From Thermococcus peptonophilus (lineage in GTDB: Archaea > Methanobacteriota_B > Thermococci > Thermococcales > Thermococcaceae): a stretch of DNA of 64,000 nt. Shown piece after piece: positions 1-64,000 of the stretch; position 1 is the stretch's first letter, and the number at the start of each line of letters is the position of its first letter. Below the pieces are notes generated by a model. That model did not search any database. It saw only the letters and a list, made by a program, of their open reading frames with translations, and had not been told where the DNA came from. Location: assembly GCF_001592435.1 (NCBI RefSeq), contig NZ_CP014750.1, forward strand, positions 496,001-560,000, written 5' to 3'. The position numbers and the translations under genes are program-made.

Positions 1-517
1 GAATGACACCGAGCGGGAGCGTTCCGAGCTTCTCCGCTATGAGCTTTGTTTTCAGGGAGTCAGTGATAGCTGAAATCTCCGGATTTGTAACAACTATAAG
101 CTCCTTTCCAATGAGGAGCGCTGTAACGGATGTCATTTCAAGACCCGCTGGAGCGTCAATGAGAATGAAGTCCGCGAGCTGGCTTATCTCCCTCATAAGC
201 TCCCTAAGCCTCTCGGGCTTGGCCTTCTTGACCTTCTCCAGGCTGAGTCCACCGGGAATAACCTTAACTCCTGCCGGTCCTTCATATATCGCATCTTTGA
301 GATCAGCTTCCCTGGCAAGAACGTCGTGCAGTGTTACGGGTATGTCCTCCATTCCGAGGACGAGGCTCAGGTTTGCCATAGTCAGGTCAGCGTCCAGCAG
401 AATCACTTCCTTGCCGAACTGTGCCAGAGCCACACCAAGGTTGGCGACAGTCGTGGTTTTACCCGTTCCACCCTTTCCAGAGGCAAAAACTATTGATCTG
501 CCTTCCAAACTCAGCAC
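1..517 (-). CDS. MinD/ParA-family P-loop ATPase, 3' part outside window
   Basis: This is a membrane-associated or partitioning ATPase of the MinD/ParA/Mrp class. The first 172 residues are visible and the gene runs off the window edge. Residues 14-22 form a deviant Walker A motif (GKGGTGKTT) with the signature lysine, followed by [16 protein letters not shown] (Walker A') and [11 protein letters not shown] (Walker B). The start chosen is GTG at 517 after a G-rich stretch; TTG at 508 is an alternative. A TATA-like element at 567-576 on this strand suits transcription from about 545. Archaea carry several MinD paralogues, and the sequence does not say which role this one has, so no symbol is assigned. 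Confidence 0.85.
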
Positions 518-635
518 CCCCGATCAAAACTATGGCATCTGAATTTGAGTATGCCTAACGCCACCTACATAAAAAGTCCTTTTAGCCTTTGTGGTGATAT
601 CCAAAAAAATAAAATGTGTCCAAGGACACATTTAA

Positions 636-1442
636 TCACTCTGCAGATTTCTCGGCTTCAAGTTTCTTCTTTACTGCTCCACCCGCTTCAGCGAAGCTCT
701 TGAAGAGCTTGAGCATCTCCATCGGGAGCGGAAGGACGATGACGTTGCTCTTGTCGCTGGCGACATCGCTGATGGTCTGAAGGGTTCTGAGCTGGAGGGC
801 CATCGGGTGCTCGCTTATTATCTCGGCGGCCTCCCTCAGCTTCTCAGCGGCCTGCCTCTCTGCCTCTGCTAGGGTAATCCTCGCCCTCCTCTCACGCTCG
901 GCCTCCGCCTGCTTGGCCATCGCCCTCTGCATACCAGCCGGGAGTTCGACGTCCTTTATCTCCACGGTGGTTACTTTTATTCCCCATGGGTCTGTGGCTT
1001 CGTCGATTATCTTCTGGAGCTCCCTGTTGAGCTTTTCTCTCTCGCTGAGGAGCTCGTCGAGGTGGGCCTGGCCGATAACGCTCCTCAGCGTGGTCTGGGC
1101 TATCTGGCTTGTAGCCACTATGTAGTTAGCGACCTGAGTAACCGCCTTGACCGGATCAACGACACGGAAGTAAACCACGGCGTTGACCTTAACTGGAACG
1201 TTGTCCTTCGTTATGGTTTCCTGAACTGGGACGTCAAGAACCCTCGTACGAAGGTCAACGATAACGGCCTTTTCGAATATCGGGATTATGAAGAACAGTC
1301 CTGGTCCCCTTGCTCCAACGACCCTACCAAGCCTGAAGATCACTGCTCTCTCGTACTCCTTCACTATCTTTATGGCACTTGCCAAGACCATCAAAACAAA
1401 AAGCAAAACTACGGCCAAAACTAAGGTGCTAACACCAACCAT
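636..1442 (-). CDS. Stomatin-like SPFH membrane protein (slipin)
   Basis: A stomatin-family protein of 268 residues, probably a scaffold in the cytoplasmic membrane. Residues 4-25 are one hydrophobic anchor, residues about 25-170 are the SPFH/band-7 domain, and residues about 172-210 are a charged A/E/R-rich coiled coil. The sequence NVIVLPLPM at 233-241 resembles the hydrophobic site where the Pyrococcus horikoshii protease PH1510 cleaves its partner stomatin PH1511. The protease gene lies 6 bp upstream on the same strand, so the two are almost certainly one operon and a protease-substrate pair. That pairing is inferred from the known Pyrococcus system. Confidence 0.93.
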
Positions 1443-1448
1443 CGGATA

Positions 1449-2795
1449 TCAAACCTCCTTCCTATCGGCTCTTTCAACTATGAGCGTCAACCCATCCATT
1501 CTAACGACCCTCACTTTCTCTCCGACCTTTATTGTGCTACCATCGGCAGATACGGCCTTCCACAGCTCACCGCGAACCTTAACGAGGCCTTCGGGGTCAA
1601 GATCCTCAACTACCTTGCCGACGGCACCGATCATCTCTTCCTGGCCAGTTTCTGGCTTTCTGCGGTGCGCCCTTATCACCGCGGCCATTCCGAAGAGGAA
1701 GAACAGTGCCAGCAAGACTCCTGTTACTATTATGATGATCCTTAAGCTGGAGAAAGTTTCGCTGTTAATGAGGTATATTCCCCCGCCCTTTCCAAACATT
1801 ATCAGACCTCCCAGTATGAAGCTGACCAGCCCAGCTATAGTGAAGAGGCCAAACGTCGGGGTCAGAGCCTCCGCTATGAAGAATATCACGCCGAGTATCA
1901 TGAGCACAAGTCCAGCAGCGTCGTAGCCGAAGTAGCCCATACCTATAACTCCAAGGACGAGCAGTATAGCCCCAAAAGTCTCTGGAACGTGCCAGCCGGG
2001 GGTGAGGAAACCGAAGACCAGCCCGAGCATCCCAACCGTTAGGAGAATATACGCTATCCCTGGATTTGCAAGGAACGTGACTATCTGGTAGCTCAGGGAT
2101 GGGCTGAGCTTTTTCACTTCCACATTGGTAAAATTGAAGGTAACGTAGCCCTTTCCAGCCACTGGAACTTTAGTCCTCATCCCGTTGGCCTTGCTGAGCA
2201 GGTCGGGAAGGTCATTCGCGATGACCTCAATAACGTTGGCCTTCAGGGCCTCTTCTGGGGTGAGGCTGAGGTCTTCGAGGACGAACTTAACGGCCGCCGT
2301 CTCGTTCCTTCCGCTTGCCTCGGCAAGAGAGCGCATATAGGCGGCGTAGAAGTTTCGAATCTTGTTGGGTGCTCTTACTATGCTCCCGTTGGCGGAATAG
2401 CCCAAGATGGGCTCACAGGCGCCGATGCTCGTTCCGGGAGCCATCGCTATCAGGTGGGAGGCCATCGCTATGTAGGTACCAGCAGAAGCCGCTATGGCGC
2501 CTCTAGGATACACATAGATTATGACCGGCACGGTTGAGTTCTGGATTAACGAAACTATGTCCATCATTGCGTCTCCCTGGCCGCCGGGCGTGTTCAGTTC
2601 GATGATAAGCGCTTCCGCGCTGTTCTTTTCTGCAGTCCGGATGTAGCTCTCAAACTGGTCGGCCGTGTACTGCGTGATAGTGCCCTCGATAGTCCCAACG
2701 TAGACGATCTTCTTCTCTGCACTTACCGAAGGGAGCAGGATGAGAACAACTAGGAGTATTACTAAGACCATTGGCCGCTTCATAGGCTTCATCAA
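1449..2795 (-). CDS. STOPP/NfeD membrane serine protease (PH1510-like)
   Basis: A membrane-bound ClpP-class serine protease of 448 residues. Residues 8-26 are a signal/anchor. The protease domain has GG at 71-72, Ser104 in AASAGTYIAM as nucleophile and Lys145 as base; their spacing of 41 residues equals the Ser97/Lys138 dyad of PH1510. Residues about 230-375 contain several hydrophobic helices, and residues about 385-445 form the soluble OB-like NfeD domain. It probably cleaves the stomatin encoded just downstream. The upstream gap to 2888 holds divergent promoters, with TTTAAA near 2816-2821 serving this gene. Confidence 0.93.
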   Translation of the reverse strand: MMKPMKRPMVLVILLVVLILLPSVSAEKKIVYVGTIEGTITQYTADQFESYIRTAEKNSAEALIIELNTPGGQGDAMMDIVSLIQNSTVPVIIYVYPRGAIAASAGTYIAMASHLIAMAPGTSIGACEPILGYSANGSIVRAPNKIRNFYAAYMRSLAEASGRNETAAVKFVLEDLSLTPEEALKANVIEVIANDLPDLLSKANGMRTKVPVAGKGYVTFNFTNVEVKKLSPSLSYQIVTFLANPGIAYILLTVGMLGLVFGFLTPGWHVPETFGAILLVLGVIGMGYFGYDAAGLVLMILGVIFFIAEALTPTFGLFTIAGLVSFILGGLIMFGKGGGIYLINSETFSSLRIIIIVTGVLLALFFLFGMAAVIRAHRRKPETGQEEMIGAVGKVVEDLDPEGLVKVRGELWKAVSADGSTIKVGEKVRVVRMDGLTLIVERADRKEV

Positions 2796-2887
2796 TTAGT
2801 ACTACAACTTCCAGGGTTTAAATCTTTTGCTTGAAATGTTGGGTAAGGCACGGAACGCCTATATACCGGTTCAACTTATCCTCAACT

Positions 2888-3202
2888 ATGCTGAGGGAGC
2901 TCGTAAAAAAGTACAAGGTTGCCCGCGGAGAAAAGAAAAGAGAGGCCGCCTGGGCAATCGTAAGGGAGGCGGCACGCTTCTCAACGGTGGAACCATACTG
3001 GGAATTCATTCGCGGTGAATTCGGGGTAAATCCCAGCCACATCAAAGATGCCATGAGGTTCCTCGAAGAGATTGGGGAACTCGAGATAAAGCGCTCCGCA
3101 GACGGGAAGAGACTGTGGGTAATGACCCTAAGGGATATAAAGAGGAACCCAGTAAAGCTCGACCGATGGCTGTCGACATCAAAAAGACCGCCCACGAAAT
3201 GA
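2888..3202 (+). CDS. Small winged-helix-like protein, unknown function
   Basis: A 104-residue basic protein that I do not recognise by family. Helical segments at 1-70 and a SHIKDAMRFLEEIGELEIKR stretch followed by strand-rich residues look like a winged helix. The start is set by the promoter: a CTATATA box at 2859-2865 puts transcription at about 2887, so the message would begin directly at ATG 2888 (leaderless). An upstream in-frame ATG at 2831 lies before the TATA box and is rejected. It is the first gene of a tightly overlapping set with the AlkA-type glycosylase (ATGA overlap), which hints at a DNA-related role. Confidence 0.7.
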   Translation: MLRELVKKYKVARGEKKREAAWAIVREAARFSTVEPYWEFIRGEFGVNPSHIKDAMRFLEEIGELEIKRSADGKRLWVMTLRDIKRNPVKLDRWLSTSKRPPTK

Positions 3203-4005
3203 TAAAGAACGGCACATGGAAGCTCGAAGGAAATACTTTCTACCAAGCTCTCCGACTAAAAAGCGACGTAGTCGGGATTGTGGCCTACAACGGGGACTTC
3301 CTCTTTCCCGAGACATGGGGCAGGAAGGAGAGAAAAGAGGCGAGGGAGAAGCTCTTCTTCATCCTTGGTCTCGACACTGACCTCGACTCCCTCTACTCCG
3401 AGATAAGCGATTCGCCGTTTTCTTTCCTTGCGGAGGAATTTAAAGGACTGACCCTCCCCGCCGCACCCTCACCCTATCAGGCCCTCGTTGAGGTGATAGC
3501 GCAGCAGCAGGTGAACTTCGAGTTCGCCCAGAGAACGATAAGAAACCTCGTGGAAATGGCCGGAGAAAAAGTTGGGGACATCTACGCCTTTCCTACAGCC
3601 GACCAGATAACATCCCTAACTCTCGATGAGCTTAAAAGGGCAAAGCTTGGCTACCGCGCAGGCTATATAAAACACGTCACTGAGCTCTACCTGAAGGGCG
3701 AGCTGAAGCTCGACCTGTGGGAGATGGACGAGAATGAGGCTATAAAGTATCTTACTGCCTTCCGCGGGATAGGAAAGTGGACTGCGGAGCTGTTCCTCGC
3801 CTATGGGCTGAGAAAGAACACCTACCCATCAGGAGACCTCGGGTTGAGGCGCGGAATAGCCAAGATATTCGGAAAGAGCGTGAAAGATGTTAAAGAGAAA
3901 GACGTCAGAGAGATCCTTGAGCCGTACGGCAAATGGAAGGGTTTACTGGCGTTTTACATCATCTGCTACGACAGGAAGACCGAGCTGGAGAGGAGAAGGA
4001 AATGA
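3199..4005 (+). CDS. DNA-3-methyladenine glycosylase, AlkA/HhH-GPD type
   Basis: Base-excision repair glycosylase that removes alkylated bases. With the start used here it has 268 residues. The helix-hairpin-helix (LTAFRGIGKWTAELFLAYGL) is at about 185-204 and the catalytic aspartate is Asp213 in YPSGDLGLRRG. AQQQVNFEFAQR at 101-112 is the typical HhH-GPD entry helix. ATG 3199 overlaps the previous stop as ATGA, which indicates translational coupling. ATG 3166 would add 11 residues and overlap the upstream gene by 37 bases. The next gene starts the same way at 4002, so the set is translated as a chain. Confidence 0.9.
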   Translation: MIKNGTWKLEGNTFYQALRLKSDVVGIVAYNGDFLFPETWGRKERKEAREKLFFILGLDTDLDSLYSEISDSPFSFLAEEFKGLTLPAAPSPYQALVEVIAQQQVNFEFAQRTIRNLVEMAGEKVGDIYAFPTADQITSLTLDELKRAKLGYRAGYIKHVTELYLKGELKLDLWEMDENEAIKYLTAFRGIGKWTAELFLAYGLRKNTYPSGDLGLRRGIAKIFGKSVKDVKEKDVREILEPYGKWKGLLAFYIICYDRKTELERRRK

Positions 4006-4319
4006 GCGAGATCGTTGTAGTTTTGCCCAAGGAGAAATTCAAAACCCTGAAAGGTCGGGATATAGAGGGATTTATCAGGGGAAACCTCCTGAAGGCCGAG
4101 GAAACCCTCAAAGCGGAGAGGGAAGAATATCTGCGTGAGAAGCTCAGAAAGCTCGAGGAGAAGCTCTCAGAGATAGAAGACCAACTGGATGAGCTGAGGG
4201 AGTTCTACGAAAAGGCAAAGGCCGACAAGGAGAAGTTCCTGGCAGTGAGAAACGAGCTGAGAGGGGAGAACGAGAAACTGAGAAAAGAGCTGGAGGAAAA
4301 GAAAGTTCACAAAACATGA
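4002..4319 (+). CDS. Coiled-coil protein, unknown function
   Basis: A 105-residue protein, almost entirely charged. After a short N-terminal segment (MSEIVVVLPKEKFKTLKG) it is one long heptad-patterned coiled coil rich in Glu, Lys and Leu from about residue 25 to the end. The start overlaps the glycosylase stop as ATGA. The stop codon lies inside a perfect palindrome (4315-4333). The next gene is also a coiled-coil protein, so the two could form a hetero-oligomer; that is inference. No known family recognised. Confidence 0.75.
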   Translation: MSEIVVVLPKEKFKTLKGRDIEGFIRGNLLKAEETLKAEREEYLREKLRKLEEKLSEIEDQLDELREFYEKAKADKEKFLAVRNELRGENEKLRKELEEKKVHKT

Positions 4320-4333
4320 ACGAATCGTTCATG
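4315..4333. promoter_or_regulatory. Perfect 9-1-9 palindrome between two coiled-coil genes
   Basis: CATGAACGAATCGTTCATG is a perfect inverted repeat with a one-base centre. It contains the stop of the upstream gene. Another copy of GTGAACGA follows at 4339-4346, just before the next start. It could be an operator for an internal promoter or an RNA hairpin masking the ribosome binding site GGGGG at 4333-4337. Confidence 0.5.
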
Positions 4334-4348
4334 GGGGCGTGAACGATA

Positions 4349-4744
4349 ATGAAGCTCATCATTAAACCCAAAAAAGGCCCTGGGAAGATAGAGGTCGAGC
4401 TTTCCGATAAAGTTTGGAGCGAGATAACGAGACTAAGCGAGCGCTACGGAGTTACTTCCGAGAGGGTTATCGAGATTGCCCTCACCGGTGAGTTCAGGAA
4501 GCCGGAAGGAGACCTCAAAGAGCTTGAGAAAAAAGTGAGGAAACTCGAAGAGAAAGTCTGGGAGCTGGAGAAGGAGTACGCACCGCTTCGCTTCAAGGCC
4601 TACGGGCTGAGCGAGGACAACAAAATTCTCGCCATTGAACTCACTGGCCTGATAGCTGAGAACAACCAGCTGAGGCGTTTTTTGAGGCTTCCGCCGAGAA
4701 GAGATCCTGAACTGAGAAAGCTTATATCCTATTACATGAGATGA
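4349..4744 (+). CDS. Ribbon-helix-helix-like N-terminus with coiled coil
   Basis: A 131-residue protein. Residues 1-50 (LIIKPKKGPGKIEVELSDKVWSEITRLSERYGVTSERVIEIAL) resemble a ribbon-helix-helix or similar small DNA-binding fold. Residues 52-85 are a coiled coil, followed by a helical region with LTGLIAENNQLRRFL and a basic tail. It starts at ATG 4349 after a G5 ribosome binding site. If the N-terminus does bind DNA, the palindrome just upstream would be a natural autoregulatory target. The family is not recognised. Confidence 0.7.
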   Translation: MKLIIKPKKGPGKIEVELSDKVWSEITRLSERYGVTSERVIEIALTGEFRKPEGDLKELEKKVRKLEEKVWELEKEYAPLRFKAYGLSEDNKILAIELTGLIAENNQLRRFLRLPPRRDPELRKLISYYMR

Positions 4745-4750
4745 ACCTAC

Positions 4751-4806
4751 GCGGATGATGACAGCGAATTGCACTGATGTTGATGACGAGGACTGGCCCT
4801 GACGCC
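4751..4806 (+). ncRNA. C/D box guide RNA (canonical boxes)
   Basis: All four boxes are present: C ATGATGA 4755-4761, D' CTGA 4774-4777, C' TGATGA 4781-4786, D CTGA 4799-4802. Short flanks GCG/CGC close the kink-turn. Guide segments are 4762-4773 and 4788-4798. It should direct 2'-O-methylation of rRNA or tRNA with L7Ae, Nop5 and fibrillarin; targets were not identified. Confidence 0.88.
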
Positions 4807-4890
4807 GTCCCGGGCGGGCAGTGAAGAATCCAAGACGGGCTGAGCGGGAGCGATGACGTACCCTATGAGCGCCGAGCCCGTCCGGGACGT
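4806..4890 (+). ncRNA. GC-stemmed C/D-type guide RNA with CCGA in place of the D box
   Basis: A 13-bp stem (4806-4818 with 4877-4889, one G-U pair) encloses C-like GTGAAGA 4820-4826, D' CTGA, C' GATGA and a D-position CCGA directly before the closing GCCC. The guide before D' (CAAGACGGG) is complementary to CCCGUCUUG, which occurs in the conserved large-subunit rRNA stretch CCCGUCUUGAAACACGG (from memory). It follows the preceding guide RNA without a gap and ends at the stop of the convergent radical SAM gene. Confidence 0.6.
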
Positions 4891-4893
4891 GAT

Positions 4894-5973
4894 TCAAACA
4901 GCACCGACTTTTTCCAGAACCCTCGGCACTTCCACAGGTTCGAGGGCGGTCTCGACGATGTACCCCTTCCCCGCTATGATCCTTCCAACGAGCTCGTTCC
5001 TCGTGTAACCGTCTAGAGTTTTATCGCCGTAGAACATGAGCTCGGGCAGGAGCAGAACACCTAGATCCACCTCAGGAAGCTTGTCAACTTCTCTCAGCAC
5101 GTCCCTGCCAGTCAAGAGACCAGCAGTTCCGATATTACCTCCAAAGAACTCGTTTTTGACAGCCACCACGGGAATCCTCGGGAAGAGCCTCCTCAGCTCC
5201 GGATATGCCAACTCTCCCGTGAAGATGTACACTGGAAGTTCCGGCTCGATTTCAAAGGGTTCAACATCAAGCCTGAACTCTCCAAGGAGCGCCTTGAATA
5301 TGGGGGGAATGACGACCTTTATCTCAAGCTCCTCGTCCTTTTCGAGGGCCGTCTCCTTTACGAAGAGGAGCTCCTTCCTTGTGAGCGGCCTAACGTTTCG
5401 GTTGTACCTAGTGACACCGACTGGAAAGAGCCTGACCTCTGCAACACCCATTGAGTCAAGGTCTTCGATTATCTCTCCGATGTCGTCCACGTTGTACCCC
5501 GGAGTGAGGATTATGTCCGCTATGACCCTGAAGTGCTCACCGGCCATCGGCAGGAGGTCTATCAGGCGGGAAGCGAGCGGCGTCCTCATCAGGGCAATCC
5601 TCTTCTCCTTTTTCGTCGTGTGGACGGAGATTTGAATCTCATCCAGGCCAGCATTGTAGAGGCTCTCTATCCTCTTCTCGTCGAAGCCAACGTTTCCTGC
5701 AGTGTCGGTAATGCGCTTCCACAGCTCAGGGTAGTGCTCGCTGACGTAGGCTATTCTCTTCTCGAGTTCAGGATCGTTCAGAGTATCGTGGAACGAAACG
5801 CGGTATATCATATCTGGAGGGTTTTGGCGGAGGTAGCAGAAGAGGCAGTAGCTACCACACGGCCCGGCCTTACTCGAAGGGGGTATAACGACGAGATCTT
5901 CCCTCTCGTCAACTCCGTCAAGTTCGTACTTGGTTATCCTCCTGAGCCTGAAGTCTTCCGTAAACTCGAACAT
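4894..5973 (-). CDS. Radical SAM protein with DUF512 C-terminus
   Basis: A 359-residue radical SAM enzyme of unknown substrate. Cys39, Cys43 and Cys46 (CGSYCLFC) form the CxxxCxxC iron-sulfur motif. The TIM-barrel part runs to about residue 210. The C-terminal part has the DUF512 signature [16 protein letters not shown] and a later [11 protein letters not shown]. Bacterial members of this family are often annotated as Fe-S oxidoreductases, and no reaction is established. It is transcribed convergently with the guide RNAs, with its stop at 4894. Confidence 0.88.
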
Positions 5974-6033
5974 GGTCTAAGTGGTGGGGGTCTGGTTTAA
6001 AAAGTTTTGAGGATAAGAACGGATGGTGGTAGC

Positions 6034-6567
6034 ATGATAATCGCCGTAACGGGAACGCCCGGAGTTGGTAAGACAACCATATCAAAGCTTCTGGCTGAAA
6101 AGCTTGGGTACGAATACGTTAACCTTAGGGACTATGCCCTTGAGAAGGGTATAGGCGAGATGAAGGGTGACGAGCTTGAGGTTGAGGTCGATGAGCTGGC
6201 CTATAACTTTGAGAAGGATTTCAAGGGCAAAAACGTCGTCGTGGATGGCCACCTGAGTCACTTCCTCAACGCGAACCTTGTGATAGTCCTAAGGGCGAAC
6301 CCTAAGCTGATAGCCGAGAGGCTGAAGGAGAGGGACTACAGCAGGGAGAAGCTCGGGGAAAACGTTGAGGCTGAGCTTGTAGATGTAATCCTCGTCGAAG
6401 CACTTGAGGAAAACGAGAACGTTATCGAGGTGGACACGACTGGAAAAACGCCCGAAGAGGTCGTGGAAGAGATACTGGACCTCATGCAGAACGGAGTTAA
6501 GAGAAGGGTTGGTATAGTTGACTGGAGCGAGGTCTACGACGAAGTCATACCCTACCTTCGCCTTTGA
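6034..6567 (+). CDS. AK6/Fap7-type adenylate kinase
   Basis: A small P-loop NMP kinase of 177 residues. The archaeal and eukaryotic members (AK6/Fap7) act in small-subunit ribosome maturation with uS11. Walker A is GTPGVGKTT at 7-15; the NMP-binding part contains [11 protein letters not shown], and the LID region is short. ATG 6034 is preferred over the upstream in-frame codon at 6007 because of the GGTGGT site just upstream. A GTTTAAAAAG element at about 5995-6004 is the likely TATA box. Confidence 0.88.
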
Positions 6568-6686
6568 GGCTTCTTCATCTTCTTTAGGCTTTGGCTGGCT
6601 CTATATAATGATCCACTTTTCATCCGCAAATTTTATAATTCTCTCTTTCCAAATATATAGACACTACTGGACTGGAGGTGAAATAA

Positions 6687-7658
6687 ATGAAGTTAAAAGG
6701 ACTCTTAGTTGCTGTCTTGATCATAGGTGTTCTTTTCTGGGTGCCCAATGTTGGAGCCAGCGGCTCTAATCTAAGCGGGTACACCATCTGCGTTGATGCT
6801 GGTCATGGTGGAAAAGACCCGGGAGCAGTCGGCTACGTTGTCGAGAAGGATGTCAACCTCGCCATAGCCCTCAAGGTCGCGCAGGTTCTTGAGATGGACG
6901 GGGCTAACGTCGTGCTGACGAGGGACGGGGACTATTTTGTCTCGCTTTCGGAGAGGGTTCAGATAGCAAACTCCGCCGGCTGCGACATCTTCATCAGCAT
7001 CCACGCCAACTCCGGCCCGAGCTCGGCCACGGGCTTTGAGGTTTATCACTACTACACTTCGAGCAAGGGAACTGCCCTTGCCACCTACGTTGACGATGAA
7101 ATCGCCAAGCTGATACCCCTGAAGAACAGGGGAGTAAAGAGCGCCGGTTACTACGTTATCAAATACACTAAAATGCCTGCAATTCTCATCGAGACCGGGT
7201 TCGTTACCAACTCCTATGATGCAAGCATAATAAGCGACGAGTCCTACCAGTGGAAGTACGCCTACGCTATTCTCCACGGCGTCCAGCGCTACTTCGGCGT
7301 TCCCGTCCATGATCCACTACCGACTGTTACGGGTGTCCGCTTTGCCGACCACGGAAGCTACTTCCGCGTTGTCCTCGATCTGAGCCAGTCCGCCAGCTAC
7401 CACGTTTACTACACGTCCTACTCAAACGGCTACCACCTCGTTATACAGGTTGACAATGCCCAGCTCGCAGACCTTGGATGGCCAACCTACAACGGCTGGT
7501 ACTACACTTACACCGGTTCCGGCACGGCACCGATCATCTACGCGACCCAGAGCGGCAACACGGTCTTCGTCGTGATCGAGCTGAACAGTCCGTACCTCCC
7601 GTATTACGACTTCACCTTATCGAACCCGGACAGAATAGTCGTTGATATCTATCCTTAA
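6687..7658 (+). CDS. Secreted Amidase_3 (N-acetylmuramoyl-alanine amidase fold) with AMIN-like domain
   Basis: A 323-residue exported zinc hydrolase. Residues 1-25 are a signal peptide. The Amidase_3 domain (about 30-205) has the expected zinc ligands His40 (DAGHGG), Glu53 and His106 (SIHAN), and catalytic Glu169 (ILIETGFVTN). The C-terminal part (about 215-323) has the repeating pattern of an AMIN domain, ending in NPDRIVVDIYP. It starts at ATG 6687 after GGAGGTGA. Thermococcales have an S-layer and no murein, so the true substrate is unknown; a glycan-peptide linkage of the envelope or of another cell is possible. Confidence 0.88.
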   Translation: MKLKGLLVAVLIIGVLFWVPNVGASGSNLSGYTICVDAGHGGKDPGAVGYVVEKDVNLAIALKVAQVLEMDGANVVLTRDGDYFVSLSERVQIANSAGCDIFISIHANSGPSSATGFEVYHYYTSSKGTALATYVDDEIAKLIPLKNRGVKSAGYYVIKYTKMPAILIETGFVTNSYDASIISDESYQWKYAYAILHGVQRYFGVPVHDPLPTVTGVRFADHGSYFRVVLDLSQSASYHVYYTSYSNGYHLVIQVDNAQLADLGWPTYNGWYYTYTGSGTAPIIYATQSGNTVFVVIELNSPYLPYYDFTLSNPDRIVVDIYP

Positions 7659-7663
7659 GGCCT

Positions 7664-8176
7664 CTACTTTCTTTTTCGTTTCTTCCGCTTTCTCTTCGGT
7701 ATCAACCTCACGGGACTTCCGCAGTCGGGGCATATCCCTCCCGGCGGCATCTCCTCGAACTTTTTCCCACAGCCGATGCAGACGTAGTTCCAGCGGATGA
7801 CCTTTTTTATCCCGCGCTTTAGGGTTCTGAACTCGATTCCCAGCGTTCTCGCTATGTTCTGGAGGTTGTAGTCGTCGGTGAGAAGGACTCCGTTCACCTC
7901 GTAGGCGAGCGCGAGGACTTCGATGTCGGCTTCACTCAACTCTCCAAGCTCGCCCGTCTTCTTTGCCGCATCCTTAACGGTTTCTATGCTCTCCCTCGAC
8001 GGAAGAACCACTCTAACCTTGCCCGCGCTGATGAGACCCTCAAGAAAGAGCCTCGACTCTGGGTCTTTGACCTCTTCAACGACACCTGGAGTGGTCAAGC
8101 CTTCAACATCTGCGCCCTGGATGAAGAAGGCAGAGTCTATGACCGCTTTTTTCCTCCCTTCCTTTTCATAATCCAT
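7664..8176 (-). CDS. nob1: Nob1 endonuclease (16S rRNA 3'-end maturation)
   Basis: A 170-residue PIN-domain RNase that trims pre-16S rRNA at its 3' end. Acidic residues typical of the PIN active site are Asp14 (VIDSAFF), Asp84 ([10 protein letters not shown]) and Asp101/102 (LLTDDYN). A zinc ribbon follows with Cys133, Cys136, Cys149 and Cys152, and the end is a poly-Lys/Arg tail. The longer reading frame to 8284 overlaps the divergent pxpA gene; ATG at 8176 is the natural start. Its promoter faces that of pxpA. Confidence 0.9.
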
Positions 8177-8234
8177 GAGGAAACCTTGGAGAAAGGCTTT
8201 TTTAGATTTGCGTCGAAACGGATTCGGTGGGAAC

Positions 8235-9002
8235 ATGAGAGTTGACCTCAACTCCGACCTCGGCGAGAGCTTTGGGAGATACAATCTCGGCCTCGACGAG
8301 GAAGTTATGAATTACATCACGAGCGCAAACGTCGCGACGGGCTGGCACGCGGGAGACCCGCTCGTCATGAGGAAGACTGTAAGGCTCGCGAAGGAGAAAG
8401 GTGTAGCTGTCGGCGCTCATCCGGGCTACCCAGACCTCCTTGGCTTCGGCAGGAGATATATGAAGATCACTTACGATGAAGCAAGGAACTACATCCTTTA
8501 TCAGGTGGGGGCTCTATACGCCTTTGTTAAAGCAGAAGGCATAGAACTCCAGCACGTTAAACCTCACGGTGCACTCTACAACGCCCTCGTGAAGGAAGAA
8601 AAGCTCGCTCGCGGGGTAATCGAGGGAATAGCGGACTTTGACAAAAACCTGATCTTCGTGACTCTCTCCGGTTCGAGACCAGCGGTGATAGCTGAGGAGA
8701 TGGGGGTTAAGGTTGCTCACGAGGTCTTCGCAGACAGGGCCTACAACCCGGACGGAACGCTCGTCTCCCGCTCAAAGCCCGGAGCGGTGATAGAAGACAA
8801 AGAAGAAATAGCCGAGCGTGTGATTTCAATGGTCAAGGACGGCGGCGTTAGGGCAATCAACGGTGAGTGGGTCGAGCTGAAGGTAGATACCATCTGCCTC
8901 CACGGGGACAACCCGAAGGCCGTGGAGATAGCCGCGCACATCAGGAGGGTGCTGGAGGAGGAAGGTGTTAAGATAGTGCCGATGAGGGAGGTCGTGCTGT
9001 GA
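8235..9002 (+). CDS. pxpA: 5-oxoprolinase subunit A (LamB/YcsF family)
   Basis: First subunit (255 residues) of ATP-dependent 5-oxoprolinase, which opens pyroglutamate to glutamate. The N-terminal [14 protein letters not shown] is the family hallmark, and [27 protein letters not shown] and [10 protein letters not shown] are conserved. ATG 8235 follows GGTGGG; an earlier in-frame codon at 8175 would run into the divergent nob1 start. The next two genes are pxpB and pxpC, with a 4-base overlap to pxpB, so they make an operon. Confidence 0.93.
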
Positions 9003-9790
9003 AGAACAAACTCGAGAAGGATATTGAAGACGTTTTCGGAATGTTCAAAGAGGACCTCCACCTCCAGAGACTTAGACAGGAATGGGACAGACATTTTGAT
9101 GTTGATGACTACAGAATTTTACCCCTCGGCGACTCCGCCCTTCTCATTTCCTTCGGCGAGGTCATAGACGACGAAGTGAACGCGAGAGTCCACGCTGTTG
9201 CGAGGGCAATCGAGGGGGAAGATTTTGAGTGGCTGGTGGAGGTCGTTCCGGCTTATTCTTCTCTGGCGGTAATCTTCGACCCGCTGAAGGCCACTTTCGA
9301 GGAAGTTAAGAGGGCCGTTGAGCCGTTGCTTGATGTGAGTGCAGAGACTTTCAAGGGGCGGAAAATCGAGATACCCATCCTCTACGGCGGTGAATACGGC
9401 CCTGATATTGAGTTCATAGCGGAATACAACGGGCTTAGTGTTGACGATGTCATCGAGATACACTCCGGAAAGACCTACCGCGTCCACTTCCTCGGCTTCC
9501 TTCCAGGGTTTGCCTACCTGAGCCCAGTTGATGAGAGAATAGCAACCCCAAGGCTGGAGAGACCGCGTCTAAAAGTTCCTGCAGGCTCGGTTGGGATAGC
9601 CGGGAGGCAGACCGGCATCTACCCAATCGAAAGCCCTGGTGGCTGGCGGCTAATAGGGAGAACTCCGCTGAAGCTCTTTGATCCGAAGAGAGACCCTCCA
9701 ACGCTCCTTCAGCCAGGCGATGAGGTTAGGTTCGTGCCCATAGACGAGGAAGAGTTTTGGGAGATCCACAAAGCCGAGTGGGAGGGTTAG
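8999..9790 (+). CDS. pxpB: 5-oxoprolinase subunit B (KipI family)
   Basis: Second oxoprolinase subunit, 263 residues. The family features [31 protein letters not shown] and [12 protein letters not shown] are present. It begins with GTG at 8999 inside the pxpA stop (GTGA overlap), so it is translationally coupled. The first 35 residues before [17 protein letters not shown] are an extension not needed by the family; a shorter start is possible, but no better ribosome binding site is visible. Confidence 0.92.
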
Positions 9791-9793
9791 GCA

Positions 9794-10789
9794 GTGATAG
9801 AACTCCTCAGCGTCCCATCGCTCTTAACCGTTCAGGATGCTGGAAGAACTGGCTACCGAAAGCTCGGCGTTCCGGTCTCGGGCTTCATGGACGACTTCTC
9901 CGCGAGAATAGCTAACTACCTCGTCGGGAATCCCGGCGATTTTCCGCTCCTCGAGTTCCTGCTGACCGGCCCTAAGTTACGGTTCAATGCCTCAGCAGTC
10001 TTTGCCGTGGTCGGAGATGTGGAAGTCAAACTCGACGGAACACCCATAGAACCATGGATGAGCCACTGGGCGAAGAGGGGAGACATTCTTGAAGTCGGTA
10101 CTTTGAGAAGTGGCCTCTACGGCTACATTGCCTTCGCTGGAGGCATAAAGTGCGAGAGACTTTTGGGGAGCTGTTCGGCCTATCCAAGGGCAGGCCTTGG
10201 AAGGCCGCTTAAAACGAGCGATAGGCTTAGTGTTGGCCACGTGATTCTGACCGGCAAGGAAGGACGCTTTTTGCCGCGGAAGCTGAGACCGGACTACTCA
10301 AGCAATAAGGTGGAAGTTCGCGTCGTCCTCGGCCCCGATTTAGACCACTTCACCCAGGATGGCATTGAGACCTTTCTGAGCTCGACCTACACTGTAACGC
10401 CCGAAAGCGACAGAATGGGCTACCGGCTGGAGGGGCCGGTTATCGAGCACTCTGAAAAAGGTCCTGACATCGTTACTGGTCCGCTCATTCCCGGAAGCGT
10501 CCAGGTTCCGGGAAGCGGAAGGCCGATAGTCATGATGAAAGACGCCCAAACTACCGGCGGCTACGCAAAGATAGCGACCGTGATAACGGCCGACCTTCCA
10601 GTCCTGGCCCAGAGCAGGCCGGGGACAGAAGTCAGCTTCAGGAGAGTAACTCCGCAGGAGGCACGGGAGATACTAAAAAGGCGTGAGAAAACCCTTGAAG
10701 CAATACGGGAGTTCCTGGATGGGAAACTAAGGGCTTACTCGGTGAGGGCGCTCGGAAAGGACTTCATTCTGTTCGCCGGGAAGATCTGA
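9794..10789 (+). CDS. pxpC: 5-oxoprolinase subunit C (KipA/biotin-dependent carboxylase-like)
   Basis: Third oxoprolinase subunit, 331 residues, with the usual start MIELLSVPSLLTVQDAGRTGYR, GVPVSGFMDDFSARIANYLVGN and a late MMKDAQTTGGYAKIATV. It starts at GTG 9794, three bases after the pxpB stop. Together the three subunits give pyroglutamate disposal, useful in a hot cell where glutamine and glutamate cyclise spontaneously. That rationale is an inference. Confidence 0.92.
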   Translation: MIELLSVPSLLTVQDAGRTGYRKLGVPVSGFMDDFSARIANYLVGNPGDFPLLEFLLTGPKLRFNASAVFAVVGDVEVKLDGTPIEPWMSHWAKRGDILEVGTLRSGLYGYIAFAGGIKCERLLGSCSAYPRAGLGRPLKTSDRLSVGHVILTGKEGRFLPRKLRPDYSSNKVEVRVVLGPDLDHFTQDGIETFLSSTYTVTPESDRMGYRLEGPVIEHSEKGPDIVTGPLIPGSVQVPGSGRPIVMMKDAQTTGGYAKIATVITADLPVLAQSRPGTEVSFRRVTPQEAREILKRREKTLEAIREFLDGKLRAYSVRALGKDFILFAGKI

Positions 10790-10815
10790 GAAGGAGTTGC
10801 TAGGGGGGTGTTAAA

Positions 10816-11667
10816 TTGAACCTCGAAATAAGAGTCGCAACCCTGGATCATGTTAAGGGAATAGTTGAGGTTCACACTGCTGGGGAAGAGCTCTCAGGAT
10901 TTTCCGTTCGTGAAAGATATCTACGCGGCGGCCCGTGGATGAGCATAGAGACGTGCGCCGTCCACATCAACGCCCTCCTCCTTGAGGGTCAGTACCCCAT
11001 AGTAGCCGAGCTGGACGGGAGGATCGTTGGTGAGGCGGAGGTCTTTCTCTCGGAAGAGCCGATAAACGGGGAGCCAAAGAGAATAGCCCACCTGGACGTC
11101 ATAGAGGTTCACCCCGACTTTAGAGGAAAAGGAATCGGCAGGGCGATTATCAAGTACATTGAAGGCAGCTTCGCAGGAAAAGTGGAGCTCCTAACAACCC
11201 AGCCGGACGAGGAAGCACTTGGCTTTTACAGGAAGCTTGGTTTCAACGAAGTCCTCCACGAGAACTGGCTTGTGGAAGTCCTTACTAACGAATTCAGCGG
11301 TAGCAATGTCCGACCCCTCAGCTTCTTCCCATGGGAGGCCGTGAAAGACCTTGAACTGGTGGCAGGCAGGTTTCAAAGCTCCTACGACATGTGGTTCTCA
11401 AGCTTTAAAGACATCTTCGCCGGCGTCCATGAGCTTGCGGAAGCTGGGAAGGTAGGCAACTCCTACTACGTCCTGAAGCCTTTGCCAGGTAGGCCCGGAA
11501 AGGCGAGCCTCTTCCTCTGGGGCGAGGAGAAGGACGTTCCTGGAGCTATAGGGCGGGCTGGAGAGATAGGGTTTGAGAGCGTTTTAACCGTGCTGGACGA
11601 GGCAACAGCTGAAAAAATCTATGGGGAGAAAAAGGGAAAGGTGCCGATAATAGGGAAGCGCCTTTAG
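10816..11667 (+). CDS. GNAT-family N-acetyltransferase
   Basis: A 283-residue acetyltransferase. The acetyl-CoA motif is LDVIEVHPDFRGKGIGRAIIKYIEG (about residues 94-118), followed by DEEALGFYRKLGFNE. Residues about 150-283 form a second domain of unknown role that contains no second clear GNAT motif. The start is TTG 10816, chosen because a GGGGGG ribosome binding site ends seven bases upstream and no in-frame ATG is near. It lies 26 bases after pxpC and could be co-transcribed. The substrate is unknown. Confidence 0.85.
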   Translation: MNLEIRVATLDHVKGIVEVHTAGEELSGFSVRERYLRGGPWMSIETCAVHINALLLEGQYPIVAELDGRIVGEAEVFLSEEPINGEPKRIAHLDVIEVHPDFRGKGIGRAIIKYIEGSFAGKVELLTTQPDEEALGFYRKLGFNEVLHENWLVEVLTNEFSGSNVRPLSFFPWEAVKDLELVAGRFQSSYDMWFSSFKDIFAGVHELAEAGKVGNSYYVLKPLPGRPGKASLFLWGEEKDVPGAIGRAGEIGFESVLTVLDEATAEKIYGEKKGKVPIIGKRL

Positions 11668-11730
11668 TTTTTTCAGTTCCTCAACCAGCCGGGGTAAAAA
11701 CTCTCAGAATCAGAGAAATTAAAAGGAAGC

Positions 11731-12129
11731 TCAGTCCCTCTGGCAGAGCTCCAGGAGGACACCGGTGACGGACTTCGGGTGGACGAAGGCTATCTTCGCC
11801 CCGCCAGCTCCGATCCTCGGCTTCTCGTCTATAAGGCGGTAGCCAGCTTCCTTCAGCTTTTCGAGGTGCTCCTCGATGTCCTCAACACCGAGCGCTATGT
11901 GGTGTATCCCCTCACCGCGCTTTGCTATGAACTTCGCTATCGGAGAGTCCTCCGAAGTGGCTTCAAGAAGCTCAATCCTGCTCTCTCCAACGTGGATTAT
12001 GGCCGTCCTGACCTTCTGGTCGGGGACTTCCTCGATCTCATCAACCTTAAGCCCAAGGCCCTCCCAGACTTTTATGGCCTCATCGAGGTTCTTAACGGCA
12101 ATACCAACATGGTCAATCTTCTTTATCAT
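11731..12129 (-). CDS. mce: Methylmalonyl-CoA epimerase
   Basis: A 132-residue vicinal-oxygen-chelate enzyme that interconverts (R)- and (S)-methylmalonyl-CoA. Metal-binding positions are His7 (IDHVGIAV), His77 (GIHHIALGV) and Glu127 (VLLELCQ), and the catalytic-glutamate region is also conserved. Its ATG overlaps the meaB stop as ATGA. It is the last gene of the operon that runs from the B12-binding subunit through meaB. Confidence 0.93.
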
Positions 12130-13088
12130 ACCTTCACCCCCAGTGCCTTTTCAATAACCTGATCCGCGGCAGAGTACGGGTCAATCTCCCTCTTAACGAC
12201 CCTCTCAATCAGGGTAGAGATCTCATCCTCGGAAAGCTTTTTACCAACGGTTCTCGCTATCCTGTCGGATACGATTGTCTTTATCTCCTCCTCCGCCCTA
12301 AAGCGCCTCTTTTTCTCAAGTTCGCCGCTCTTCTCAAGAAAAGCCTTGTGTTCGTTTATTGCCTTCCAGAGATCCCGGATGCCCTTCATAGTGGTGGCGA
12401 CGGTCTCGACTATCGGCGGCCGCCAGCCGCGCTTTTCCCAGCGCTCCTTTTCGAGGTCGAGCATCAGGTTCAGCTCGAAGTAGGTAGCGTCTGCCCCCTC
12501 TTTGTCGGCCTTGTTGATGACGAAGATGTCTGCTATCTCCATGAGACCGGCCTTTATCGCCTGGATGTCGTCCCCGAGGCCGGGAACAGTGATGAGAACA
12601 ACGGTATCGGCTGTTTTCACTATGTCAATCTCGATCTGGCCGACCCCGACAGTCTCGACGAAGATCACGTCACAGCCGTAAGCGTCGAGGACTTTTATCG
12701 CGTCGCTGGTTGCCTTGGCCAGTCCACCTAAAGAGCCTCTTGTCGCCATGCTCCTGATAAAGACGCCCGGGTCGGTGGAGTGCCTCTGCATCCGTATCCT
12801 GTCCCCGAGGAGGGCGCCGCCCGTGAAGGGAGATGTTGGGTCTATTGCTATGACGCCCACGACTTTGCCCTCTTCCCTGGCCACCCTGATCAGCTTGTCG
12901 AGGAGAGTCGATTTCCCCGCTCCCGGAGGCCCGGTTATTCCGACAATGTAGGCCCTCCCAGTGTAAGGGTAAATCTTCGAGACGACCTCCCGGGCCTTTT
13001 CCTCGTCGTTTTCGACGAGAGTTATTAGTCTAGCTACTGCCCTCTTGTCGCCCTTGAGCATCCTCTCGATAAGCCCGTCTATCATCTT
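12126..13088 (-). CDS. meaB: MeaB/ArgK-type GTPase, methylmalonyl-CoA mutase chaperone
   Basis: A G3E-class GTPase of 320 residues that protects and reloads B12-dependent methylmalonyl-CoA mutase. Walker A is GPPGAGKST, Walker B lies in [11 protein letters not shown], and the base-specificity motif is NKAD. ATG 13088 is used; GTG 13094 is an alternative. A TATA-like stretch at about 13113-13122 puts initiation near 13090, so the message is nearly leaderless. An inverted repeat (13096-13112) sits between that box and the start. Confidence 0.92.
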
Positions 13089-13095
13089 CACCACA

Positions 13096-13112
13096 CTGGA
13101 TTAATCATCCAG
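13096..13112. promoter_or_regulatory. Inverted repeat 6-5-6 in the meaB promoter
   Basis: CTGGATTAATCATCCAG is an inverted repeat (CTGGAT/ATCCAG) directly downstream of the TATA-like element of meaB and over the expected start of transcription. A repressor bound here would block initiation of meaB-mce, separately from the B12-subunit gene upstream. Confidence 0.45.
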
Positions 13113-13125
13113 AAAAGATAAAAAG

Positions 13126-13560
13126 TTATGCGTTCTCCCTGAACTTCTTGAGCTTCGGCACGTTCTCGTCTATGAACTTGATTATCTCGCTTATCGGGCT
13201 TCCCGGGCCGAAGACCTTGGCGACGCCCATCTTCTCGAGTTGCTCGGCGTCGTCGGGCGGGATTATGCCACCAGCTAGAACGAGAATGTCCTCGTTGGGC
13301 TTTATTCCCCTCTCCTCAAGGAGCTTGAGTATCTTCGGTATCAGGACCATGTGGGCCCCAGAAAGGATGCTTATGCCAAGAACATCAACGTCTTCCTGGA
13401 TAACGCTCTCAACTATCTGCTCCGGAGTCTGCCTGATGCCGGTGTAGATGACCTCAAAACCCGCATCCCTGAGGGCTCTGGCTATGACCTTTGCGCCCCT
13501 GTCGTGGCCGTCCAGACCCGGCTTGGCGATGAGAACCCTAACCTTTGAGCGTTCGACCAT
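13126..13560 (-). CDS. Methylmalonyl-CoA mutase, B12-binding subunit
   Basis: The small cobalamin-binding chain (144 residues) of methylmalonyl-CoA mutase. It carries the DxHxxG signature Asp17-x-His19-x-x-Gly22, where His19 is the lower cobalt ligand, then [12 protein letters not shown] and [13 protein letters not shown] 13560 follows a GGTGGTG sequence; GTG 13569 is possible. The catalytic large subunit is not in the window and must be encoded elsewhere, as in other Thermococcales. Confidence 0.92.
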
Positions 13561-13676
13561 GAGCACCACCGTCCTAACTTAGGCGCAGGCCTATTTAAAC
13601 CTTTGTCAAACTTCAAGGTCCTCCTTTACTTTGGATATTTTGTCCAGAAGCGTTTTAAAGCCCGAGTGCATTTACC

Positions 13677-14339
13677 ATGAACATGCTCGGATTCCCGCAC
13701 GATACCCACACGCACACCGTATATTCGGACGGGATTGGCTCGATAGCTGACAACATAGCCTCAGCAGAGGAAAAAGGCCTCAAGCTCCTTGGAATAACCG
13801 ACCACAGCCACTACGTAGTTGGCAAAACGTTCAACCGCTACGTCAGGGAGATAAGGCGGTGGGGAAATGAATCCGAGATAACGGTTCTCGCTGGTATAGA
13901 GGGGAACATAACTCCCAATGGGATCGACGTTCCTGATTTCGTTGCCAAAAAACTCGACTACGTCATAGTGAGTGTCCACGAGTGGGTCGATACTCCTGAG
14001 GAGTACCTTGAGCTTGTTAAGCTCGCCCTAATTGATGAGAACGTCGATGTAATAGGCCACTTCGGGGCGAACTTTCCCTACGTCGGATTTCCTTCGGTGG
14101 AAGAGCTCAACGAAGTCCTTGAGCTCGCCGAGGCAAACGGTAAGGCCTTTGAGATAAGCTCTCGCTACCGCGTTCCCGAGCTGGATTTTATCCGGGAGTG
14201 CATAAAGAGGGGGATAAAGCTTACCTTCGCGAGCGATGCCCACTTTCCCGAGGGAGTTGGAAACGTGGGCTGGAGCGAAAAGGTCTTTAAAAAAGCTGGA
14301 GGAAAGAGAGAAGACCTCCTCTTCGAGGAGTTCCTCTGA
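13677..14339 (+). CDS. PHP-domain phosphoesterase
   Basis: A 220-residue metal-dependent phosphoesterase of the PHP family. Metal ligands are visible in HDTHTHTVYSDG near the N-terminus, ITDHSHY, the VSVHEW region and a late FASDAHFPEGVG. It is probably a histidinol-phosphatase-like or nucleotide/sugar phosphatase, but the substrate is not set by sequence. The TATA-like GTTTTAAAG at 13652-13660 is 17-25 bases before ATG 13677, so the message is probably leaderless. Confidence 0.85.
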   Translation: MNMLGFPHDTHTHTVYSDGIGSIADNIASAEEKGLKLLGITDHSHYVVGKTFNRYVREIRRWGNESEITVLAGIEGNITPNGIDVPDFVAKKLDYVIVSVHEWVDTPEEYLELVKLALIDENVDVIGHFGANFPYVGFPSVEELNEVLELAEANGKAFEISSRYRVPELDFIRECIKRGIKLTFASDAHFPEGVGNVGWSEKVFKKAGGKREDLLFEEFL

Positions 14340-14340
14340 G

Positions 14341-14402
14341 GGCGATGATGAGTTCAGGTCTCCCCGGCTGAACCGTGATGACCTGGACCCGTGCCTGAGC
14401 TA
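14341..14402 (+). ncRNA. C/D box guide RNA (canonical boxes)
   Basis: Boxes are C ATGATGA 14345-14351, D' CTGA 14368-14371, C' GTGATGA 14375-14381, D CTGA 14395-14398. Guide segments are 14352-14367 and 14382-14394. It lies between convergent genes, directly after the PHP gene stop, and touches the DUF72 stop, so it is probably processed from a read-through transcript. Targets not identified. Confidence 0.87.
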
Positions 14403-15113
14403 GAGGAGTGCCTTGAACCGCTTCGCATCCCTGCACATGTCCGAGTTGTTGAAGAATACGAAGCTTTCACCCCTATTCCAGCCTATCACTCTCTCCTTAA
14501 CCTTCTGAAGCTCTTCCTCGCTGTAGGAGTGGCTGTAGATTATTCTCCCGTTTTCGTACCTTCCGTGAAGCCGGTAATAGCTAGTCTCTCCTCTGTGGAG
14601 TGGAATTCTAACGAGTGGATCAGTGACATCTATGACGTCGAACTCTCTCACAAACTTTTTGATGCCCTTCTCGCTCCAGCCCCTCAGCTCGACGGCTATC
14701 TCAAAGTTTCCCCTGTCTATCATCTCAAAAAACTTCTCCGCGTTGGCAAAGCTCTCCTCGCTCTCCCTGAAGCTCTTCGGTAGCTGGATGAGGATAAACC
14801 TCGCGCCGAGGGTTTCGGCCTCCTTCAGCGTTACCCTCCAGAAGTGCAGGACATCGCTCGTTGGTCTGAGCAGACCCACGTCTTTTCCGGGTTTTACGTT
14901 GCTCCTCCTCCAGGTCGGGCTGTTGGCTGGGTGGGTTACTCCCTGGAAGGCCTTTATCGAGAATGTGAAGCCCTCGGGAGCTTCTTTCCTCCAGCGCTCC
15001 AGCGTCTTCTCCTGGAGAATCCGGTAGAAAGTCTGCTGCACCTCGACTGCGTCAAAGTCTCTAAAGTACTTACTCCGAGCCTCACAGAAGCCGCAGGTTC
15101 CAACCTTTATCAT
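14400..15113 (-). CDS. DUF72 (YecE-like) protein
   Basis: A 237-residue TIM-barrel-like protein of the DUF72 family, function unknown. Family features visible are the N-terminal KVGTCGFCE, YFRDFDAVEVQQTFYR, FTFSIKAFQGVTHP, ILIQLPKSF, IAVELRG and the late YYRLHGR with a terminal FNNSDMCRDAKRFKALL. Start ATG 15113 has GGTGGTG upstream and a TATTTTAGA element about 30 bases before it. Confidence 0.87.
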   Translation of the reverse strand: MIKVGTCGFCEARSKYFRDFDAVEVQQTFYRILQEKTLERWRKEAPEGFTFSIKAFQGVTHPANSPTWRRSNVKPGKDVGLLRPTSDVLHFWRVTLKEAETLGARFILIQLPKSFRESEESFANAEKFFEMIDRGNFEIAVELRGWSEKGIKKFVREFDVIDVTDPLVRIPLHRGETSYYRLHGRYENGRIIYSHSYSEEELQKVKERVIGWNRGESFVFFNNSDMCRDAKRFKALL

Positions 15114-15155
15114 GCCACCACCGAAAGCTTTTAGCGGAAAGGTCTAAAATACTAT

Positions 15156-15220
15156 CGGGCCGATGAGGAGGGTGGGCACTCCCCGACCGGTGAGGCCTGG
15201 GGGGAGGATCCCGAGGCCCG
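15156..15220 (+). ncRNA. Possible C/D-type RNA with CCGA boxes
   Basis: CGGGCC at 15156-15161 pairs with GGCCCG at 15215-15220. Between them lie GATGAGGA (C-like), CCGA at 15182-15185, GGTGAGG (C'-like) and CCGA at 15211-15214. The order and spacing fit a C/D guide RNA, but every box departs from consensus. It overlaps the closing stem of the next candidate, so both stems cannot form in one molecule. Confidence 0.35.
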
Positions 15221-15272
15221 ATGAAGAACTACTCCCGCCTGAAGGGTGATGAGCCACCTACCGGCGGAGGGC
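15216..15272 (+). ncRNA. C/D-type guide RNA with CGGA at the D position
   Basis: GCCC/GGGC closes a unit with C box ATGAAGA 15221-15227, D' CTGA 15239-15242, C' GTGATGA 15246-15252 and CGGA 15265-15268. The guide before D' contains TACTCCCGC, complementary to GCGGGAGUA of the conserved large-subunit rRNA stretch GGCGGGAGUAACUAUGAC (from memory). That nine-base match supports a genuine guide despite the odd D box. Confidence 0.6.
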
Positions 15273-15300
15273 TTTTAACCACAGCATCCAACTTTTCTTC

Positions 15301-16845
15301 ATGCCTAAGAGAATCCTCCTCGTGACTGGGAAGCTGGCAGAGCCGCTCGTGAGGAAGTACGGGAGAGGATGTGATGTTTTCGTAGCCCCTGTGAGCGTCG
15401 CCGCATTCCTAACCCCCGAGCTGATCGTTAGATACCTGAAAAAAGCCGGGATAAAAAGCGAAGACTACGATTTTATCCTCATCCCTGGCCTTGTAAGGGG
15501 TTCTGCTCAAATCATCGAGGACGAACTTGGAATTCCGACCTTCAAAGGGCCGAGGAACGCGATGGACCTGCCACAGGTTCTGAAGGCTCTTGAAGAGGGC
15601 TTCAAGCTCAGCAAGGAAGTTCCTGCAGATGACCTCTTTTCCTTCGATGCGCTTAAGAGAGTTGAGGACATCAGAAACAGGACGAAGAACAAGAACTATA
15701 TTGAAGAGGCCCTGAAAAAGCCCTGGAACGTCCTCATCGGCAACCTTCCAGCAGGAAGGGACTTTCCCGCGAGGATTCTCGCTGAGGTAGTCGATGCCCC
15801 CAAGCTCGGCGTTGGGAAAACCGTCGAGAGGGCCCTCTACTACCTCCGTGAAGGTGCGGACATAATTGACATCGGCATGGTTGCAGGGGAGAGGAACCTC
15901 GAGTTCGTAGAGACGATACCTGAAATCCGAGAAAAGCTAAAAGAGGCTGGTTTTGAAGCTCCCATCAGCTTTGACTCTCTAAACACTCCAGAAATCGAAG
16001 GGGCGCTTGACTACGCCGACCTCTTTTTGAGCGTCGATGAGAGCAACCTGGAAGTCTTAGTAACGGAAAAACCCGTCGTTTTAATTCCCACCAACCAGAG
16101 GGAAGGATACTTTCCCGTCAAACCCCCCGAAAGGGTCGAGTTTCTTGAAAAACTCAAGGAGAAAGCCCTAGACCTCGGTTACAAAACTATCATCCCCGAC
16201 CTGATTCTCGAACATGTTCCCCACCTAGCGCGCTCGGTTACGGCCTTCCAGCTCTACCGCGAGAGGAACCCGGACGATGTCCTTCTGGCTGGTGTTGGAA
16301 ACGTTGTCGAGCTTTACGACGCCGACAGCGTTGGCATGAACGCCCTTCTCGCGGGTATTGCAAAGGAGCTTTCCATAAACCTCCTCCTGACAACGGAGGT
16401 AAGCGCGAAGGCGAAGGGTTCGGTTAGGGAGCTGAGAAGGGCTGTCGATATGAACCTCTTTGATATGCCCAAAGACCTTGGCTTCGACCTGCTAATCCTC
16501 AAGGAGAAGAGGGAAGCAGAGTGGCGCTTCGAGCCTGCCAATGAGGTTGTGGAGGCACAGAATAGGCCTGTCGAGCTTGAGCCAGTTTACTTCCGTATTT
16601 GGGTGGAGAGAGGCAAGATATGGGTGAACGCCCATAAGGGAACCGAAGCGGTCCTCACAATAGTCGGCGATGAGCCGAACGCAATAATCGACACGGTTCT
16701 TGAGCACTTCGAGATAAGTCCAAGACACGCCTTCTATCTCGGCAGGGAGCTTGAGAGGGCCTACACGGCTTTAAAGCTGAGAAGGAGCTACGTCCAGGAG
16801 GTTGAGCTGTTTCAAGAGTTTTACATGGACACCCGCAAACTTTAA
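15301..16845 (+). CDS. Dihydropteroate-synthase-like archaeal protein
   Basis: A 514-residue protein related to dihydropteroate synthase. Residues about 1-120 are a separate N-terminal domain (MPKRILLVTGKLAEPLVRKY). The central TIM-barrel (about 140-330) carries DHPS-like elements such as GADIIDIGMVAGE and PISFDSLNTPEIEGAL, and the C-terminal 130 residues form an extra domain. It is probably a step in the folate/methanopterin-type C1 carrier pathway, which also uses the mptE product encoded at 44.5 kb. CTTTTAAC at 15272-15279 suggests a leaderless start at ATG 15301. Confidence 0.8.
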   Translation: MPKRILLVTGKLAEPLVRKYGRGCDVFVAPVSVAAFLTPELIVRYLKKAGIKSEDYDFILIPGLVRGSAQIIEDELGIPTFKGPRNAMDLPQVLKALEEGFKLSKEVPADDLFSFDALKRVEDIRNRTKNKNYIEEALKKPWNVLIGNLPAGRDFPARILAEVVDAPKLGVGKTVERALYYLREGADIIDIGMVAGERNLEFVETIPEIREKLKEAGFEAPISFDSLNTPEIEGALDYADLFLSVDESNLEVLVTEKPVVLIPTNQREGYFPVKPPERVEFLEKLKEKALDLGYKTIIPDLILEHVPHLARSVTAFQLYRERNPDDVLLAGVGNVVELYDADSVGMNALLAGIAKELSINLLLTTEVSAKAKGSVRELRRAVDMNLFDMPKDLGFDLLILKEKREAEWRFEPANEVVEAQNRPVELEPVYFRIWVERGKIWVNAHKGTEAVLTIVGDEPNAIIDTVLEHFEISPRHAFYLGRELERAYTALKLRRSYVQEVELFQEFYMDTRKL

Positions 16846-16869
16846 CTCCTTAAAACCCATCTTCCTCTG

Positions 16870-17757
16870 ATGCCTATGCTGGAAGGAGTATTCGTTCCCC
16901 ATGTAACGCCCTTTGACGAGGATGAAAACATCAACGGGCCTGTTCTTAGGGAGCTCGTCCACCACTTCATCAACGCCGGACTAAACGGCCTCGTCTCCCT
17001 CGGGAGCAACGGAGAGTTTCCTTACCTGAGCTTCGAGGAAAAGCTGAGGGTCGTTGAGATCGTCAGAGAGGAAGCCCCATCAAAGATCCCGGTAATCGCC
17101 GGTGCGACCGAGAACTCGACGAGAGAAACTTTGAGGCTCGGAAAGGCACTCTTAGAGCTCGACGCCAACGCCCTCCTCATCGGCCCGCCCTACTACTTTA
17201 AACCCTCTCCAGAGGAGCTCTTCGCCCACTACTCAAAGTTAGCCGAGAAACTCGACGGAAAAATTCTCATCTACAACGTTCCCAAGTTCATGGGCCTGAA
17301 CATCCCTATAGATATCATCGAGCGCCTTGCGGAGGAGCACTCAAATATCGGCGGCATCAAGGACTCCGGCGCGAACATGGGGAGGATAGGCGAGCTGGTA
17401 AGGATGCTCGGCGACAGGTTCATTATTCTGGCTGGGACTGCCGACGTCATGTATCCCTCCTGGGTTCTCGGTGCCCACGGAGCGGTTGTAGCCGTTGCAA
17501 ACGTCGCACCGGAGCTCTGCGCCGAACTCTGGAAGGCCTTCAAAGAAGGAGACCATCGGAAGGCGAGGGAACTCCAGCTGAAAGTGAACCTCCTGAACGA
17601 GGTCGTGGTCAAGAAATACAGCCAGATAAGCGCGATAAAGGCTGCGATGGAGATGAGAGGCCTGAAAGCTGGAAGGCCAAGGCTTCCCTCGCTCCCGCTC
17701 GATGAAAAAGCGCTGAGGGATATCGAGAGCGCATTGAAAGAGGTCGGCCTTCTCTAA
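16870..17757 (+). CDS. DapA/NAL-family class I aldolase
   Basis: A 295-residue aldolase of the dihydrodipicolinate synthase/N-acetylneuraminate lyase family. Tyr135 (YNVP) and Schiff-base Lys164 (GGIKDSG) are in place, and the substrate-carboxylate loop reads GSNGE at 45-49. Thermococcales make lysine by the alpha-aminoadipate route, so a true dapA role is unlikely; a keto-deoxy sugar acid or similar pyruvate aldolase is more plausible. It starts 25 bases after the upstream gene. ATG 16876 is an alternative start. Confidence 0.85.
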   Translation: MPMLEGVFVPHVTPFDEDENINGPVLRELVHHFINAGLNGLVSLGSNGEFPYLSFEEKLRVVEIVREEAPSKIPVIAGATENSTRETLRLGKALLELDANALLIGPPYYFKPSPEELFAHYSKLAEKLDGKILIYNVPKFMGLNIPIDIIERLAEEHSNIGGIKDSGANMGRIGELVRMLGDRFIILAGTADVMYPSWVLGAHGAVVAVANVAPELCAELWKAFKEGDHRKARELQLKVNLLNEVVVKKYSQISAIKAAMEMRGLKAGRPRLPSLPLDEKALRDIESALKEVGLL

Positions 17758-17766
17758 GGCCCTCGT

Positions 17767-18066
17767 TTACCCTTCTTCCTCGAGGTAGGGTATCCTCGGC
17801 TTTCTGAACTGCTCGTCCAGCTCGGCCCTCTTCGCCTTTATCTTCTCGTAGAGCTCCTTCACCCTCGGTTCGTCGTACTTCTCTTTCAAAACAGTAAGGA
17901 GGCCCTCGGCAAAGCCAAGGATGGAGACCTTGATGAAGTCCTCCCCGCGCTTGCTCTCAAGCCCCTCGTTCATAATTACAAAGGACTCAAGTCTTTCCAG
18001 AAGTCCCTCCTCACCGAGTTCCTTCAAAAGCGCCTTAAGCTCCTCAACCTCTGGAATCTCAACCAT
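17767..18066 (-). CDS. Small acidic helical protein, unknown
   Basis: A 99-residue, strongly helical and charged protein with no family I recognise. ATG 18066 is chosen because GGTGAGGGG sits directly upstream; an in-frame codon at 18075 is weaker. It follows tatD on the same strand with 10 bases between stop and start, so it is likely co-transcribed. No membrane segment and no cysteines. Confidence 0.7.
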   Translation of the reverse strand: MVEIPEVEELKALLKELGEEGLLERLESFVIMNEGLESKRGEDFIKVSILGFAEGLLTVLKEKYDEPRVKELYEKIKAKRAELDEQFRKPRIPYLEEEG

Positions 18067-18076
18067 TCCCCTCACC

Positions 18077-18835
18077 TCAGAGCTTTAAGTCGAAGAACTG
18101 GATAGTGTTCTTCTCAGTTGTTTTCTCAACCTCTTCAAACTCCAGACCCTTTATCTCCGCTATTCTTCTCACCGCGTACTCCACGTTCCACGGATAGTTC
18201 TTCTCACCCTTGTACGGGCTCATGTAGGGCGCATCCGTCTCAACGATTATACTCTCAAGAGGCAGTACCTCAGCAGCTTTTTTCACGGCGGGGATGAAGT
18301 CTATCCCCGTGTTTATCCCGATTATGTGGCCGTTCTCAACTATCTCTAAGGCCAAGTCTGCTGGGCCACTGTAGGAGTGGAAGTAGGCTTTAACTCCAGC
18401 CCTCTGGATCGCTTCAAAAACCTCCCTCTCAGCATCCCTCGCGTGCAGGACGACGGGTTTGTCGAGCTCGACGGCAAGATTCAGGAAGTGGTGGAATATC
18501 TCCCGCTGGTTCTTCCGCTCTTCCTCTGTCTTGGCATAGTAGAAGTCCAGACCTATCTCCCCAACGGCCACTATCTCATCGGCGTGCTCACATATGAACT
18601 CCTCGACTCTCTTAACTTTCTCCCAGTTGCCCCTCCTTGCCTCGTTCGGCGCGTAGCCGAGAGTTGGAAAAACGAAGCCAAAGTAGGGCTCCAGCAGTTC
18701 CCAGCTCTTCCAGACGTGGAACTTCCTGTATTCAGTTATCGAGTCCACGACGGCCTGGAGGTGTTTTCTGCTCTCCTCGACCACCTCGCCTGCTCTCCCC
18801 TTGAACATCTCAATGTGGCAGTGGGCGTCTATCAT
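18077..18835 (-). CDS. TatD-family metal-dependent hydrolase/DNase
   Basis: A 252-residue TIM-barrel hydrolase of the TatD type. His5 and His7 in MIDAHCHIEM are metal ligands. GEIGLDFYYAKTEEERKNQ carries the conserved Glu and the QR..F helix is present; later come VLHARDA, YFHSYSG and VETDAPYMSP. ATG 18835 has GGGAGAGAAA upstream and gives the canonical N-terminus; an in-frame ATG at 18862 adds nine residues. It is divergent from the ferritin-like gene, with a perfect palindrome between them. Confidence 0.9.
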   Translation of the reverse strand: MIDAHCHIEMFKGRAGEVVEESRKHLQAVVDSITEYRKFHVWKSWELLEPYFGFVFPTLGYAPNEARRGNWEKVKRVEEFICEHADEIVAVGEIGLDFYYAKTEEERKNQREIFHHFLNLAVELDKPVVLHARDAEREVFEAIQRAGVKAYFHSYSGPADLALEIVENGHIIGINTGIDFIPAVKKAAEVLPLESIIVETDAPYMSPYKGEKNYPWNVEYAVRRIAEIKGLEFEEVEKTTEKNTIQFFDLKL

Positions 18836-18864
18836 TTTCTCTCCCGTTCCCAGAATCGCCATTC

Positions 18865-18882
18865 ACAGAAAAGCTTTTCTGT
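18865..18882. promoter_or_regulatory. Perfect 18-bp palindrome in divergent promoter
   Basis: ACAGAAAAGCTTTTCTGT is a perfect palindrome between tatD and the ferritin-like/DUF835 gene. It is just upstream of the TATA-like TTGGATATAG (18889-18898) of the latter, the usual place for an operator or activator site. Confidence 0.55.
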
Positions 18883-18915
18883 TAGGTTTTGGATATAGAA
18901 CAGTAGGTGCGGCCA

Positions 18916-19893
18916 ATGACTTTCCAACCCAACCCCGAGGATATCATGAATGAGATAATTGAAAGACTGAAAAAGCTCGGCCCAAAGGAGCTTCTGAGCT
19001 ATGCTATCTTCAATGAGGAAGAAGAAGCTAGGTATTATGCTGAACTTGCAGAAAAGGCGAAAAGAAAAAGCGTGAAAGCTCTGTTTAAGAAGATGAGCAG
19101 GGAGAGCAAGGGGCATGAACTCCTCCTCAGAAGGACGTTTGAGCGGCTCTTTCCTGGAGAGGAGCCCGTCAAAGTGGATGTTCCCCCAGTGGAGGTTTAT
19201 CCCTTCTATCCAGAGTTTGAAAAGGTAGAGGACTACATCAGGGCGCTGGAATACTGCATGAAGAGTGAACTATTTGCAAAAAGGACTTATGAGATACTGG
19301 CATGCGTTGCTGAGAACGAGGAAGTCCGGAGAATAGCATTTGAGCTTTCAGAGATAGAGCAGAACCACTACGAGGAAATAAAGAAGGTCTATGACGTTAT
19401 TTTCTCCTTTGAACACAGGCAAATTTTTCTGGACAAGCTGAACTTTGGGGCGTATCTGGTAACCGACGACGAGAAAGCAAAGTACATTCTCTTAGATATG
19501 CTGACGGACAACAGAGAAGTGATAGCTGTAATAAGGGAACACCCAGACAGTTCAGGGAGCTCACTGAGATAGACAACGTGATATGGGTATCAAAGATTCC
19601 AGGGGAATACTCGGGAAAAATAGTCCCTCCAAAGTTCGTTCCCGAGCTCAGGGGAGAGCTCCTCAAGTTCCTCAAATCTGCCAAAGAAAACGGAAAGCAG
19701 GGAGTTGTGTTTGTCCAGAACGTTTGTTACTTGGTAGTTGAACTTGGTTTCAAAGAGGCAATGGATTTCCTACTATACATAAAAGGATGGCACTATAATA
19801 AACAACGGGTACATCATAGTAAGCGCCAATCCGGATGCTTTTGAGAAGAAGGAGTGGGGCCTGCTCAAGTCGGAGTTTGAGGTTATCCTATAG
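18916..19893 (+). pseudogene. Ferritin-like/DUF835 protein, two compensating frameshifts
   Basis: Residues 1-170 are a ferritin-like four-helix region (NEEEEARYYAELAEKAK, ESKGHELLLRR, ALEYCMKSELFAKRTYEI, EIEQNHYEEIKKVY). A DUF835 domain follows from GAYLVTDDEKAKYILLDM. The frame breaks near 19547 (one base missing after CCAGAC), continues in another frame (FRELTEIDNVIWVSKIPGE), and shifts again at the A4 run 19781-19784 (one base extra) to end IINNGYIIVSANPDAF and a stop at 19893. The two shifts cancel out. The start ATG 18916 fits a leaderless message from the TATA at 18889-18898. As read, only a truncated 218-residue product can be made. Confidence 0.75.
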
Positions 19894-20133
19894 CTTCCTC
19901 GTCTCCCAGAGGACTTTTCCATCCTTTCTAACGACGCGCAGAATTCTGTGATAGGGTATCTGGGCTTCTCCAACGAAGAAGTACCCGTGTCCGAGCTCGA
20001 TAAGCTCGACCGGTATTTTCTTTTCCCCGCCATAAGCCCCTCTGTGCTCGATGACGACGTAGTAGTCCTCCTCTCTCTCCCGCGGGTCGTACTTTATCTT
20101 CGCCAGCACTTCCTTAACGGAGCCCTTTCTCAT
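19888..20133 (-). CDS. UPF0248/DUF504 family protein
   Basis: An 81-residue conserved archaeal protein of the DUF504/UPF0248 family, function unknown. Visible features are KYDPREREEDYYVVIEHRG, KKIPVELIELGHGYFFVG and AQIPYHRILRVVRKDGKVLWETR, rich in beta strands. The family is thought to involve RNA metabolism in some domain fusions, which I cannot confirm here. ATG 20133 overlaps the upstream MBL stop (ATGA) with GAGGTG six bases before it, so GTG 20142 is rejected. Confidence 0.88.
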   Translation of the reverse strand: MRKGSVKEVLAKIKYDPREREEDYYVVIEHRGAYGGEKKIPVELIELGHGYFFVGEAQIPYHRILRVVRKDGKVLWETRKL

Positions 20134-20852
20134 GGGAGCCACCTCAGGATTTCGCTTAAGTTCTCTTTCCAGTTCTTTATGTAACCCCCGTGCCCTGGGA
20201 AGCCGAAGTCAACATCAAACCTGGCCAGCCTCTCCAGGCTCTCCCTGAGCGCCCAGCCATCTCCAGTCGGGAGATCCGTCCTGCCGACTGTCCCCTTGAA
20301 TACTGTGTCCCCTGTGAACATAACCCTATGCTTTCCGTCGTCGAGGTAAAGGCAGGAGCTTCCAGCGGTGTGGCCGGGAGTGTGGACAACCAAAAGCTCA
20401 AGCGAGCCGACATTCAGTTTGTCTCCATCTTCAAGCTTGAAGTCTACTTGATGTGGCTCAAACCGCCTGCCGTAAAAGTACGACAAGATTACACCTTCGT
20501 CACCGCGTTCGAGCACGTTTGCTGTTATCTTGTGTGCGGCAAAAGACACCTCAATTCCACGCTCTTCCAGCCAGCGTTGCAGAACCTTGTTTCCCCCAAC
20601 GTGGTCAAAGTGCTCGTGCGTGTTGAAAATCGTTACGTGCTCCACATCGGTAAGGTAGCCCTCTCTCTCCCAGATTTCAGTGTAAACGTGCCAGTTTATT
20701 CCAGCCCCGGTGTCAATTATAAGGGCTTCCTCTCCGTCTCTGACTAGGTAGATGTTGGAGTCCCACCCTATCCCACGGAGCATAACAACGTGGGGCGGAA
20801 CCTCAATCGGGATGAGCTTGCTGGGAAAGCCCTTGCCGGGACTTGCACCCAT
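20130..20852 (-). CDS. Metallo-beta-lactamase-fold hydrolase
   Basis: A 240-residue MBL-fold metallohydrolase. The metal site is THEHFDHVGG (HxHxDH), followed by HTPGHTAGSS, GDTVF and FPGHGG, the pattern of glyoxalase II-like and related hydrolases. ATG 20852 follows an excellent GGAGGTGA, so the longer frame to 20897 is rejected. The mRNA appears to start about 95 bases upstream at a guide-RNA-like structure (20871-20946). It is translationally coupled to the UPF0248 gene. The substrate is unknown. Confidence 0.88.
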   Translation of the reverse strand: MGASPGKGFPSKLIPIEVPPHVVMLRGIGWDSNIYLVRDGEEALIIDTGAGINWHVYTEIWEREGYLTDVEHVTIFNTHEHFDHVGGNKVLQRWLEERGIEVSFAAHKITANVLERGDEGVILSYFYGRRFEPHQVDFKLEDGDKLNVGSLELLVVHTPGHTAGSSCLYLDDGKHRVMFTGDTVFKGTVGRTDLPTGDGWALRESLERLARFDVDFGFPGHGGYIKNWKENLSEILRWLP

Positions 20853-20870
20853 TATTTCACCTCCAGAAAG

Positions 20871-20946
20871 GGGCTCGAGGGGGGACCGCGTCTTCATCTC
20901 GGGGGGAGCGAGTCCCCGTCAGGAGGGATGAATCTCTTCATCGCCC
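20871..20946 (-). ncRNA. C/D-type RNA at the start of the MBL-gene leader
   Basis: On the minus strand GGGC/GCCC closes a unit with C GATGAAGA (20942-20935), D' CTGA (20922-20919), C' GATGAAGA (20898-20891) and TCGA (20878-20875) in the D position. The near-symmetric TATA element GTTTATAAAC at about 20964-20973 predicts a minus-strand start at about 20945, the first base of this unit. So it could be a guide RNA, a leader structure of the MBL mRNA, or both. Confidence 0.45.
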
Positions 20947-21005
20947 TAGGATGTTACAAAGAGACGTTTATAAACCCAGCTCCCCAATTTGATTAGGTGA
21001 CCCAA

Positions 21006-22085
21006 ATGAAGACCGAACGCGCGAAGGAGATCCTCCTTCAGCTTTTGAAGATACCTTCCCCCTCGGGGCAGGAAGACAGGATAATGCTCCACATCATGGA
21101 GTTTCTCCACAAACTTGACTACGACGTTCACATTGAGAGCGACGGCGAGATGATTGACCTCGTCGTGAACCCGGACGCGGAGCTTTTCTACGAGGTTCAC
21201 GTCGACACAATCCCGATAAGGGCTGAACCCTTCGTGAGGGGCAATATCATCTACGGAACCGGCGCGAGCGACATCAAGGGTGGAGCGGCGGCAATACTCC
21301 TGATGATGGAGAGCCTGAAGAAAGAGGGCAAAGATCTGAACGTCGGCGTCGTCTTCGTCAGCGACGAAGAGCTCGGCGGTAGGGGTTCGGCCCTCTTCAT
21401 GGAGAGGTATAGACCGAAGATGGCGGTTGTCCTTGAGCCCACCGATCTAGAAGTCCACACAGCCCACGCCGGCAACATCGAGGCCTACTTTGAGGTGGAC
21501 GGCAAGGAAGCCCACGGTGCCTGTCCTGAGAGTGGCGTCAACGCGATCGAAGAAACCTATAAGATGCTCAACGAGCTGAAGAACCTTGACCCCTTCAAGC
21601 AGAAGGGCAAGTACTTCGATCCCCATATAGGCATTCAGGAACTCCTCTGTGAGAATCCAGTCTATCTTATCCCGGCCCTGTGCAAAGGCCGCCTTGAGGC
21701 GAGGCTTTTGCCGGATCAGGAAGTTGAAGATGTCCTTGACCTCATGGACCCGATCCTCGACGAGTACACGCTGAAGTACGAGTACACGGAAATATGGGAC
21801 GGCTACGAGCTTGAGCCCGATGAGGAGATAGTCCAGCTGGCCAAGGTCGCGATGAAGAAGGTTGGCCTCGACGAGTTCGGCGGCATGAGGAGCTGGACGG
21901 ATGCCATCAACTTCATGTACAACGGAACCAGAACCATAGTCTTCGGCCCCGGCAACCTTGACATCTCCCACACAAAGTACGAGAGGATAGACGTTAGGGA
22001 TGTCGTTACAGCGAGCGAGTTCCTAAAGGTTCTGAACGACGTTTACGCTGAAGGCATCGAGAAAGTCGAAAAAGAGCTGAGCTGA
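21006..22085 (+). CDS. M20-family zinc peptidase/deacylase
   Basis: A 359-residue metallopeptidase of the ArgE/DapE/CPG2 group. Metal and catalytic residues lie in YEVHVDTIP, GTGASDIKGG, VFVSDEELGG and VLEPTDLEVHTAHAG, and near the end in DISHTKYERIDV. The dimerisation domain is in the middle (AYFEVDGKEAHGACPES). The sequence resembles the Thermococcales LysK-like/acetyl-lysine or ornithine deacetylase types, but the exact substrate is open. ATG 21006 is preceded by AGGTGAC, and GTTTATAAAC 20964-20973 is the TATA box. Confidence 0.87.
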   Translation: MKTERAKEILLQLLKIPSPSGQEDRIMLHIMEFLHKLDYDVHIESDGEMIDLVVNPDAELFYEVHVDTIPIRAEPFVRGNIIYGTGASDIKGGAAAILLMMESLKKEGKDLNVGVVFVSDEELGGRGSALFMERYRPKMAVVLEPTDLEVHTAHAGNIEAYFEVDGKEAHGACPESGVNAIEETYKMLNELKNLDPFKQKGKYFDPHIGIQELLCENPVYLIPALCKGRLEARLLPDQEVEDVLDLMDPILDEYTLKYEYTEIWDGYELEPDEEIVQLAKVAMKKVGLDEFGGMRSWTDAINFMYNGTRTIVFGPGNLDISHTKYERIDVRDVVTASEFLKVLNDVYAEGIEKVEKELS

Positions 22086-22118
22086 TCTCTCTTCCATTAT
22101 TTTCCAGGGGGTCAAGCG

Positions 22119-23192
22119 ATGAAGCTTGTTCACGACCCTGTTCACGGCTACATCGAGCTCGATGAGTTCGCCAGAAGGCTGGTTGACACTCCCGAGTTCC
22201 AGAGGTTGCGGAGAATAACCCAGCTCGGCTTCGCTTTTTTAGCGTACCCCTCCGCAAGGCACACCCGTTTTGAGCATTCACTTGGGACGTTCCACCTCGC
22301 AAAGAAGATTCGCACCTACAACCCTGAAATAGAGGAGGGAGCCTTATACGCAGCGCTTCTCCACGACATAGGGCACTACCCGTTCTCGCACACCCTCGAG
22401 GGTCTCTACCCAAGGCACGAGGAAAACGCGCTCTGGGTTATAGAAAATGGGAGCGTTGGAGACATAATCCGGGAGAACTACTCCATCCAGGAGTTTAAGA
22501 AGCTCCTAAAACATCCCCTCGTCAGCGGCGACATAGACGCGGACAGGATGGATTACCTCGTTAGGGACGCTTACTACACCGGGGCAGCCTATGGCGTCGT
22601 TGACCTCGAACGGCTTGTGAGGAACCTGAAGTTCGATGGAAAAATGCTCGTGGTTGAGGAAAAAGGAATAATGGCAGCCCAAAACCTCCTGCTTTCGAGG
22701 GCCATGATGTACCCCACCGTTTACTTCCACCACACGGCGAAGATAGCGGAAGCAATGCTGAGAAAGGCCGTTGAGCTCGAGGAAATAGCTCTAGAAGAGA
22801 TACGCCTCATGGATGAGATAGACCTCGTCTCAAGGCTCAGGAACAGTGAAAAAGTGGAAGTTAGGGAGCTCATAAGGGCCATAGACGACAGGAAGCTCTA
22901 CAAGAGGGTTTACTGCTCGAACAAAGAGCTTGATGAAAAGACAATTTCAACCCTGAAAAGAGAGCTTCAAGAAGAGTTTGGACATTCCGCACTCCTGGAC
23001 TACCCGCCAAAACCAAAGTACGAGGAAAGGAACGCCTTCGTCAAAATTGGAAGCAAGACGAAGAGGCTCAGTGAGGTTTCGCCCCTGGTCAGGTCGCTTG
23101 TGGAGATGAAGGACGTGTACTGGAGATGGTGCGTTTATGCTAGGGAGGGTATAAGGGAGAAAGTTAGGCAATTCCTAAGCCGATTTTTCTAA
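22119..23192 (+). CDS. HD-domain phosphohydrolase (SAMHD1/dGTPase-like)
   Basis: A 357-residue HD-superfamily hydrolase. It has the family start VHDPVHGYIELDE, FQRLRRITQLGFA, RHTRFEHSLGTFHLA (first His), ALLHDIGHYPFSHTLE (the HD pair) and DIDADRMDYLVRDAYYTG (distal Asp). Relatives cut deoxynucleoside triphosphates or related nucleotides. It starts at ATG 22119 after GGGGGTCAAGCG and lies 33 bases after the M20 gene, so it may be co-transcribed. Confidence 0.88.
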   Translation: MKLVHDPVHGYIELDEFARRLVDTPEFQRLRRITQLGFAFLAYPSARHTRFEHSLGTFHLAKKIRTYNPEIEEGALYAALLHDIGHYPFSHTLEGLYPRHEENALWVIENGSVGDIIRENYSIQEFKKLLKHPLVSGDIDADRMDYLVRDAYYTGAAYGVVDLERLVRNLKFDGKMLVVEEKGIMAAQNLLLSRAMMYPTVYFHHTAKIAEAMLRKAVELEEIALEEIRLMDEIDLVSRLRNSEKVEVRELIRAIDDRKLYKRVYCSNKELDEKTISTLKRELQEEFGHSALLDYPPKPKYEERNAFVKIGSKTKRLSEVSPLVRSLVEMKDVYWRWCVYAREGIREKVRQFLSRFF

Positions 23193-23216
23193 AGACCTAG
23201 ATCCTCTCAGCGGCCA

Positions 23217-23261
23217 ATCCAAAACCCTTAAGTAATCCAAAATCACTCAACCAATCCAAAT
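23217..23261 (+). repeat. Three direct AATCCAAA repeats upstream of EF-2
   Basis: AATCCAAA occurs at 23217-23224, 23235-23242 and 23254-23261, with periods of 18 and 19 bases, just upstream of the EF-2 TATA box (CTTATAA at 23279-23285). The regular phasing suggests a cis-regulatory array for a DNA-binding activator. Confidence 0.5.
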
Positions 23262-23339
23262 TCTCAACTGGGAAAAGCTTTATAACTGGGCCTTTTAAGT
23301 TAAGCCGACAAGCTCATTCAAGGGAATAGGTGGTGTATT

Positions 23340-25538
23340 ATGGGAAGAAGGGAAGAGATGATTGCGAAGATTAAGGAGTTGATGACCCAGCCTGAGAGAA
23401 TCAGGAACATGGGTATCGCCGCTCATATTGACCACGGTAAAACGACACTGAGCGACAACCTGCTCGCCGGTGCTGGAATGATCAGCGAGGAGCTCGCTGG
23501 AAAGCAGCTCGTTCTGGATTTCGACGAGCAGGAACAGGCAAGGGGTATTACCATCAACGCGGCCAACGTTTCGATGGTTCACAACTACGAGGGCCAGGAC
23601 TACCTCATCAACCTCATTGACACCCCGGGTCACGTTGACTTCGGTGGTGACGTTACCAGGGCCATGCGTGCCATTGACGGTGCGATTATAGTTGTCGATG
23701 CCGTTGAGGGTGTTATGCCTCAGACCGAGACCGTTCTCAGGCAGGCCCTCAGGGAGTATGTCAAGCCGGTTCTCTTCATCAACAAGGTTGACAGGCTCAT
23801 CAAGGAGCTCAAGCTCACCCCCCAGCAGATGCAGGAGCGCTTCGTCAAGGTCATCACCGACGTGAACAGGCTCATCAGGAGGTACGCTCCGCCTGAGTTC
23901 AAGGATAAGTGGCTCGTCAAGGTCGAGGACGGTAGCGTCGCCTTCGGTAGCGCTTACTACAACTGGGCCCTCAGCGTTCCGTACATGAAGAAGACCGGTG
24001 TCTCATTCAAGGACATCATAGACCTCACCAACGCCGGTGACCTCAAGACCCTCAGGAAGAAGGCCCCGCTCCACGTCGTCGTCCTGGATATGGTCGTTAA
24101 GCACCTTCCGAACCCGCTCGAGGCCCAGAAGTACAGGATTCCGCACCTCTGGAGGGGCGACATCGAGAGCGACGTCGGCCAGGCAATGCTCAAGTGCGAT
24201 CCGAAGGGACCGATGACCATGGTCGTCACCAAGATCATCCTCGACAAGCACGCCGGTGAGGTCGCTACCGGACGTGTCTGGAGCGGTACCGTCAAGACCG
24301 GTCAGGAGGTCTACCTCATCAACAGCAAGAGAAAAGCTAGAATCCAGCAGGTCGGTATCTACATGGGTCCCGAGAGGATCAACATGGAGGCCGTCCCGGC
24401 TGGAAACATCGTAGCCGTTACCGGCCTCCGCGATGCCATGGCCGGTGAGACCGTGTCAGTCCAGCAGATCGAGCCCTTTGAGGCCCTCCACTACACGAGC
24501 GAGCCGGTCGTTACCGTTGCCATCGAGGCCAAGAACGTTAAGGACCTTCCGAAGCTCGTTGAGGCCCTCAGGCAGCTAGCCAAGGAGGACCCGACGCTCC
24601 ACGTCAAGATCGACGAAGAGACCGGCCAGCACCTCCTCAGCGGTATGGGTGAGCTCCACCTTGAGGTCAAGCTCCACAGGCTCAAGACCGAATGGAAGCT
24701 CGACGTTGACGTTTCACCGCCGATCGTCGTCTACCGCGAGAGCGTCACCAAGCAGAGCCCGATCGTCGAGGGCAAGTCACCCAACAAGCACAACAGGTTC
24801 TACATCACCGTCGAGCCGATGCCAGATGAGATTTACCAGGCGATCAAGGAGGGTGAGATTCCGGAGGGCAGGCCGAAGGACCCGAAGGCCGTCGCCAAGA
24901 AGCTCGCCGAGCTTGGCATGGACTACGAAATCGCGAAGGGTATTGTGGACATCTACAACGGCAACATGTTCCTCGACAACACCAAGGGTATCCAGTACCT
25001 CAACGAGGTCATGGACCTCCTCGTCGACGGTTTCCACCAGGCTATGGATGAGGGACCGCTCGCCAAGGAGCCCGTCATGAAGGTCATCGTCAGGCTCCAC
25101 GACGCCAAGATCCACGAGGACAACGTCCACCGCGGTCCAGCCCAGATCTACCCGGCCATCAGGACTGCAATCCACTGCGCTATGATGAAGGCCAACCCGG
25201 TCCTCTACGAGCCGTACCAGAAGGTCATAATCAACGTGCCCTACGAGTACATGGGTGCCGTCAGCAGGGAAATCAACCAGAGGCGCGGTCAGCTCATTGA
25301 CATGAGGCAGGAAGGCGAGGTCATGATCATTATCGCAGAGGCTCCAGTTGCGGAGATGTTCGGATTCGCCGGAGCGATCCGTGGAGCCACCAGCGGTAAG
25401 GCCCTCTGGACAACGGAGCACGCCGGCTTCAAGCGCGTTCCAAGCGAGCTTGCAACCAACATCATCAGGCAGATTAGGCAGAGGAAGGGTCTCGACCCGA
25501 ACCCGCCGAAGGAGCAGGACGTCTGTCCGCAGCAGTGA
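23340..25538 (+). CDS. fusA: Translation elongation factor EF-2
   Basis: Ribosomal translocase of 732 residues. The GTPase domain has [21 protein letters not shown] and NKVDR. Domain IV carries His597 in [14 protein letters not shown], the histidine modified to diphthamide in archaea and eukaryotes. Codon use is strongly biased toward GTC/ATC/AAG, as expected for a very highly expressed gene, and this bias creates long spurious frames on both strands. ATG 23340 is preceded by AGGTGGTG; the leader is about 30 bases from the TATA at 23279. Confidence 0.97.
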
Positions 25539-25663
25539 TGCGGGCTTTCTTCTCATTCCATCTTTGACCTTTTCTCAAGGTCTCTGTTTTACCACGTGCA
25601 AGTCTAAATCCGCCATTAGTTAACTTTTTAAACCCCATTCTTGAGTTAAACCCAGAACTCATG

Positions 25664-25705
25664 AGGCCCTCCCGAAAACGGCGGGTTTCCCGCCCGAGGG
25701 GGCCG
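25664..25705. other. Strong GC hairpin between EF-2 and EF-1A
   Basis: GGCGGG TTT CCCGCC (25680-25694) is a 6-bp hairpin nested in GGCCCTC/GAGGGGGCC (25665-25671 with 25696-25704). It precedes the EF-1A TATA-like GATTTAAAAAG (25716-25726). It could be an RNA 3' end for EF-2 or a promoter-proximal element. There is no gene in 25539-25772. Confidence 0.45.
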
Positions 25706-25731
25706 AGGTTCGAAAGATTTAAAAAGCCATC

Positions 25732-25748
25732 CTAGTCAACGAGACTAG
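25732..25748. promoter_or_regulatory. Inverted repeat 6-5-6 after the EF-1A TATA box
   Basis: CTAGTCAACGAGACTAG (CTAGTC/GACTAG) lies directly downstream of the EF-1A TATA-like element and covers the expected start of transcription. It may be an operator, or a small hairpin at the extreme 5' end of the mRNA. Confidence 0.4.
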
Positions 25749-25772
25749 ACCAAAATATGGAGGTGTTTGAAA

Positions 25773-27059
25773 ATGGCTAAGGAGAAGCCACACGTTAACA
25801 TCGTGTTTATAGGCCACGTCGACCACGGAAAGAGCACTACCATCGGTAGGTTGCTCTTCGACACAGCGAACATCCCGGAGAACATCATCAAGAAGTTCGA
25901 GGAGATGGGTGAGAAGGGTAAGTCCTTCAAGTTCGCTTGGGTCATGGACAGGCTCAAGGAGGAGAGAGAGCGCGGTATTACCATCGACGTCGCCCACACC
26001 AAGTTCGAGACCCCACACAGGTACATCACAATCATCGACGCTCCGGGCCACAGGGACTTCGTTAAGAACATGATCACCGGTGCCAGCCAGGCCGACGCCG
26101 CTGTCCTCGTCGTTGCCGCCACCGACGGTGTCATGCCACAGACCAAGGAGCACGCCTTCCTTGCCAGGACCCTTGGTATCAACCACATCATAGTCGCCAT
26201 CAACAAGATGGACATGGTCAACTACGACCAGAAGGCCTTCGAGAAGGTTAAGGCCCAGGTCGAGAAGCTCCTCAAGATGCTCGGCTATAAGGACTTCCCG
26301 GTCATCCCGATCAGCGCCTGGGAGGGAGACAACGTCGTTAAGAAGAGCGACAAGATGCCCTGGTACAACGGCCCGACCCTCATCGAGGCCCTCGACCAGA
26401 TCCCCGAGCCGCCGAAGCCGACCGACAAGCCGCTCCGCATCCCGATCCAGGACGTCTACTCAATCAAGGGTGTCGGTACCGTCCCGGTCGGCCGTGTTGA
26501 GACCGGTGTCCTCCGCGTCGGTGACGTTGTCATCTTCGAGCCGGCTTCAACGATCTTCCACAAGCCGATTCAGGGTGAGGTCAAGAGCATCGAGATGCAC
26601 CACGAGCCGCTCCAGGAAGCCTACCCAGGTGACAACATCGGTTTCAACGTCCGTGGTGTTGGTAAGAACGACATAAAGCGCGGTGACGTTGCCGGACACA
26701 CCAACAACCCACCGACCGTCGTCAGGCCGAAGGACACCTTCAAGGCCCAGATCATTGTCCTCAACCACCCGACCGCTATCACCGTCGGCTACACCCCGGT
26801 CCTTCACGCCCACACCACCCAGGTCGCCGTCAGGTTCGAGCAGCTCCTCGCCAAGCTCGACCCGAGAACTGGTAACGTCGTCGAGGAGAACCCGCAGTTC
26901 ATCAAGACCGGTGACTCAGCCATCGTCATCCTCAGGCCAACCAAGGCCATGGTCATCGAGCCGGTCAAGGAGATCCCGCAGCTCGGTAGGTTTGCCATCC
27001 GTGACATGGGCCAGACCGTCGCTGCCGGTATGGTCATATCCATCCAGAAGGCCGAGTGA
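25773..27059 (+). CDS. tuf: Translation elongation factor EF-1 alpha
   Basis: The 428-residue GTPase that delivers aminoacyl-tRNA to the ribosome. It has GHVDHGKST (G1), [12 protein letters not shown] (G3) and NKMD (G4), with the usual three domains. ATG 25773 has GGAGGTG eight bases upstream; the in-frame TTG at 25767 is rejected. Codon bias is extreme, as in EF-2. S10 follows 58 bases later with its own ribosome binding site, the conserved archaeal arrangement. Confidence 0.97.
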
Positions 27060-27117
27060 AGGCCTTCTCAATCTTTCCTTCCTTTGATATCTTCCTGAAC
27101 TTTTAGGAGGGACGGAA

Positions 27118-27426
27118 ATGCAGAAGGCGAGGATTAAGCTTGCGAGCACCAACATTAAGGCCCTCAACGAGGTCACCGACCAGATCAAGCAGATAGCCGA
27201 AAGGACCGGCGTAAGGATGAGCGGCCCGATACCGCTTCCGACCAAGAGGATCAGGATCACCACCAGGAAGAGCCCAGATGGAGAGGGTTCCGCCACCTTT
27301 GACAGGTTCGAGCTCCGCGTTCACAAGAGGCTCGTCGACATCGAGGCCGACGAGAGGGCCATGCGCCAGATCATGCGCATCCGCGTTCCTGAGGACGTTA
27401 CCATCGAGATTGAGCTCATCTCTTGA
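27118..27426 (+). CDS. rpsJ: 30S ribosomal protein S10 (uS10)
   Basis: A 102-residue small-subunit ribosomal protein, full length for archaeal uS10: [41 protein letters not shown] and [37 protein letters not shown] precedes ATG 27118. It is co-oriented with EF-1A and probably co-transcribed. A tRNA-Ser gene follows 16 bases after the stop. Confidence 0.97.
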
Positions 27427-27442
27427 TTCCTCTCATTTATGC

Positions 27443-27529
27443 GCCGGGGTAGCCTAGCCTGGGAAGGCGCGGGCCTGGAGAGTCCGTGGGCGTTAGCCCG
27501 CCAGGGTTCAAATCCCTGCCCCGGCGCCA
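27443..27529 (+). tRNA. tRNA-Ser (GGA)
   Basis: Class II tRNA with a long variable arm. The acceptor stem GCCGGGG/CCCCGGC, anticodon loop CTGGAGA (GGA at 27477-27479) and T arm CAGGGTTCAAATCCCTG are clear. Discriminator is G and CCA is encoded (27527-27529). Confidence 0.95.
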
Positions 27530-27658
27530 GCTCCCTAACCCTTCTTCTTAATTGCTTGTTTTGAGGCTGTACAAAACAGCGGCTTTAAAGAATTCTCAGA
27601 ATTCGCACCCAATATAAGAGCAATCAGAAAATCAGCAAGATGGGAAAAGGAAAAATCC

Positions 27659-28879
27659 TCAATACCGCCTCCTTCTCTGGCGGGGCTTCATTGACCCCCA
27701 CCTGCCGCGGTACTCTCCTTCGAGCTCTTCCTGACTCAGCCTCTCGCGATATTCTCTGGGAATGCCCTCGCTGAACTCGGACTTCCTGACCTCAACACCG
27801 GCCTGCTTTGTTATGTACCTAAAGCGCTTCAACTCTCCGGGAGCGATGAAAGTTATGGCTTTTCCCTTTTTGCCCATCCTTCCAGTTCTACCAATCCGGT
27901 GGATGTACTGTTCGGGGTTCATTGGAATTGAGTAGTTGATAACGTGGGTTATCTCTGGAACGTCAAGCCCCCTCGCTGCCACATCGGTCGCCACGAGTAT
28001 CTTAGTTTTTCTGTCCTTAAAGCGATTGAACGTCTTTTCTCTGGCTGGCTGACTCATATCGCCGTTGAGGGCCTCCGCCCTGAATCCAGCCATCCTGAGT
28101 CTACTGGAGAGCTCCCTCGTCTCGGCTTTGGTCTGGCAGAACACTATGCCGTAAAACTCATCAGACTCATCTGAGAGTATCTTGGTAAGAAGGTCGAACC
28201 TTCTGTGGGGAACAGCTTCGATGTACTCCTGCTCTACTTCTCCTGGGACAAGCTCGTCCCTGCTGACAATAACTACCTCTGGATTTTTCATGTACTTCTT
28301 TGCCAGCAGAAGAACGTCCATGGGCATTGTGGCTGAGAACATCAGAACTCTCCTGTCACTGGGTGTTGCCCTGAAAATGGCCTCAATGTCCTCCTGGAAG
28401 CCCATGTCAAGCATCCTGTCAGCTTCATCAAGGACGAAGAACCTGACTCCATCGAGGTTCAGCGTGCCGCGCCGTATATGGTCGAGAACCCTGCCCGGGG
28501 TGCCAACGACGATGTGGACACCCCTTTCGAGTGCCCTTATTTGAGGTCCGATCGGCTGTCCGCCATAAACGGAGTAAACGTAAATTCTCCTTTTGCCCCT
28601 AAGCGACCTGAGTTCGTCAGTGACCTGTATGGCAAGCTCCCTTGTGGGGGTTAGAATCAGTGCCTGAACGTCCTTTATGGGTTCATCTATTGAATCCAGA
28701 ATCGGAAGTCCAAAAGCGGCTGTTTTCCCGCTTCCTGTTTTTGACTGGCCCACGATGTCGCTCTCGGCAGAGAGCAGAAGGGGTATTACCTCCCTCTGAA
28801 TGTCGGTCGGGGTTGAAAAACCCTTTCTTTCAACTGCTTCAACTGAAGCACTGGATAATCCAAGTTCCCTAAAACTCAT
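27659..28879 (-). CDS. deaD: DEAD-box RNA helicase
   Basis: A 406-residue ATP-dependent RNA helicase. In order: Q-motif region (SFRELGLSSASVEAV), GQSKTGSGKT (I), PTRELA (Ia), TPGR (Ib), VLDEADRML (II), SAT (III), FCQTKAETRELSSRL (IV), TDVAARGLDVPE (V) and HRIGRTGR (VI), then a basic tail. In T. kodakarensis the helicase beside S10 is cold-inducible, so a role in unwinding RNA at low growth temperature is likely. ATG 28879 is used; an in-frame TTG at 28912 is less likely. The leader carries three CGCGTT repeats. Confidence 0.93.
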   Translation of the reverse strand: MSFRELGLSSASVEAVERKGFSTPTDIQREVIPLLLSAESDIVGQSKTGSGKTAAFGLPILDSIDEPIKDVQALILTPTRELAIQVTDELRSLRGKRRIYVYSVYGGQPIGPQIRALERGVHIVVGTPGRVLDHIRRGTLNLDGVRFFVLDEADRMLDMGFQEDIEAIFRATPSDRRVLMFSATMPMDVLLLAKKYMKNPEVVIVSRDELVPGEVEQEYIEAVPHRRFDLLTKILSDESDEFYGIVFCQTKAETRELSSRLRMAGFRAEALNGDMSQPAREKTFNRFKDRKTKILVATDVAARGLDVPEITHVINYSIPMNPEQYIHRIGRTGRMGKKGKAITFIAPGELKRFRYITKQAGVEVRKSEFSEGIPREYRERLSQEELEGEYRGRWGSMKPRQRRRRY

Positions 28880-28910
28880 TTTCCTTAACTCCTTAAGGTC
28901 TAGTAATTCC

Positions 28911-28950
28911 AACGCGCTCCTGCTCAGAACGCGCTGAGGAGAAACGCGCT
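28911..28950 (-). repeat. Three AGCGCGTT repeats in the helicase leader
   Basis: On the minus strand AGCGCGTT occurs three times (28950-28943, 28935-28928, 28918-28911) between the tRNA-Lys 3' end and the helicase start. CTCCT and AGGAG flanking the middle copy can pair into a hairpin. It may be a leader element controlling helicase expression or processing from the tRNA-Lys transcript. Confidence 0.45.
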
Positions 28951-28951
28951 T

Positions 28952-29029
28952 TGGCGGGCCGGGGGGGATTTGAACCCCCGACCTGCGGATTAAGAGTCCG
29001 CCGCTCTAACCAGGCTAAGCTACCGGCCC
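28952..29029 (-). tRNA. tRNA-Lys (CTT)
   Basis: The minus strand reads GGGCCGG ... CCGGCCC as acceptor stem, D arm AGCTTAGCCTGGTTAGAGC, anticodon stem-loop GCGGA CTCTTAA TCCGC (CTT at 28994-28992) and a GGGGGTTCAAATCCCCC T arm. Discriminator G and an encoded CCA (28954-28952). It lies upstream of the helicase on the same strand. Confidence 0.95.
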
Positions 29030-29139
29030 ACGACCCGAAACCATAGAGATGGGTTGCCTTTATAAATTTTTCGGTTAATTGGAGCTTGAGGACGTACCGT
29101 AAAGTTTATAAAGCACTGCACTGCCCTATATTTGGCAAC

Positions 29140-29227
29140 GCGGGGGTTGCCGAGCCTGGTCAAAGGCGCGGGATTGAGGGTCCCGTCCCGTAGGGGTTCC
29201 GGGGTTCAAATCCCCGCCCCCGCACCA
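29140..29227 (+). tRNA. tRNA-Leu (GAG)
   Basis: Class II tRNA. Acceptor GCGGGGG/CCCCCGC, anticodon loop TTGAGGG (GAG at 29176-29178), long variable arm, T arm CGGGGTTCAAATCCCCG, discriminator A and encoded CCA (29225-29227). TTTATAAAG at about 29105-29113 is its TATA box. Confidence 0.95.
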
Positions 29228-29507
29228 CAACAGCCTTTTCTCACGAAAGCGCTGGCGGAAAGCTAGTATGCTTTTTTAATGAGCTAGTTTTTGAGTGGGT
29301 TTACTTATCGAGTTGCTAAAATGTACAGGATTTCCTCACCGCATAGCGCTCGAAGAGCGCTAAAAAATAAAGTCAAAATCACAATTAACGAGAGATTTTG
29401 AGAACAAACCCGCACGAAGTTGTCATCCGGGCGAGCATACACTCATCAAAAGCAAAGTTCGAGAGGAAGGAGACCCTTGTTTCATCAGTGGAACTTCAAA
29501 GTCTAGT
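29228..29507. other. Gene-free A/T-rich gap with one perfect hairpin
   Basis: I see no gene here. The only clear structure is AGCGCTC GAA GAGCGCT at 29345-29361, a 7-bp perfect hairpin with a run of A on its right (T-rich when read on the minus strand, on the far side). It may mark an RNA end for the 7S RNA or the tRNA-Leu transcript. The longer reading frames that start here run into the 7S RNA and are not genes. Confidence 0.5.
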
Positions 29508-29828
29508 GGCGGCGGGCGCGCCCGGGGGTGGGAACCCTTCGCCGCGCCCTTCCACCGGGGCTCGCTCACCCCCGCTACCCCGGGAGCGCCGAACGTCCCG
29601 CCTACCGCTGCTCCCTTCCGGGCCTGACGGGGTTCGGCGGGCAAAGGGCGTTAGCCCGGCCCTCCAGCCGGACCTCGCCCACCGCCGGCCCCCCGGGACG
29701 AGGGTTCATCGTTGTACCCCGGCTTCCGGGCGCGGTTTTGGGAACCGCCCCCCGAGCTTCGGCCCCCGCATATCGACGGTTTCGGGTTACAGGGGACGCC
29801 GAACCCCCCGGCCTAGCCCGCCGCCGGG
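29508..29828 (-). ncRNA. ffs: 7S RNA of the signal recognition particle
   Basis: A very GC-rich stable RNA of about 320 nt. The ends pair (CCCGGCGGCGGGC with GCCCGCCGCC). The Alu domain has CTGTAACCCGAAACC, and helix 8 in the S domain has CAGGCCCGGAAGGGAGCAG, the SRP54-binding tetraloop and bulge. A strong TATA box, CTTTATATAT at 29855-29846 on the minus strand, lies 20-25 bases upstream of the predicted 5' end at about 29828. Reading frames on either strand here are spurious. Confidence 0.95.
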
Positions 29829-29837
29829 AATAGTTAG

Positions 29838-30623
<786 letters not shown>

Positions 30624-30675
30624 GGTTTCTGTTATTTCTTTGCGCTTTTGTCCTCGAAACGCTTATATATTTTGC

Positions 30676-30941
30676 ATGTCCGCCACCGAAAAGGTTTCTA
30701 TCCGCTTCCCCCTGCCCTGATGCGGGAGATAGATGAGCTCGTTGAGAATGGGGAGTTCTTAAGCAGGAGCGAGTTCATCAAAGAGGCCGTTAGGTTTTTC
30801 TTTCTCCACTACGAGTCTCCCGAAGAGCTCTGGGAGAAGTACAAACTTCTAGCCAAGGGCAGGAAAATTCCGAGCGAGGAAGAAATCGAAAAGCCCCTTG
30901 AGGAAGTGGACGAGGAATGGAAGCGCTCAAGGTCGTCCTAG
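30676..30941 (+). pseudogene. Ribbon-helix-helix antitoxin with a frameshift near its N-terminus
   Basis: ATG 30676, just after the TATA-like CTTATATAT (30662-30670), reads MSATEKVSIRFPLP and stops at 30718. One base further, another frame continues MREIDELVENGEFLSRSEFIKEAVRFFF to 30941. Joined across one missing base near 30711-30717 they form a normal ribbon-helix-helix (strand KVSIRF, helices MREIDELVENG and SRSEFIKEAVRF). As read, only a form lacking the DNA-binding strand could start, at ATG 30720. It overlaps the PIN gene by 25 bases, the usual antitoxin-toxin order. Confidence 0.65.
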
Positions 30942-31357
30942 ACACGCACGTGGTAATAACCGCTGCTATAAATCCCTTCGGGAGCTCCTGGAAGGTTATG
31001 GGCTTAGTAGTAAGAAAGGAAGTCGCTTCGTACACCTCCGAGGCCATACTTGAGGAGCTACGGTTCAAGCTGACGAGCGAGAAGGTTCTAAAGTACATTG
31101 GAAGCAGGGTTTACGCCCTCTGGATTTACAGAATATTCCGGGCATCGTCCGTTCTCGTTGAACCGGCCGAGCACTTTGAGGTCTCACCTGATCCGGACGA
31201 CAACAAGTTCTTTGATGTGACCTATTCTGCAAAGGCTGACGTTCTGATAAGCCTCGATAAGCAGCACGTGCTGAAGCTGAGGGATGGGGAGAGAAAGTTT
31301 TCATTGAAGGGGCACGAGTTTTATGTTCTCTCACCAACAAAATTCAGAAGATCTTAG
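30917..31357 (+). CDS. PIN-domain toxin-like protein (COG1569 type)
   Basis: A 146-residue PIN-domain protein, probably an RNase toxin. Asp9 in VLDTHVVITA is the first acidic site, Glu residues in SEAILEELRFKL follow, and DPDDNKFFDVTYSAKADVLISLDK contains the remaining acidic cluster. It starts within the end of the ribbon-helix-helix gene. If the frameshift there is real, this toxin would lack a complete antitoxin, unless the toxin itself is inactive or controlled otherwise. Confidence 0.82.
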   Translation: MEALKVVLDTHVVITAAINPFGSSWKVMGLVVRKEVASYTSEAILEELRFKLTSEKVLKYIGSRVYALWIYRIFRASSVLVEPAEHFEVSPDPDDNKFFDVTYSAKADVLISLDKQHVLKLRDGERKFSLKGHEFYVLSPTKFRRS

Positions 31358-31486
31358 ATTTTAAATTAATTCGTATCTTTATACTACTCTAACTCCTTGT
31401 TATCAACTTTTGGTTTACAAAATATTTAAATTCCAATGTTAAATATTAACTAATGTACACAACATAAACATACGGAGGTGACCCAA

Positions 31487-31567
31487 ATGAAGCGGAAGCT
31501 GAAGATAAAGAAACTGACAAATGCCGGGTGTTACCACTGGAACAGCCATGACTCTGTCGGGCTCTGA
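31487..31567 (+). CDS. 26-residue candidate RiPP precursor peptide
   Basis: A short gene with an excellent GGAGGTG ribosome binding site (31474-31480) and a TATA-like TATTTAAA at 31423-31430. The product begins with a strongly basic leader (KRKLKIKK) and ends CYHWNSHDSVGL, with one Cys, one Tyr, one Trp and two His in 26 residues. A radical SAM/SPASM enzyme gene begins 65 bases after the stop, and an MFS transporter gene follows. That arrangement is typical for a ribosomally made, post-translationally modified peptide. The split into basic leader and C-terminal core is inference; the peptide family is not recognised. Confidence 0.7.
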   Translation: MKRKLKIKKLTNAGCYHWNSHDSVGL

Positions 31568-31577
31568 ACGGACTGTT

Positions 31578-31602
31578 ATCTTTCTTTTATTTTTGATTTT
31601 TT
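31578..31602 (+). terminator. T-rich tract after the peptide gene
   Basis: TCTTTCTTTTATTTTTG runs on into TTTTTTGG with no G/C-rich stem. Archaeal RNA polymerase terminates at such T tracts. Partial termination here would give more precursor mRNA than enzyme mRNA, as expected for a RiPP operon. Confidence 0.5.
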
Positions 31603-31632
31603 GGAATATCAAACACGGGGAGGCATGTTGAT

Positions 31633-32922
31633 ATGGTAACGTATAACGTGACTATTAGGGAGGAGCCATTTGGAGCTTATGTCCACTTGAGAGAAGGTGC
31701 TCAGGTTAGGATAGTATCCCCCGCGGAGGAAGTTATTTCAGGATTTCTTGAAGAGCCGTCAGAGTTGATAAATGAAATCTTCGAAATCTCGCCCAGCCCA
31801 AAGGACACAGTGAACATTAGAGTAATAACCCCATCAAAAACCCCAGTTTTTAGCCTTTCAGCCCCCTACGATGTATCAGTAGATGTAACCAACATTTGCA
31901 ATTTATCATGCAAACACTGTTATGCAAGTGCCTTACACAGCGGGAAACATGCTGGCTTTATGGACCTTGTGAGAATACTGTCGAAGTTAGATTCGGTAGG
32001 AGTTACACACCTAGCCATTACTGGAGGGGAACCTTTCCTTCACCCCGAACTGGACAGGATAATCAGATACATTTACCTCTCAACAAAACTCAACTTCACG
32101 GTGCTTACCAATGGAACAATATTCCGTGAGGACGTTATTGATCTTCTGTCCAAGGTTAAGGAGGTCGGAGGCCTTTTCATAAGCCTCGATGATGTAGACA
32201 GTGAGAGCCATGATGAATTCAGAGGAACACCTGGTGCATGGGAGCGAACTGTAGACTTTATCAACAGGATCAACAAGACTGAAATTCCATTTATAATAGG
32301 AACCGTTATCCACAGGCACAACAGGGACAGGCTGGGGGAGATCATAAAGTTCAGTAAAGATCTTGGAGCTGATGGAATACATTTCATGGTGTTTACCCCT
32401 GCAGGAAGGGCCTCAAAGGTCTTTGAAACATATGGTATTAACAAACATGAGGTCCAAAAGATACAACTCCAACTGGAGCATCTTGTTGAGAGGTACTCCA
32501 CAGATACGTTCAAAGTAATGTTAGATGACTTTGGATATACATTTACCTGGGAAAAACATCCAGACTCTTTTAGCACTCTAAAGGAACTAAATTTGGCAGG
32601 AGTCTGTGCTGCAGGAAGAACAATTCTCCATGTGGATAATTCAGGAAATGTATACCCATGTTCGCTGTTCCTAGGCCATAAGGAGTTCATAGCTGGGAAC
32701 CTCTTAAAGCAGGAGTTCTACGATATCTGGTTGAATTCGGAGGTACTGAATAACTTCAGGAGCAAGAGAATTGATGCTCTAAAAAACACAAGCTGTTCAA
32801 AATGCAAATTCTTCAACATTTGCAAAGGCGGATGCGCCTACAACTCATATGCGTTTTACGGCACGATCTTTAAGGAGGATCCTCTATGCCCACATATAGA
32901 AAAAATTCAAATGGGCGGCTGA
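31633..32922 (+). CDS. Radical SAM/SPASM peptide-maturase candidate
   Basis: A 429-residue enzyme. The radical SAM cluster is Cys89, Cys93, Cys96 (CNLSCKHC), followed by GGEP at 131-134. The C-terminal SPASM domain has seven cysteines (325, 343, 388, 391, 397, 401, 419), enough for two auxiliary Fe-S clusters. Residues 1-80 form an N-terminal domain of strands and helices that could be a leader-binding element; it is not a clear PqqD match. GGGGAGG at 31617-31623 precedes ATG 31633. Such enzymes install Cys, Trp, Tyr or backbone crosslinks in peptides. The base composition is more A/T-rich than in neighbouring genes. Confidence 0.88.
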   Translation: MVTYNVTIREEPFGAYVHLREGAQVRIVSPAEEVISGFLEEPSELINEIFEISPSPKDTVNIRVITPSKTPVFSLSAPYDVSVDVTNICNLSCKHCYASALHSGKHAGFMDLVRILSKLDSVGVTHLAITGGEPFLHPELDRIIRYIYLSTKLNFTVLTNGTIFREDVIDLLSKVKEVGGLFISLDDVDSESHDEFRGTPGAWERTVDFINRINKTEIPFIIGTVIHRHNRDRLGEIIKFSKDLGADGIHFMVFTPAGRASKVFETYGINKHEVQKIQLQLEHLVERYSTDTFKVMLDDFGYTFTWEKHPDSFSTLKELNLAGVCAAGRTILHVDNSGNVYPCSLFLGHKEFIAGNLLKQEFYDIWLNSEVLNNFRSKRIDALKNTSCSKCKFFNICKGGCAYNSYAFYGTIFKEDPLCPHIEKIQMGG

Positions 32923-34055
32923 TCTTTCTCACTTTTTATTTTCTACTCTCCGTCTCGATGTACTTACCTGGGCCGTATTTCATACTGTATCTCAGCACTT
33001 ACGTCGCCCTGCCCTGGATTGGTCTGGCGTACTCACTGAACAGGGCCTCCAATCTTCTGCTGGAGTATCCTTCCGGGGTGCTGGCCGACAAGGTCGGAAG
33101 GCTTAAATCTGCGATGCTGGGTTCGCTTTTGCTTGGAATGAGCATGCTCGTCCTGGTAATTTTTGGGACTCCCAGGGGTTACCTTGTGGTGGCATCTGCC
33201 CTACTAGGGGGTGCGGGGATGGCTTTCATCTCCGGTTCCTTAGAGGCGTGGGCAGTTGATGCCTTCGATAAAGCCAACTTGAAGGAGCTTTTTTCCAGCA
33301 TGGGAACGCTGAAAAACGTTGGTGGGGTTATAGCATCAATATTGGCAGGAGTGATGGTTAAATACCTTGGTTTGAAATGGCCACTTCTGGTATCCGGTAT
33401 TCTAGGTGCTCTTTCTCCGGTGGTTCTACTCGCCCTTAAGGACAACCGAGGACATTCTGAGAGCAGGATTATTCTGGGAAAGAGCCTTCAGATGTTCAAG
33501 GATGCCAGGTTTTCCATCCTGGTGTTGGTAATTCTATTAGTATCTTCTATGCTCTCAGTGTTCTTCGTGATATGGCCCCTAACCCTGAGAGACGCCGGTC
33601 TGTACGAAAGCCTTCTTGGAATTGTGTATTTCACGCTAATGATGGCCATGGCAACGGGCAGTTATCTTGCGAGAAGAGTCTCAAGCGAAATAAACGGAAT
33701 AAGAACATTCCTGCTTAGTGGAGCAGCTATTACACTGACCATAGCCCTTCTCCTTAGATTATGCCACAGCAAGCTCACGGCGGTTTTCATACTAGGCTCC
33801 CTGCTAATCTTCGAGATTTTAATAGGTGCATACTACGTCTTCATAGCCCACATACGAAACTCCGTGATCCCCTCTGAAATACGAGCTTCCGCTATTTCAA
33901 TGATCTCGCTTATAAACTCAGGGGTTGGAATGATAACTCTGCCGTTGTTTCTTGCACTGGGAGATATTGCCCTTAAATGGGCAATATGCTCAATTCTCCT
34001 GGTCATCGGCATGGTTGTATTTGAAATTTGGAAAACGAGATACGCGCAATCCTAG
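32886..34055 (+). CDS. MFS transporter, probable peptide exporter of the RiPP locus
   Basis: A 389-residue major-facilitator protein with about 12 hydrophobic segments. The loop 2-3 signature is GVLADKVGRLKS, and SGSLEAWAVDAF after helix 4 is shared with the two other MFS proteins in this window (49.2 and 56.1 kb). AAGGAGG at 32872-32878 precedes ATG 32886, which overlaps the radical SAM gene by 37 bases, so the two are coupled. Export of the modified peptide and self-protection are the natural guesses. Confidence 0.87.
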   Translation: MPTYRKNSNGRLIFLTFYFLLSVSMYLPGPYFILYLSTYVALPWIGLAYSLNRASNLLLEYPSGVLADKVGRLKSAMLGSLLLGMSMLVLVIFGTPRGYLVVASALLGGAGMAFISGSLEAWAVDAFDKANLKELFSSMGTLKNVGGVIASILAGVMVKYLGLKWPLLVSGILGALSPVVLLALKDNRGHSESRIILGKSLQMFKDARFSILVLVILLVSSMLSVFFVIWPLTLRDAGLYESLLGIVYFTLMMAMATGSYLARRVSSEINGIRTFLLSGAAITLTIALLLRLCHSKLTAVFILGSLLIFEILIGAYYVFIAHIRNSVIPSEIRASAISMISLINSGVGMITLPLFLALGDIALKWAICSILLVIGMVVFEIWKTRYAQS

Positions 34056-34144
34056 CCGAGAGTCCCAAGTATCCCCCAAATCTAACTGGTGCGGTTTTCA
34101 TGGCACTCATAGTGGCAGTCATAGCGAGGAAGTGGATGCGCTGA
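34028..34144 (+). pseudogene. Possible remnant: C-terminal tail of a displaced gene
   Basis: A third frame, open for 38 codons and overlapping the end of the MFS gene, reads on to PKYPPNLTGAVFMALI and then VAVIARKWMR before a stop at 34142-34144. It looks like the end of a membrane protein but has no start of its own. It may be what remains of a gene cut by insertion of the A/T-rich island. It could equally be chance. Confidence 0.3.
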
Positions 34145-34191
34145 CCCAACCCTTTTATACCCCTTCCCCCTTCTTCTCCTGGTGAGTCTCC

Positions 34192-35511
34192 ATGAAGATC
34201 GTCGTCATCGGTTCTGGAACAGCCGGAAGCAACTTCGCCCTCTTCATGCGCAAGCTCGACAAGAAGGCCGAGATAACCGTTATAGGGAAAGAGCCAACGA
34301 TGCAGTACTCCCCCTGCGCCCTGCCGCACGTCATAAGCGGCACTATCGAGAAGCCTGAGGACGTTATAGTCTTTCCCAACGAGTTCTACGAGAAGCAGAA
34401 GATAAACCTCATGCTGAACACGGAAGCAAAGGCGATAGACAGAGAAAGGAAGGTTGTAATCACGGATAAGGGCGAAGTCCCGTACGACAAGCTTGTTTTG
34501 GCCGTTGGTTCAAAGGCATTCATTCCGCCGATTAAGGGAGTCGAGAACGAGGGGGTCTTCACACTCAAGAGCCTCGACGACGTCAGGAGGATAAAGGCAT
34601 ACATCGCCGAAAGGAAGCCAAAGAAAGCCGTAGTTATCGGCGCTGGTCTCATTGGTCTTGAGGGCGCCGAGGCCTTTGCAAAACTTGGAATGGAAGTTCT
34701 GGTTGTTGAGCTGATGGATCGTTTAATGCCCACCATGCTTGACAAAGATACTGCAAAGCTCGTCCAGGCGGAGATGGAGAGGCACGGCGTTTTCTTCCGC
34801 TTCGGCGTCGGCGTGAGTGAGATCATCGGAAGCCCCGTCGAGGCGGTTAAGATCGGTGACGAAGAAGTTCCGGCAGACCTCGTCTTGGTTGCAACCGGGG
34901 TGAGAGCCAACACTGACCTCGCCAAACAGGCCGGGCTTGAAGTGGACAGGGGCATAGTTGTCAATGAGCACCTCCAGACGAGTGACCCGGACATCTACGC
35001 AATAGGTGACTGTGCTGAAGTTATAGACGCCGTAACTGGAAAAAGAACTCTCAGTCAGCTCGGAACTTCCGCCGTTAGAATGGCCAAGGTGGCTGCGGAG
35101 CACATAGCGGGTAAGGACGTTTCCTTCAGACCAGTTTTCAACACCGCCATAACCGAGCTGTTTGGCCTTGAAATCGGCACCTTCGGAATCACCGAGGAGA
35201 GGGCAAAGAAAGAGGGCATCGAAGTAGCGGTCGGAAAGTTCAAAGGCTCGACCAAGCCTGAGTACTATCCTGGAGGCAAGCCCATAACCGTAAAGCTCAT
35301 CTTCAGAAAGTCAGATAGAAAGCTCATCGGCGGCCAGATAGTCGGCGGCGAGCGCGTATGGGGAAGGATAATGACGCTCTCAGCTCTGGCCCAGAAGGGA
35401 GCAACGGTTGAGGACGTTGCCTACCTAGAAACGGCCTACGCCCCACCGATAAGCCCGACCATAGATCCGATAACGGTCGCGGCCGAGATGGCCCAGAGAA
35501 AGCTCCGCTGA
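34192..35511 (+). CDS. CoA-disulfide reductase/NAD(P)H oxidase-type flavoprotein
   Basis: A 439-residue pyridine-nucleotide-disulfide oxidoreductase. FAD site GSGTAGSNFA at the N-terminus, single redox Cys42 in YSPCALPHVISG (the CoADR/Nox/NSR hallmark), NAD(P) site VVIGAGLIGLEGAEAF, and IYAIGDCAEV for FAD. Thermococcales relatives reduce CoA disulfides, sulfur or oxygen using NAD(P)H. Which is main here cannot be read from sequence. TTTTATA at about 34151-34157 is the TATA box. Confidence 0.9.
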   Translation: MKIVVIGSGTAGSNFALFMRKLDKKAEITVIGKEPTMQYSPCALPHVISGTIEKPEDVIVFPNEFYEKQKINLMLNTEAKAIDRERKVVITDKGEVPYDKLVLAVGSKAFIPPIKGVENEGVFTLKSLDDVRRIKAYIAERKPKKAVVIGAGLIGLEGAEAFAKLGMEVLVVELMDRLMPTMLDKDTAKLVQAEMERHGVFFRFGVGVSEIIGSPVEAVKIGDEEVPADLVLVATGVRANTDLAKQAGLEVDRGIVVNEHLQTSDPDIYAIGDCAEVIDAVTGKRTLSQLGTSAVRMAKVAAEHIAGKDVSFRPVFNTAITELFGLEIGTFGITEERAKKEGIEVAVGKFKGSTKPEYYPGGKPITVKLIFRKSDRKLIGGQIVGGERVWGRIMTLSALAQKGATVEDVAYLETAYAPPISPTIDPITVAAEMAQRKLR

Positions 35512-35668
35512 GCCTATTATCTCTATATTTCTCCATCAATTCTACTCTCATTTCGATGAGTCAACATAGACATACATTGGATCTTTGCACATCAGAATCC
35601 ACGAAATTTTAAATAACCCCCTATAACCAGCTAAACGATAAGTAACAACCCTGCAAAAGGTGAGTCCA

Positions 35669-37420
35669 ATGAAAGAAAAATTGAAAGGACTTACCGTCAA
35701 TAGAGAACTCCTAATTGGAATAAGCACGGGTGTTCTCCTAGCGTCTTCCCTGAGAGTTTTTGTGGCGGGAGCATATTCAAGCGTCGAGAAGACGTTCTTT
35801 TACAACGTCATGTTCCCTTCCGTGCTCGGCGTGGTGCTGTTCATAATTGCATCCGCTGTTGTGGGCAAACTCAACAGGAGAGCTGGAGCTGCAATAGTGG
35901 CGGCCTACGCGCTGGTTTCTCTCCTTACGGATGCGACTGAATACACCCACCTGATAGCGGCCCTTGCCATCCCAGTTGCACTGGCACTCCTCAGTGAACT
36001 CGATATAAAGTACGTGACGATGGGGCTTGTGGCGGATTTGGGGTTGAGGGTTCTCGCCGTTGGCGGGGAGCCGCTTGACTTCCCACACACCAGGATAATC
36101 CTGAGCCTTGTCGTTCTCTTTGGAGCTTATGCCCTCTGGAAAGATGAAGGAAAACTACCAAAGCCTGGCTTTGGTCTCTACGCTTTTGCCGCCCTCCTGG
36201 AACTCGGTCTCATGTATCCAAACGCAGTCTTGAGGTACTCTGGAATTAACTCTTATTATCTTCCTACCTTCGTCGGCTACGCTTTCATAATAGCCTTTGC
36301 ACTCCTCGGGGGACCTCACCTCACCAAGAGGCCTAAGATTGCCCCAGTTCTTCTGATCCTGGGCACGGCGACCCTCTTCGTTAAACCACTGAGTTTGATA
36401 GGTCTTCCACTGGCCCTCGCATCTGCCGTTGCTCTCGTTGAGAGTGCCAAGACCATCCGCAAAGGGGAACTGGGAGCTATTTACCTCTTCCTTATGACGA
36501 CCCTTGCCCTGGGTGCCTACATCGGCAGGGACATTGGGTTGGCATTCATGGAGGACAAGCTGGAGGCTCTAATAGTTGCTGCCTCTATAGTTTATGCAGT
36601 CGTAACTTATGGCAAGAATTCCCCTATCAGTACTCCAAACAAGAAAGAGGTAGCAGGCATGCTCGCTGGTCTCGCTCTCGTTTCAGTGATCGTTCTAGCG
36701 CTCTTCAACACGGGGCCGAGCTATGCGGAGAGCAAGAAGGATGTCCTCATCTGGAGCTACAACATCCATCAGGGCTTCGGCCCGTATCGGGGAACTTTCA
36801 ATGGATATGAACTTGTGAAACTCCTGAGAGAGCATAAACCTGACATCATCGCCTCTCAAGAGGTCGTTGGAGGAATGATAGCTAACGGTTACCAGGACGT
36901 TCCACTTATGCTATCTGCATACCTCGGCTATGCCTACGAGTACAAGCCCGCAGTTGAGGGAACCTACGGCGTTGCGGTGTTCTCTCACTGGCACATGAAG
37001 ACGGAGAGGAAGCTCAATCTCAAGAGCGTAGGCCAGGCGAGGCCCGCGCAGAAAGTAAGGATTGAAGAGCCTGGAATAGTACTAGTGAACGTCCACATGG
37101 GGCTGAGTGAGAAAGAGCGCGCTATGCAGGCTGAGGAGCTCCTCAAGTTCGCGGAGAGCGAACCGGTCGCACAAATGATAGCCGGCGACACAAACGCCGA
37201 GCCGGATGAGAAGGCGATAGAGATACTCACCCGCGACTACAGGGATTCCTTCGAGAAGAGACCGCCCTATACCTTCAACTGGGGCGACATCGACATAGAA
37301 AACATAGACTACATCCTCCTGAAGAAGGACTGGCCAGCGAAGGTAAAAGACTACGGATGTCTCTGCGAGGTTGAGGTTTCCGACCACAGACCGGTGTGGG
37401 CACTGATAGAGCTCCCGTGA
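35669..37420 (+). CDS. Polytopic membrane protein fused to an EEP-family hydrolase
   Basis: A 583-residue protein. The first about 350 residues have about 10-12 hydrophobic helices. The last about 220 residues form an endonuclease/exonuclease/phosphatase domain with WSYNIHQGFG, ASQEVVGG, GDTNAEPDE and VSDHRPVWALIEL, all expected catalytic motifs. The EEP domain follows a transmembrane helix and is likely extracytoplasmic. The layout recalls eukaryotic CWH43/PGAP2IP lipid-remodelling proteins, which is only an analogy. ATG 35669 follows AGGTGAG; TTTTAAAT at about 35609-35616 is the TATA box. Confidence 0.82.
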   Translation: MKEKLKGLTVNRELLIGISTGVLLASSLRVFVAGAYSSVEKTFFYNVMFPSVLGVVLFIIASAVVGKLNRRAGAAIVAAYALVSLLTDATEYTHLIAALAIPVALALLSELDIKYVTMGLVADLGLRVLAVGGEPLDFPHTRIILSLVVLFGAYALWKDEGKLPKPGFGLYAFAALLELGLMYPNAVLRYSGINSYYLPTFVGYAFIIAFALLGGPHLTKRPKIAPVLLILGTATLFVKPLSLIGLPLALASAVALVESAKTIRKGELGAIYLFLMTTLALGAYIGRDIGLAFMEDKLEALIVAASIVYAVVTYGKNSPISTPNKKEVAGMLAGLALVSVIVLALFNTGPSYAESKKDVLIWSYNIHQGFGPYRGTFNGYELVKLLREHKPDIIASQEVVGGMIANGYQDVPLMLSAYLGYAYEYKPAVEGTYGVAVFSHWHMKTERKLNLKSVGQARPAQKVRIEEPGIVLVNVHMGLSEKERAMQAEELLKFAESEPVAQMIAGDTNAEPDEKAIEILTRDYRDSFEKRPPYTFNWGDIDIENIDYILLKKDWPAKVKDYGCLCEVEVSDHRPVWALIELP

Positions 37421-37451
37421 GGTTTTTAGCGTTTCTTCGTAATCTTTCCAC

Positions 37452-37994
37452 ATGAAGCCCGAGCGGAAGCGAGTAAGCAAACTGATGGCGTACATTCTAC
37501 GACATTCTCCGGAAGAGTTTGGCCTTCGGCCAGACGTTGAAGGATTCGTTTCTCTCAGCGAGCTCGTCAATGCACTAAAGACAGTTTATCCCGAGGCCAC
37601 AGAGGACTTAGTTCGTGAAATCGTCGAGAATGATCCGAAGGGTCGCTACGAAATCCGAGGAGATAGAATAAGGGCCCGCTATGGCCACAGCTTTCCAGTC
37701 AGTCTCGACCACGAAGAAGATACCGAAAGCCGCTTTTTGTACCATGGTACTCCCCGAAGGAACCTACCCTCGATTCTAAAAGAGGGCCTGAAGCCAATGA
37801 AACGCCAGTACGTTCACTTAAGCACAAACAAAATTGAGGCTCTGGAAACGGGAAGGCGGCACGGAAGGGACGTAGTCCTCCTGGTGATAGACGCGGAGTG
37901 CCTGAGGAGAAGAGGCCTTAGGATATACAAGGCAGGAAAGAACGTGAGACTAGTTGAGAGGGTGCCGCCGGAGTGTATAACCCTGGCGGTTTAG
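37452..37994 (+). CDS. kptA: RNA 2'-phosphotransferase Tpt1/KptA
   Basis: A 180-residue enzyme that moves a 2'-phosphate from RNA to NAD+. The N-terminal winged helix has [23 protein letters not shown], and the catalytic part has [31 protein letters not shown]. Length and motifs are complete. It lies 31 bases after the EEP gene in the same direction. Confidence 0.95.
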
Positions 37995-38078
37995 GTCAGC
38001 CCATGCGAGTTTCCTCACCGCTCGGACGAAACTTCCCTCATCATCCCAAAGAGAATAGGAGGAGAGGGGGTTAAAAAG

Positions 38079-38430
38079 CTAAGCCCTGTTCATTGAGAGG
38101 ACAACGACGATGTCGCGGTAGAAGGACTTTATTGCCTTGAGGTGCTTCTCTTCAACTCTGCCTGACGAGGCAACGTAGCTGTAGTACTTCTCAAGCTGGT
38201 CGAGGAGCCACTGGAGTTCCTCCTTCGCCTTTGGACTGAAACCGTTGCCCAAAAGCTTGCCCCTCAGAAAAGGCATTACCTCCGACGGACGGCCGAGAGC
38301 GGCCCAGAATAGACCTTCCTTTAAGACTTCGAACAGGATTTCTTCTGAACCTGCCCTAACGGACGGTTTCTCCCTCCCCCCTTCCAAGCTTTCCGGGGAC
38401 CTTCCTTACGACTTCGCCTGCACCAACCAT
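38079..38430 (-). pseudogene. Small helical protein, interrupted at a C6 run
   Basis: ATG 38430 on the minus strand has a GGTGAT site and reads MVGAGEVVRKVPGKLGRGEG, then stops soon after. Dropping one base from the run of six C at 38376-38381 joins this to a frame open to 38079 (SEEILFEVLKEGLFWAALG and FYRDIVVVLSMNRA). So the gene of about 116 residues probably has one extra base. Without correction only a TTG start near 38387 would be available. The family is not recognised; it is helical and soluble. Confidence 0.55.
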
Positions 38431-38568
38431 GGACATCACCGCGCCAAAATAAGCCTTTGGGTATTTGACTTTTTCGGAAGAAAACCTGGAGATATGGCAA
38501 AATTGGGTAAAAAAATGAGCAGACTTTTTGAACATATGCCCACTGTGAGCCTGAACCTTGCTACTCTA

Positions 38569-38646
38569 TCAGGCGATGAGCAGGATACTCATCACCGCTA
38601 GGATTGGGGCGGCATAGGAGAGTGCTATCAGGAGCTTCCTCTTCAT
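38569..38646 (-). CDS. 25-residue single-span membrane peptide
   Basis: MKRKLLIALSYAAP followed by a hydrophobic run to the end forms one membrane helix with a positive N-terminus. It has its own signals: GGTGATC five bases before ATG 38646, and TTTTAAA at about 38677-38683 on the minus strand, 25-30 bases from the expected transcript start. It is too short for most gene finders. Function unknown; small membrane peptides often tune transporters or respiratory complexes. Confidence 0.55.
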   Translation of the reverse strand: MKRKLLIALSYAAPILAVMSILLIA

Positions 38647-38786
38647 AAGATCACCATGCACGGATGTATGCATCTGTTTAAAAGCTTTACGTTTGTAAAA
38701 CTGAGGGTCTTTGATACAACGGTTTGATTCCCGTCGTTTCCAAGATGTTTTTAAGCTAACACTCAAACTCAAGTCAGGGGGAATCA

Positions 38787-40187
38787 ATGACCTTGGTTGG
38801 AATTATCGGTGGTGGCATTGCGGGGCTTACGGCCGCGCTTTCCCTAGCGGAGCGCGGTTATGAGGTAACGCTCATCCACACGGGGATAAAGACAACCAAT
38901 TCCTACCTAGCCCAGGCAGGGATTGCCTTTCCCGTCCTTGAGGGTGATTCAATAACTGCCCACGTCGTGGATACAATAAGAGCGGGCAAATACATCAACG
39001 ATAAGGAGACGGTCTGGAATGTGATATCAAAAGCCAGTGAGGCTTATGACTTCCTTCTCTCTCTGGGTGTGAAGTTTGAGACCAACGAAACGGAAGGCGG
39101 GCACTCTTTTCCGAGGGTTTTCACGATAAAAAACGAGACCGGAAAGCACCTCACCAAGATACTCTACCTCCACGCAAAGGAGAAGGGGGTTAATTTCATC
39201 AGGGGTGAGGCCGAAGAGCTAGCAGTTAAGCACGGAAAAGCTTACGGAATCTTTGTGAACGGGGAGTTCCTAAAGTTTGACGCGACGATTATTGCCTCCG
39301 GCGGGTTCACGGGGCTTTTCAAATATACCGCAGGTTCTCCGACGAACCTCGGAACGCTCATCGGGGACGCCGTGATGAAAGGCGCTTTTGCGAGAGACCT
39401 TGAGTTCATCCAGTTCCATCCAACCGGGTTCATTGGAAAGGGGGGAGTTAAGCTTATCAGCGAGGCAGTGCGGGGAGCGGGTGCCCGGCTCGTAACCGAA
39501 GATGGGAAGCGCTTCGTAAACGAGCTTTCCACGAGGGACATCGTGGCAAGGGCAATCTACTTGAAAATGCAGGAAGGAAAGAAAGTTTTTCTCGATGCAA
39601 CTGGGATAACGGACTTCAAAAAGAAGTTCCCGCAGATATATGCCTTTCTCAGAAAGGAAGGGATAGATCCTTCAAGGGATTTGATACCCATTACACCGAT
39701 TGCCCACTACACGATAGGTGGGATAGCGGTTGACACATGGTACAGAGCTGGAATCAAAAATCTCTATGCAATTGGTGAAGCGGCAAGTAACGGATTTCAT
39801 GGAGCTAACAGGCTCGCGAGCAACTCCCTGCTTGAGTGCATTGTTTCAGGCCTTGAAGTAGCCAGGACAATAGTAAGGGATAGACCCAGGACCAGGGAAG
39901 TAAAAGAACCTCCCTATCATGGATACGAGACTGGGGACGTTGAATCCCTGAGGGAACTCCTCTGGGAGCATGCGGGCATAGTGAGGAACGAGAGGGCACT
40001 CAAGGAGGGCCTGAAAAAACTGAGGAATGTTGAAGCCGACCCAAGACTCAAGCTCCTTACTCGGGGTGTTTTGGAGTGTGCTTTAGCAAGGGAAGAGAGT
40101 CGTGGAGCCCACTACCGCGAGGACTTTCCAGTTATGAGAAAAGAGTTTGAGAGATCGAGCTACTTCCTAAACAGCGGTTGTAGGTGA
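38787..40187 (+). CDS. nadB: L-aspartate oxidase
   Basis: A 466-residue flavoprotein that oxidises aspartate to iminoaspartate, the first step of de novo NAD synthesis. FAD motif GGGIAGLTAALSLAERG, GGFTGLFKYTAGSPTNLGTLIGDAVMKGA, QFHPTGF, EAVRGAGARLV and HYTIGGIAVD are all characteristic. GGGGGAATCA precedes ATG 38787. A large unrelated gene separates it from nadA. The usual C-terminal helical domain is shorter than in bacteria. Confidence 0.94.
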   Translation: MTLVGIIGGGIAGLTAALSLAERGYEVTLIHTGIKTTNSYLAQAGIAFPVLEGDSITAHVVDTIRAGKYINDKETVWNVISKASEAYDFLLSLGVKFETNETEGGHSFPRVFTIKNETGKHLTKILYLHAKEKGVNFIRGEAEELAVKHGKAYGIFVNGEFLKFDATIIASGGFTGLFKYTAGSPTNLGTLIGDAVMKGAFARDLEFIQFHPTGFIGKGGVKLISEAVRGAGARLVTEDGKRFVNELSTRDIVARAIYLKMQEGKKVFLDATGITDFKKKFPQIYAFLRKEGIDPSRDLIPITPIAHYTIGGIAVDTWYRAGIKNLYAIGEAASNGFHGANRLASNSLLECIVSGLEVARTIVRDRPRTREVKEPPYHGYETGDVESLRELLWEHAGIVRNERALKEGLKKLRNVEADPRLKLLTRGVLECALAREESRGAHYREDFPVMRKEFERSSYFLNSGCR

Positions 40188-40205
40188 CATGGGTAGGTGG
40201 ACAAA

Positions 40206-42026
40206 ATGGATAATCCCGCCGATGTACTCTTAAAGGCCATGTATGGATTGGGTCTGACCGTGGGTTCTACTATCGCTACAGTTCTGTTCGAAAAGGCCGT
40301 TGATTATTTTGGAGACAGGGTTGGTCCTAAGGTCGCCGAGATTGCCAAGAGGAGTAATCTGCTTGACAGAGTTTTTCGCCCAGGATTTTACTGGGGCTAC
40401 TACCACCTTCTCCGCTCTGAAAAAACAGACTGGATGTTTTTCAGAGGGATTTCATTAAAGAACGAGTATCTGAGAGCCGTAAGGGATTCGTACATTGGCA
40501 GTCCAACGTTCAAAGAGCTTATGGGCTCCCAGGCCGACCGCAGATTCTCCGAATACAAGCGTGCATTACCTCTAATTGCAAACGTCACCCATACTGACAA
40601 CATATGGTTCTGGCCCAACTGGGCTTTCAGTTCAATGCTCTTATTTACACACCTCAAGCTCTACTCTCCCGGCGCTAACGAGTGGATACTCGATGTAAGG
40701 GTTCCCTCCAAAGGGATAGGGATATACAACAACCTCGGCAGGCGTTTCATCAAGGAATACTATTTAAAGAGAAACAAGGAAAAATACGAGGAAATCAAAC
40801 AGTTCTATGGGGGCTTTTTAAGTAAACTCTCATCCAGAAGCACCTCCGGGAAAGGAACTCCCAACTCAGAGAACGAAGAGTACCAGCTCAGCATAGGACT
40901 GAGAAACAGACCGTTAAGGTGGGTGGCCGGTGGAGTCATTCCAATTCTTTATTATAGAAGCAAATGGTGGTTCGCTTTCCCTTACAGGGATATTCCTCCT
41001 GTTGGCCTTAATCATTTTGGGGGACTTTCTCAGGATTCAGAAGAGAGAAAGAACCCACGCTTAATGGCGTTGAGAGAATTTCTTGAAGAGTTCATGGTCC
41101 TATCACATCCTCCTGAGTTCGGCGTTGAGGCCATAAGAAAGCCGATACACATCTCGGGGGAATTCCACGAGTCAATTAAAGTCAATCGTCATTTCAAGAG
41201 GCTCCAGCATTTTCACAAAACCCTCAGGGAGACCCAGGATGGTATCCCCATACTTGATACGGACGATAAGGATCATTCGGGCATAGTTGAACTGCATGCC
41301 GTTGATAGTCCCTTCACGGTTCGCATCGACTTTGGAGGTGAAGTAAAGAAAATCCACGACGTTTTCTTCTCAATAGATCCGTACGAACTCGGCATAGAGA
41401 TAGACTTCATCTACTGGGGCAGGCTGGAAAAGAACGACTACATTCTCTTTGGGGAACCCGATCCAACCGGCAGCTACCTCATACGCTCACCGATAGTGTT
41501 GATTTCCATGGATAAGATCCTTGAGAGCATTGAAAATGATAAGCTCGAGCAGTATGATAGAAATGACTGCCACGAGTGCCGCTCTCTTCCACGGTTGAAA
41601 GAAGGTGATTACTACATCTTCGACAGGGATTCAATAGAATTGAGGAGCGAGAGAATGAAACATATCATCGACAATTACCTGATATCAGAGCACCCCGGAG
41701 ACTTAGACGAAATAGAATCTCTCATAGACGAGATCCTAAAAACAGAGAATTTTGAAAAGGCCAGCAATTTAGCCAATACTCTCAAAGATAAATGGATGGA
41801 AGTGAAAAATAGAGTAACAGCTCAGGACTCAATAGTCATACAGGAGCTGGATACCCATATAAGCATAGCAACCTCAACGTGGCCCAAGCTTCTCCAGCTT
41901 CGCAAGGGAGTAGACATAACACCTGAAAGCCCATGGGCAGATTTTGCAAGGCTTGTGCCGGTTGCTTGGAAAGTGCTGACAATGGCGGTTAAATCTGGCT
42001 CCCTCTGCAGGTTTAAATACCACTGA
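40206..42026 (+). CDS. Large protein with a Nudix-like motif, unknown function
   Basis: A 606-residue protein between nadB and nadA. An N-terminal hydrophobic stretch (LLKAMYGLGLTVGSTIATVLF) is the only likely membrane segment. The middle contains GGLSQDSEERKNPRLMALREFLEEFM, which resembles a Nudix box (GG, E, RE..EE) but does not fit it exactly, and FAFPYRD and NHFGG precede it. The last about 200 residues include CHECRSLPRL and helical segments. ATG 40206 follows AGGTGG; GTG 40197 is rejected. Its base composition is more A/T-rich than that of its neighbours. It is not a known NAD enzyme. Confidence 0.72.
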   Translation: MDNPADVLLKAMYGLGLTVGSTIATVLFEKAVDYFGDRVGPKVAEIAKRSNLLDRVFRPGFYWGYYHLLRSEKTDWMFFRGISLKNEYLRAVRDSYIGSPTFKELMGSQADRRFSEYKRALPLIANVTHTDNIWFWPNWAFSSMLLFTHLKLYSPGANEWILDVRVPSKGIGIYNNLGRRFIKEYYLKRNKEKYEEIKQFYGGFLSKLSSRSTSGKGTPNSENEEYQLSIGLRNRPLRWVAGGVIPILYYRSKWWFAFPYRDIPPVGLNHFGGLSQDSEERKNPRLMALREFLEEFMVLSHPPEFGVEAIRKPIHISGEFHESIKVNRHFKRLQHFHKTLRETQDGIPILDTDDKDHSGIVELHAVDSPFTVRIDFGGEVKKIHDVFFSIDPYELGIEIDFIYWGRLEKNDYILFGEPDPTGSYLIRSPIVLISMDKILESIENDKLEQYDRNDCHECRSLPRLKEGDYYIFDRDSIELRSERMKHIIDNYLISEHPGDLDEIESLIDEILKTENFEKASNLANTLKDKWMEVKNRVTAQDSIVIQELDTHISIATSTWPKLLQLRKGVDITPESPWADFARLVPVAWKVLTMAVKSGSLCRFKYH

Positions 42027-42099
42027 GCCGTTGTTAACCAATGGTGTCCAAAAACCCTTTTAATGTTCTTTTCTATGCCCCCCATGTAGGGGTGAGAAG

Positions 42100-43008
42100 A
42101 TGGAGAAGGAAAAGCTCATCGAAGAGATAAACCGGCTTAAAGAGGAGAGGAACGCGATAATCATGGCCCACAACTACCAGCTACCGGAGATACAGGACAT
42201 AGCGGACTTCCTTGGGGACAGCCTTGAGCTGGCGAGAAAGGCCGTTAACGTTGATGCCGACGTAATAGTCTTTGCCGGCGTTGACTTTATGGCCGAGACC
42301 GCGAAGATACTTAACCCAGATAAGACGGTTCTCCTGCCCACTCCAAGGGCGACCTGTGCGATGGCCAACATGCTCACTATAAAGCATATCATTGAGGCCA
42401 AGAAAAAGTATCCGGATGCTCCGGTTGTTCTTTATGTTAACAGTTCCGCTGAGGCAAAGGCCCATGCCGACGTTACAGTCACCTCAGCAAACGCCGCTAA
42501 AATCGTCGGGAAGCTCGACTCCGATGTGATTATCTTCGGCCCGGACAAGAATCTGGCCCACTACGTTGCTAAGGTGACTGGCAAGAAAGTCATTCCCATT
42601 CCCCCCAATGGGCACTGCTACGTCCACAGGAAGTTCACGCTGGAGGACGTTAAAAGGGCGAAAAAGCTATATCCAAACGCAAAGCTTATGGTCCACCCAG
42701 AGTGCGAGCCAGATGTACAGGAACAGGCAGATATAATTGTCTCCACCGGCGGGATGATAAAGAGGGCCTGCGAGCACGACGAGTGGGTCGTCTTCACGGA
42801 AAGGGAAATGGTGTACCGTCTCCAGAAGCTCTACCCGAACAAGAAGTTCTATCCCGCGAGGGAAGACGCCACATGCATTGGAATGAAGGCGATAACGCTC
42901 CAGTACATCTATGAATCTCTGAGGGACATGAAGTACAAGGTGGAAGTCCCAGCGGAGATCGCGGAGAAGGCAAGGAGAGCTATAGAGAGGATGCTGGAAA
43001 TGAGCTAA
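42100..43008 (+). CDS. nadA: Quinolinate synthase
   Basis: A 302-residue [4Fe-4S] enzyme making quinolinate from iminoaspartate and dihydroxyacetone phosphate. The cluster ligands by analogy with the Pyrococcus enzyme are Cys86 (ATCAMANM), Cys173 (GHCYVH) and Cys259 (DATCIGM). [21 protein letters not shown] is the N-terminal hallmark. It starts at ATG 42100 after GGGGTGAGAAG. With nadB and nadC in this window the de novo route to nicotinate mononucleotide is complete. Confidence 0.96.
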
Positions 43009-43191
43009 TCTAACTTCTTTTTGATTTTCCATTTACCGAAGTGGAACAATGTGCATGTAATTAAACCATAATGTTTCAATAACGTGGAGCTAAGACGGGT
43101 ATTCTCAAACAACAAGCAACCGATTGTTTTAAAAATATCCTTTTTGAGAGGTTAATCTAATAACAATAAACAAAAATGTCAGGGATTAAAG

Positions 43192-44502
43192 ATGAGGGTA
43201 AGACTAACCACAGCTTACTTGGCCATAGTCATTGGGGCTTACATGGTAGGTCTCGGGAACGTATGGAGATTTCCAGCCCTCCTCCTGAAATACGGTGGAA
43301 GCGGACTCATCGCATATCTGATCTCCGTGGCACTCTTGACGACCCTGATAGCCTCAGTATTGAAAGTGGCCCACGTCGAGGTAGGTGGTATCCTCGAGCA
43401 CTATGAGAGACTCAACTTCCCGGCGTTTACCCTTTTCTTCCTCGTGCTCAACGTCCTGTTCCTGAGCTATTACTCCACAGTAGGGGGCTTGGCACTATCC
43501 AGTCTAATAACCAGCAAAGCTCCAGAGAACATCCTGTGGAAGCTGCTAAGCTCATTGGCATTTATCCTCATTGTCTTCGTTATTCTGATGGCAGGAAAGA
43601 AAAGGGTATTTGACATTATGGCTATTTCACTCGTTGCATTTCTCGTCCTTGTGAGTTTTGTCATATTCGAGATGTACTCATATGTCGGAAATGAAAACGA
43701 GATCCTCAGCTCATTTAAGAGCCTGTTTGCAGTGAAAGGATTTACGGTTGAGATGATCGCTGATATGATGGCCCAGGCCGCCTACTCCCTGGGAGTTGGC
43801 CTGGGCTTTTACCTCATTTTCGGGTCGTTCATGCCCAAAAAAGCATCACCGGCCATAATAGCAGTTACCGGCGCCATTATCGACACCCTAGCTTCCTTTA
43901 TGGGGCTTGTCCTGTTTCTACTGGTTTCGGCCATCATTCCAACTGCCCTCATCACAAGCACCGGCATAATATTTGAACTAACTCCACTAATCCTGAGCAA
44001 GTACCTCCAGATGCCCCTCCTGAAGATTGGGTTCAATCTGACGGTGCTCTTAGTGGCGATAACCAGCATGGTGCCCCTGGGAGAAGTAGCGGGAACGGTA
44101 TATGCAAAGATAACTGGGTTGCACAGAACTGATGGAATGATTGCAGTTTTTATTATGACACTATTCTTTGGTACCCTGAACGTACTCCTCCTTAGTTACA
44201 ACATAGACGCCATCCAAATTCTTGATAAAACCGTTGCAGTACTCCTGTTTTTCGGAACAGTAATAGAAGCGTTTGGAATTAGGCTGAGCAACGTGTCCCC
44301 GGTCTGGAAATACACGGGATACATAGTTTCCTGGCTTGTGGGGTTGGTTGGGGTTTACTACCTCGCGGTATCAATAAAGGAGCATAACTACGCCTCTATC
44401 CTTGTTCTTCTAGCCCTCTTCCTGCTGATTATCGCAAGCAATAGGCCCATCAAAAACAGGATGCGAAAGGTTAAGCGGCGGCAGTATTTTAGCTACAGAT
44501 AA
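43192..44502 (+). CDS. Sodium:neurotransmitter symporter (NSS) family transporter
   Basis: A 436-residue, 11-12-helix Na+-coupled transporter of the NSS/LeuT type. Helix 1 reads GAYMVGLGNVWRFPALLLKYGGSG, the unwound substrate and sodium site of the family. Likely substrates are amino acids or amines. The 183-base gap upstream (43009-43191) holds only an A/T-rich promoter region with TTTTAAAAATA at 43128-43138. It overlaps the convergent mptE gene by 10 bases. Confidence 0.88.
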   Translation: MRVRLTTAYLAIVIGAYMVGLGNVWRFPALLLKYGGSGLIAYLISVALLTTLIASVLKVAHVEVGGILEHYERLNFPAFTLFFLVLNVLFLSYYSTVGGLALSSLITSKAPENILWKLLSSLAFILIVFVILMAGKKRVFDIMAISLVAFLVLVSFVIFEMYSYVGNENEILSSFKSLFAVKGFTVEMIADMMAQAAYSLGVGLGFYLIFGSFMPKKASPAIIAVTGAIIDTLASFMGLVLFLLVSAIIPTALITSTGIIFELTPLILSKYLQMPLLKIGFNLTVLLVAITSMVPLGEVAGTVYAKITGLHRTDGMIAVFIMTLFFGTLNVLLLSYNIDAIQILDKTVAVLLFFGTVIEAFGIRLSNVSPVWKYTGYIVSWLVGLVGVYYLAVSIKEHNYASILVLLALFLLIIASNRPIKNRMRKVKRRQYFSYR

Positions 44503-45188
44503 ACCAGCCTAGCCCTTCCATTTTTTTCAAGCCATTCCAGGAGCTCCTTCGCGAACTTGAACTTTTTCTGCTTGCTTTCCCAAACTGGAGAGTGTTCTTT
44601 GAGGTGAGGTTTGCTCCATCTCCCGACAACATCCCCGAAGTCAAAACCAACAAGCACAATCTCTCCAGCCCCAAGTTCTTCAGCTAAAAATGCTGCTCTA
44701 TCTCCGTCGGTGAAGCCACCAAAGTTATAAACTATGTCGAGCGGCTCAGCCTGGGCCGTGCCGAGTATTCTGGAAAAGAGAGGAACGTATGACGTCATCT
44801 TCTCGATGTTGTCTCCGTGGGCGTGGATGACCATGAAAGCACCCCTGTCATTGGCTACCTTAAGGTCTGGAATTCTGCCGTCAAGGTCACTAACGATTAT
44901 GTCTGGAACGAGGTCGTTTTCGAGGAGTGCAGAGGTAGCCCCGTCGGCCGCTATTAGTGTCCCATCCGAGAAATCGAACTCTTTCAGGGCTTTTTCAAGG
45001 CTTGGGCCAGCTCCGAAGACGTAGGCCTTCCTCTCCATAACTGCCTCAAGCTCGTCCCGAAGGAGGTACTCGTCCCCCTCAAGCAGAAGTGCGCGCAGTA
45101 TTTGGGCGGCCTTTCTGTCCTCTTCGACAGAATAACCCATTTCCTCAACAATCCTCATGTAGAAGGGCTTCCACTCTTCCCATTTCAT
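44493..45188 (-). CDS. mptE: 6-hydroxymethyl-7,8-dihydropterin pyrophosphokinase (MptE)
   Basis: A 231-residue archaeal pyrophosphokinase of the DUF115 fold, unrelated to bacterial FolK. Visible: YVFGAGPSLEKAL, IAADGATSALLENDLVPDIIVSDLDG and VLVGFDFGDVVGRWSKPHLKEHSPVW. It prepares the pterin for the dihydropteroate-synthase-like step, for which the protein at 15.3 kb is a candidate. Its ATG overlaps the stop of the Mut7-C gene upstream. Confidence 0.92.
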   Translation of the reverse strand: MKWEEWKPFYMRIVEEMGYSVEEDRKAAQILRALLLEGDEYLLRDELEAVMERKAYVFGAGPSLEKALKEFDFSDGTLIAADGATSALLENDLVPDIIVSDLDGRIPDLKVANDRGAFMVIHAHGDNIEKMTSYVPLFSRILGTAQAEPLDIVYNFGGFTDGDRAAFLAEELGAGEIVLVGFDFGDVVGRWSKPHLKEHSPVWESKQKKFKFAKELLEWLEKNGRARLVYL

Positions 45189-45655
45189 TTCAATCCCCTC
45201 AGTTTACGGTCTATTTTAAGCATTTCCCTCCACTGCCTGCCGGGCCAGTATATCTGTCCGCAGTTCTTGCAGACGTAGAACTCGTCATACTTCTCGTAAA
45301 CGCTCTCTGGGACTTTACCCTTGATATATTCCTTGGGAACCCGTTCTATTGGCCCGTTGCACTTTGGACAGCGGGCGTTGGCCGGGAAGAGCTCCCTGAA
45401 CTCGACTCCCAACCTTTTCAGCTCCTTCACCTGTTCCTCAAGGGAGTTCGAAGAGAGAAGGAAAACCTTTGCCCTCATTGCTCTGGCTCTCTCGGCGAGG
45501 CCAGAGTCCCGGGTAAGGATTATTCTGCCCTCTTCAAGCGCTCTCTTAATGATCTCGTAATCGTCCACTATCCCGTAGAGGGTGTCGTAGCCGTAAAGCC
45601 TGAGCCACCTTGCCAATCTCCCAAGCATCATGTCGGCGATGAACTTCATTGTCAT
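45185..45655 (-). CDS. Mut7-C RNase-domain protein with zinc ribbon
   Basis: A 156-residue protein with a PIN-like Mut7-C domain (KFIADMMLGRLARWLRLYGYDT, ILTRDSGLAERA) and a C-terminal zinc ribbon (ARCPKCNGP, YVCKNCGQIYWPG). It is probably a ribonuclease of unknown target. TTTAAG at about 45680-45685 predicts a transcript start next to ATG 45655, so the message is probably leaderless; ATG 45649 is an alternative. Confidence 0.88.
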   Translation of the reverse strand: MTMKFIADMMLGRLARWLRLYGYDTLYGIVDDYEIIKRALEEGRIILTRDSGLAERARAMRAKVFLLSSNSLEEQVKELKRLGVEFRELFPANARCPKCNGPIERVPKEYIKGKVPESVYEKYDEFYVCKNCGQIYWPGRQWREMLKIDRKLRGLK

Positions 45656-45886
45656 CCGACTAATTTTCTGGTTGAGGATTTAAGGGTTTGCGGATTCGCT
45701 GGAAAGAGAAAAATCCACCACGTCTTCCTCCCTTCTTGTCAGCGGGGTATGAAACTTGTTTTCCAAGCAGTTCGGAGTCTTTCAAGTCCAAACCAGCCAG
45801 GGGAAAGGACCGACTGTCATTATCCCAAAACCTTTTAACCGGCAGCTATTTTACAGCTATAAAACACTTGATGCCCGGTGGTCAGA

Positions 45887-46636
45887 ATGCTCGTTTACTT
45901 CATCGGCACCGGCGGAAGCGAGGGGATTCCAGCCCATCTCTGCACCTGTTCGTCCTGCAACGAGGCTCGGAAGTTCGGCTTTGCCCAGAGGAGGCCCTCA
46001 ACTCTCGCCGTAATCACAGAGAACCGGAAGGCGGTTCTCTTCGACGTCGGGACTGATATAAGGGACTTCCTGAACGTCCCCCTCGAGGCGATCTTCCTGA
46101 CTCACTGGCACCACGACCACATCTACGGCCTCTACAAGCTCCGCTGGATGGCGCTAGAGACGGAGCTCTACGCACCAGAAGGACACGCAGACGCTCTAAT
46201 CCTCAACGAGCCGAAGAACCTGAGGCCGAAGATTCTGAAGCCGGGTGATACCCTCAAGGCGGACACGCTGAGGATAACGGCAATAGGGCTTAACCACGAC
46301 GTTGAGACGCTTGGATACTTGATAGAAGAAGACGGAAAGAGTGTGGCCCTACTCTACGATACGAAGGGTCTCCCAGAGAAAACCTGGGATTTCCTGAAGA
46401 AGAAAGCACCACTGAGGCTCGCAATTGTCGATGCCACTTACCCTCCTGGTTTCGATAACCCCAAGCACAACAACGTGGACGAAGCTGCAGAGATCGGTTT
46501 CCAGCTGGCGGAGAGAACAGTCCTAAGCCACATCTCCCATAAGAACCTGCCCTTCCTTGAGCTCGTTGAATACGTAAGGAAAAGATGGGGGAATAAGGTT
46601 TTAGTCGCCTACGACGGGATGGTGTTCTACGTCTAA
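45887..46636 (+). CDS. PhnP-like metallo-beta-lactamase phosphodiesterase
   Basis: A 249-residue MBL-fold enzyme resembling PhnP/RNase Z-type phosphodiesterases. Near the N-terminus GTGGSEGIPAHLCTCSSCNEARK has the extra Cys-rich zinc site of PhnP. The active site is THWHHDHIYG, with VDATYPPG and SHISHKN later. GGTGGTC precedes ATG 45887, so the in-frame codon at 45878 is rejected. No phosphonate genes are near, so a cyclic-phosphate substrate is only a family guess. Confidence 0.87.
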   Translation: MLVYFIGTGGSEGIPAHLCTCSSCNEARKFGFAQRRPSTLAVITENRKAVLFDVGTDIRDFLNVPLEAIFLTHWHHDHIYGLYKLRWMALETELYAPEGHADALILNEPKNLRPKILKPGDTLKADTLRITAIGLNHDVETLGYLIEEDGKSVALLYDTKGLPEKTWDFLKKKAPLRLAIVDATYPPGFDNPKHNNVDEAAEIGFQLAERTVLSHISHKNLPFLELVEYVRKRWGNKVLVAYDGMVFYV

Positions 46637-46678
46637 ACGTTTTTAGCACTTTGAGTCCAAGATTAAGTAGGTGATTGG

Positions 46679-47242
46679 ATGCATGTCCTCGAGCTTGCGA
46701 AGAGGAGGAAGACTGTCAGGCAATTTCTTCCCGACAAACCCCCGAAGGAGGACATTCTGAAAGTAATAAAAGCTGCCAAAGAAGCCCCTTCCGGAATGAA
46801 CGCCCAGCCCTGGAGGTTCGTCGTCGTTGACGACGACTGGCTGAAGGCCAGAATCCGAGAGACCTGTGAGAGGGAAGAAGAGAAATTCTATTCTCACACT
46901 AAAGGGAACCTGATGACCTGGCTGAACGCTGAAGGCTTTAGACCTGAGAAGCCGTTCTTAAGCGAGGCGCCATATCTGATCCTTGTATTTGGATATACTA
47001 AAGCCCCTTACTGGCTCCAGTCAACGTGGATAGCCGTGGGCTATCTCCTGCTCGCCCTAGAAGAACTCGGCCTCGGGACGGTGACCTACACGCCGCCCAA
47101 CCCGAAGCCCGTTGAGGAGCTCCTGAACGCTCCTAATAACTACAAACTCCAGACAATACTCCCGGTTGGCTATCCCGCCAACCCCAAGCCAAAGTACGAG
47201 AGGAAAAAGCTGGAGGACGTGGTGAGCTTCAACGGCTTCTGA
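46679..47242 (+). CDS. Nitroreductase-family flavoprotein
   Basis: A 187-residue FMN-dependent oxidoreductase. Family elements: LAKRRKTVRQFLPDKPPKEDILKVIKAAKEAPSGMNAQPWRFVVV, GYLLLALEELGLGTVTYTPP and LPVGYPANPKPKYERKKLED. It probably reduces quinones or nitro compounds using NAD(P)H. It ends inside the stop region of the convergent phosphatase gene, overlapping by 14 bases. Confidence 0.9.
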   Translation: MHVLELAKRRKTVRQFLPDKPPKEDILKVIKAAKEAPSGMNAQPWRFVVVDDDWLKARIRETCEREEEKFYSHTKGNLMTWLNAEGFRPEKPFLSEAPYLILVFGYTKAPYWLQSTWIAVGYLLLALEELGLGTVTYTPPNPKPVEELLNAPNNYKLQTILPVGYPANPKPKYERKKLEDVVSFNGF

Positions 47243-47681
47243 GGTGTTTTTCAAGCTCCTTCAGAACTTCCATCTGTTCCCATGTTTCCACCGCCCCTGG
47301 CCTCTTTTTCCTGACTTCCATTAGGGCCTCACGGAGAGAAAGACCCTTCGAGTACATGAGCCAGGCCGTTGCCACCGTCCCGCTCCTTCCCAAGCCGCCC
47401 ATGCAGTGAATAAGCACCTTTTTGCCAGCTTCAACCTGACCCTCAACCCAGCGGAGGACTTCGAGGGGCTGCTCAACACTTGGAGCCGTGAAATCCTTGA
47501 TCGGGCTATGAAGGACTTCAACCCCTCTTTCCTTCCACTCTTCAAGCGAATATGGAAGCTCATACTCTTCCACGAGGACAACTACCGCATCAAAGTCCTG
47601 GGCAACTTCGTCGAGCTCCCTCTCCGTCGGCATCCGCGAGAAAGCAACTTTGTCGTCAATGAACTTCACGGAGGACCACAT
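47229..47681 (-). CDS. Dual-specificity protein phosphatase
   Basis: A 150-residue cysteine phosphatase. Nucleophile Cys93 and Arg99 are in HCMGGLGRSG (HCx5R) and the general acid is Asp63 in PIKDFTAPS. ATG 47681 follows GTGGTGAA; the longer frame to 47819 overlaps the upstream gene and is rejected. It starts one base after the MetRS-beta-like gene stop, so they are co-transcribed. Confidence 0.9.
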   Translation of the reverse strand: MWSSVKFIDDKVAFSRMPTERELDEVAQDFDAVVVLVEEYELPYSLEEWKERGVEVLHSPIKDFTAPSVEQPLEVLRWVEGQVEAGKKVLIHCMGGLGRSGTVATAWLMYSKGLSLREALMEVRKKRPGAVETWEQMEVLKELEKHLRSR

Positions 47682-47682
47682 T

Positions 47683-48012
47683 TCACCACACCCTCGTTCC
47701 AACGGGCACTTCATCAGGAACAGGTAGAAGGTAGACATTGCCGTCTTCGGTTTCTGCAAGTAAGAGCATTCCCTGGCTCTCAACGCCGCTGAGCTTCTTG
47801 GGCTTGAGGTTGAGGACAAAGATGAACTTCTCCCCCTCCAGTTCCTCCGGCGAATACTGGTCGGCTATTCCCGTTATTATTGTCCTCTCCTCATTTCCGA
47901 AGTCCACATCGAGCTTGATGAGCTTCTTCGTACGTTTCAGCTTCTCGGCCCCCTTAACGAGGCCGACGCTGAGGTCGAACTTCCAGAACTCATCAACATC
48001 GTAGAGCTCCAT
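47683..48012 (-). CDS. tRNA-binding domain protein (MetRS beta subunit-like)
   Basis: A 109-residue OB-fold tRNA-binding protein like the separate C-terminal chain of archaeal methionyl-tRNA synthetase. It has LSVGLVKGAEKLKRTKKLIKLDVDFG, RTIITGIADQYSPEELEGEKFIFVLNLKPKKLSGVESQGMLLLAE. GGTGATCCT precedes ATG 48012, and ATATTTTAG at about 48038-48046 is a TATA-like element at a spacing of 25-35 bases. It likely helps MetRS capture tRNA. Confidence 0.9.
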   Translation of the reverse strand: MELYDVDEFWKFDLSVGLVKGAEKLKRTKKLIKLDVDFGNEERTIITGIADQYSPEELEGEKFIFVLNLKPKKLSGVESQGMLLLAETEDGNVYLLPVPDEVPVGTRVW

Positions 48013-48046
48013 AGGATCACCGGAAAAAGTTGGGAGAGGAGATATT

Positions 48047-48718
48047 TTAGGGTTGCCCTTCCCACAGAAGGATTTCATCCCCCTTGCTTTCGGAAATTAA
48101 AGTCCCATTCCCCTCAAAGACCCACGCGCCGCCGGGCGGAAAGCTGTTTACGATGAATGTCTTAACCCTAAAGAGCCTAACGCGCTCTGACATGGCATCG
48201 ATGTCCCCTTCGTTGAGTTCCCCGTAGTCGGGCGAATACTCCATGGGCACGAAGAGGAAGTCGGGCCTCTTCTTCCTCACCCACTTGGCTATGCGCATGT
48301 TGTAGAGGTCTCCGCAGATAATAATGGAAACTTTGCCGAACTCGGTCTTGGCAGTCCTCACCGTGTTGCCAGTACAGAACTTGTAGGGCTCCTGGAACTT
48401 GCGGTGCTTGAGGAGGACTTCGCCGTTTCGTCCGATGAGCAGGGCCGAGTTGTAAACGCAGTTCTTGTAGGGTTCGAGAAGGCCGAAGACGACGTAGACA
48501 TTGTTTTCCCTCGCCAGCTCGCTCACCCTCTCGGTTATCTCGCCGTAGAGCTCCGCCCCGCTGAAGTCCCACTCTCTAAAACCCGTCAGGCAGTACTCGG
48601 GAAAAATGAGAAAGTCAGGTTTGTGCTTTAAGGCCTCATCAAAGCGCCTTTTGAACTCCTCCCAGTTGGCCTCGAAGTTTCCGTCCTCAACGCGCATCGG
48701 GATTAGTGCTACCCTCAT
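48047..48718 (-). CDS. Carbon-nitrogen hydrolase (nitrilase superfamily)
   Basis: A 223-residue amidase/nitrilase-fold enzyme. The catalytic triad is Glu41 (IFPEYCLTG), Lys107 (LLKHRKF) and Cys135 (IIICGDLYN). It is slightly shorter than typical family members (about 260). The amide or nitrile substrate is unknown. Its start overlaps the upstream membrane-protein gene by 32 bases. Confidence 0.9.
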   Translation of the reverse strand: MRVALIPMRVEDGNFEANWEEFKRRFDEALKHKPDFLIFPEYCLTGFREWDFSGAELYGEITERVSELARENNVYVVFGLLEPYKNCVYNSALLIGRNGEVLLKHRKFQEPYKFCTGNTVRTAKTEFGKVSIIICGDLYNMRIAKWVRKKRPDFLFVPMEYSPDYGELNEGDIDAMSERVRLFRVKTFIVNSFPPGGAWVFEGNGTLISESKGDEILLWEGQP

Positions 48719-49025
48719 TTTTCACCCGCCTTATGAGTGAAAGCACGCCCAGAACTGCAATCAGGGCAAAGAGCCTGACATCCCATTTCTCGGCTTTTTT
48801 CATGACAAGGTACACAACGACAAGGCTGAAGATGTAGGAAATCACCATGGAAAGCCTCTCATGCTCCCCATTATCGGCCACGTAGAGAAGGACAAGATAA
48901 ACGACCACCAGACCAAAGTAAAGGTATCCGATAAAGTATGCAGGAACAAAGGCTAGGATTATCATGATCACCGCGAGAAGAGTGAGGATTCTGTTGCCAG
49001 GACCGTTCATTCTCATCGTGGCCAC
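48687..49025 (-). CDS. Small polytopic membrane protein
   Basis: A 112-residue protein with three or four hydrophobic helices (ILTLLAVIMIILAFVPAYFI, FGLVVVYLVLLYVAD, MVISYIFSLVVVYLVM, LFALIAVLGVLSL). No known family. TTTTAAAG at about 49050-49057 (minus strand) puts the transcript start near 49025, so translation begins at GTG 49025 or ATG 49016 without a leader. It overlaps the nitrilase-like gene and is presumably co-expressed. Confidence 0.72.
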   Translation of the reverse strand: MATMRMNGPGNRILTLLAVIMIILAFVPAYFIGYLYFGLVVVYLVLLYVADNGEHERLSMVISYIFSLVVVYLVMKKAEKWDVRLFALIAVLGVLSLIRRVKNEGSTNPDAR

Positions 49026-49098
49026 GGAATTACTACCATATACAAAAACTTTAAAACTTTTGCCCTCAAAAACGTTCAGCTCAAGGGGAGTGTATCAA

Positions 49099-49206
49099 AT
49101 GGGGGGACGCGGCTGTGTGGAGGTTCTGGGCAAAGACCTCGCTGCGGGTGTGAAGGAAGAGGACAGGGAGACTGTTATGGTTGTTGAATCGATAGCCGAA
49201 GGGTAA
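49099..49206 (+). CDS. 35-residue ORF upstream of an MFS gene
   Basis: ATG 49099 is preceded by AAGGGGAG. The product starts MGGRGCVEVLGKDLAAGVKE and ends in an acidic stretch, with one cysteine. It lies between divergent genes and 41 bases before the MFS transporter start. It may be a small protein, a peptide linked to the transporter, or a remnant. Codon use looks like that of real genes here. Confidence 0.4.
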   Translation: MGGRGCVEVLGKDLAAGVKEEDRETVMVVESIAEG

Positions 49207-49247
49207 AAACGAAATTGCACGCTTTAAAACGTTTGGAGGGATTGAGT

Positions 49248-50456
49248 ATGGATCTAATCAGGAAGTTCAAGCTCCTGATGGCCCTGATGAGCACGGGCTT
49301 CCTCGGGAACCTGCTCGTTATATACTTTCTTTCCAAGGGCTTTAGCTACTCCCAGATAGGCATTGAGACCTCGGTGATGGTTCTTGGGGGCTTTCTCTTC
49401 GAGGTTCCCACTGGGATCGTCGGCGACAAAATAAGCAGAAAACTGAGCGTCCTCATAGGCTTTACCATCCACGCCCTCGGAACTGTCGTTCTCCTCTTTC
49501 TCAGGGACTTTCCCATGCTCTTCCTCTACGCCCTCATCTCTGCCCTGGGCGCCTCCTTCGTCAGCGGGAGCTTTGAGGCTTGGCTCTTCGACGACCTGAA
49601 GTACATAGGAAGGGAGAGAGAATACAGAAAGGTCATGCGCGAAGCTAAGAGTGTAACGATTCCGCTCTCTGCAACGACCCTCGTGGTGGGGGCCTTTCTG
49701 GCGCAGTTCTACGGCTTCACCCTGCCCATCGTTCTAAGCCTTATAGTTGAGCTTTTGGCGATAATTCTAATACTCTCGATTCCAGAGTACGAGTTCAAGA
49801 AAACGGGGAGGAACTATCTGAGTCACACACTTTCTTCTTTAGGGGAGCTCCTCAAGCCGAGGCTCTTCTGGCTGGTCTTGCTGTCCATCATCGTTGGCAT
49901 GCAAACTAATCAGTTCAGGAAGTTCTTTGAACCCTACCTCGGTGAGGTACTCGCCAGAAGTCTCGGAACGACTCTAATGGACACCCTGGGGCTTCTTGGA
50001 ATTGTTGAGGTCACCGTCAGGACGGTTCCAAGGCTTATCGGCGTCCGCCTCCGTGACTCCTGGAGCAGAAAAGCCTACTCCCTCGCCCCCGTTCTCCTAC
50101 CACTGTTAACAGTTCTCTCCGTTGTCTACACCAACCCCATCTGGATCGTGGTACTCGGAATCGCTCTGACAATTATAACTGCTGCATTCGGCTTCAACTT
50201 GAACGTGGAGTTCCAGCACAGGATACCAAGCGAGAAGAGGGCCACCATCCTTTCCCTTGACAAGATGCTCGCCGGATTGGTAATGGCAGTTTTCTACGCC
50301 GTCTATGGCTTCGCGGTGGACAAGCTGGGCCTTTCCGGAGCCCGGCTAACGTTCGCGTTGGCACTGCTGGTGCTTGGGGCCGGATTCAAAGCCGGAGAAA
50401 TCTTGGGACTCCTTGGGGAGCATCTGAAGCTGAGCCACCTTGAGGATGGATGCTAA
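49248..50456 (+). CDS. MFS transporter
   Basis: A 402-residue major-facilitator transporter with about 12 helices. It has GIVGDKISRKLSV after helix 2 and SGSFEAWLFDDL after helix 4, as in the RiPP-locus transporter. GGAGGG at 49235-49240 precedes ATG 49248, so the longer frame from 49215 is rejected. CTTTAAAAC at about 49222-49230 is the probable TATA box. The substrate is unknown. Confidence 0.88.
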   Translation: MDLIRKFKLLMALMSTGFLGNLLVIYFLSKGFSYSQIGIETSVMVLGGFLFEVPTGIVGDKISRKLSVLIGFTIHALGTVVLLFLRDFPMLFLYALISALGASFVSGSFEAWLFDDLKYIGREREYRKVMREAKSVTIPLSATTLVVGAFLAQFYGFTLPIVLSLIVELLAIILILSIPEYEFKKTGRNYLSHTLSSLGELLKPRLFWLVLLSIIVGMQTNQFRKFFEPYLGEVLARSLGTTLMDTLGLLGIVEVTVRTVPRLIGVRLRDSWSRKAYSLAPVLLPLLTVLSVVYTNPIWIVVLGIALTIITAAFGFNLNVEFQHRIPSEKRATILSLDKMLAGLVMAVFYAVYGFAVDKLGLSGARLTFALALLVLGAGFKAGEILGLLGEHLKLSHLEDGC

Positions 50457-50519
50457 GTTTTAACCCAAGTAGGGGATTAAAATCAGTATGTGAGCAAACA
50501 GAACGAAGGTGAACAAGGC

Positions 50520-51041
50520 ATGAGACCCCTAATCCTGAAGAGTGAAAAAGTCTCTCTTGGGGTTCCCTCAAGGAAGACCTTCAAAAAAGCTGGGAGTGGT
50601 TCAACGAGCGGAGCACTGCGAGGGCGCTCTTTAACTCCGCTTATTTCACTCTTCCAGAGGAAGAGGAGGAGTTTTATGAGGAAATGAAGAAGAACAAGGA
50701 CAAGATGCTCACTTTTGCGGTGGTTGAAAATGGGGGCGGAAAGAGCGTTGGTGTTGCTGGCTTCAACTGGGTGAACTACCAGGCGAGATGGGGCGAGATA
50801 TTCTACTACCTGACCCCAGAAGAGCGCGGTAAGGGCTACGGAACCGAAGTGGCGGCCCTTCTAGTGAACTACGCCTTCAACCACCTGAACCTCCATAAGG
50901 TCTGGGGAAGGTTCACGCCGATAACGGGGCCTCGATAAGAATTCTTGAAAAGAACGGGTTTGCCCCAGCGGGAAGACTTAAAGACACGTCTGGAGCGATG
51001 GGAAATACATAGACGAGCTGTTCTACGAGCTGATTCGATAA
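50520..51041 (+). pseudogene. RimJ/RimL-type acetyltransferase broken by three frameshifts
   Basis: Reading through three single-base losses (near 50566, 50919 and 50981) gives a complete GNAT protein. It begins MRPLILKSEKVSLGVP, then ARWGEIFYYLTPEERGKGYG (acetyl-CoA site), NHLNLHKVWGRFT, ASIRILEKNGFAPAGRLK and a C-terminal DGKYIDELFYELIR. Each break is in or beside a short homopolymer. As read the gene cannot give a working enzyme. Confidence 0.8.
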
Positions 51042-51101
51042 GAGTGGAGGGAATCCAAAACTCTAAAACCTGAGGCGGGATAACAATGTTAGGTGATGTG
51101 C

Positions 51102-51914
51102 ATGGAACCAATCATCCGTGAGGCCCAACCCGAGGATAAGCCCTTCATTGAGGAGATATCGAGACTAACGTGGGAGGGAAACGACTATCTAGCTCACGTA
51201 TTCGATGACTGGATCAAAGATGGGAATTTTTACGTCCTTGAGCTTGACGGGAAGGTAATAGGGACGGTCAAGCTTACCCTCCTGCTCAACAGAGTGGGGT
51301 GGATGGAGGGAATTAGGGTACATCCCTACTATCGCGGCAGGGGATTCGGGAGAATGCTTCACAACTTCATAGTCCAGAGGGGAAAAGCACTTGCGGATGA
51401 AGGAAAGATTGATGCTCTTGAATTTTCAACGTACATCCAGTTCAAGGAGCCTATAACCATGGCAGAGAAGGATGGGTTCTGGATTAAAGCAAGGTTTTTT
51501 GTCGCAAGCGCTAGTGTTGAAAATTTTGAACCTGAGGAGCCTATGAGGATAGAACCTGAGATGGAAGATCTAACCCTGGGACTCATTCCAATCGGCTGGC
51601 GTTTCGTGAAGAGAAACGAAGATACCCTGGATTGGATAAAGAGAAACGCTGAGGTCTATGATCACAACGGGCTCCGCTTCATAGGGTCAAAGGGAGGAAC
51701 AACTTTTGCACCGCTTGATCCAGGACCCGCTGCCCTGAAGGCTCTCCTGCCGGCGATGGCGTGGGTGGCAAAGGAGAGAGGTAAAGAAGAGTTCGACCTG
51801 ATGCTACTCAGCGCGATAAAACCTGTTCTTTCCGGATTCAAAAGAACAGGGATTAGGATATGGGGCAATGCGGAAGAACCTAACGTTCTGGTGTTCAGAA
51901 AAAACTTAACTTAG
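51102..51914 (+). CDS. GNAT-family N-acetyltransferase
   Basis: A 270-residue acetyltransferase. EGIRVHPYYRGRGFGRMLHNFIVQRG is the acetyl-CoA motif. The C-terminal half (about 150-270) resembles that of the GNAT at 10.8 kb in having an extra domain of unknown role. TAGGTGAT is upstream of ATG 51102, so the codons at 51093 are rejected. It follows the broken GNAT gene directly; the two are not close paralogues. Confidence 0.87.
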   Translation: MEPIIREAQPEDKPFIEEISRLTWEGNDYLAHVFDDWIKDGNFYVLELDGKVIGTVKLTLLLNRVGWMEGIRVHPYYRGRGFGRMLHNFIVQRGKALADEGKIDALEFSTYIQFKEPITMAEKDGFWIKARFFVASASVENFEPEEPMRIEPEMEDLTLGLIPIGWRFVKRNEDTLDWIKRNAEVYDHNGLRFIGSKGGTTFAPLDPGPAALKALLPAMAWVAKERGKEEFDLMLLSAIKPVLSGFKRTGIRIWGNAEEPNVLVFRKNLT

Positions 51915-51926
51915 CCCCTTTCATTT

Positions 51927-52133
51927 CTAAAAATCATCCCTATTCCAGTCAACCTCAACAAAGAACCCCTCAACGAGAACATCAACAACGTCCTCTGGAA
52001 GACCTTTCTCCCTCAAAGCCTTTCTAAAGGCCCTCTTTCCGCGATTGACAATCCGGATTATCCCAGCAATTTGGAAGAGGGACTTTGGAATGTGCAAAAA
52101 GAGAAGCTTAAAGAGCGAGCGGACTAAGCTCAC
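51927..52133 (-). CDS. Small basic protein, unknown
   Basis: A 68-residue protein with a hydrophobic, possibly membrane-binding N-terminus (LVRSLFKLLFLHIPKSLFQIAGIIRIV) and a charged second half. Its ATG overlaps the stop of the coiled-coil gene (ATGA type), so it is the third gene of a wHTH, coiled-coil, small-protein set. No family recognised. Confidence 0.65.
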   Translation of the reverse strand: MSLVRSLFKLLFLHIPKSLFQIAGIIRIVNRGKRAFRKALREKGLPEDVVDVLVEGFFVEVDWNRDDF

Positions 52134-52624
52134 TCCTTCCTCTCCTCCTCTTCCTCGATCTCAACTTCCCTGACCTTATTGTGGCCAAGGGGAATGTTAA
52201 TGCCCACATTGCCTCCCCTCTTTCCCATCATGTTAACAAGGGCCTCTGTAAGGGTCTTAGCGACGTTTATACTCGCCATGTACTCCTTCGTCAGCTCAAG
52301 CGCGGCCTCCTTGTCCATTCCGGCCTCGACGAGGTTCTTATAGAAATCGGCAACGCTCTTTCCCATGGCAGCCATCTTCTCCGGGTCGTAGAGCTCCCTG
52401 AGGAGCTCCTTCAACGGCCCCATGATTCCCTCCATCAGGGTCCCTACCTTGTCCATCATCACGGCAACTTTGTCGAGGTCCTTGTCGCCCTCTATGGCGT
52501 CTATGAGGTCTTCAAGCATGTCCACCTTCTTCTCCAGGGCCTTGAGTTCCTCGGGCGTCTTGGCGTTCCTCATCTCCTCAACGATCTCGTCAATCAACCT
52601 CTCAATCTTCTCCGCGTTCGCCAT
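52130..52624 (-). CDS. Acidic helical protein, unknown
   Basis: A 164-residue, all-helical, strongly charged protein (IEEEEERKE tail). Regular leucine spacing in 3-60 suggests a coiled coil; the middle is Met-rich (LMEGIMGPLKELLREL). GAGGTGG precedes ATG 52624. It lies 10 bases after the wHTH gene and is co-transcribed. No family recognised. Confidence 0.72.
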   Translation of the reverse strand: MANAEKIERLIDEIVEEMRNAKTPEELKALEKKVDMLEDLIDAIEGDKDLDKVAVMMDKVGTLMEGIMGPLKELLRELYDPEKMAAMGKSVADFYKNLVEAGMDKEAALELTKEYMASINVAKTLTEALVNMMGKRGGNVGINIPLGHNKVREVEIEEEEERKE

Positions 52625-52634
52625 ATCAACCACC

Positions 52635-53081
52635 TCAATAATCATTAGCATGCTCAAACCTAATCGGCATTCCGATCAGCTCTAACCACTTCCTGACCAC
52701 GCCACGGGAGAGGGCATAGGTCTTTCCTCTATTGTCCTCAGAGGGCACTTCCCTTACAACGCCAAGTTTCTTCAGCTCCTCAAGCTTTGCCCTGACTGTG
52801 TTCCGCGAGGCTTTTCCACGCCTCCCCTTGAGCTCCCGCGCTATCCCGCTCACGTTTGCCCTCCTGAGGTCGAAGAGAATCTTCACGATCTCCCTCGCTA
52901 TCGGGTCGTGCTTTATCTCGGGAATAACAACGTCTATGCTCAGCCCGCCGTATTCAGCGTAGAGGTTGAGGAGCCTGAGATAGGACTGGGCCATCTGGGA
53001 GACTATCTCGAAGCTCTTCCTCAGCGCCTCAAGGGCCTCCCTGAGCTCCTGGACTTCCCTGGCTAGGTCTTCGTCGGGCAT
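52635..53081 (-). CDS. Winged-helix transcriptional regulator with coiled-coil N-terminus
   Basis: A 148-residue DNA-binding protein. Residues 3-45 are a coiled coil for dimerisation, and residues about 65-130 hold a winged helix (VSGIARELKGRRGKASRNTVRAKLEELKKLGVVREV). Likely regulates its own operon or the divergent/adjacent ABC genes. There is no strong ribosome binding site; the upstream stretch GTTAGTTAGG is weak. Confidence 0.8.
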   Translation of the reverse strand: MPDEDLAREVQELREALEALRKSFEIVSQMAQSYLRLLNLYAEYGGLSIDVVIPEIKHDPIAREIVKILFDLRRANVSGIARELKGRRGKASRNTVRAKLEELKKLGVVREVPSEDNRGKTYALSRGVVRKWLELIGMPIRFEHANDY

Positions 53082-53155
53082 GTTCGTTAGTTAGGTGCTC
53101 AACCATTTAGGGGTTGTGGTCAGGGGTGAGCAGTTTGCCGTCGGTACTACTTCCG

Positions 53156-54058
53156 TCATTCTCTTCTTTCGTCTCTTCTGTGGAGCATCGTGTAGATTTC
53201 TTCCAGTGTTGGCTCGTTCCGTTTTATCTCTTCAACGGTTATGCCCCTGCTCACGAGAAGCCTGTTTAGTTCCGCCGGCTCGGCGTCTTCTACGATGATA
53301 TATCCTCCGACGATCCTTAGGGCATAGCCTTTTTCTCTGAGCACGTTCATGGCCCTCTTCTGCTCCTCTACCTTCACGATTGCTCCTTTCCCTGCAGGTG
53401 CACTCTTTCTGAACTCCTCCAGATTTCCAGAAAAGAGTACTCTCCCTTCCTTGATTACAGTAACTCTTTCACACACCTCATCAACATCGCTCAGTATGTG
53501 GGTGGAAAAGACAACGGATGCGCCCCTACCCTTCGCGTACTCTCTGAGAAAGCGCTTGAACTTCAGGCGCCACTCCGGGTCGAGGCCCTTCGTGGGTTCG
53601 TCTAGTATCAGAACTTCTGGACTTCCAAGGAAGGCCCGCGCTATCGCGGCTCTCCTCTGTGTTCCACTTGAGAGTGAGGAAACTTTTTTGTCCGCGTATT
53701 CGCTGAGTTCAAAGAACTCAATGAGCTTTTCAATCTCTTTCTCATCGTGAACTCCCTTCAGCAGGGCGTATCGCTGGAGGTTGTCGCGGACGGTGAGGTT
53801 TGGGTAGAGGAGGTCGTACTCTGGTAGGTAGCCTATTCTTGCCCTCACCTCAGGGCTTTTGAGCGGGTTGACGCCAAGAACCTCAACCCTGCCCGAATCA
53901 GGGACAAGAAGGCCAAGAATAATCCTAAAGGTAGTTGTTTTGCCCGCTCCGTTGTGGCCGAGGTAGGCGTGGACTTCACCGGGCTTTACCGTAAGAGTTA
54001 TCCCCCGAAGGACTTCCTTTCCGTTTATGGCTTTCCTCACGTTTTCGAGGACTATCAT
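53156..54058 (-). CDS. ABC transporter ATP-binding protein
   Basis: A 300-residue ABC ATPase of the exporter type. Walker A GHNGAGKTT at 34-42, signature LSSGTQRR, Walker B VLILDEPTKGLDP and the H-loop STHILSDV are intact. It pairs with the permease encoded 9 bases upstream. A two-gene ATPase/permease unit without a binding protein suggests export or resistance, for example to a peptide or drug. Confidence 0.92.
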   Translation of the reverse strand: MIVLENVRKAINGKEVLRGITLTVKPGEVHAYLGHNGAGKTTTFRIILGLLVPDSGRVEVLGVNPLKSPEVRARIGYLPEYDLLYPNLTVRDNLQRYALLKGVHDEKEIEKLIEFFELSEYADKKVSSLSSGTQRRAAIARAFLGSPEVLILDEPTKGLDPEWRLKFKRFLREYAKGRGASVVFSTHILSDVDEVCERVTVIKEGRVLFSGNLEEFRKSAPAGKGAIVKVEEQKRAMNVLREKGYALRIVGGYIIVEDAEPAELNRLLVSRGITVEEIKRNEPTLEEIYTMLHRRDERRE

Positions 54059-54067
54059 AAGTATCCC

Positions 54068-54736
54068 TCACACAAGCAGCATTCTCTCAGCGAGGCGGTC
54101 TCCAAGAGATTTTAAGATTGCAAGCGATGGAACCGAAATTCCCAGCGAGATGGCCAGAGAAAGCACTAGAGCGAGCTTCAGAGACAGAACGCTCCCAAAG
54201 TATTTGGGAACATAAACGGGAACGACGAACGCTATAAAGCCTATGGCAACCTTCACAGCGTTGAACAGTACTGATTGAAAGAGGAGCGTCGTTAGAATCA
54301 CGAAGAAAGTGAATGTGAAGAGCAAGGGCATTGAAATCAGCAATCCAGAGAGCACGGTCGTCAACGGAATGTGAACCCCACTGTAGTCTGCAAGGAGCAG
54401 TCCAACAAAACTGCCCAGAAGAATTCCAGTCGTTTCAATGACGAATCCTGCAGTTGTTTTGAGGAGAAGGAGGCGCGTGGGAGGGAAAGGAAGCGAGAGG
54501 AGGAGCTCATGAATGCCCAGGAGCTTTTCTCTGAACACTGCTCCGCTGAAGAAGAGCGAGAACATTATGGCGAGCGAGATGCTGGTGATTCCAACGATTG
54601 TCCCGCTGGAAACGGACATCCAGCTGGCCATCCAGTATACAACTGCCGTCGTCCAGGGGATCCAGATTATGTTGAGCCCGATTTGCTTTGCGGTGTATTT
54701 AACCTCCTCACGGAGCTGATCCCATGTTAGCTCCAT
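54068..54736 (-). CDS. ABC transporter permease
   Basis: A 222-residue membrane protein with six hydrophobic helices, of the ABC-2 permease type. It is first in the operon with the ATPase. GCTGAAAAATGG surrounds ATG 54736 without a strong ribosome binding site. The upstream region to 54914 has no gene. Confidence 0.85.
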   Translation of the reverse strand: MELTWDQLREEVKYTAKQIGLNIIWIPWTTAVVYWMASWMSVSSGTIVGITSISLAIMFSLFFSGAVFREKLLGIHELLLSLPFPPTRLLLLKTTAGFVIETTGILLGSFVGLLLADYSGVHIPLTTVLSGLLISMPLLFTFTFFVILTTLLFQSVLFNAVKVAIGFIAFVVPVYVPKYFGSVLSLKLALVLSLAISLGISVPSLAILKSLGDRLAERMLLV

Positions 54737-54913
54737 TTTTCAGCCTCCAGAACTTTGGTTCACAGGGATCGCTTGATCAAAGTTGGGAAATCATAGTTAG
54801 GGCATGATCCCCTCACGAAAATCACCACTATGAGTAGTTACGGAGGGATATTAAAGCTTTTCTCGAACCAGAAGTTGGCAACCTAAAGGTCGGTAAGTGT
54901 ATTAAAGGTAGCC

Positions 54914-55401
54914 GTGATTTCCCTCATCGGAAACCTGGGCGAGTATGGCTTTAGATTCGACTTTATGTACGTTCCAAAAGCTTCTTTGCTGGGCTGCTTT
55001 TATTCACAATCACTGCCCCAGCAGCCTATAGGCTGATTCAGGACTATAGACCGGACTTTTTACCAGACACTTCGTTTAAGATTGCCATTTTAATGCTCGT
55101 CTTAGCGCCCCTCGGCGAAGAGACACTTCACAGAGGCCTCATTGAAGGTTATCTCCTTCACCATACGAGTTTCTGGGTCGCGATAGTTTTCACAGCGGTT
55201 ATCTTTGGTCTCGTCCACATACTGGCTTTTCGTGATGCTCCCAGAGGATTTAGAATTTTCGTTGTGTTGAATGCGTTCTTAATAGGTCTTGGAGCAGGCT
55301 ACTTCAGAGCCCTCAGTGGTTCTTTGATTCCAGCCTACTCCCTCCACTCAGCGGCCAATTTGGGTGGAATGGTAGGCTGGCTGTGGCTGGAAAAGAAGTG
55401 A
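54914..55401 (+). pseudogene. CPBP-family intramembrane metalloprotease, frameshifted
   Basis: The 3' part (from 54980) encodes a CAAX/CPBP protease core: LGEETLHRGLIEGYL (the EExxxR motif), IFGLVHILAF and YSLHSAANLGGM (conserved His). The 5' part, possibly from GTG 54914 (ISLIGNLGEYGFRFDFMYVPK), is in another frame; adding one A to the AAAA run at 54976-54979 joins them. A shorter product from ATG 55093 would lack the first helices. TATTAAA at about 54850-54856 is a possible TATA box. Confidence 0.65.
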
Positions 55402-55469
55402 ATTTTGGGACAGGATATGATTGTCAAACTTCTCGAAACCGAAGCTAAGATGCTAAAGTTCCCATTAGG

Positions 55470-56006
55470 TCATTTTTCCGCCGCCACCACCCAGACATAC
55501 CTGTTAACCCTCTCAGCCTTCCACTCCACATCCAGCCTTTCAAAAATTGTCCCCAAATGGTCAAGGGTCGCGAAGTACTCCTCCAGAACCTCTTCCAGTA
55601 TGCCGTCCTCCTCGCCTATGCGCCTTTTCTCGTCTTCCGACTCAAACATGACGTCGGCTATTATTAGGGCTCCTCCAGGCTTCAGGACGTGGAGCATCTC
55701 CTTTATAGCTTCCCCCTTCTCCTCATCAGGAACATGGTGGAAGGCGTAGGTGCTCACCACTGTATCCGCGCTCCCCTCCGGAAGAAGGATTTCGAGGAAG
55801 TGGCCGTCAATGGGCTCAAAGCCCCACTTCTCGCGGAAAACATTTCTCATTCCCTCCGAGGGCTCGACGCCGATGTATCGCTCACAGCGGAGGAAGCGGA
55901 GGATGTTGCCCGTGCCACAGCCCACATCAACAACAACGCCCTTAGCCCTCTCTGCGACGAGCCGAAGGACTCTCTCATAATCGCGGTGTATCCAGTCGTC
56001 GCTCAT
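55470..56006 (-). CDS. SAM-dependent methyltransferase, possibly truncated by an in-frame TAG
   Basis: A 178-residue class I methyltransferase. VVDVGCGTGN is motif I, IGVEPSEGMR motif II and ADTVVSTYAFHHVPDEE motif IV. The usual N-terminal sequence is upstream in the same frame: from ATG 56072 it reads MVPWMEERWDFDS, then TAG at 56033-56031, then AESYDKDV to ATG 56006. FDSxAESYD is the typical start of this family, so the TAG interrupts an otherwise complete gene by a single-base change. Translation could restart at 56006. Confidence 0.8.
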   Translation of the reverse strand: MSDDWIHRDYERVLRLVAERAKGVVVDVGCGTGNILRFLRCERYIGVEPSEGMRNVFREKWGFEPIDGHFLEILLPEGSADTVVSTYAFHHVPDEEKGEAIKEMLHVLKPGGALIIADVMFESEDEKRRIGEEDGILEEVLEEYFATLDHLGTIFERLDVEWKAERVNRYVWVVAAEK

Positions 56007-56147
56007 AACGTCCTTGTCATAGCTCTCCGCCTACGAGTCAAAGTCCCACCTTTCTTCCATCCATGGCACCATCGTTACTCCCGCCGAAAATTATTTAAAA
56101 TTTTTTCACCCAAAGCACGACACTTTAGGCTTTCGGGAGGTACCTCT

Positions 56148-57308
56148 ATGCGCTGGAGCGAAATTCCCAAGGAAGCCAAGGCCTACATGATCTACCACAC
56201 TCTCATAGCTCCGGGACTGATAGTCTGGATTCTCTTCCCGCTCTACCTGATGAAAACAGGCTACTCAATATTGGAAGTCGGGGCGTTCTTCACGGTAGTC
56301 AACATCGCCTCGATCCCGCTCACCTACTTCTTCGGCAGGCTCTTCAACCGCTGGGACATCAAAAAGGGCCTCATAGCGATAGACATCCTCGATGGAATAG
56401 CCTACGTCATGTACGGCCTCGCCAAGGGAGCCATAGCACCGCTGATGCTCTTCGGAGGTAAGCTGATTGACAAGCTCTCCACGCTCCTATACCCCCTCTA
56501 CCAGGCCTACGAGCAGATAATCTACCCGGAGGACAAGTACGAGGAGATATTCGCCTGGCATCTAAGGTTGCCCGAGATAGCTACATTAGTGAGCTTTCCG
56601 ATAATGGGCTACCTGCTCGGGTACGTGTACAATAAGCCAGAGCACTACCGCTTAACCTTCCTCTTCTTCGGCCTCTTCTCGGTCGTGACAGTTACTTATC
56701 TCTGGCTCTTTCTGCCTTCGGTAGGAAAGGAGGAGAGGATAAGCTCGGAGGGATTCACCTTCAAGGCCGGAGAATTCAAGCGTCTCCTCGCCTTTGAGAC
56801 CCTCCTAACCCTCGCCTGGGGACTCGCTCCCGAGTTCATACTCATAAACTACGTAGTCTTCGTCCTCCATAAGACGGTCTTCGAGCTGACGCTCATAACC
56901 GTTGCCAGCAGTCTGATGAGGATAGCCGGAACTTATGCCAGTGAGAGGGTTCCGAAGGGGAGGGGCTTCCACGCGATAGCCATAGGAATGTTCCTAAACG
57001 CAGTTTACGCCCTTATAATGGCCCTCGCTCCACCTTTCTGGCTCGTCCTGGTTGTTTACGCCATCGGAGACTTCGGCAACGCGCTGTGGTTCCCGTTCTA
57101 CCGCTCGTGGCTCTTCAAGCTCATTCCAAAGGAGAAGACAACCGAGTTTCACGCCGCCCTTTCGAGCTACCGAAAGGTTCTTGGACTCATAACTCCGATC
57201 ATGGCAGGATTTCTTGCGAGCGTCCATCCAACGCTGCCCTACGGTGCGAGCCTTGCTGGATTCATAGCGGCTGGATTGTTCCTCCTGTGGATCGCAAAGA
57301 AGAGCTGA
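56148..57308 (+). CDS. MFS transporter
   Basis: A 386-residue transporter with about 12 helices. It is more distant from the other two MFS proteins of the window: LFNRWDIKKGL follows helix 2. GGGAGGTACCTCT before ATG 56148 includes the ribosome binding site GGGAGG. It is divergent from the methyltransferase, with A/T-rich promoters in between (TTATTTAAAAT at 56088-56098). The substrate is unknown. Confidence 0.87.
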   Translation: MRWSEIPKEAKAYMIYHTLIAPGLIVWILFPLYLMKTGYSILEVGAFFTVVNIASIPLTYFFGRLFNRWDIKKGLIAIDILDGIAYVMYGLAKGAIAPLMLFGGKLIDKLSTLLYPLYQAYEQIIYPEDKYEEIFAWHLRLPEIATLVSFPIMGYLLGYVYNKPEHYRLTFLFFGLFSVVTVTYLWLFLPSVGKEERISSEGFTFKAGEFKRLLAFETLLTLAWGLAPEFILINYVVFVLHKTVFELTLITVASSLMRIAGTYASERVPKGRGFHAIAIGMFLNAVYALIMALAPPFWLVLVVYAIGDFGNALWFPFYRSWLFKLIPKEKTTEFHAALSSYRKVLGLITPIMAGFLASVHPTLPYGASLAGFIAAGLFLLWIAKKS

Positions 57309-57325
57309 AGGCCTTAGGTTTTGCT

Positions 57326-57694
57326 TCATTCCACTTTTTTCAGCTCTGCTTTCAGCAGTTTCACATATCTCTCGAAGCCCTCTTCATCAACGATGTGGAA
57401 CTCAAAGGGATGATAATCGGGTAATCCAGCAAGCTCCTCTATCCTGGCCTCAAGTCCGGCCCTCTCACGGAGACTTTTTGGAGCTTCCCTCACCTTTATC
57501 AGCAGGTCAACGTCGCTTCCGGCGGTGAACTTCCCAGTCAGGACGCTTCCAAATACGTAGAGCTCGCACTCACCAAAGACTTCCTTGCAAGCCCTCTTTA
57601 TCGCGGGAAGGTAGCGCTTGTAGTTCTTTATCATTAGGTACCTCTTCCTCCCTCGCTCGATCATTGCCTCAAGGACTCTTCCTTTCGAACTCAT
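57326..57694 (-). CDS. MNT-type nucleotidyltransferase (antitoxin of HEPN/MNT pair)
   Basis: A 122-residue minimal nucleotidyltransferase. GSVLTGKFTAGSDVDLL has Gly49-Ser50 and the metal-binding Asp61 and Asp63. In studied pairs the MNT protein modifies the HEPN RNase with AMP groups and so silences it. It overlaps the HEPN gene by 26 bases and is translated after it. Confidence 0.9.
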   Translation of the reverse strand: MSSKGRVLEAMIERGRKRYLMIKNYKRYLPAIKRACKEVFGECELYVFGSVLTGKFTAGSDVDLLIKVREAPKSLRERAGLEARIEELAGLPDYHPFEFHIVDEEGFERYVKLLKAELKKVE

Positions 57695-58082
57695 CCGTCA
57701 GAACCTCCAAGAAGTCCATAACTTCCCTCACGAACTCCATAAGCTCCTCCGCGTCCTCGCGGTAGTAGCGCCTCGGCTCGTACCTCGTCCCTATGTATGC
57801 ATCCTCAAGCTCCCTGAGGAGGCTCCGGTGCGACCTTATGAAGTCTACAACCTTTTCTTCAGCTTCAAGGGCTTTCCCAAGGGCCGCCAGAAGCTCCCTC
57901 ACCGAGTGGGTTCTGAGCCTCACGTTAGCATATTTAATTAGAAGGGCTTTGAGGTAAAACTGAAGCGCCTGCTCCGCCAGAAAAATCGCGGCGTCGTACT
58001 TCTCCTCACCAAAAGCGGACTCAGCAAGCTCCATGTAGTCCTCCGACCTCTGAAGGAGAACCTCAACTTCCTCGTAGTGCAT
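57669..58082 (-). CDS. HEPN-domain protein (toxin of HEPN/MNT pair)
   Basis: A 137-residue all-helical HEPN protein. LAEQALQFYLKALLIKYANVRLRTHSVRELL is the core, with His59 and Arg55/Arg57 as candidate RNase residues, and RYEPRRYYREDAEEL near the C-terminus is typical. Together with the downstream MNT gene it forms a toxin-antitoxin-like module. Confidence 0.88.
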   Translation of the reverse strand: MHYEEVEVLLQRSEDYMELAESAFGEEKYDAAIFLAEQALQFYLKALLIKYANVRLRTHSVRELLAALGKALEAEEKVVDFIRSHRSLLRELEDAYIGTRYEPRRYYREDAEELMEFVREVMDFLEVLTDEFERKSP

Positions 58083-58160
58083 AATCCCACCGGAATTAGT
58101 TGGGCACCAGAAATTAATACCTTTCGATTGAGGATTAAGGCGGAGGAATATCCAAGTTTC

Positions 58161-58640
58161 TCAGCACGCCCAGGGCTTGAGCATCAGCGCATGGGTTATC
58201 AAAAACCACGTAAAACCTACCAGAGCGAGCTCGGGAAGGCGTTTTCCGTAGTAGTCCCGCTGGAGGAGGTACGACAAACCGGTTGCAATGAAGAGATAGT
58301 AGAGCATCATTACAAGATTAGCAGAATTAAGAGTTCTGCAGAGGCCAACCGGGACGAGAAAAAGACCAAAGAATAAGTGGCTCTTCGCGTGCTCCCTCAG
58401 GGTCTCATAGCGCTCAAGTATAAGGTAGCCAAGGATGAGCGGAGCTATTAAGATAGCAACGGCAAGAATCCAGGTTGAGGTAACGCAGTAAAAGGGAACA
58501 CATGGGTTCTGGCCGACTCTCCGTGTGGTCATGTAGAGGCCAACAATTCTCCAGTTGCCGATTCCGAGATAGGTTTCGAGAAGAAAAACGAGAAAGGAAT
58601 ACACCACCACTAAGACAGGCTTTACTCTAATCTTAATCAT
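58161..58640 (-). CDS. Polytopic membrane protein, unknown
   Basis: A 159-residue protein with four or five membrane helices (VLVVVYSFLVFLLETYLGIG, TWILAVAILIAPLILGYLIL, FFGLFLVPVGL, MMLYYLFIATGLSYLL, LALVGFTWFLITHAL). Two Cys in GQNPCVPFYC lie in the first external loop. Its ATG overlaps the stop of the sugar nucleotidyltransferase gene by four bases, so it may act with it in envelope glycan work. Confidence 0.75.
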   Translation of the reverse strand: MIKIRVKPVLVVVYSFLVFLLETYLGIGNWRIVGLYMTTRRVGQNPCVPFYCVTSTWILAVAILIAPLILGYLILERYETLREHAKSHLFFGLFLVPVGLCRTLNSANLVMMLYYLFIATGLSYLLQRDYYGKRLPELALVGFTWFLITHALMLKPWAC

Positions 58641-59878
58641 CTCCTTGGAACGCCCGTCCTGACCGTGTAGTGTTCAAGCGTTGCCCCCCTCTCCACGAAC
58701 TCGTGCGGCCATATCTTGACGTTGTACATTCTCACGTTGTCACCTATAACGGCGTTGTCACCTATAACGGAGTTCACGATCCTCACGTTGTTCCCAATCT
58801 CGACGTGGCGGCCGATTATGGAGTTTACTATTCTAACGTTGTCTCCGAGCTTCACCCTGTCCATGACAACGGAGTGAAGGATCTCGCAGTTCCTCCCAAC
58901 GATCGTGTAGTTGTCTATGACTGCATCCTCCAGCGCGGTCCCCTTTCCGATACTGATGTGCCTTCCAAGGAGTACCTTCCCCTCCACTAGGAGCTTCCCG
59001 GTCTTAATCATCTCCCTGAAATTCCTCCGGAGATCTTCGGACATCTCCGATTTGCCCTGCATGTAAACGTCATGGGTTATCTCAACGGCTTCCATGTCCT
59101 CGGGTGAGAGGTGGTTGAGCAAGTACATAGCTGCGTTGAGGTACCTCTCTGGAGTACCTACGTCGAACCAGTAGCCCTCCATTGGGTAGCCGTAGACCTC
59201 ATAGCCGTGCTCTATGAGGGCCGGGATTATGTCGCCGCCAAAGTCCAGCCTCCGAGTTTCCTTCATCTCCTTCGCCCATCCCTCGTTGAGGAACTCCCAG
59301 AAGTTCTCGGAGAGGATGTAGATTCCCGTGTTCGCCAAGTTGCTGGGTGCCTGCTCGGGCTTAGGCTTCTCAACGAAGTACTCAATGCGGTAATCGTCAT
59401 CTATTTTCGCCACACCAAAGCCAGTGACGTCTTCAACCGGCTGGAGGGCAATCGTCATGAACGCGTTTTTCTTCCTGTGCCATTTGTACATATCCTGGAT
59501 GTTGAGCTGGTAGATGTTATCGCCCTGGATGACAACGACTGGCTCTTTTATCCCGTAGTAGTTCATCGTGTACCAGACGGCGTCGCCGTTGGTCGTGCTC
59601 TCGTAGCGGGGCATGTATCGAATTCTAACTTCCTTCTCAAGCCCGTACTTCTTCTGCAACCAGTAGCCCTCGCGGAAGTAGTCAAAGAGTGTCGTGTAGT
59701 TCACGTAGCCCCTAACCCCAAGGTAGACCTCCTCAATTCCGTCCTTTGCAAGGCTGAGAATGGAGTGCTCCAGAATAGGCTTGTTTAAAAGCCTGACAAG
59801 TCCCTTAGAAGTCTCTATCGTGAGCGGGCGGAGCCGTGTGGCCTCTCCGCCGATGGGGATGACGGCTTTCTTAATCAT
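58637..59878 (-). CDS. Sugar-phosphate nucleotidyltransferase with left-handed beta-helix
   Basis: A 413-residue NDP-sugar pyrophosphorylase. PIGGEATRLRPLT is the NTP site (GGxxTRLRP), VVIQGDN the metal/sugar site, and VEKPKPEQ and GYWFDVGTPERYL complete the domain (about 1-240). After a linker, residues about 295-395 are hexapeptide repeats (VIGDNAVIGDNVRMYN). It probably makes GDP-mannose or a related donor for glycoconjugates. The DNA of the repeats includes an exact 18-base tandem pair. Confidence 0.88.
   Translation of the reverse strand: MIKKAVIPIGGEATRLRPLTIETSKGLVRLLNKPILEHSILSLAKDGIEEVYLGVRGYVNYTTLFDYFREGYWLQKKYGLEKEVRIRYMPRYESTTNGDAVWYTMNYYGIKEPVVVIQGDNIYQLNIQDMYKWHRKKNAFMTIALQPVEDVTGFGVAKIDDDYRIEYFVEKPKPEQAPSNLANTGIYILSENFWEFLNEGWAKEMKETRRLDFGGDIIPALIEHGYEVYGYPMEGYWFDVGTPERYLNAAMYLLNHLSPEDMEAVEITHDVYMQGKSEMSEDLRRNFREMIKTGKLLVEGKVLLGRHISIGKGTALEDAVIDNYTIVGRNCEILHSVVMDRVKLGDNVRIVNSIIGRHVEIGNNVRIVNSVIGDNAVIGDNVRMYNVKIWPHEFVERGATLEHYTVRTGVPRR
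58736..58771 (-). repeat. 18-bp tandem duplication inside the hexapeptide repeat
   Basis: GTTGTCACCTATAACGGC (58736-58753) is repeated at 58754-58771 with only the last base different. It encodes two copies of the hexapeptide VIGDNA/N of the beta-helix. Such near-identical DNA suggests a recent unit duplication that lengthens the helix by one strand. Confidence 0.8.
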
Positions 59879-59998
59879 AACACACCACTCTTTAGTTTTG
59901 CTCCCAAAGGATAAAAATGTATTCTCTCACGGAAAGTGACAACACAACACAGAAAGCAAAATAAAGGAGGAACAGAATGAGAACATGGAGGTGAAAAA

Positions 59999-60832
59999 AT
60001 GGTTCCGCTCAGCTATCTGCTCAGGTTCATCGAGGAGGACGCGCCATTTGGAGACGTAACAAGTGAGGCCGTGATTCCTGAAGACCTGAACGCGAGAGCA
60101 ATCATCATAGCAAAGCAGAAGGGAGTTATAGCTGGCGTGGAAGAGGCTAAGGCTCTCTTTGAGCACTTTGGGGTCAAAGTAGAGGTTAAAAAACGGGACG
60201 GAGAGTTAGTTGAGAAAGGGGACGTTATTCTCGCGCTTGAGGGCAACGCGAGGGCGATCCTCCTGGTGGAGAGGACGGCTCTAAACGTTATGGGGAGGAT
60301 GAGCGGGATTGCAACGGAAGTCAGGAAGCTTGTGGAGAAAGTTAAGAGTGTAAACCCTAAGATCAGGGTTGCGGGGACGAGAAAGACCCTCCTCAAACCC
60401 ATAGACAAGCGTGCACTCCTCATTGGGGGTGGAGAGACACACCGCTTCTCTCTCAGCGACGCGATACTCATAAAGGACAACCACCTTGCCTTAGTTCCCC
60501 TTGAAGAGGCCATAAGGCGTGCCAAGGAGTTCTCCGTCTACAAGGTCATTGAAGTGGAAGTAGAAAGCCTTGAAGATGCTCTGAAAGCTGCCAGAGCAGG
60601 AGCAGATGTCGTTATGCTCGACAACATGAAGCCTGATGAAATAGCGGAGGTTATTGATGCTCTCAGGCGCGAAGGCCTAAGGGAGAGAGTCAAAATAGAA
60701 GTTTCCGGCGGGATAACTCCCGAGAACATAACTGAATACGCGAAGCTCGATGTTGACGTTATTAGCCTCGGCTATCTAACCCACTCGGTCAAAAACTTCG
60801 ACGTGAGCCTTGAAATAATCGGCAGGCTCTGA
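59999..60832 (+). CDS. nadC: Nicotinate-nucleotide pyrophosphorylase (carboxylating)
   Basis: A 277-residue enzyme converting quinolinate and PRPP to nicotinate mononucleotide. It has [70 protein letters not shown] and [25 protein letters not shown] precedes ATG 59999. It is separated from nadB-nadA by about 17 kb and divergent from the nucleotidyltransferase gene. Confidence 0.96.
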
Positions 60833-60947
60833 TGAACTTTTTCGCTCTTTGTCTGCATTTTTTGAACATCCTTCGACACAAGTTTATGTTTGTTGCGGGA
60901 AGACTTATATTCTAGGGTTTAGGATTTTTATAACCGAGGTGTGCGCT

Positions 60948-61955
60948 ATGGGAAAGCTGGACGTTATTCAGGCTAAGGGCACCGAGAGGCTGAAGCGCGG
61001 TTTCGCCAAGATGGTGAAGGGCGGCGTCATAATGGACGTCACCAACGCCGAGCAGGCGAGAATAGCTGAAGAGGCTGGAGCCGTTTCCGTCATGGCCCTA
61101 CACCGCGTCCCGGCCGACATCAGAAAAGCCGGCGGTGTCGCCAGGATGGCTCCAATCGAGAAGATACAGGAGATTATGGACGCGGTAACCATTCCAGTGA
61201 TGGCGAAGGTCAGGATAGGCCACGTCGCCGAGGCTAAGATCCTGGAGGCACTCGGCGTGGACATGATAGACGAGAGCGAGGTTCTTACTCCCTCCGACCC
61301 GTACTTCCACATTGACAAGCGCGAGTTCACGGTTCCGTTCGTCTGCGGTGCGAGAAATCTTGGCGAGGCCGTTAGGAGGATATGGGAAGGCGCTGCCATG
61401 ATCAGAACCAAGGGCGAGGCCGGAACCGGAAACATCGTTGAGGCAGTAAGGCACGTCCGCCTCGTGGCTGAAGGGATCAGGCAGATTCAGGCCATGACAG
61501 ACGAGCAGGTCTACGCCGTTGCCGAAAAGTTCGCGGAACCCTACCTCAGGCTCTCCCTCAACGCCAAGGAGATTGCTGGACTTCCGGAGAGAGTCCTTGA
61601 CAATGAGCCCGTCTACGGGCACTACACCTACCGTGAGATCGTAGATGGGCTCTACAAGATACTATTGGAGATCAAGAAGCTCGGAAGGCTCCCCGTTGTC
61701 AACTTCGCGGCTGGCGGTGTCGCAACGCCAGCAGACGCAGCACTCATGATGCAGATGGGCATGGATGGAGTATTCGTCGGCTCTGGAATCTTCAAGAGCT
61801 CCAACCCGCCGAAGATGGCTAGGGCTATCGTTGAGGCGGTCAACCACTGGGACGAGCCTGACGTTCTTGTTGAGATCAGCAAGGAGATAGGCGAGCCGAT
61901 GCGCGGCCAGGACATCGAGGAGCTTGAGGTCAGGCTTGAAGAGAGGGGCGTCTGA
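60948..61955 (+). CDS. pdxS: Pyridoxal 5'-phosphate synthase subunit PdxS
   Basis: A 335-residue PLP synthase subunit, which builds PLP from ribose 5-phosphate, glyceraldehyde 3-phosphate and ammonia. The family start [35 protein letters not shown] with a catalytic Lys, and [20 protein letters not shown] are present. There is an insert of about 38 residues relative to bacterial PdxS, as in other Thermococcales (around [20 protein letters not shown] and beyond). GAGGTG precedes ATG 60948. pdxT follows. Confidence 0.96.
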
Positions 61956-61989
61956 TTTTGCCTTTTCTCTTTGTCTTGGGGGTGGTAGA

Positions 61990-62583
61990 ATGGTCAAGGT
62001 AGGCGTCATCGGCCTTCAGGGCGACGTCGAAGAGCACATCTGGGCGGCAAAGAAGGCCCTTGAGAACCTCGGCGTTTCTGGAGAGGTTATCTGGCTAAAG
62101 AAGCCGGAGCAGCTTGAGAACATCTCGGCTATTATAATTCCAGGTGGCGAGAGCACTACAATCTCAAGGCTTATGGTGAAGAATGGCCTTTTCGAGCAGG
62201 TTAAGAAGCTCGGCGAGGAAGGGCTTCCCATCATAGGCACCTGTGCAGGGCTAATAATGCTCTCCAAGGAGGTCATCGGCGCTACCCCAGAGCAGAAGTT
62301 CCTCAAGCTCCTCGACGTGAAGGTCAACAGGAACGCCTACGGCAGGCAGGTTGACAGCTTCGAGGCACCGATAAAGCTCGCATTCAGCGACGAGCCGTTC
62401 CCGGGTGTCTTCATCCGCGCTCCCAGGATAGTAGAGCTCCTCAGCGAGAGGGTGAAACCGATAGCCTGGCTCGGGGACAGGGTGGTCGGAGTTGAGCAGG
62501 ACAATATCATCGGCCTCGAGTTCCATCCAGAGCTGACCGACGATACGAGAGTTCACGAGTACTTCCTGAGGAAGGTACTTTGA
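61990..62583 (+). CDS. pdxT: Pyridoxal 5'-phosphate synthase glutaminase subunit PdxT
   Basis: A 197-residue class I glutaminase that feeds ammonia to PdxS. GVIGLQGDVEEH at the start, nucleophile Cys85 in GTCAGLIML, and LEFHPELTDD with His and Glu complete the triad. GGGGTGGTAGA precedes ATG 61990; the longer frame from 61924 overlaps pdxS and is rejected. It forms an operon with pdxS. Confidence 0.96.
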   Translation: MVKVGVIGLQGDVEEHIWAAKKALENLGVSGEVIWLKKPEQLENISAIIIPGGESTTISRLMVKNGLFEQVKKLGEEGLPIIGTCAGLIMLSKEVIGATPEQKFLKLLDVKVNRNAYGRQVDSFEAPIKLAFSDEPFPGVFIRAPRIVELLSERVKPIAWLGDRVVGVEQDNIIGLEFHPELTDDTRVHEYFLRKVL

Positions 62584-62655
62584 TTAACAAGCTTTTTTAA
62601 ATTTTCACCAAAAAACTTTTTAGTTTTGACTTTTTCTTGCCAAACAGGTGATAGC

Positions 62656-64000
62656 GTGAAGAGGGTTGTCTGTCCTTACTGCGGCTTTGGCTGCAACCTT
62701 CTCATTGATCCAGCTACACTAAAAGTAAAGCCATACAAAGGCGAGCCTAACAGGGGTAAACTCTGTCCTAAAGGCCTACACGCAACGGAGATTGTGAAGT
62801 CAGGAGAGAGACTCAAAAGACCCCTCAAGAGGGTTGGTTCTTCGATGGTTCCAATTTCTTGGGGAGTTGCCATCGGTGAGATAGCAAATAGACTTTTAGA
62901 GATAAGGGAGCTCTACGGCCCCGATGCAGTTGCCTTTCTGGCGTCTTCCAAAGTCTCCAACGAGGAGAACTACCTGCTCCAGAAGATAGCGCGCCTCTTC
63001 GGTACGAACAACATCGACAACTGTGCAAGGCTGTGCCACGAGGGTTCTGTCCACGCCCTAAAGCTGGCAGTTGGCACTGGTACTCAGACAAACCCCTACG
63101 AAGACATACCGAAGTTCAAATCCGTCCTGATCTGGGGATACAACCCTGCCGAGACTCATCCCGTCGTCATGGACTACATAGTACGAGCAAAGAGGAACGG
63201 TGCGAAGATAATAGCCGTTGACGTGAGGGAAACGAGGACAATGGCATTCGCGGATTACAAGCTCGTGATAAGGCCTGGGACGGACATCGTATTAGCCAAC
63301 GCTCTGGCCCACATCATAATCGAGGAGGAGCTCTACAACGGGGACTTCATCCGGAGCAGGACAGCTGGCTTCTCAGAGGTGAGGATGGCTGTCAAAAAGT
63401 ACACGCCCGAATACGCCGAGAGGGTAACCGGAGTTCCTGCCGAAATAATCAGGGAAGTTGCAGGGGAGTTCGCCCTCGCTGGAAGTGGGGCGGTTATGTG
63501 GGGGATGGGCCTGACGCAACATGTTTCTGGTGTAGAAAACATATTAGCGGTCATAAACCTTGCACTCCTCCTCGGATACATCGGCGAGAGGGGTGGCCTC
63601 TACCCGATGCGCGGCCAGAACAACGTACAGGGAGCCGCTTATATGGGCGCCCTGAGCGAGTTCTTACCCGGCTACGTTCCCCTCACCGACGAGAAGTTCA
63701 GGAGGAGAGTTGCAAGGCTCTGGGGCGTTGGCGACCTCCCGACGGAGAGGGGGTTATACCTTACCGAGCTGTGGGAAGCGATAGAAAAGGGGGACATAAC
63801 AGCTCTCTACATCGTCGGAGAAAATCCTGCCGTAAGCGAGGCGGATTTCATGATGGTTAGAAACGCCCTAAAGAAGCTCGACCTCCTCGTCGTCCAGGAC
63901 ATCTTCCCCACGAAGACGGCTCGCTATGCCCACTACCTCCTGCCGGCTTCGGCATTTTGCGAGAAGAGCGGGAGCTACATGAACAGCGAACGGAGAATAC
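62656..64000 (+). CDS. Molybdopterin oxidoreductase, formate dehydrogenase alpha-like, 3' part outside window
   Basis: The first 448 residues are visible. Cys6, Cys9, Cys13 and Cys37 (CPYCGFGC, GKLCPKG) bind one [4Fe-4S] cluster. NCARLCHEGSVHA holds Cys at the position that is Cys or Sec in formate dehydrogenases. GGLYPMRGQNNVQGA and the LIWGYNPAETHP and GENPAVSEADF segments are molybdopterin contacts. GTG 62656 follows AGGTGAT, and TTTTTTAAATTT at 62595-62606 is the TATA region. It may oxidise formate with partner subunits that lie beyond the window. Confidence 0.9.
   Translation, partial: MKRVVCPYCGFGCNLLIDPATLKVKPYKGEPNRGKLCPKGLHATEIVKSGERLKRPLKRVGSSMVPISWGVAIGEIANRLLEIRELYGPDAVAFLASSKVSNEENYLLQKIARLFGTNNIDNCARLCHEGSVHALKLAVGTGTQTNPYEDIPKFKSVLIWGYNPAETHPVVMDYIVRAKRNGAKIIAVDVRETRTMAFADYKLVIRPGTDIVLANALAHIIIEEELYNGDFIRSRTAGFSEVRMAVKKYTPEYAERVTGVPAEIIREVAGEFALAGSGAVMWGMGLTQHVSGVENILAVINLALLLGYIGERGGLYPMRGQNNVQGAAYMGALSEFLPGYVPLTDEKFRRRVARLWGVGDLPTERGLYLTELWEAIEKGDITALYIVGENPAVSEADFMMVRNALKKLDLLVVQDIFPTKTARYAHYLLPASAFCEKSGSYMNSERRI

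Follow-up and report, generated by a model that had tools for sequence, protein, structure and literature searches.

What does a gene of only 26 codons do in front of a radical SAM enzyme and a transporter? The question is raised by three neighbouring genes in the window, the 64,000-nucleotide stretch of Thermococcus peptonophilus DNA that was analysed here. On the forward strand, a gene for a 26-residue peptide (31487-31567), preceded by a ribosome binding site GGAGGTG that can be read directly from the sequence (31474-31480), is followed by a radical SAM/SPASM enzyme of 429 residues (31633-32922) and an MFS transporter of 389 residues (32886-34055; PF07690, 1.1e-25), a presumed exporter or self-protection protein. 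The original prediction had described this layout, including the consensus ribosome site, the 65-base spacer between the end of the peptide gene and the enzyme ATG at 31633, and the 37-base overlap of the MFS gene with the enzyme gene, and all of it was borne out. It had also read the peptide as a precursor that the enzyme modifies. Our answer goes in the same direction: the three genes very probably make, chemically cross-link and export a small peptide, and the best reading of the locus is a new RiPP family that would be produced in the absence of elemental sulfur.

An open reading frame of 26 codons could by itself have arisen by chance; its conservation could not. The peptide MKRKLKIKKLTNAGCYHWNSHDSVGL consists of a basic leader, MKRKLKIKKLTNA, with six Lys/Arg among its first nine residues, and an invariant core, GCYHWNSHDSVGL. 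Its conservation was assessed on the two intact copies, those of the window and of genome G007. Twelve codons differ between them, nine silently and three by conservative replacements (R3K, K8R and T11S), all of which fall in the leader, while the final 15 residues, NAGCYHWNSHDSVGL, show no difference even though six of their codons changed silently. When the 16 substitutions that separate the two genes were simulated, about 10.3 amino acid changes were expected against the three observed (0 of 20,000 draws; P < 5e-5), and 4.1 against none in the core (P about 1e-4). The core is more conserved than the basic part, and judged by this pattern the 26-codon gene is real. No family in NCBIfam, Pfam or PDB claims the peptide. 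Weak peptide matches in three other genomes (G125, G118 and G133; E 0.09-0.25) were taken as chance.

The enzyme belongs to the peptide-modifying class and, together with the short conserved precursor gene linked to it, displays two of the features by which a RiPP locus is identified. It matches PF04055 (8.8e-23) and PF13186 (7.5e-11) in Pfam and carries the CxxxCxxC signature of the radical SAM cluster (C89, C93, C96; 31897-31920) as well as a SPASM domain (32605-32889) with seven cysteines (C325, C343, C388, C391, C397, C401, C419), for which two auxiliary Fe-S clusters are expected; its length, the CxxxCxxC positions and the number of SPASM cysteines had been predicted correctly. In an AlphaFold model the barrel and the SPASM domain are confident (pLDDT >90 for the greater part of the core), and the best PDB matches are SuiB, SkfB, CteB, PqqE and a sulfatase maturase, all of which act on peptides or proteins, a ranking that favours peptide maturases because few structures of heme-pathway SPASM enzymes have been solved and that is not independent proof. 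Residues 1-74 (31633-31854), with the motif REEPFG(A/S), are a candidate for a shortened RiPP recognition element. This region is poor in the full model and stays below pLDDT 50 in a separate one, hhalign gives 35% over 22 columns for its match to the recognition element, and Pfam PqqD was not found in the enzyme. Some RiPP enzymes lack such an element.

To which family does the enzyme belong? None of the NCBIfam equivalog cut-offs is reached, the highest scores being those of AhbD (161 bits, cut-off 500), WgkB (151, cut-off 650), TIGR04053 (142, cut-off 395) and mycofactocin maturase (135, cut-off 265), and no family in NCBIfam, Pfam or PDB claims it. As for sactipeptides and ranthipeptides, the core holds one Cys and the NCBIfam maturase cut-offs are likewise unreached. 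The nearest other enzymes are about 35% identical; by score they are AhbD-like, a point against a peptide maturase, although in a tree of 31 SPASM proteins, whose deep forks are weak, the window pair sits apart on a long branch, separate from the AhbD-like clade. By these comparisons it forms a SPASM lineage of its own. Two specific identities were rejected: an AhbD/NirJ-type heme enzyme on score (160.9 bits) and tree, and the mycofactocin protein MftC on score, with the peptide matching no family.

Do the three genes belong together? The original prediction had named two observations that would speak against its reading, namely enzyme relatives lacking a conserved short ORF upstream and a peptide that drifts freely among close strains. 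Neither was made. Among 396 archaeal relatives only three loci have an enzyme above about 35% identity, the short ORF is kept directly upstream of the enzyme in every one of them, and the core does not change between the intact copies. The peptide is present in 3 of 94 Thermococcaceae genomes; among the nearest genomes the enzyme has only two further carriers, G007 and G050, with the peptide directly upstream in both and the gene order peptide, enzyme, MFS at all three loci. The G007 enzyme is intact and 80% identical, and between the window and G007 both the peptide (88%) and the enzyme exceed the MFS protein (61%) in conservation. In G050 all three genes are broken: the enzyme, 76-86% identical in pieces, is interrupted by frameshifts and stops, the peptide gene has lost its ribosome site, start and leader, its core Cys has become Arg, and the MFS gene has decayed with them. 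This joint presence at three loci and joint decay at one imply that the genes live and die together. The upstream ORF at all three loci, the constant core and an enzyme model nearest to RiPP maturases support the peptide as precursor. No close enzyme relative (above about 35%) turned up when GTDB contigs, IMG/VR and plasmids were scanned, a search outside which records near the window may have fallen; the first GTDB scan for homologs used very narrow patterns.

The surroundings of the cassette hint at how it spreads. In the window and in G050 it lies in the same context, with a UMP kinase and an RHH/PIN pair on one side and an NAD(P)H/CoA-disulfide reductase-type gene on the other. In G011, G036, G010, G008 and other genomes the site is empty and the UMP kinase is closely followed by the reductase gene, while G015 and G035 have the RHH/PIN pair at the site and lack the cassette. 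The G007 cassette is found at another place, in an island with transposase fragments on its flanks. Mobility of the cassette is the best explanation for these arrangements, and its scattered occurrence, with one copy in decay, is what one would expect of a peptide for antagonism or signalling and not of a core cofactor. As a separate observation, the pair directly upstream of the cassette in the window (30648-31357) encodes an RHH antitoxin and a PIN toxin (TIGR00305) and occurs without the cassette in other species.

What could switch the genes on? A shared element in front of TATA was first seen by comparing the regions upstream of peptide genes in several operons. In the window it is a predicted SurR operator, AACTCCTTGTTATCAACTTTTGGTT (31391-31415), that matches the long motif GTTn3AACn5GTT (PMC12162507) on both strands (31399-31415 on the plus and 31391-31407 on the minus strand). 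As in the SurR regulon, it stands upstream of a BRE/TATA box on the forward strand, TACAAAATATTTAAAT (31416-31431), whose TATA (31425-31431) begins 26 bases after the motif start. From a position upstream of TATA SurR acts as an activator, and it leaves the DNA when sulfur is present (PMC12162507). The long motif has three matches in the window against 0.26 expected and 51 in this genome against five for a reversed control. Eighteen site regions of this genome were inspected, and several precede canonical targets (surR/pdo, which are divergent, nsr, hydrogenase beta subunits and Mrp subunits) as assigned by reading sequences; the surR gene itself was recognised from its sequence, its CxxC and its place beside pdo (L196). 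The ortholog cassette of G007 also carries the exact site on both strands.

This arrangement is not confined to one peptide. About ten other Thermococcales operons are ordered small peptide, radical SAM, transporter. Within 120 bp, an exact SurR site occurs in 4 of 10 peptide/radical-SAM operons, which are not a random draw, and in none of 61 regions taken as background (Fisher P 2e-4); when up to one mismatch is allowed the numbers become 7/10 and 4/61 (P 3e-5). Five of these operons share the 26-base spacing between motif start and TATA with the soluble hydrogenase promoter of this genome (L189). A strict promoter with the hydrogenase layout has 60 matches in 94 genomes and none in the control. 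These include the G007 ortholog cassette, and among the 18 sites that were read are those in front of hydrogenase, a TDT-type transporter and an NSR-like gene; another four belong to unrelated operons of the small-peptide/radical-SAM/transporter build, in G007 (with a GCAACSICAIC peptide), G054, G023 (where the enzyme N-terminus is not in the same frame) and G022. We infer that control by SurR recurs as a design among peptide operons: the DNA signals suggest that the cassette and several unrelated ones are switched on by the elemental-sulfur sensor when sulfur is absent.

Further sites and operons came to light along the way. The third exact match in the window (54866-54882, minus strand) has a TATA-like box 26 bases on, and about 130 bases separate it from a downstream gene pair on the same strand (54068-54736 and 53156-54058), for an ABC-2 permease and an ATPase, that resembles the pair beside a two-radical-SAM peptide operon (L058). 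Near this site, at about 56-57.3 kb, is an MFS gene resembling that of another peptide operon (L055). The strict promoter also precedes a TDT-like transporter, by eye of the sulfite/tellurite export type, in several species (L236-L239 and L242). Beside the ortholog cassette in G007, a second candidate RiPP operon (L031:5202-9139; G007:C1) encodes the peptide MVKTILSRLISGPTPAGGCCNRSQRCKNLLF, a CefB-like SPASM enzyme (142 bits, cut-off 600), an ABC ATPase and two permeases; its near-SurR site, with one mismatch, keeps the same 26-base spacing. Elsewhere in that genome (L228:200-2300; G007:C1:1151087) the strict promoter precedes a sactipeptide-like pair, in which the Cys-rich peptide MDPHYVVQAPNGKGCAACSICAICLADGPVPDFEGAGIYGLFGLF is accompanied by a radical SAM enzyme. 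The genome of the window has, at about 424 kb, an exact SurR site with a 48-residue peptide, a SPASM enzyme and a membrane transporter (L063:2896-5658). Three more strict promoters (L229, L230, L231) precede small peptides with radical SAM and membrane or transporter genes; two of the peptides share PPVGGDIG and one is alanine-rich with 72 residues. A relative of the class (G072; L066, L067) has about 20 SPASM matches, some of them in tandem pairs accompanied by PqqD proteins and by duplicated small ORFs, and looks rich in RiPP clusters.

A second signal lies just 3' of the peptide stop, where a T-rich tract (31576-31602, plus strand) is a probable leaky terminator of the archaeal kind. Its T fraction of 0.48 over 50 nt is in the top 0.2% of the window, and G007 and most of the other operons read have a similar tract after the stop codon of the peptide gene. 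Since transcription in archaea is ended by poly-T tracts, more peptide than enzyme would be expected.

How would the parts work together? We infer each biochemical and regulatory step, as follows. With elemental sulfur absent, reduced SurR would bind just upstream of TATA and activate a short precursor transcript; the T-tract would end most transcripts, and read-through would supply smaller amounts of enzyme and exporter. The enzyme would bind the lysine-rich leader and, with the 5'-deoxyadenosyl radical and its auxiliary Fe-S clusters, introduce one oxidative cross-link (-2 Da) into CYHWNSHDS, for which a thioether from Cys15 and a C-C or C-O ring through Trp18 are the likeliest forms. With a single Cys, there is room for one thioether. 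Trp18-Asn19-Ser20 and His17-Trp18-Asn19 presumably fit the general form of three-residue ring motifs, which we take as a lead only. The MFS protein would then export the product or protect its producer. We regard this overall picture, a mobile, SurR-activated RiPP cassette, as highly probable from the sequence evidence. With only slight preference, we also favour a broader view, in which Thermococcales hold a repertoire of unrelated radical-SAM peptides under one shared SurR promoter design, with production wired to elemental-sulfur availability and the CYHWNSHDS peptide as a member with an undescribed linkage.

Could the peptide instead be an expendable scaffold from which a small redox cofactor is made, in the manner of PQQ or mycofactocin, that serves a sulfur-free, hydrogen-producing metabolism, with the MFS protein exporting a by-product or being unrelated? 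The predicted SurR control in common with hydrogenase genes and the place of mycofactocin maturase among the better NCBIfam matches would suit this idea; however, its cut-off is not reached, the cassette occurs in so few genomes, one copy being decayed, with empty sites in close relatives, and neither a protease nor cofactor-finishing genes are linked to it, which together make a scaffold improbable. A substrate other than a peptide is less probable again: the enzyme might, like AhbD or NirJ, work on a tetrapyrrole or another small molecule, as its top score would allow, and the short ORF might be a regulatory leader peptide, but the score is far below the AhbD cut-off, the enzyme lies outside that clade, and the ORF is conserved in its amino acids themselves, not only in being translated, and has no run of regulatory codons.

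The least probable of the alternatives keeps the peptide but not its chemistry, and sees a cationic peptide that is exported whole, unmodified or lightly modified, with the enzyme as an activation or immunity factor. Its basic start and the lack of a leader protease among the linked genes agree with this, whereas the better conservation of the core than of the basic part does not, and SPASM enzymes beside tiny genes usually modify their peptides.

As a gene cassette the locus is well supported: the analysis shows the genes themselves, the conserved peptide, their joint occurrence, the sequence of the operator and the sites where the cassette is missing. It would represent a family of RiPP type that is new but of a kind already known, with a putative link to sulfur sensing that was unexpected. 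The full SurR site upstream of TATA, the terminator-like T-tract, the probable mobility and the many Thermococcales operons of the same build go beyond the original prediction. Mining has predicted radical-SAM RiPP clusters in many archaea, but according to a 2025 survey (PMC12144867) only two lanthipeptides, both from Haloarchaea, had been experimentally validated before it; its main text leaves the rSAM-modified class to future work, mentions no Thermococcales and describes no verified radical-SAM product. Outside subscription papers, we found nothing relevant that links SurR with radical SAM or Thermococcus with RiPPs. The small size of three genes and the existence of culturable, genetically tractable Thermococcus hosts make a first radical-SAM peptide of a hyperthermophile directly testable, and the SurR link offers growth without sulfur as a simple induction condition. 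It also suggests that these archaea couple peptide production to their energy mode, and the promoter pattern can be used to find more such operons.

How does the cassette compare with known systems? SuiB (streptide), SkfB and CteB (sactipeptide/ranthipeptide maturases) share the radical SAM and SPASM fold as top PDB matches, a tiny precursor gene immediately upstream and an exporter nearby. They differ in sequence (17-21% identity over the model) and in unrelated core residues; here the N-terminal recognition domain is only a candidate, and the transporter is of the MFS type without a peptidase domain. WgkB and TIGR04053 are among the best NCBIfam matches, with the peptide unmatched there. The archaeal AhbD-like enzymes (heme b synthase family), the top-scoring family, reach about 35% identity over residues 74-423, but have a different N-terminus. 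A SPASM protein of Laceyella sediminis (L083) shares the N-terminal LREEPFG and matches residues 6-402 with 26% identity; unlike the window enzyme it has a longer recognition-like N-terminal domain and a second radical-SAM-like gene after it, and no similar peptide was seen. For the SurR regulon of Thermococcales, the published targets belong to hydrogen and sulfur metabolism (PMC12162507), and no RiPP operon was found among SurR targets in the literature searched; what the cassette has in common with that regulon is an exact copy of the long motif, placed before TATA as for activation.
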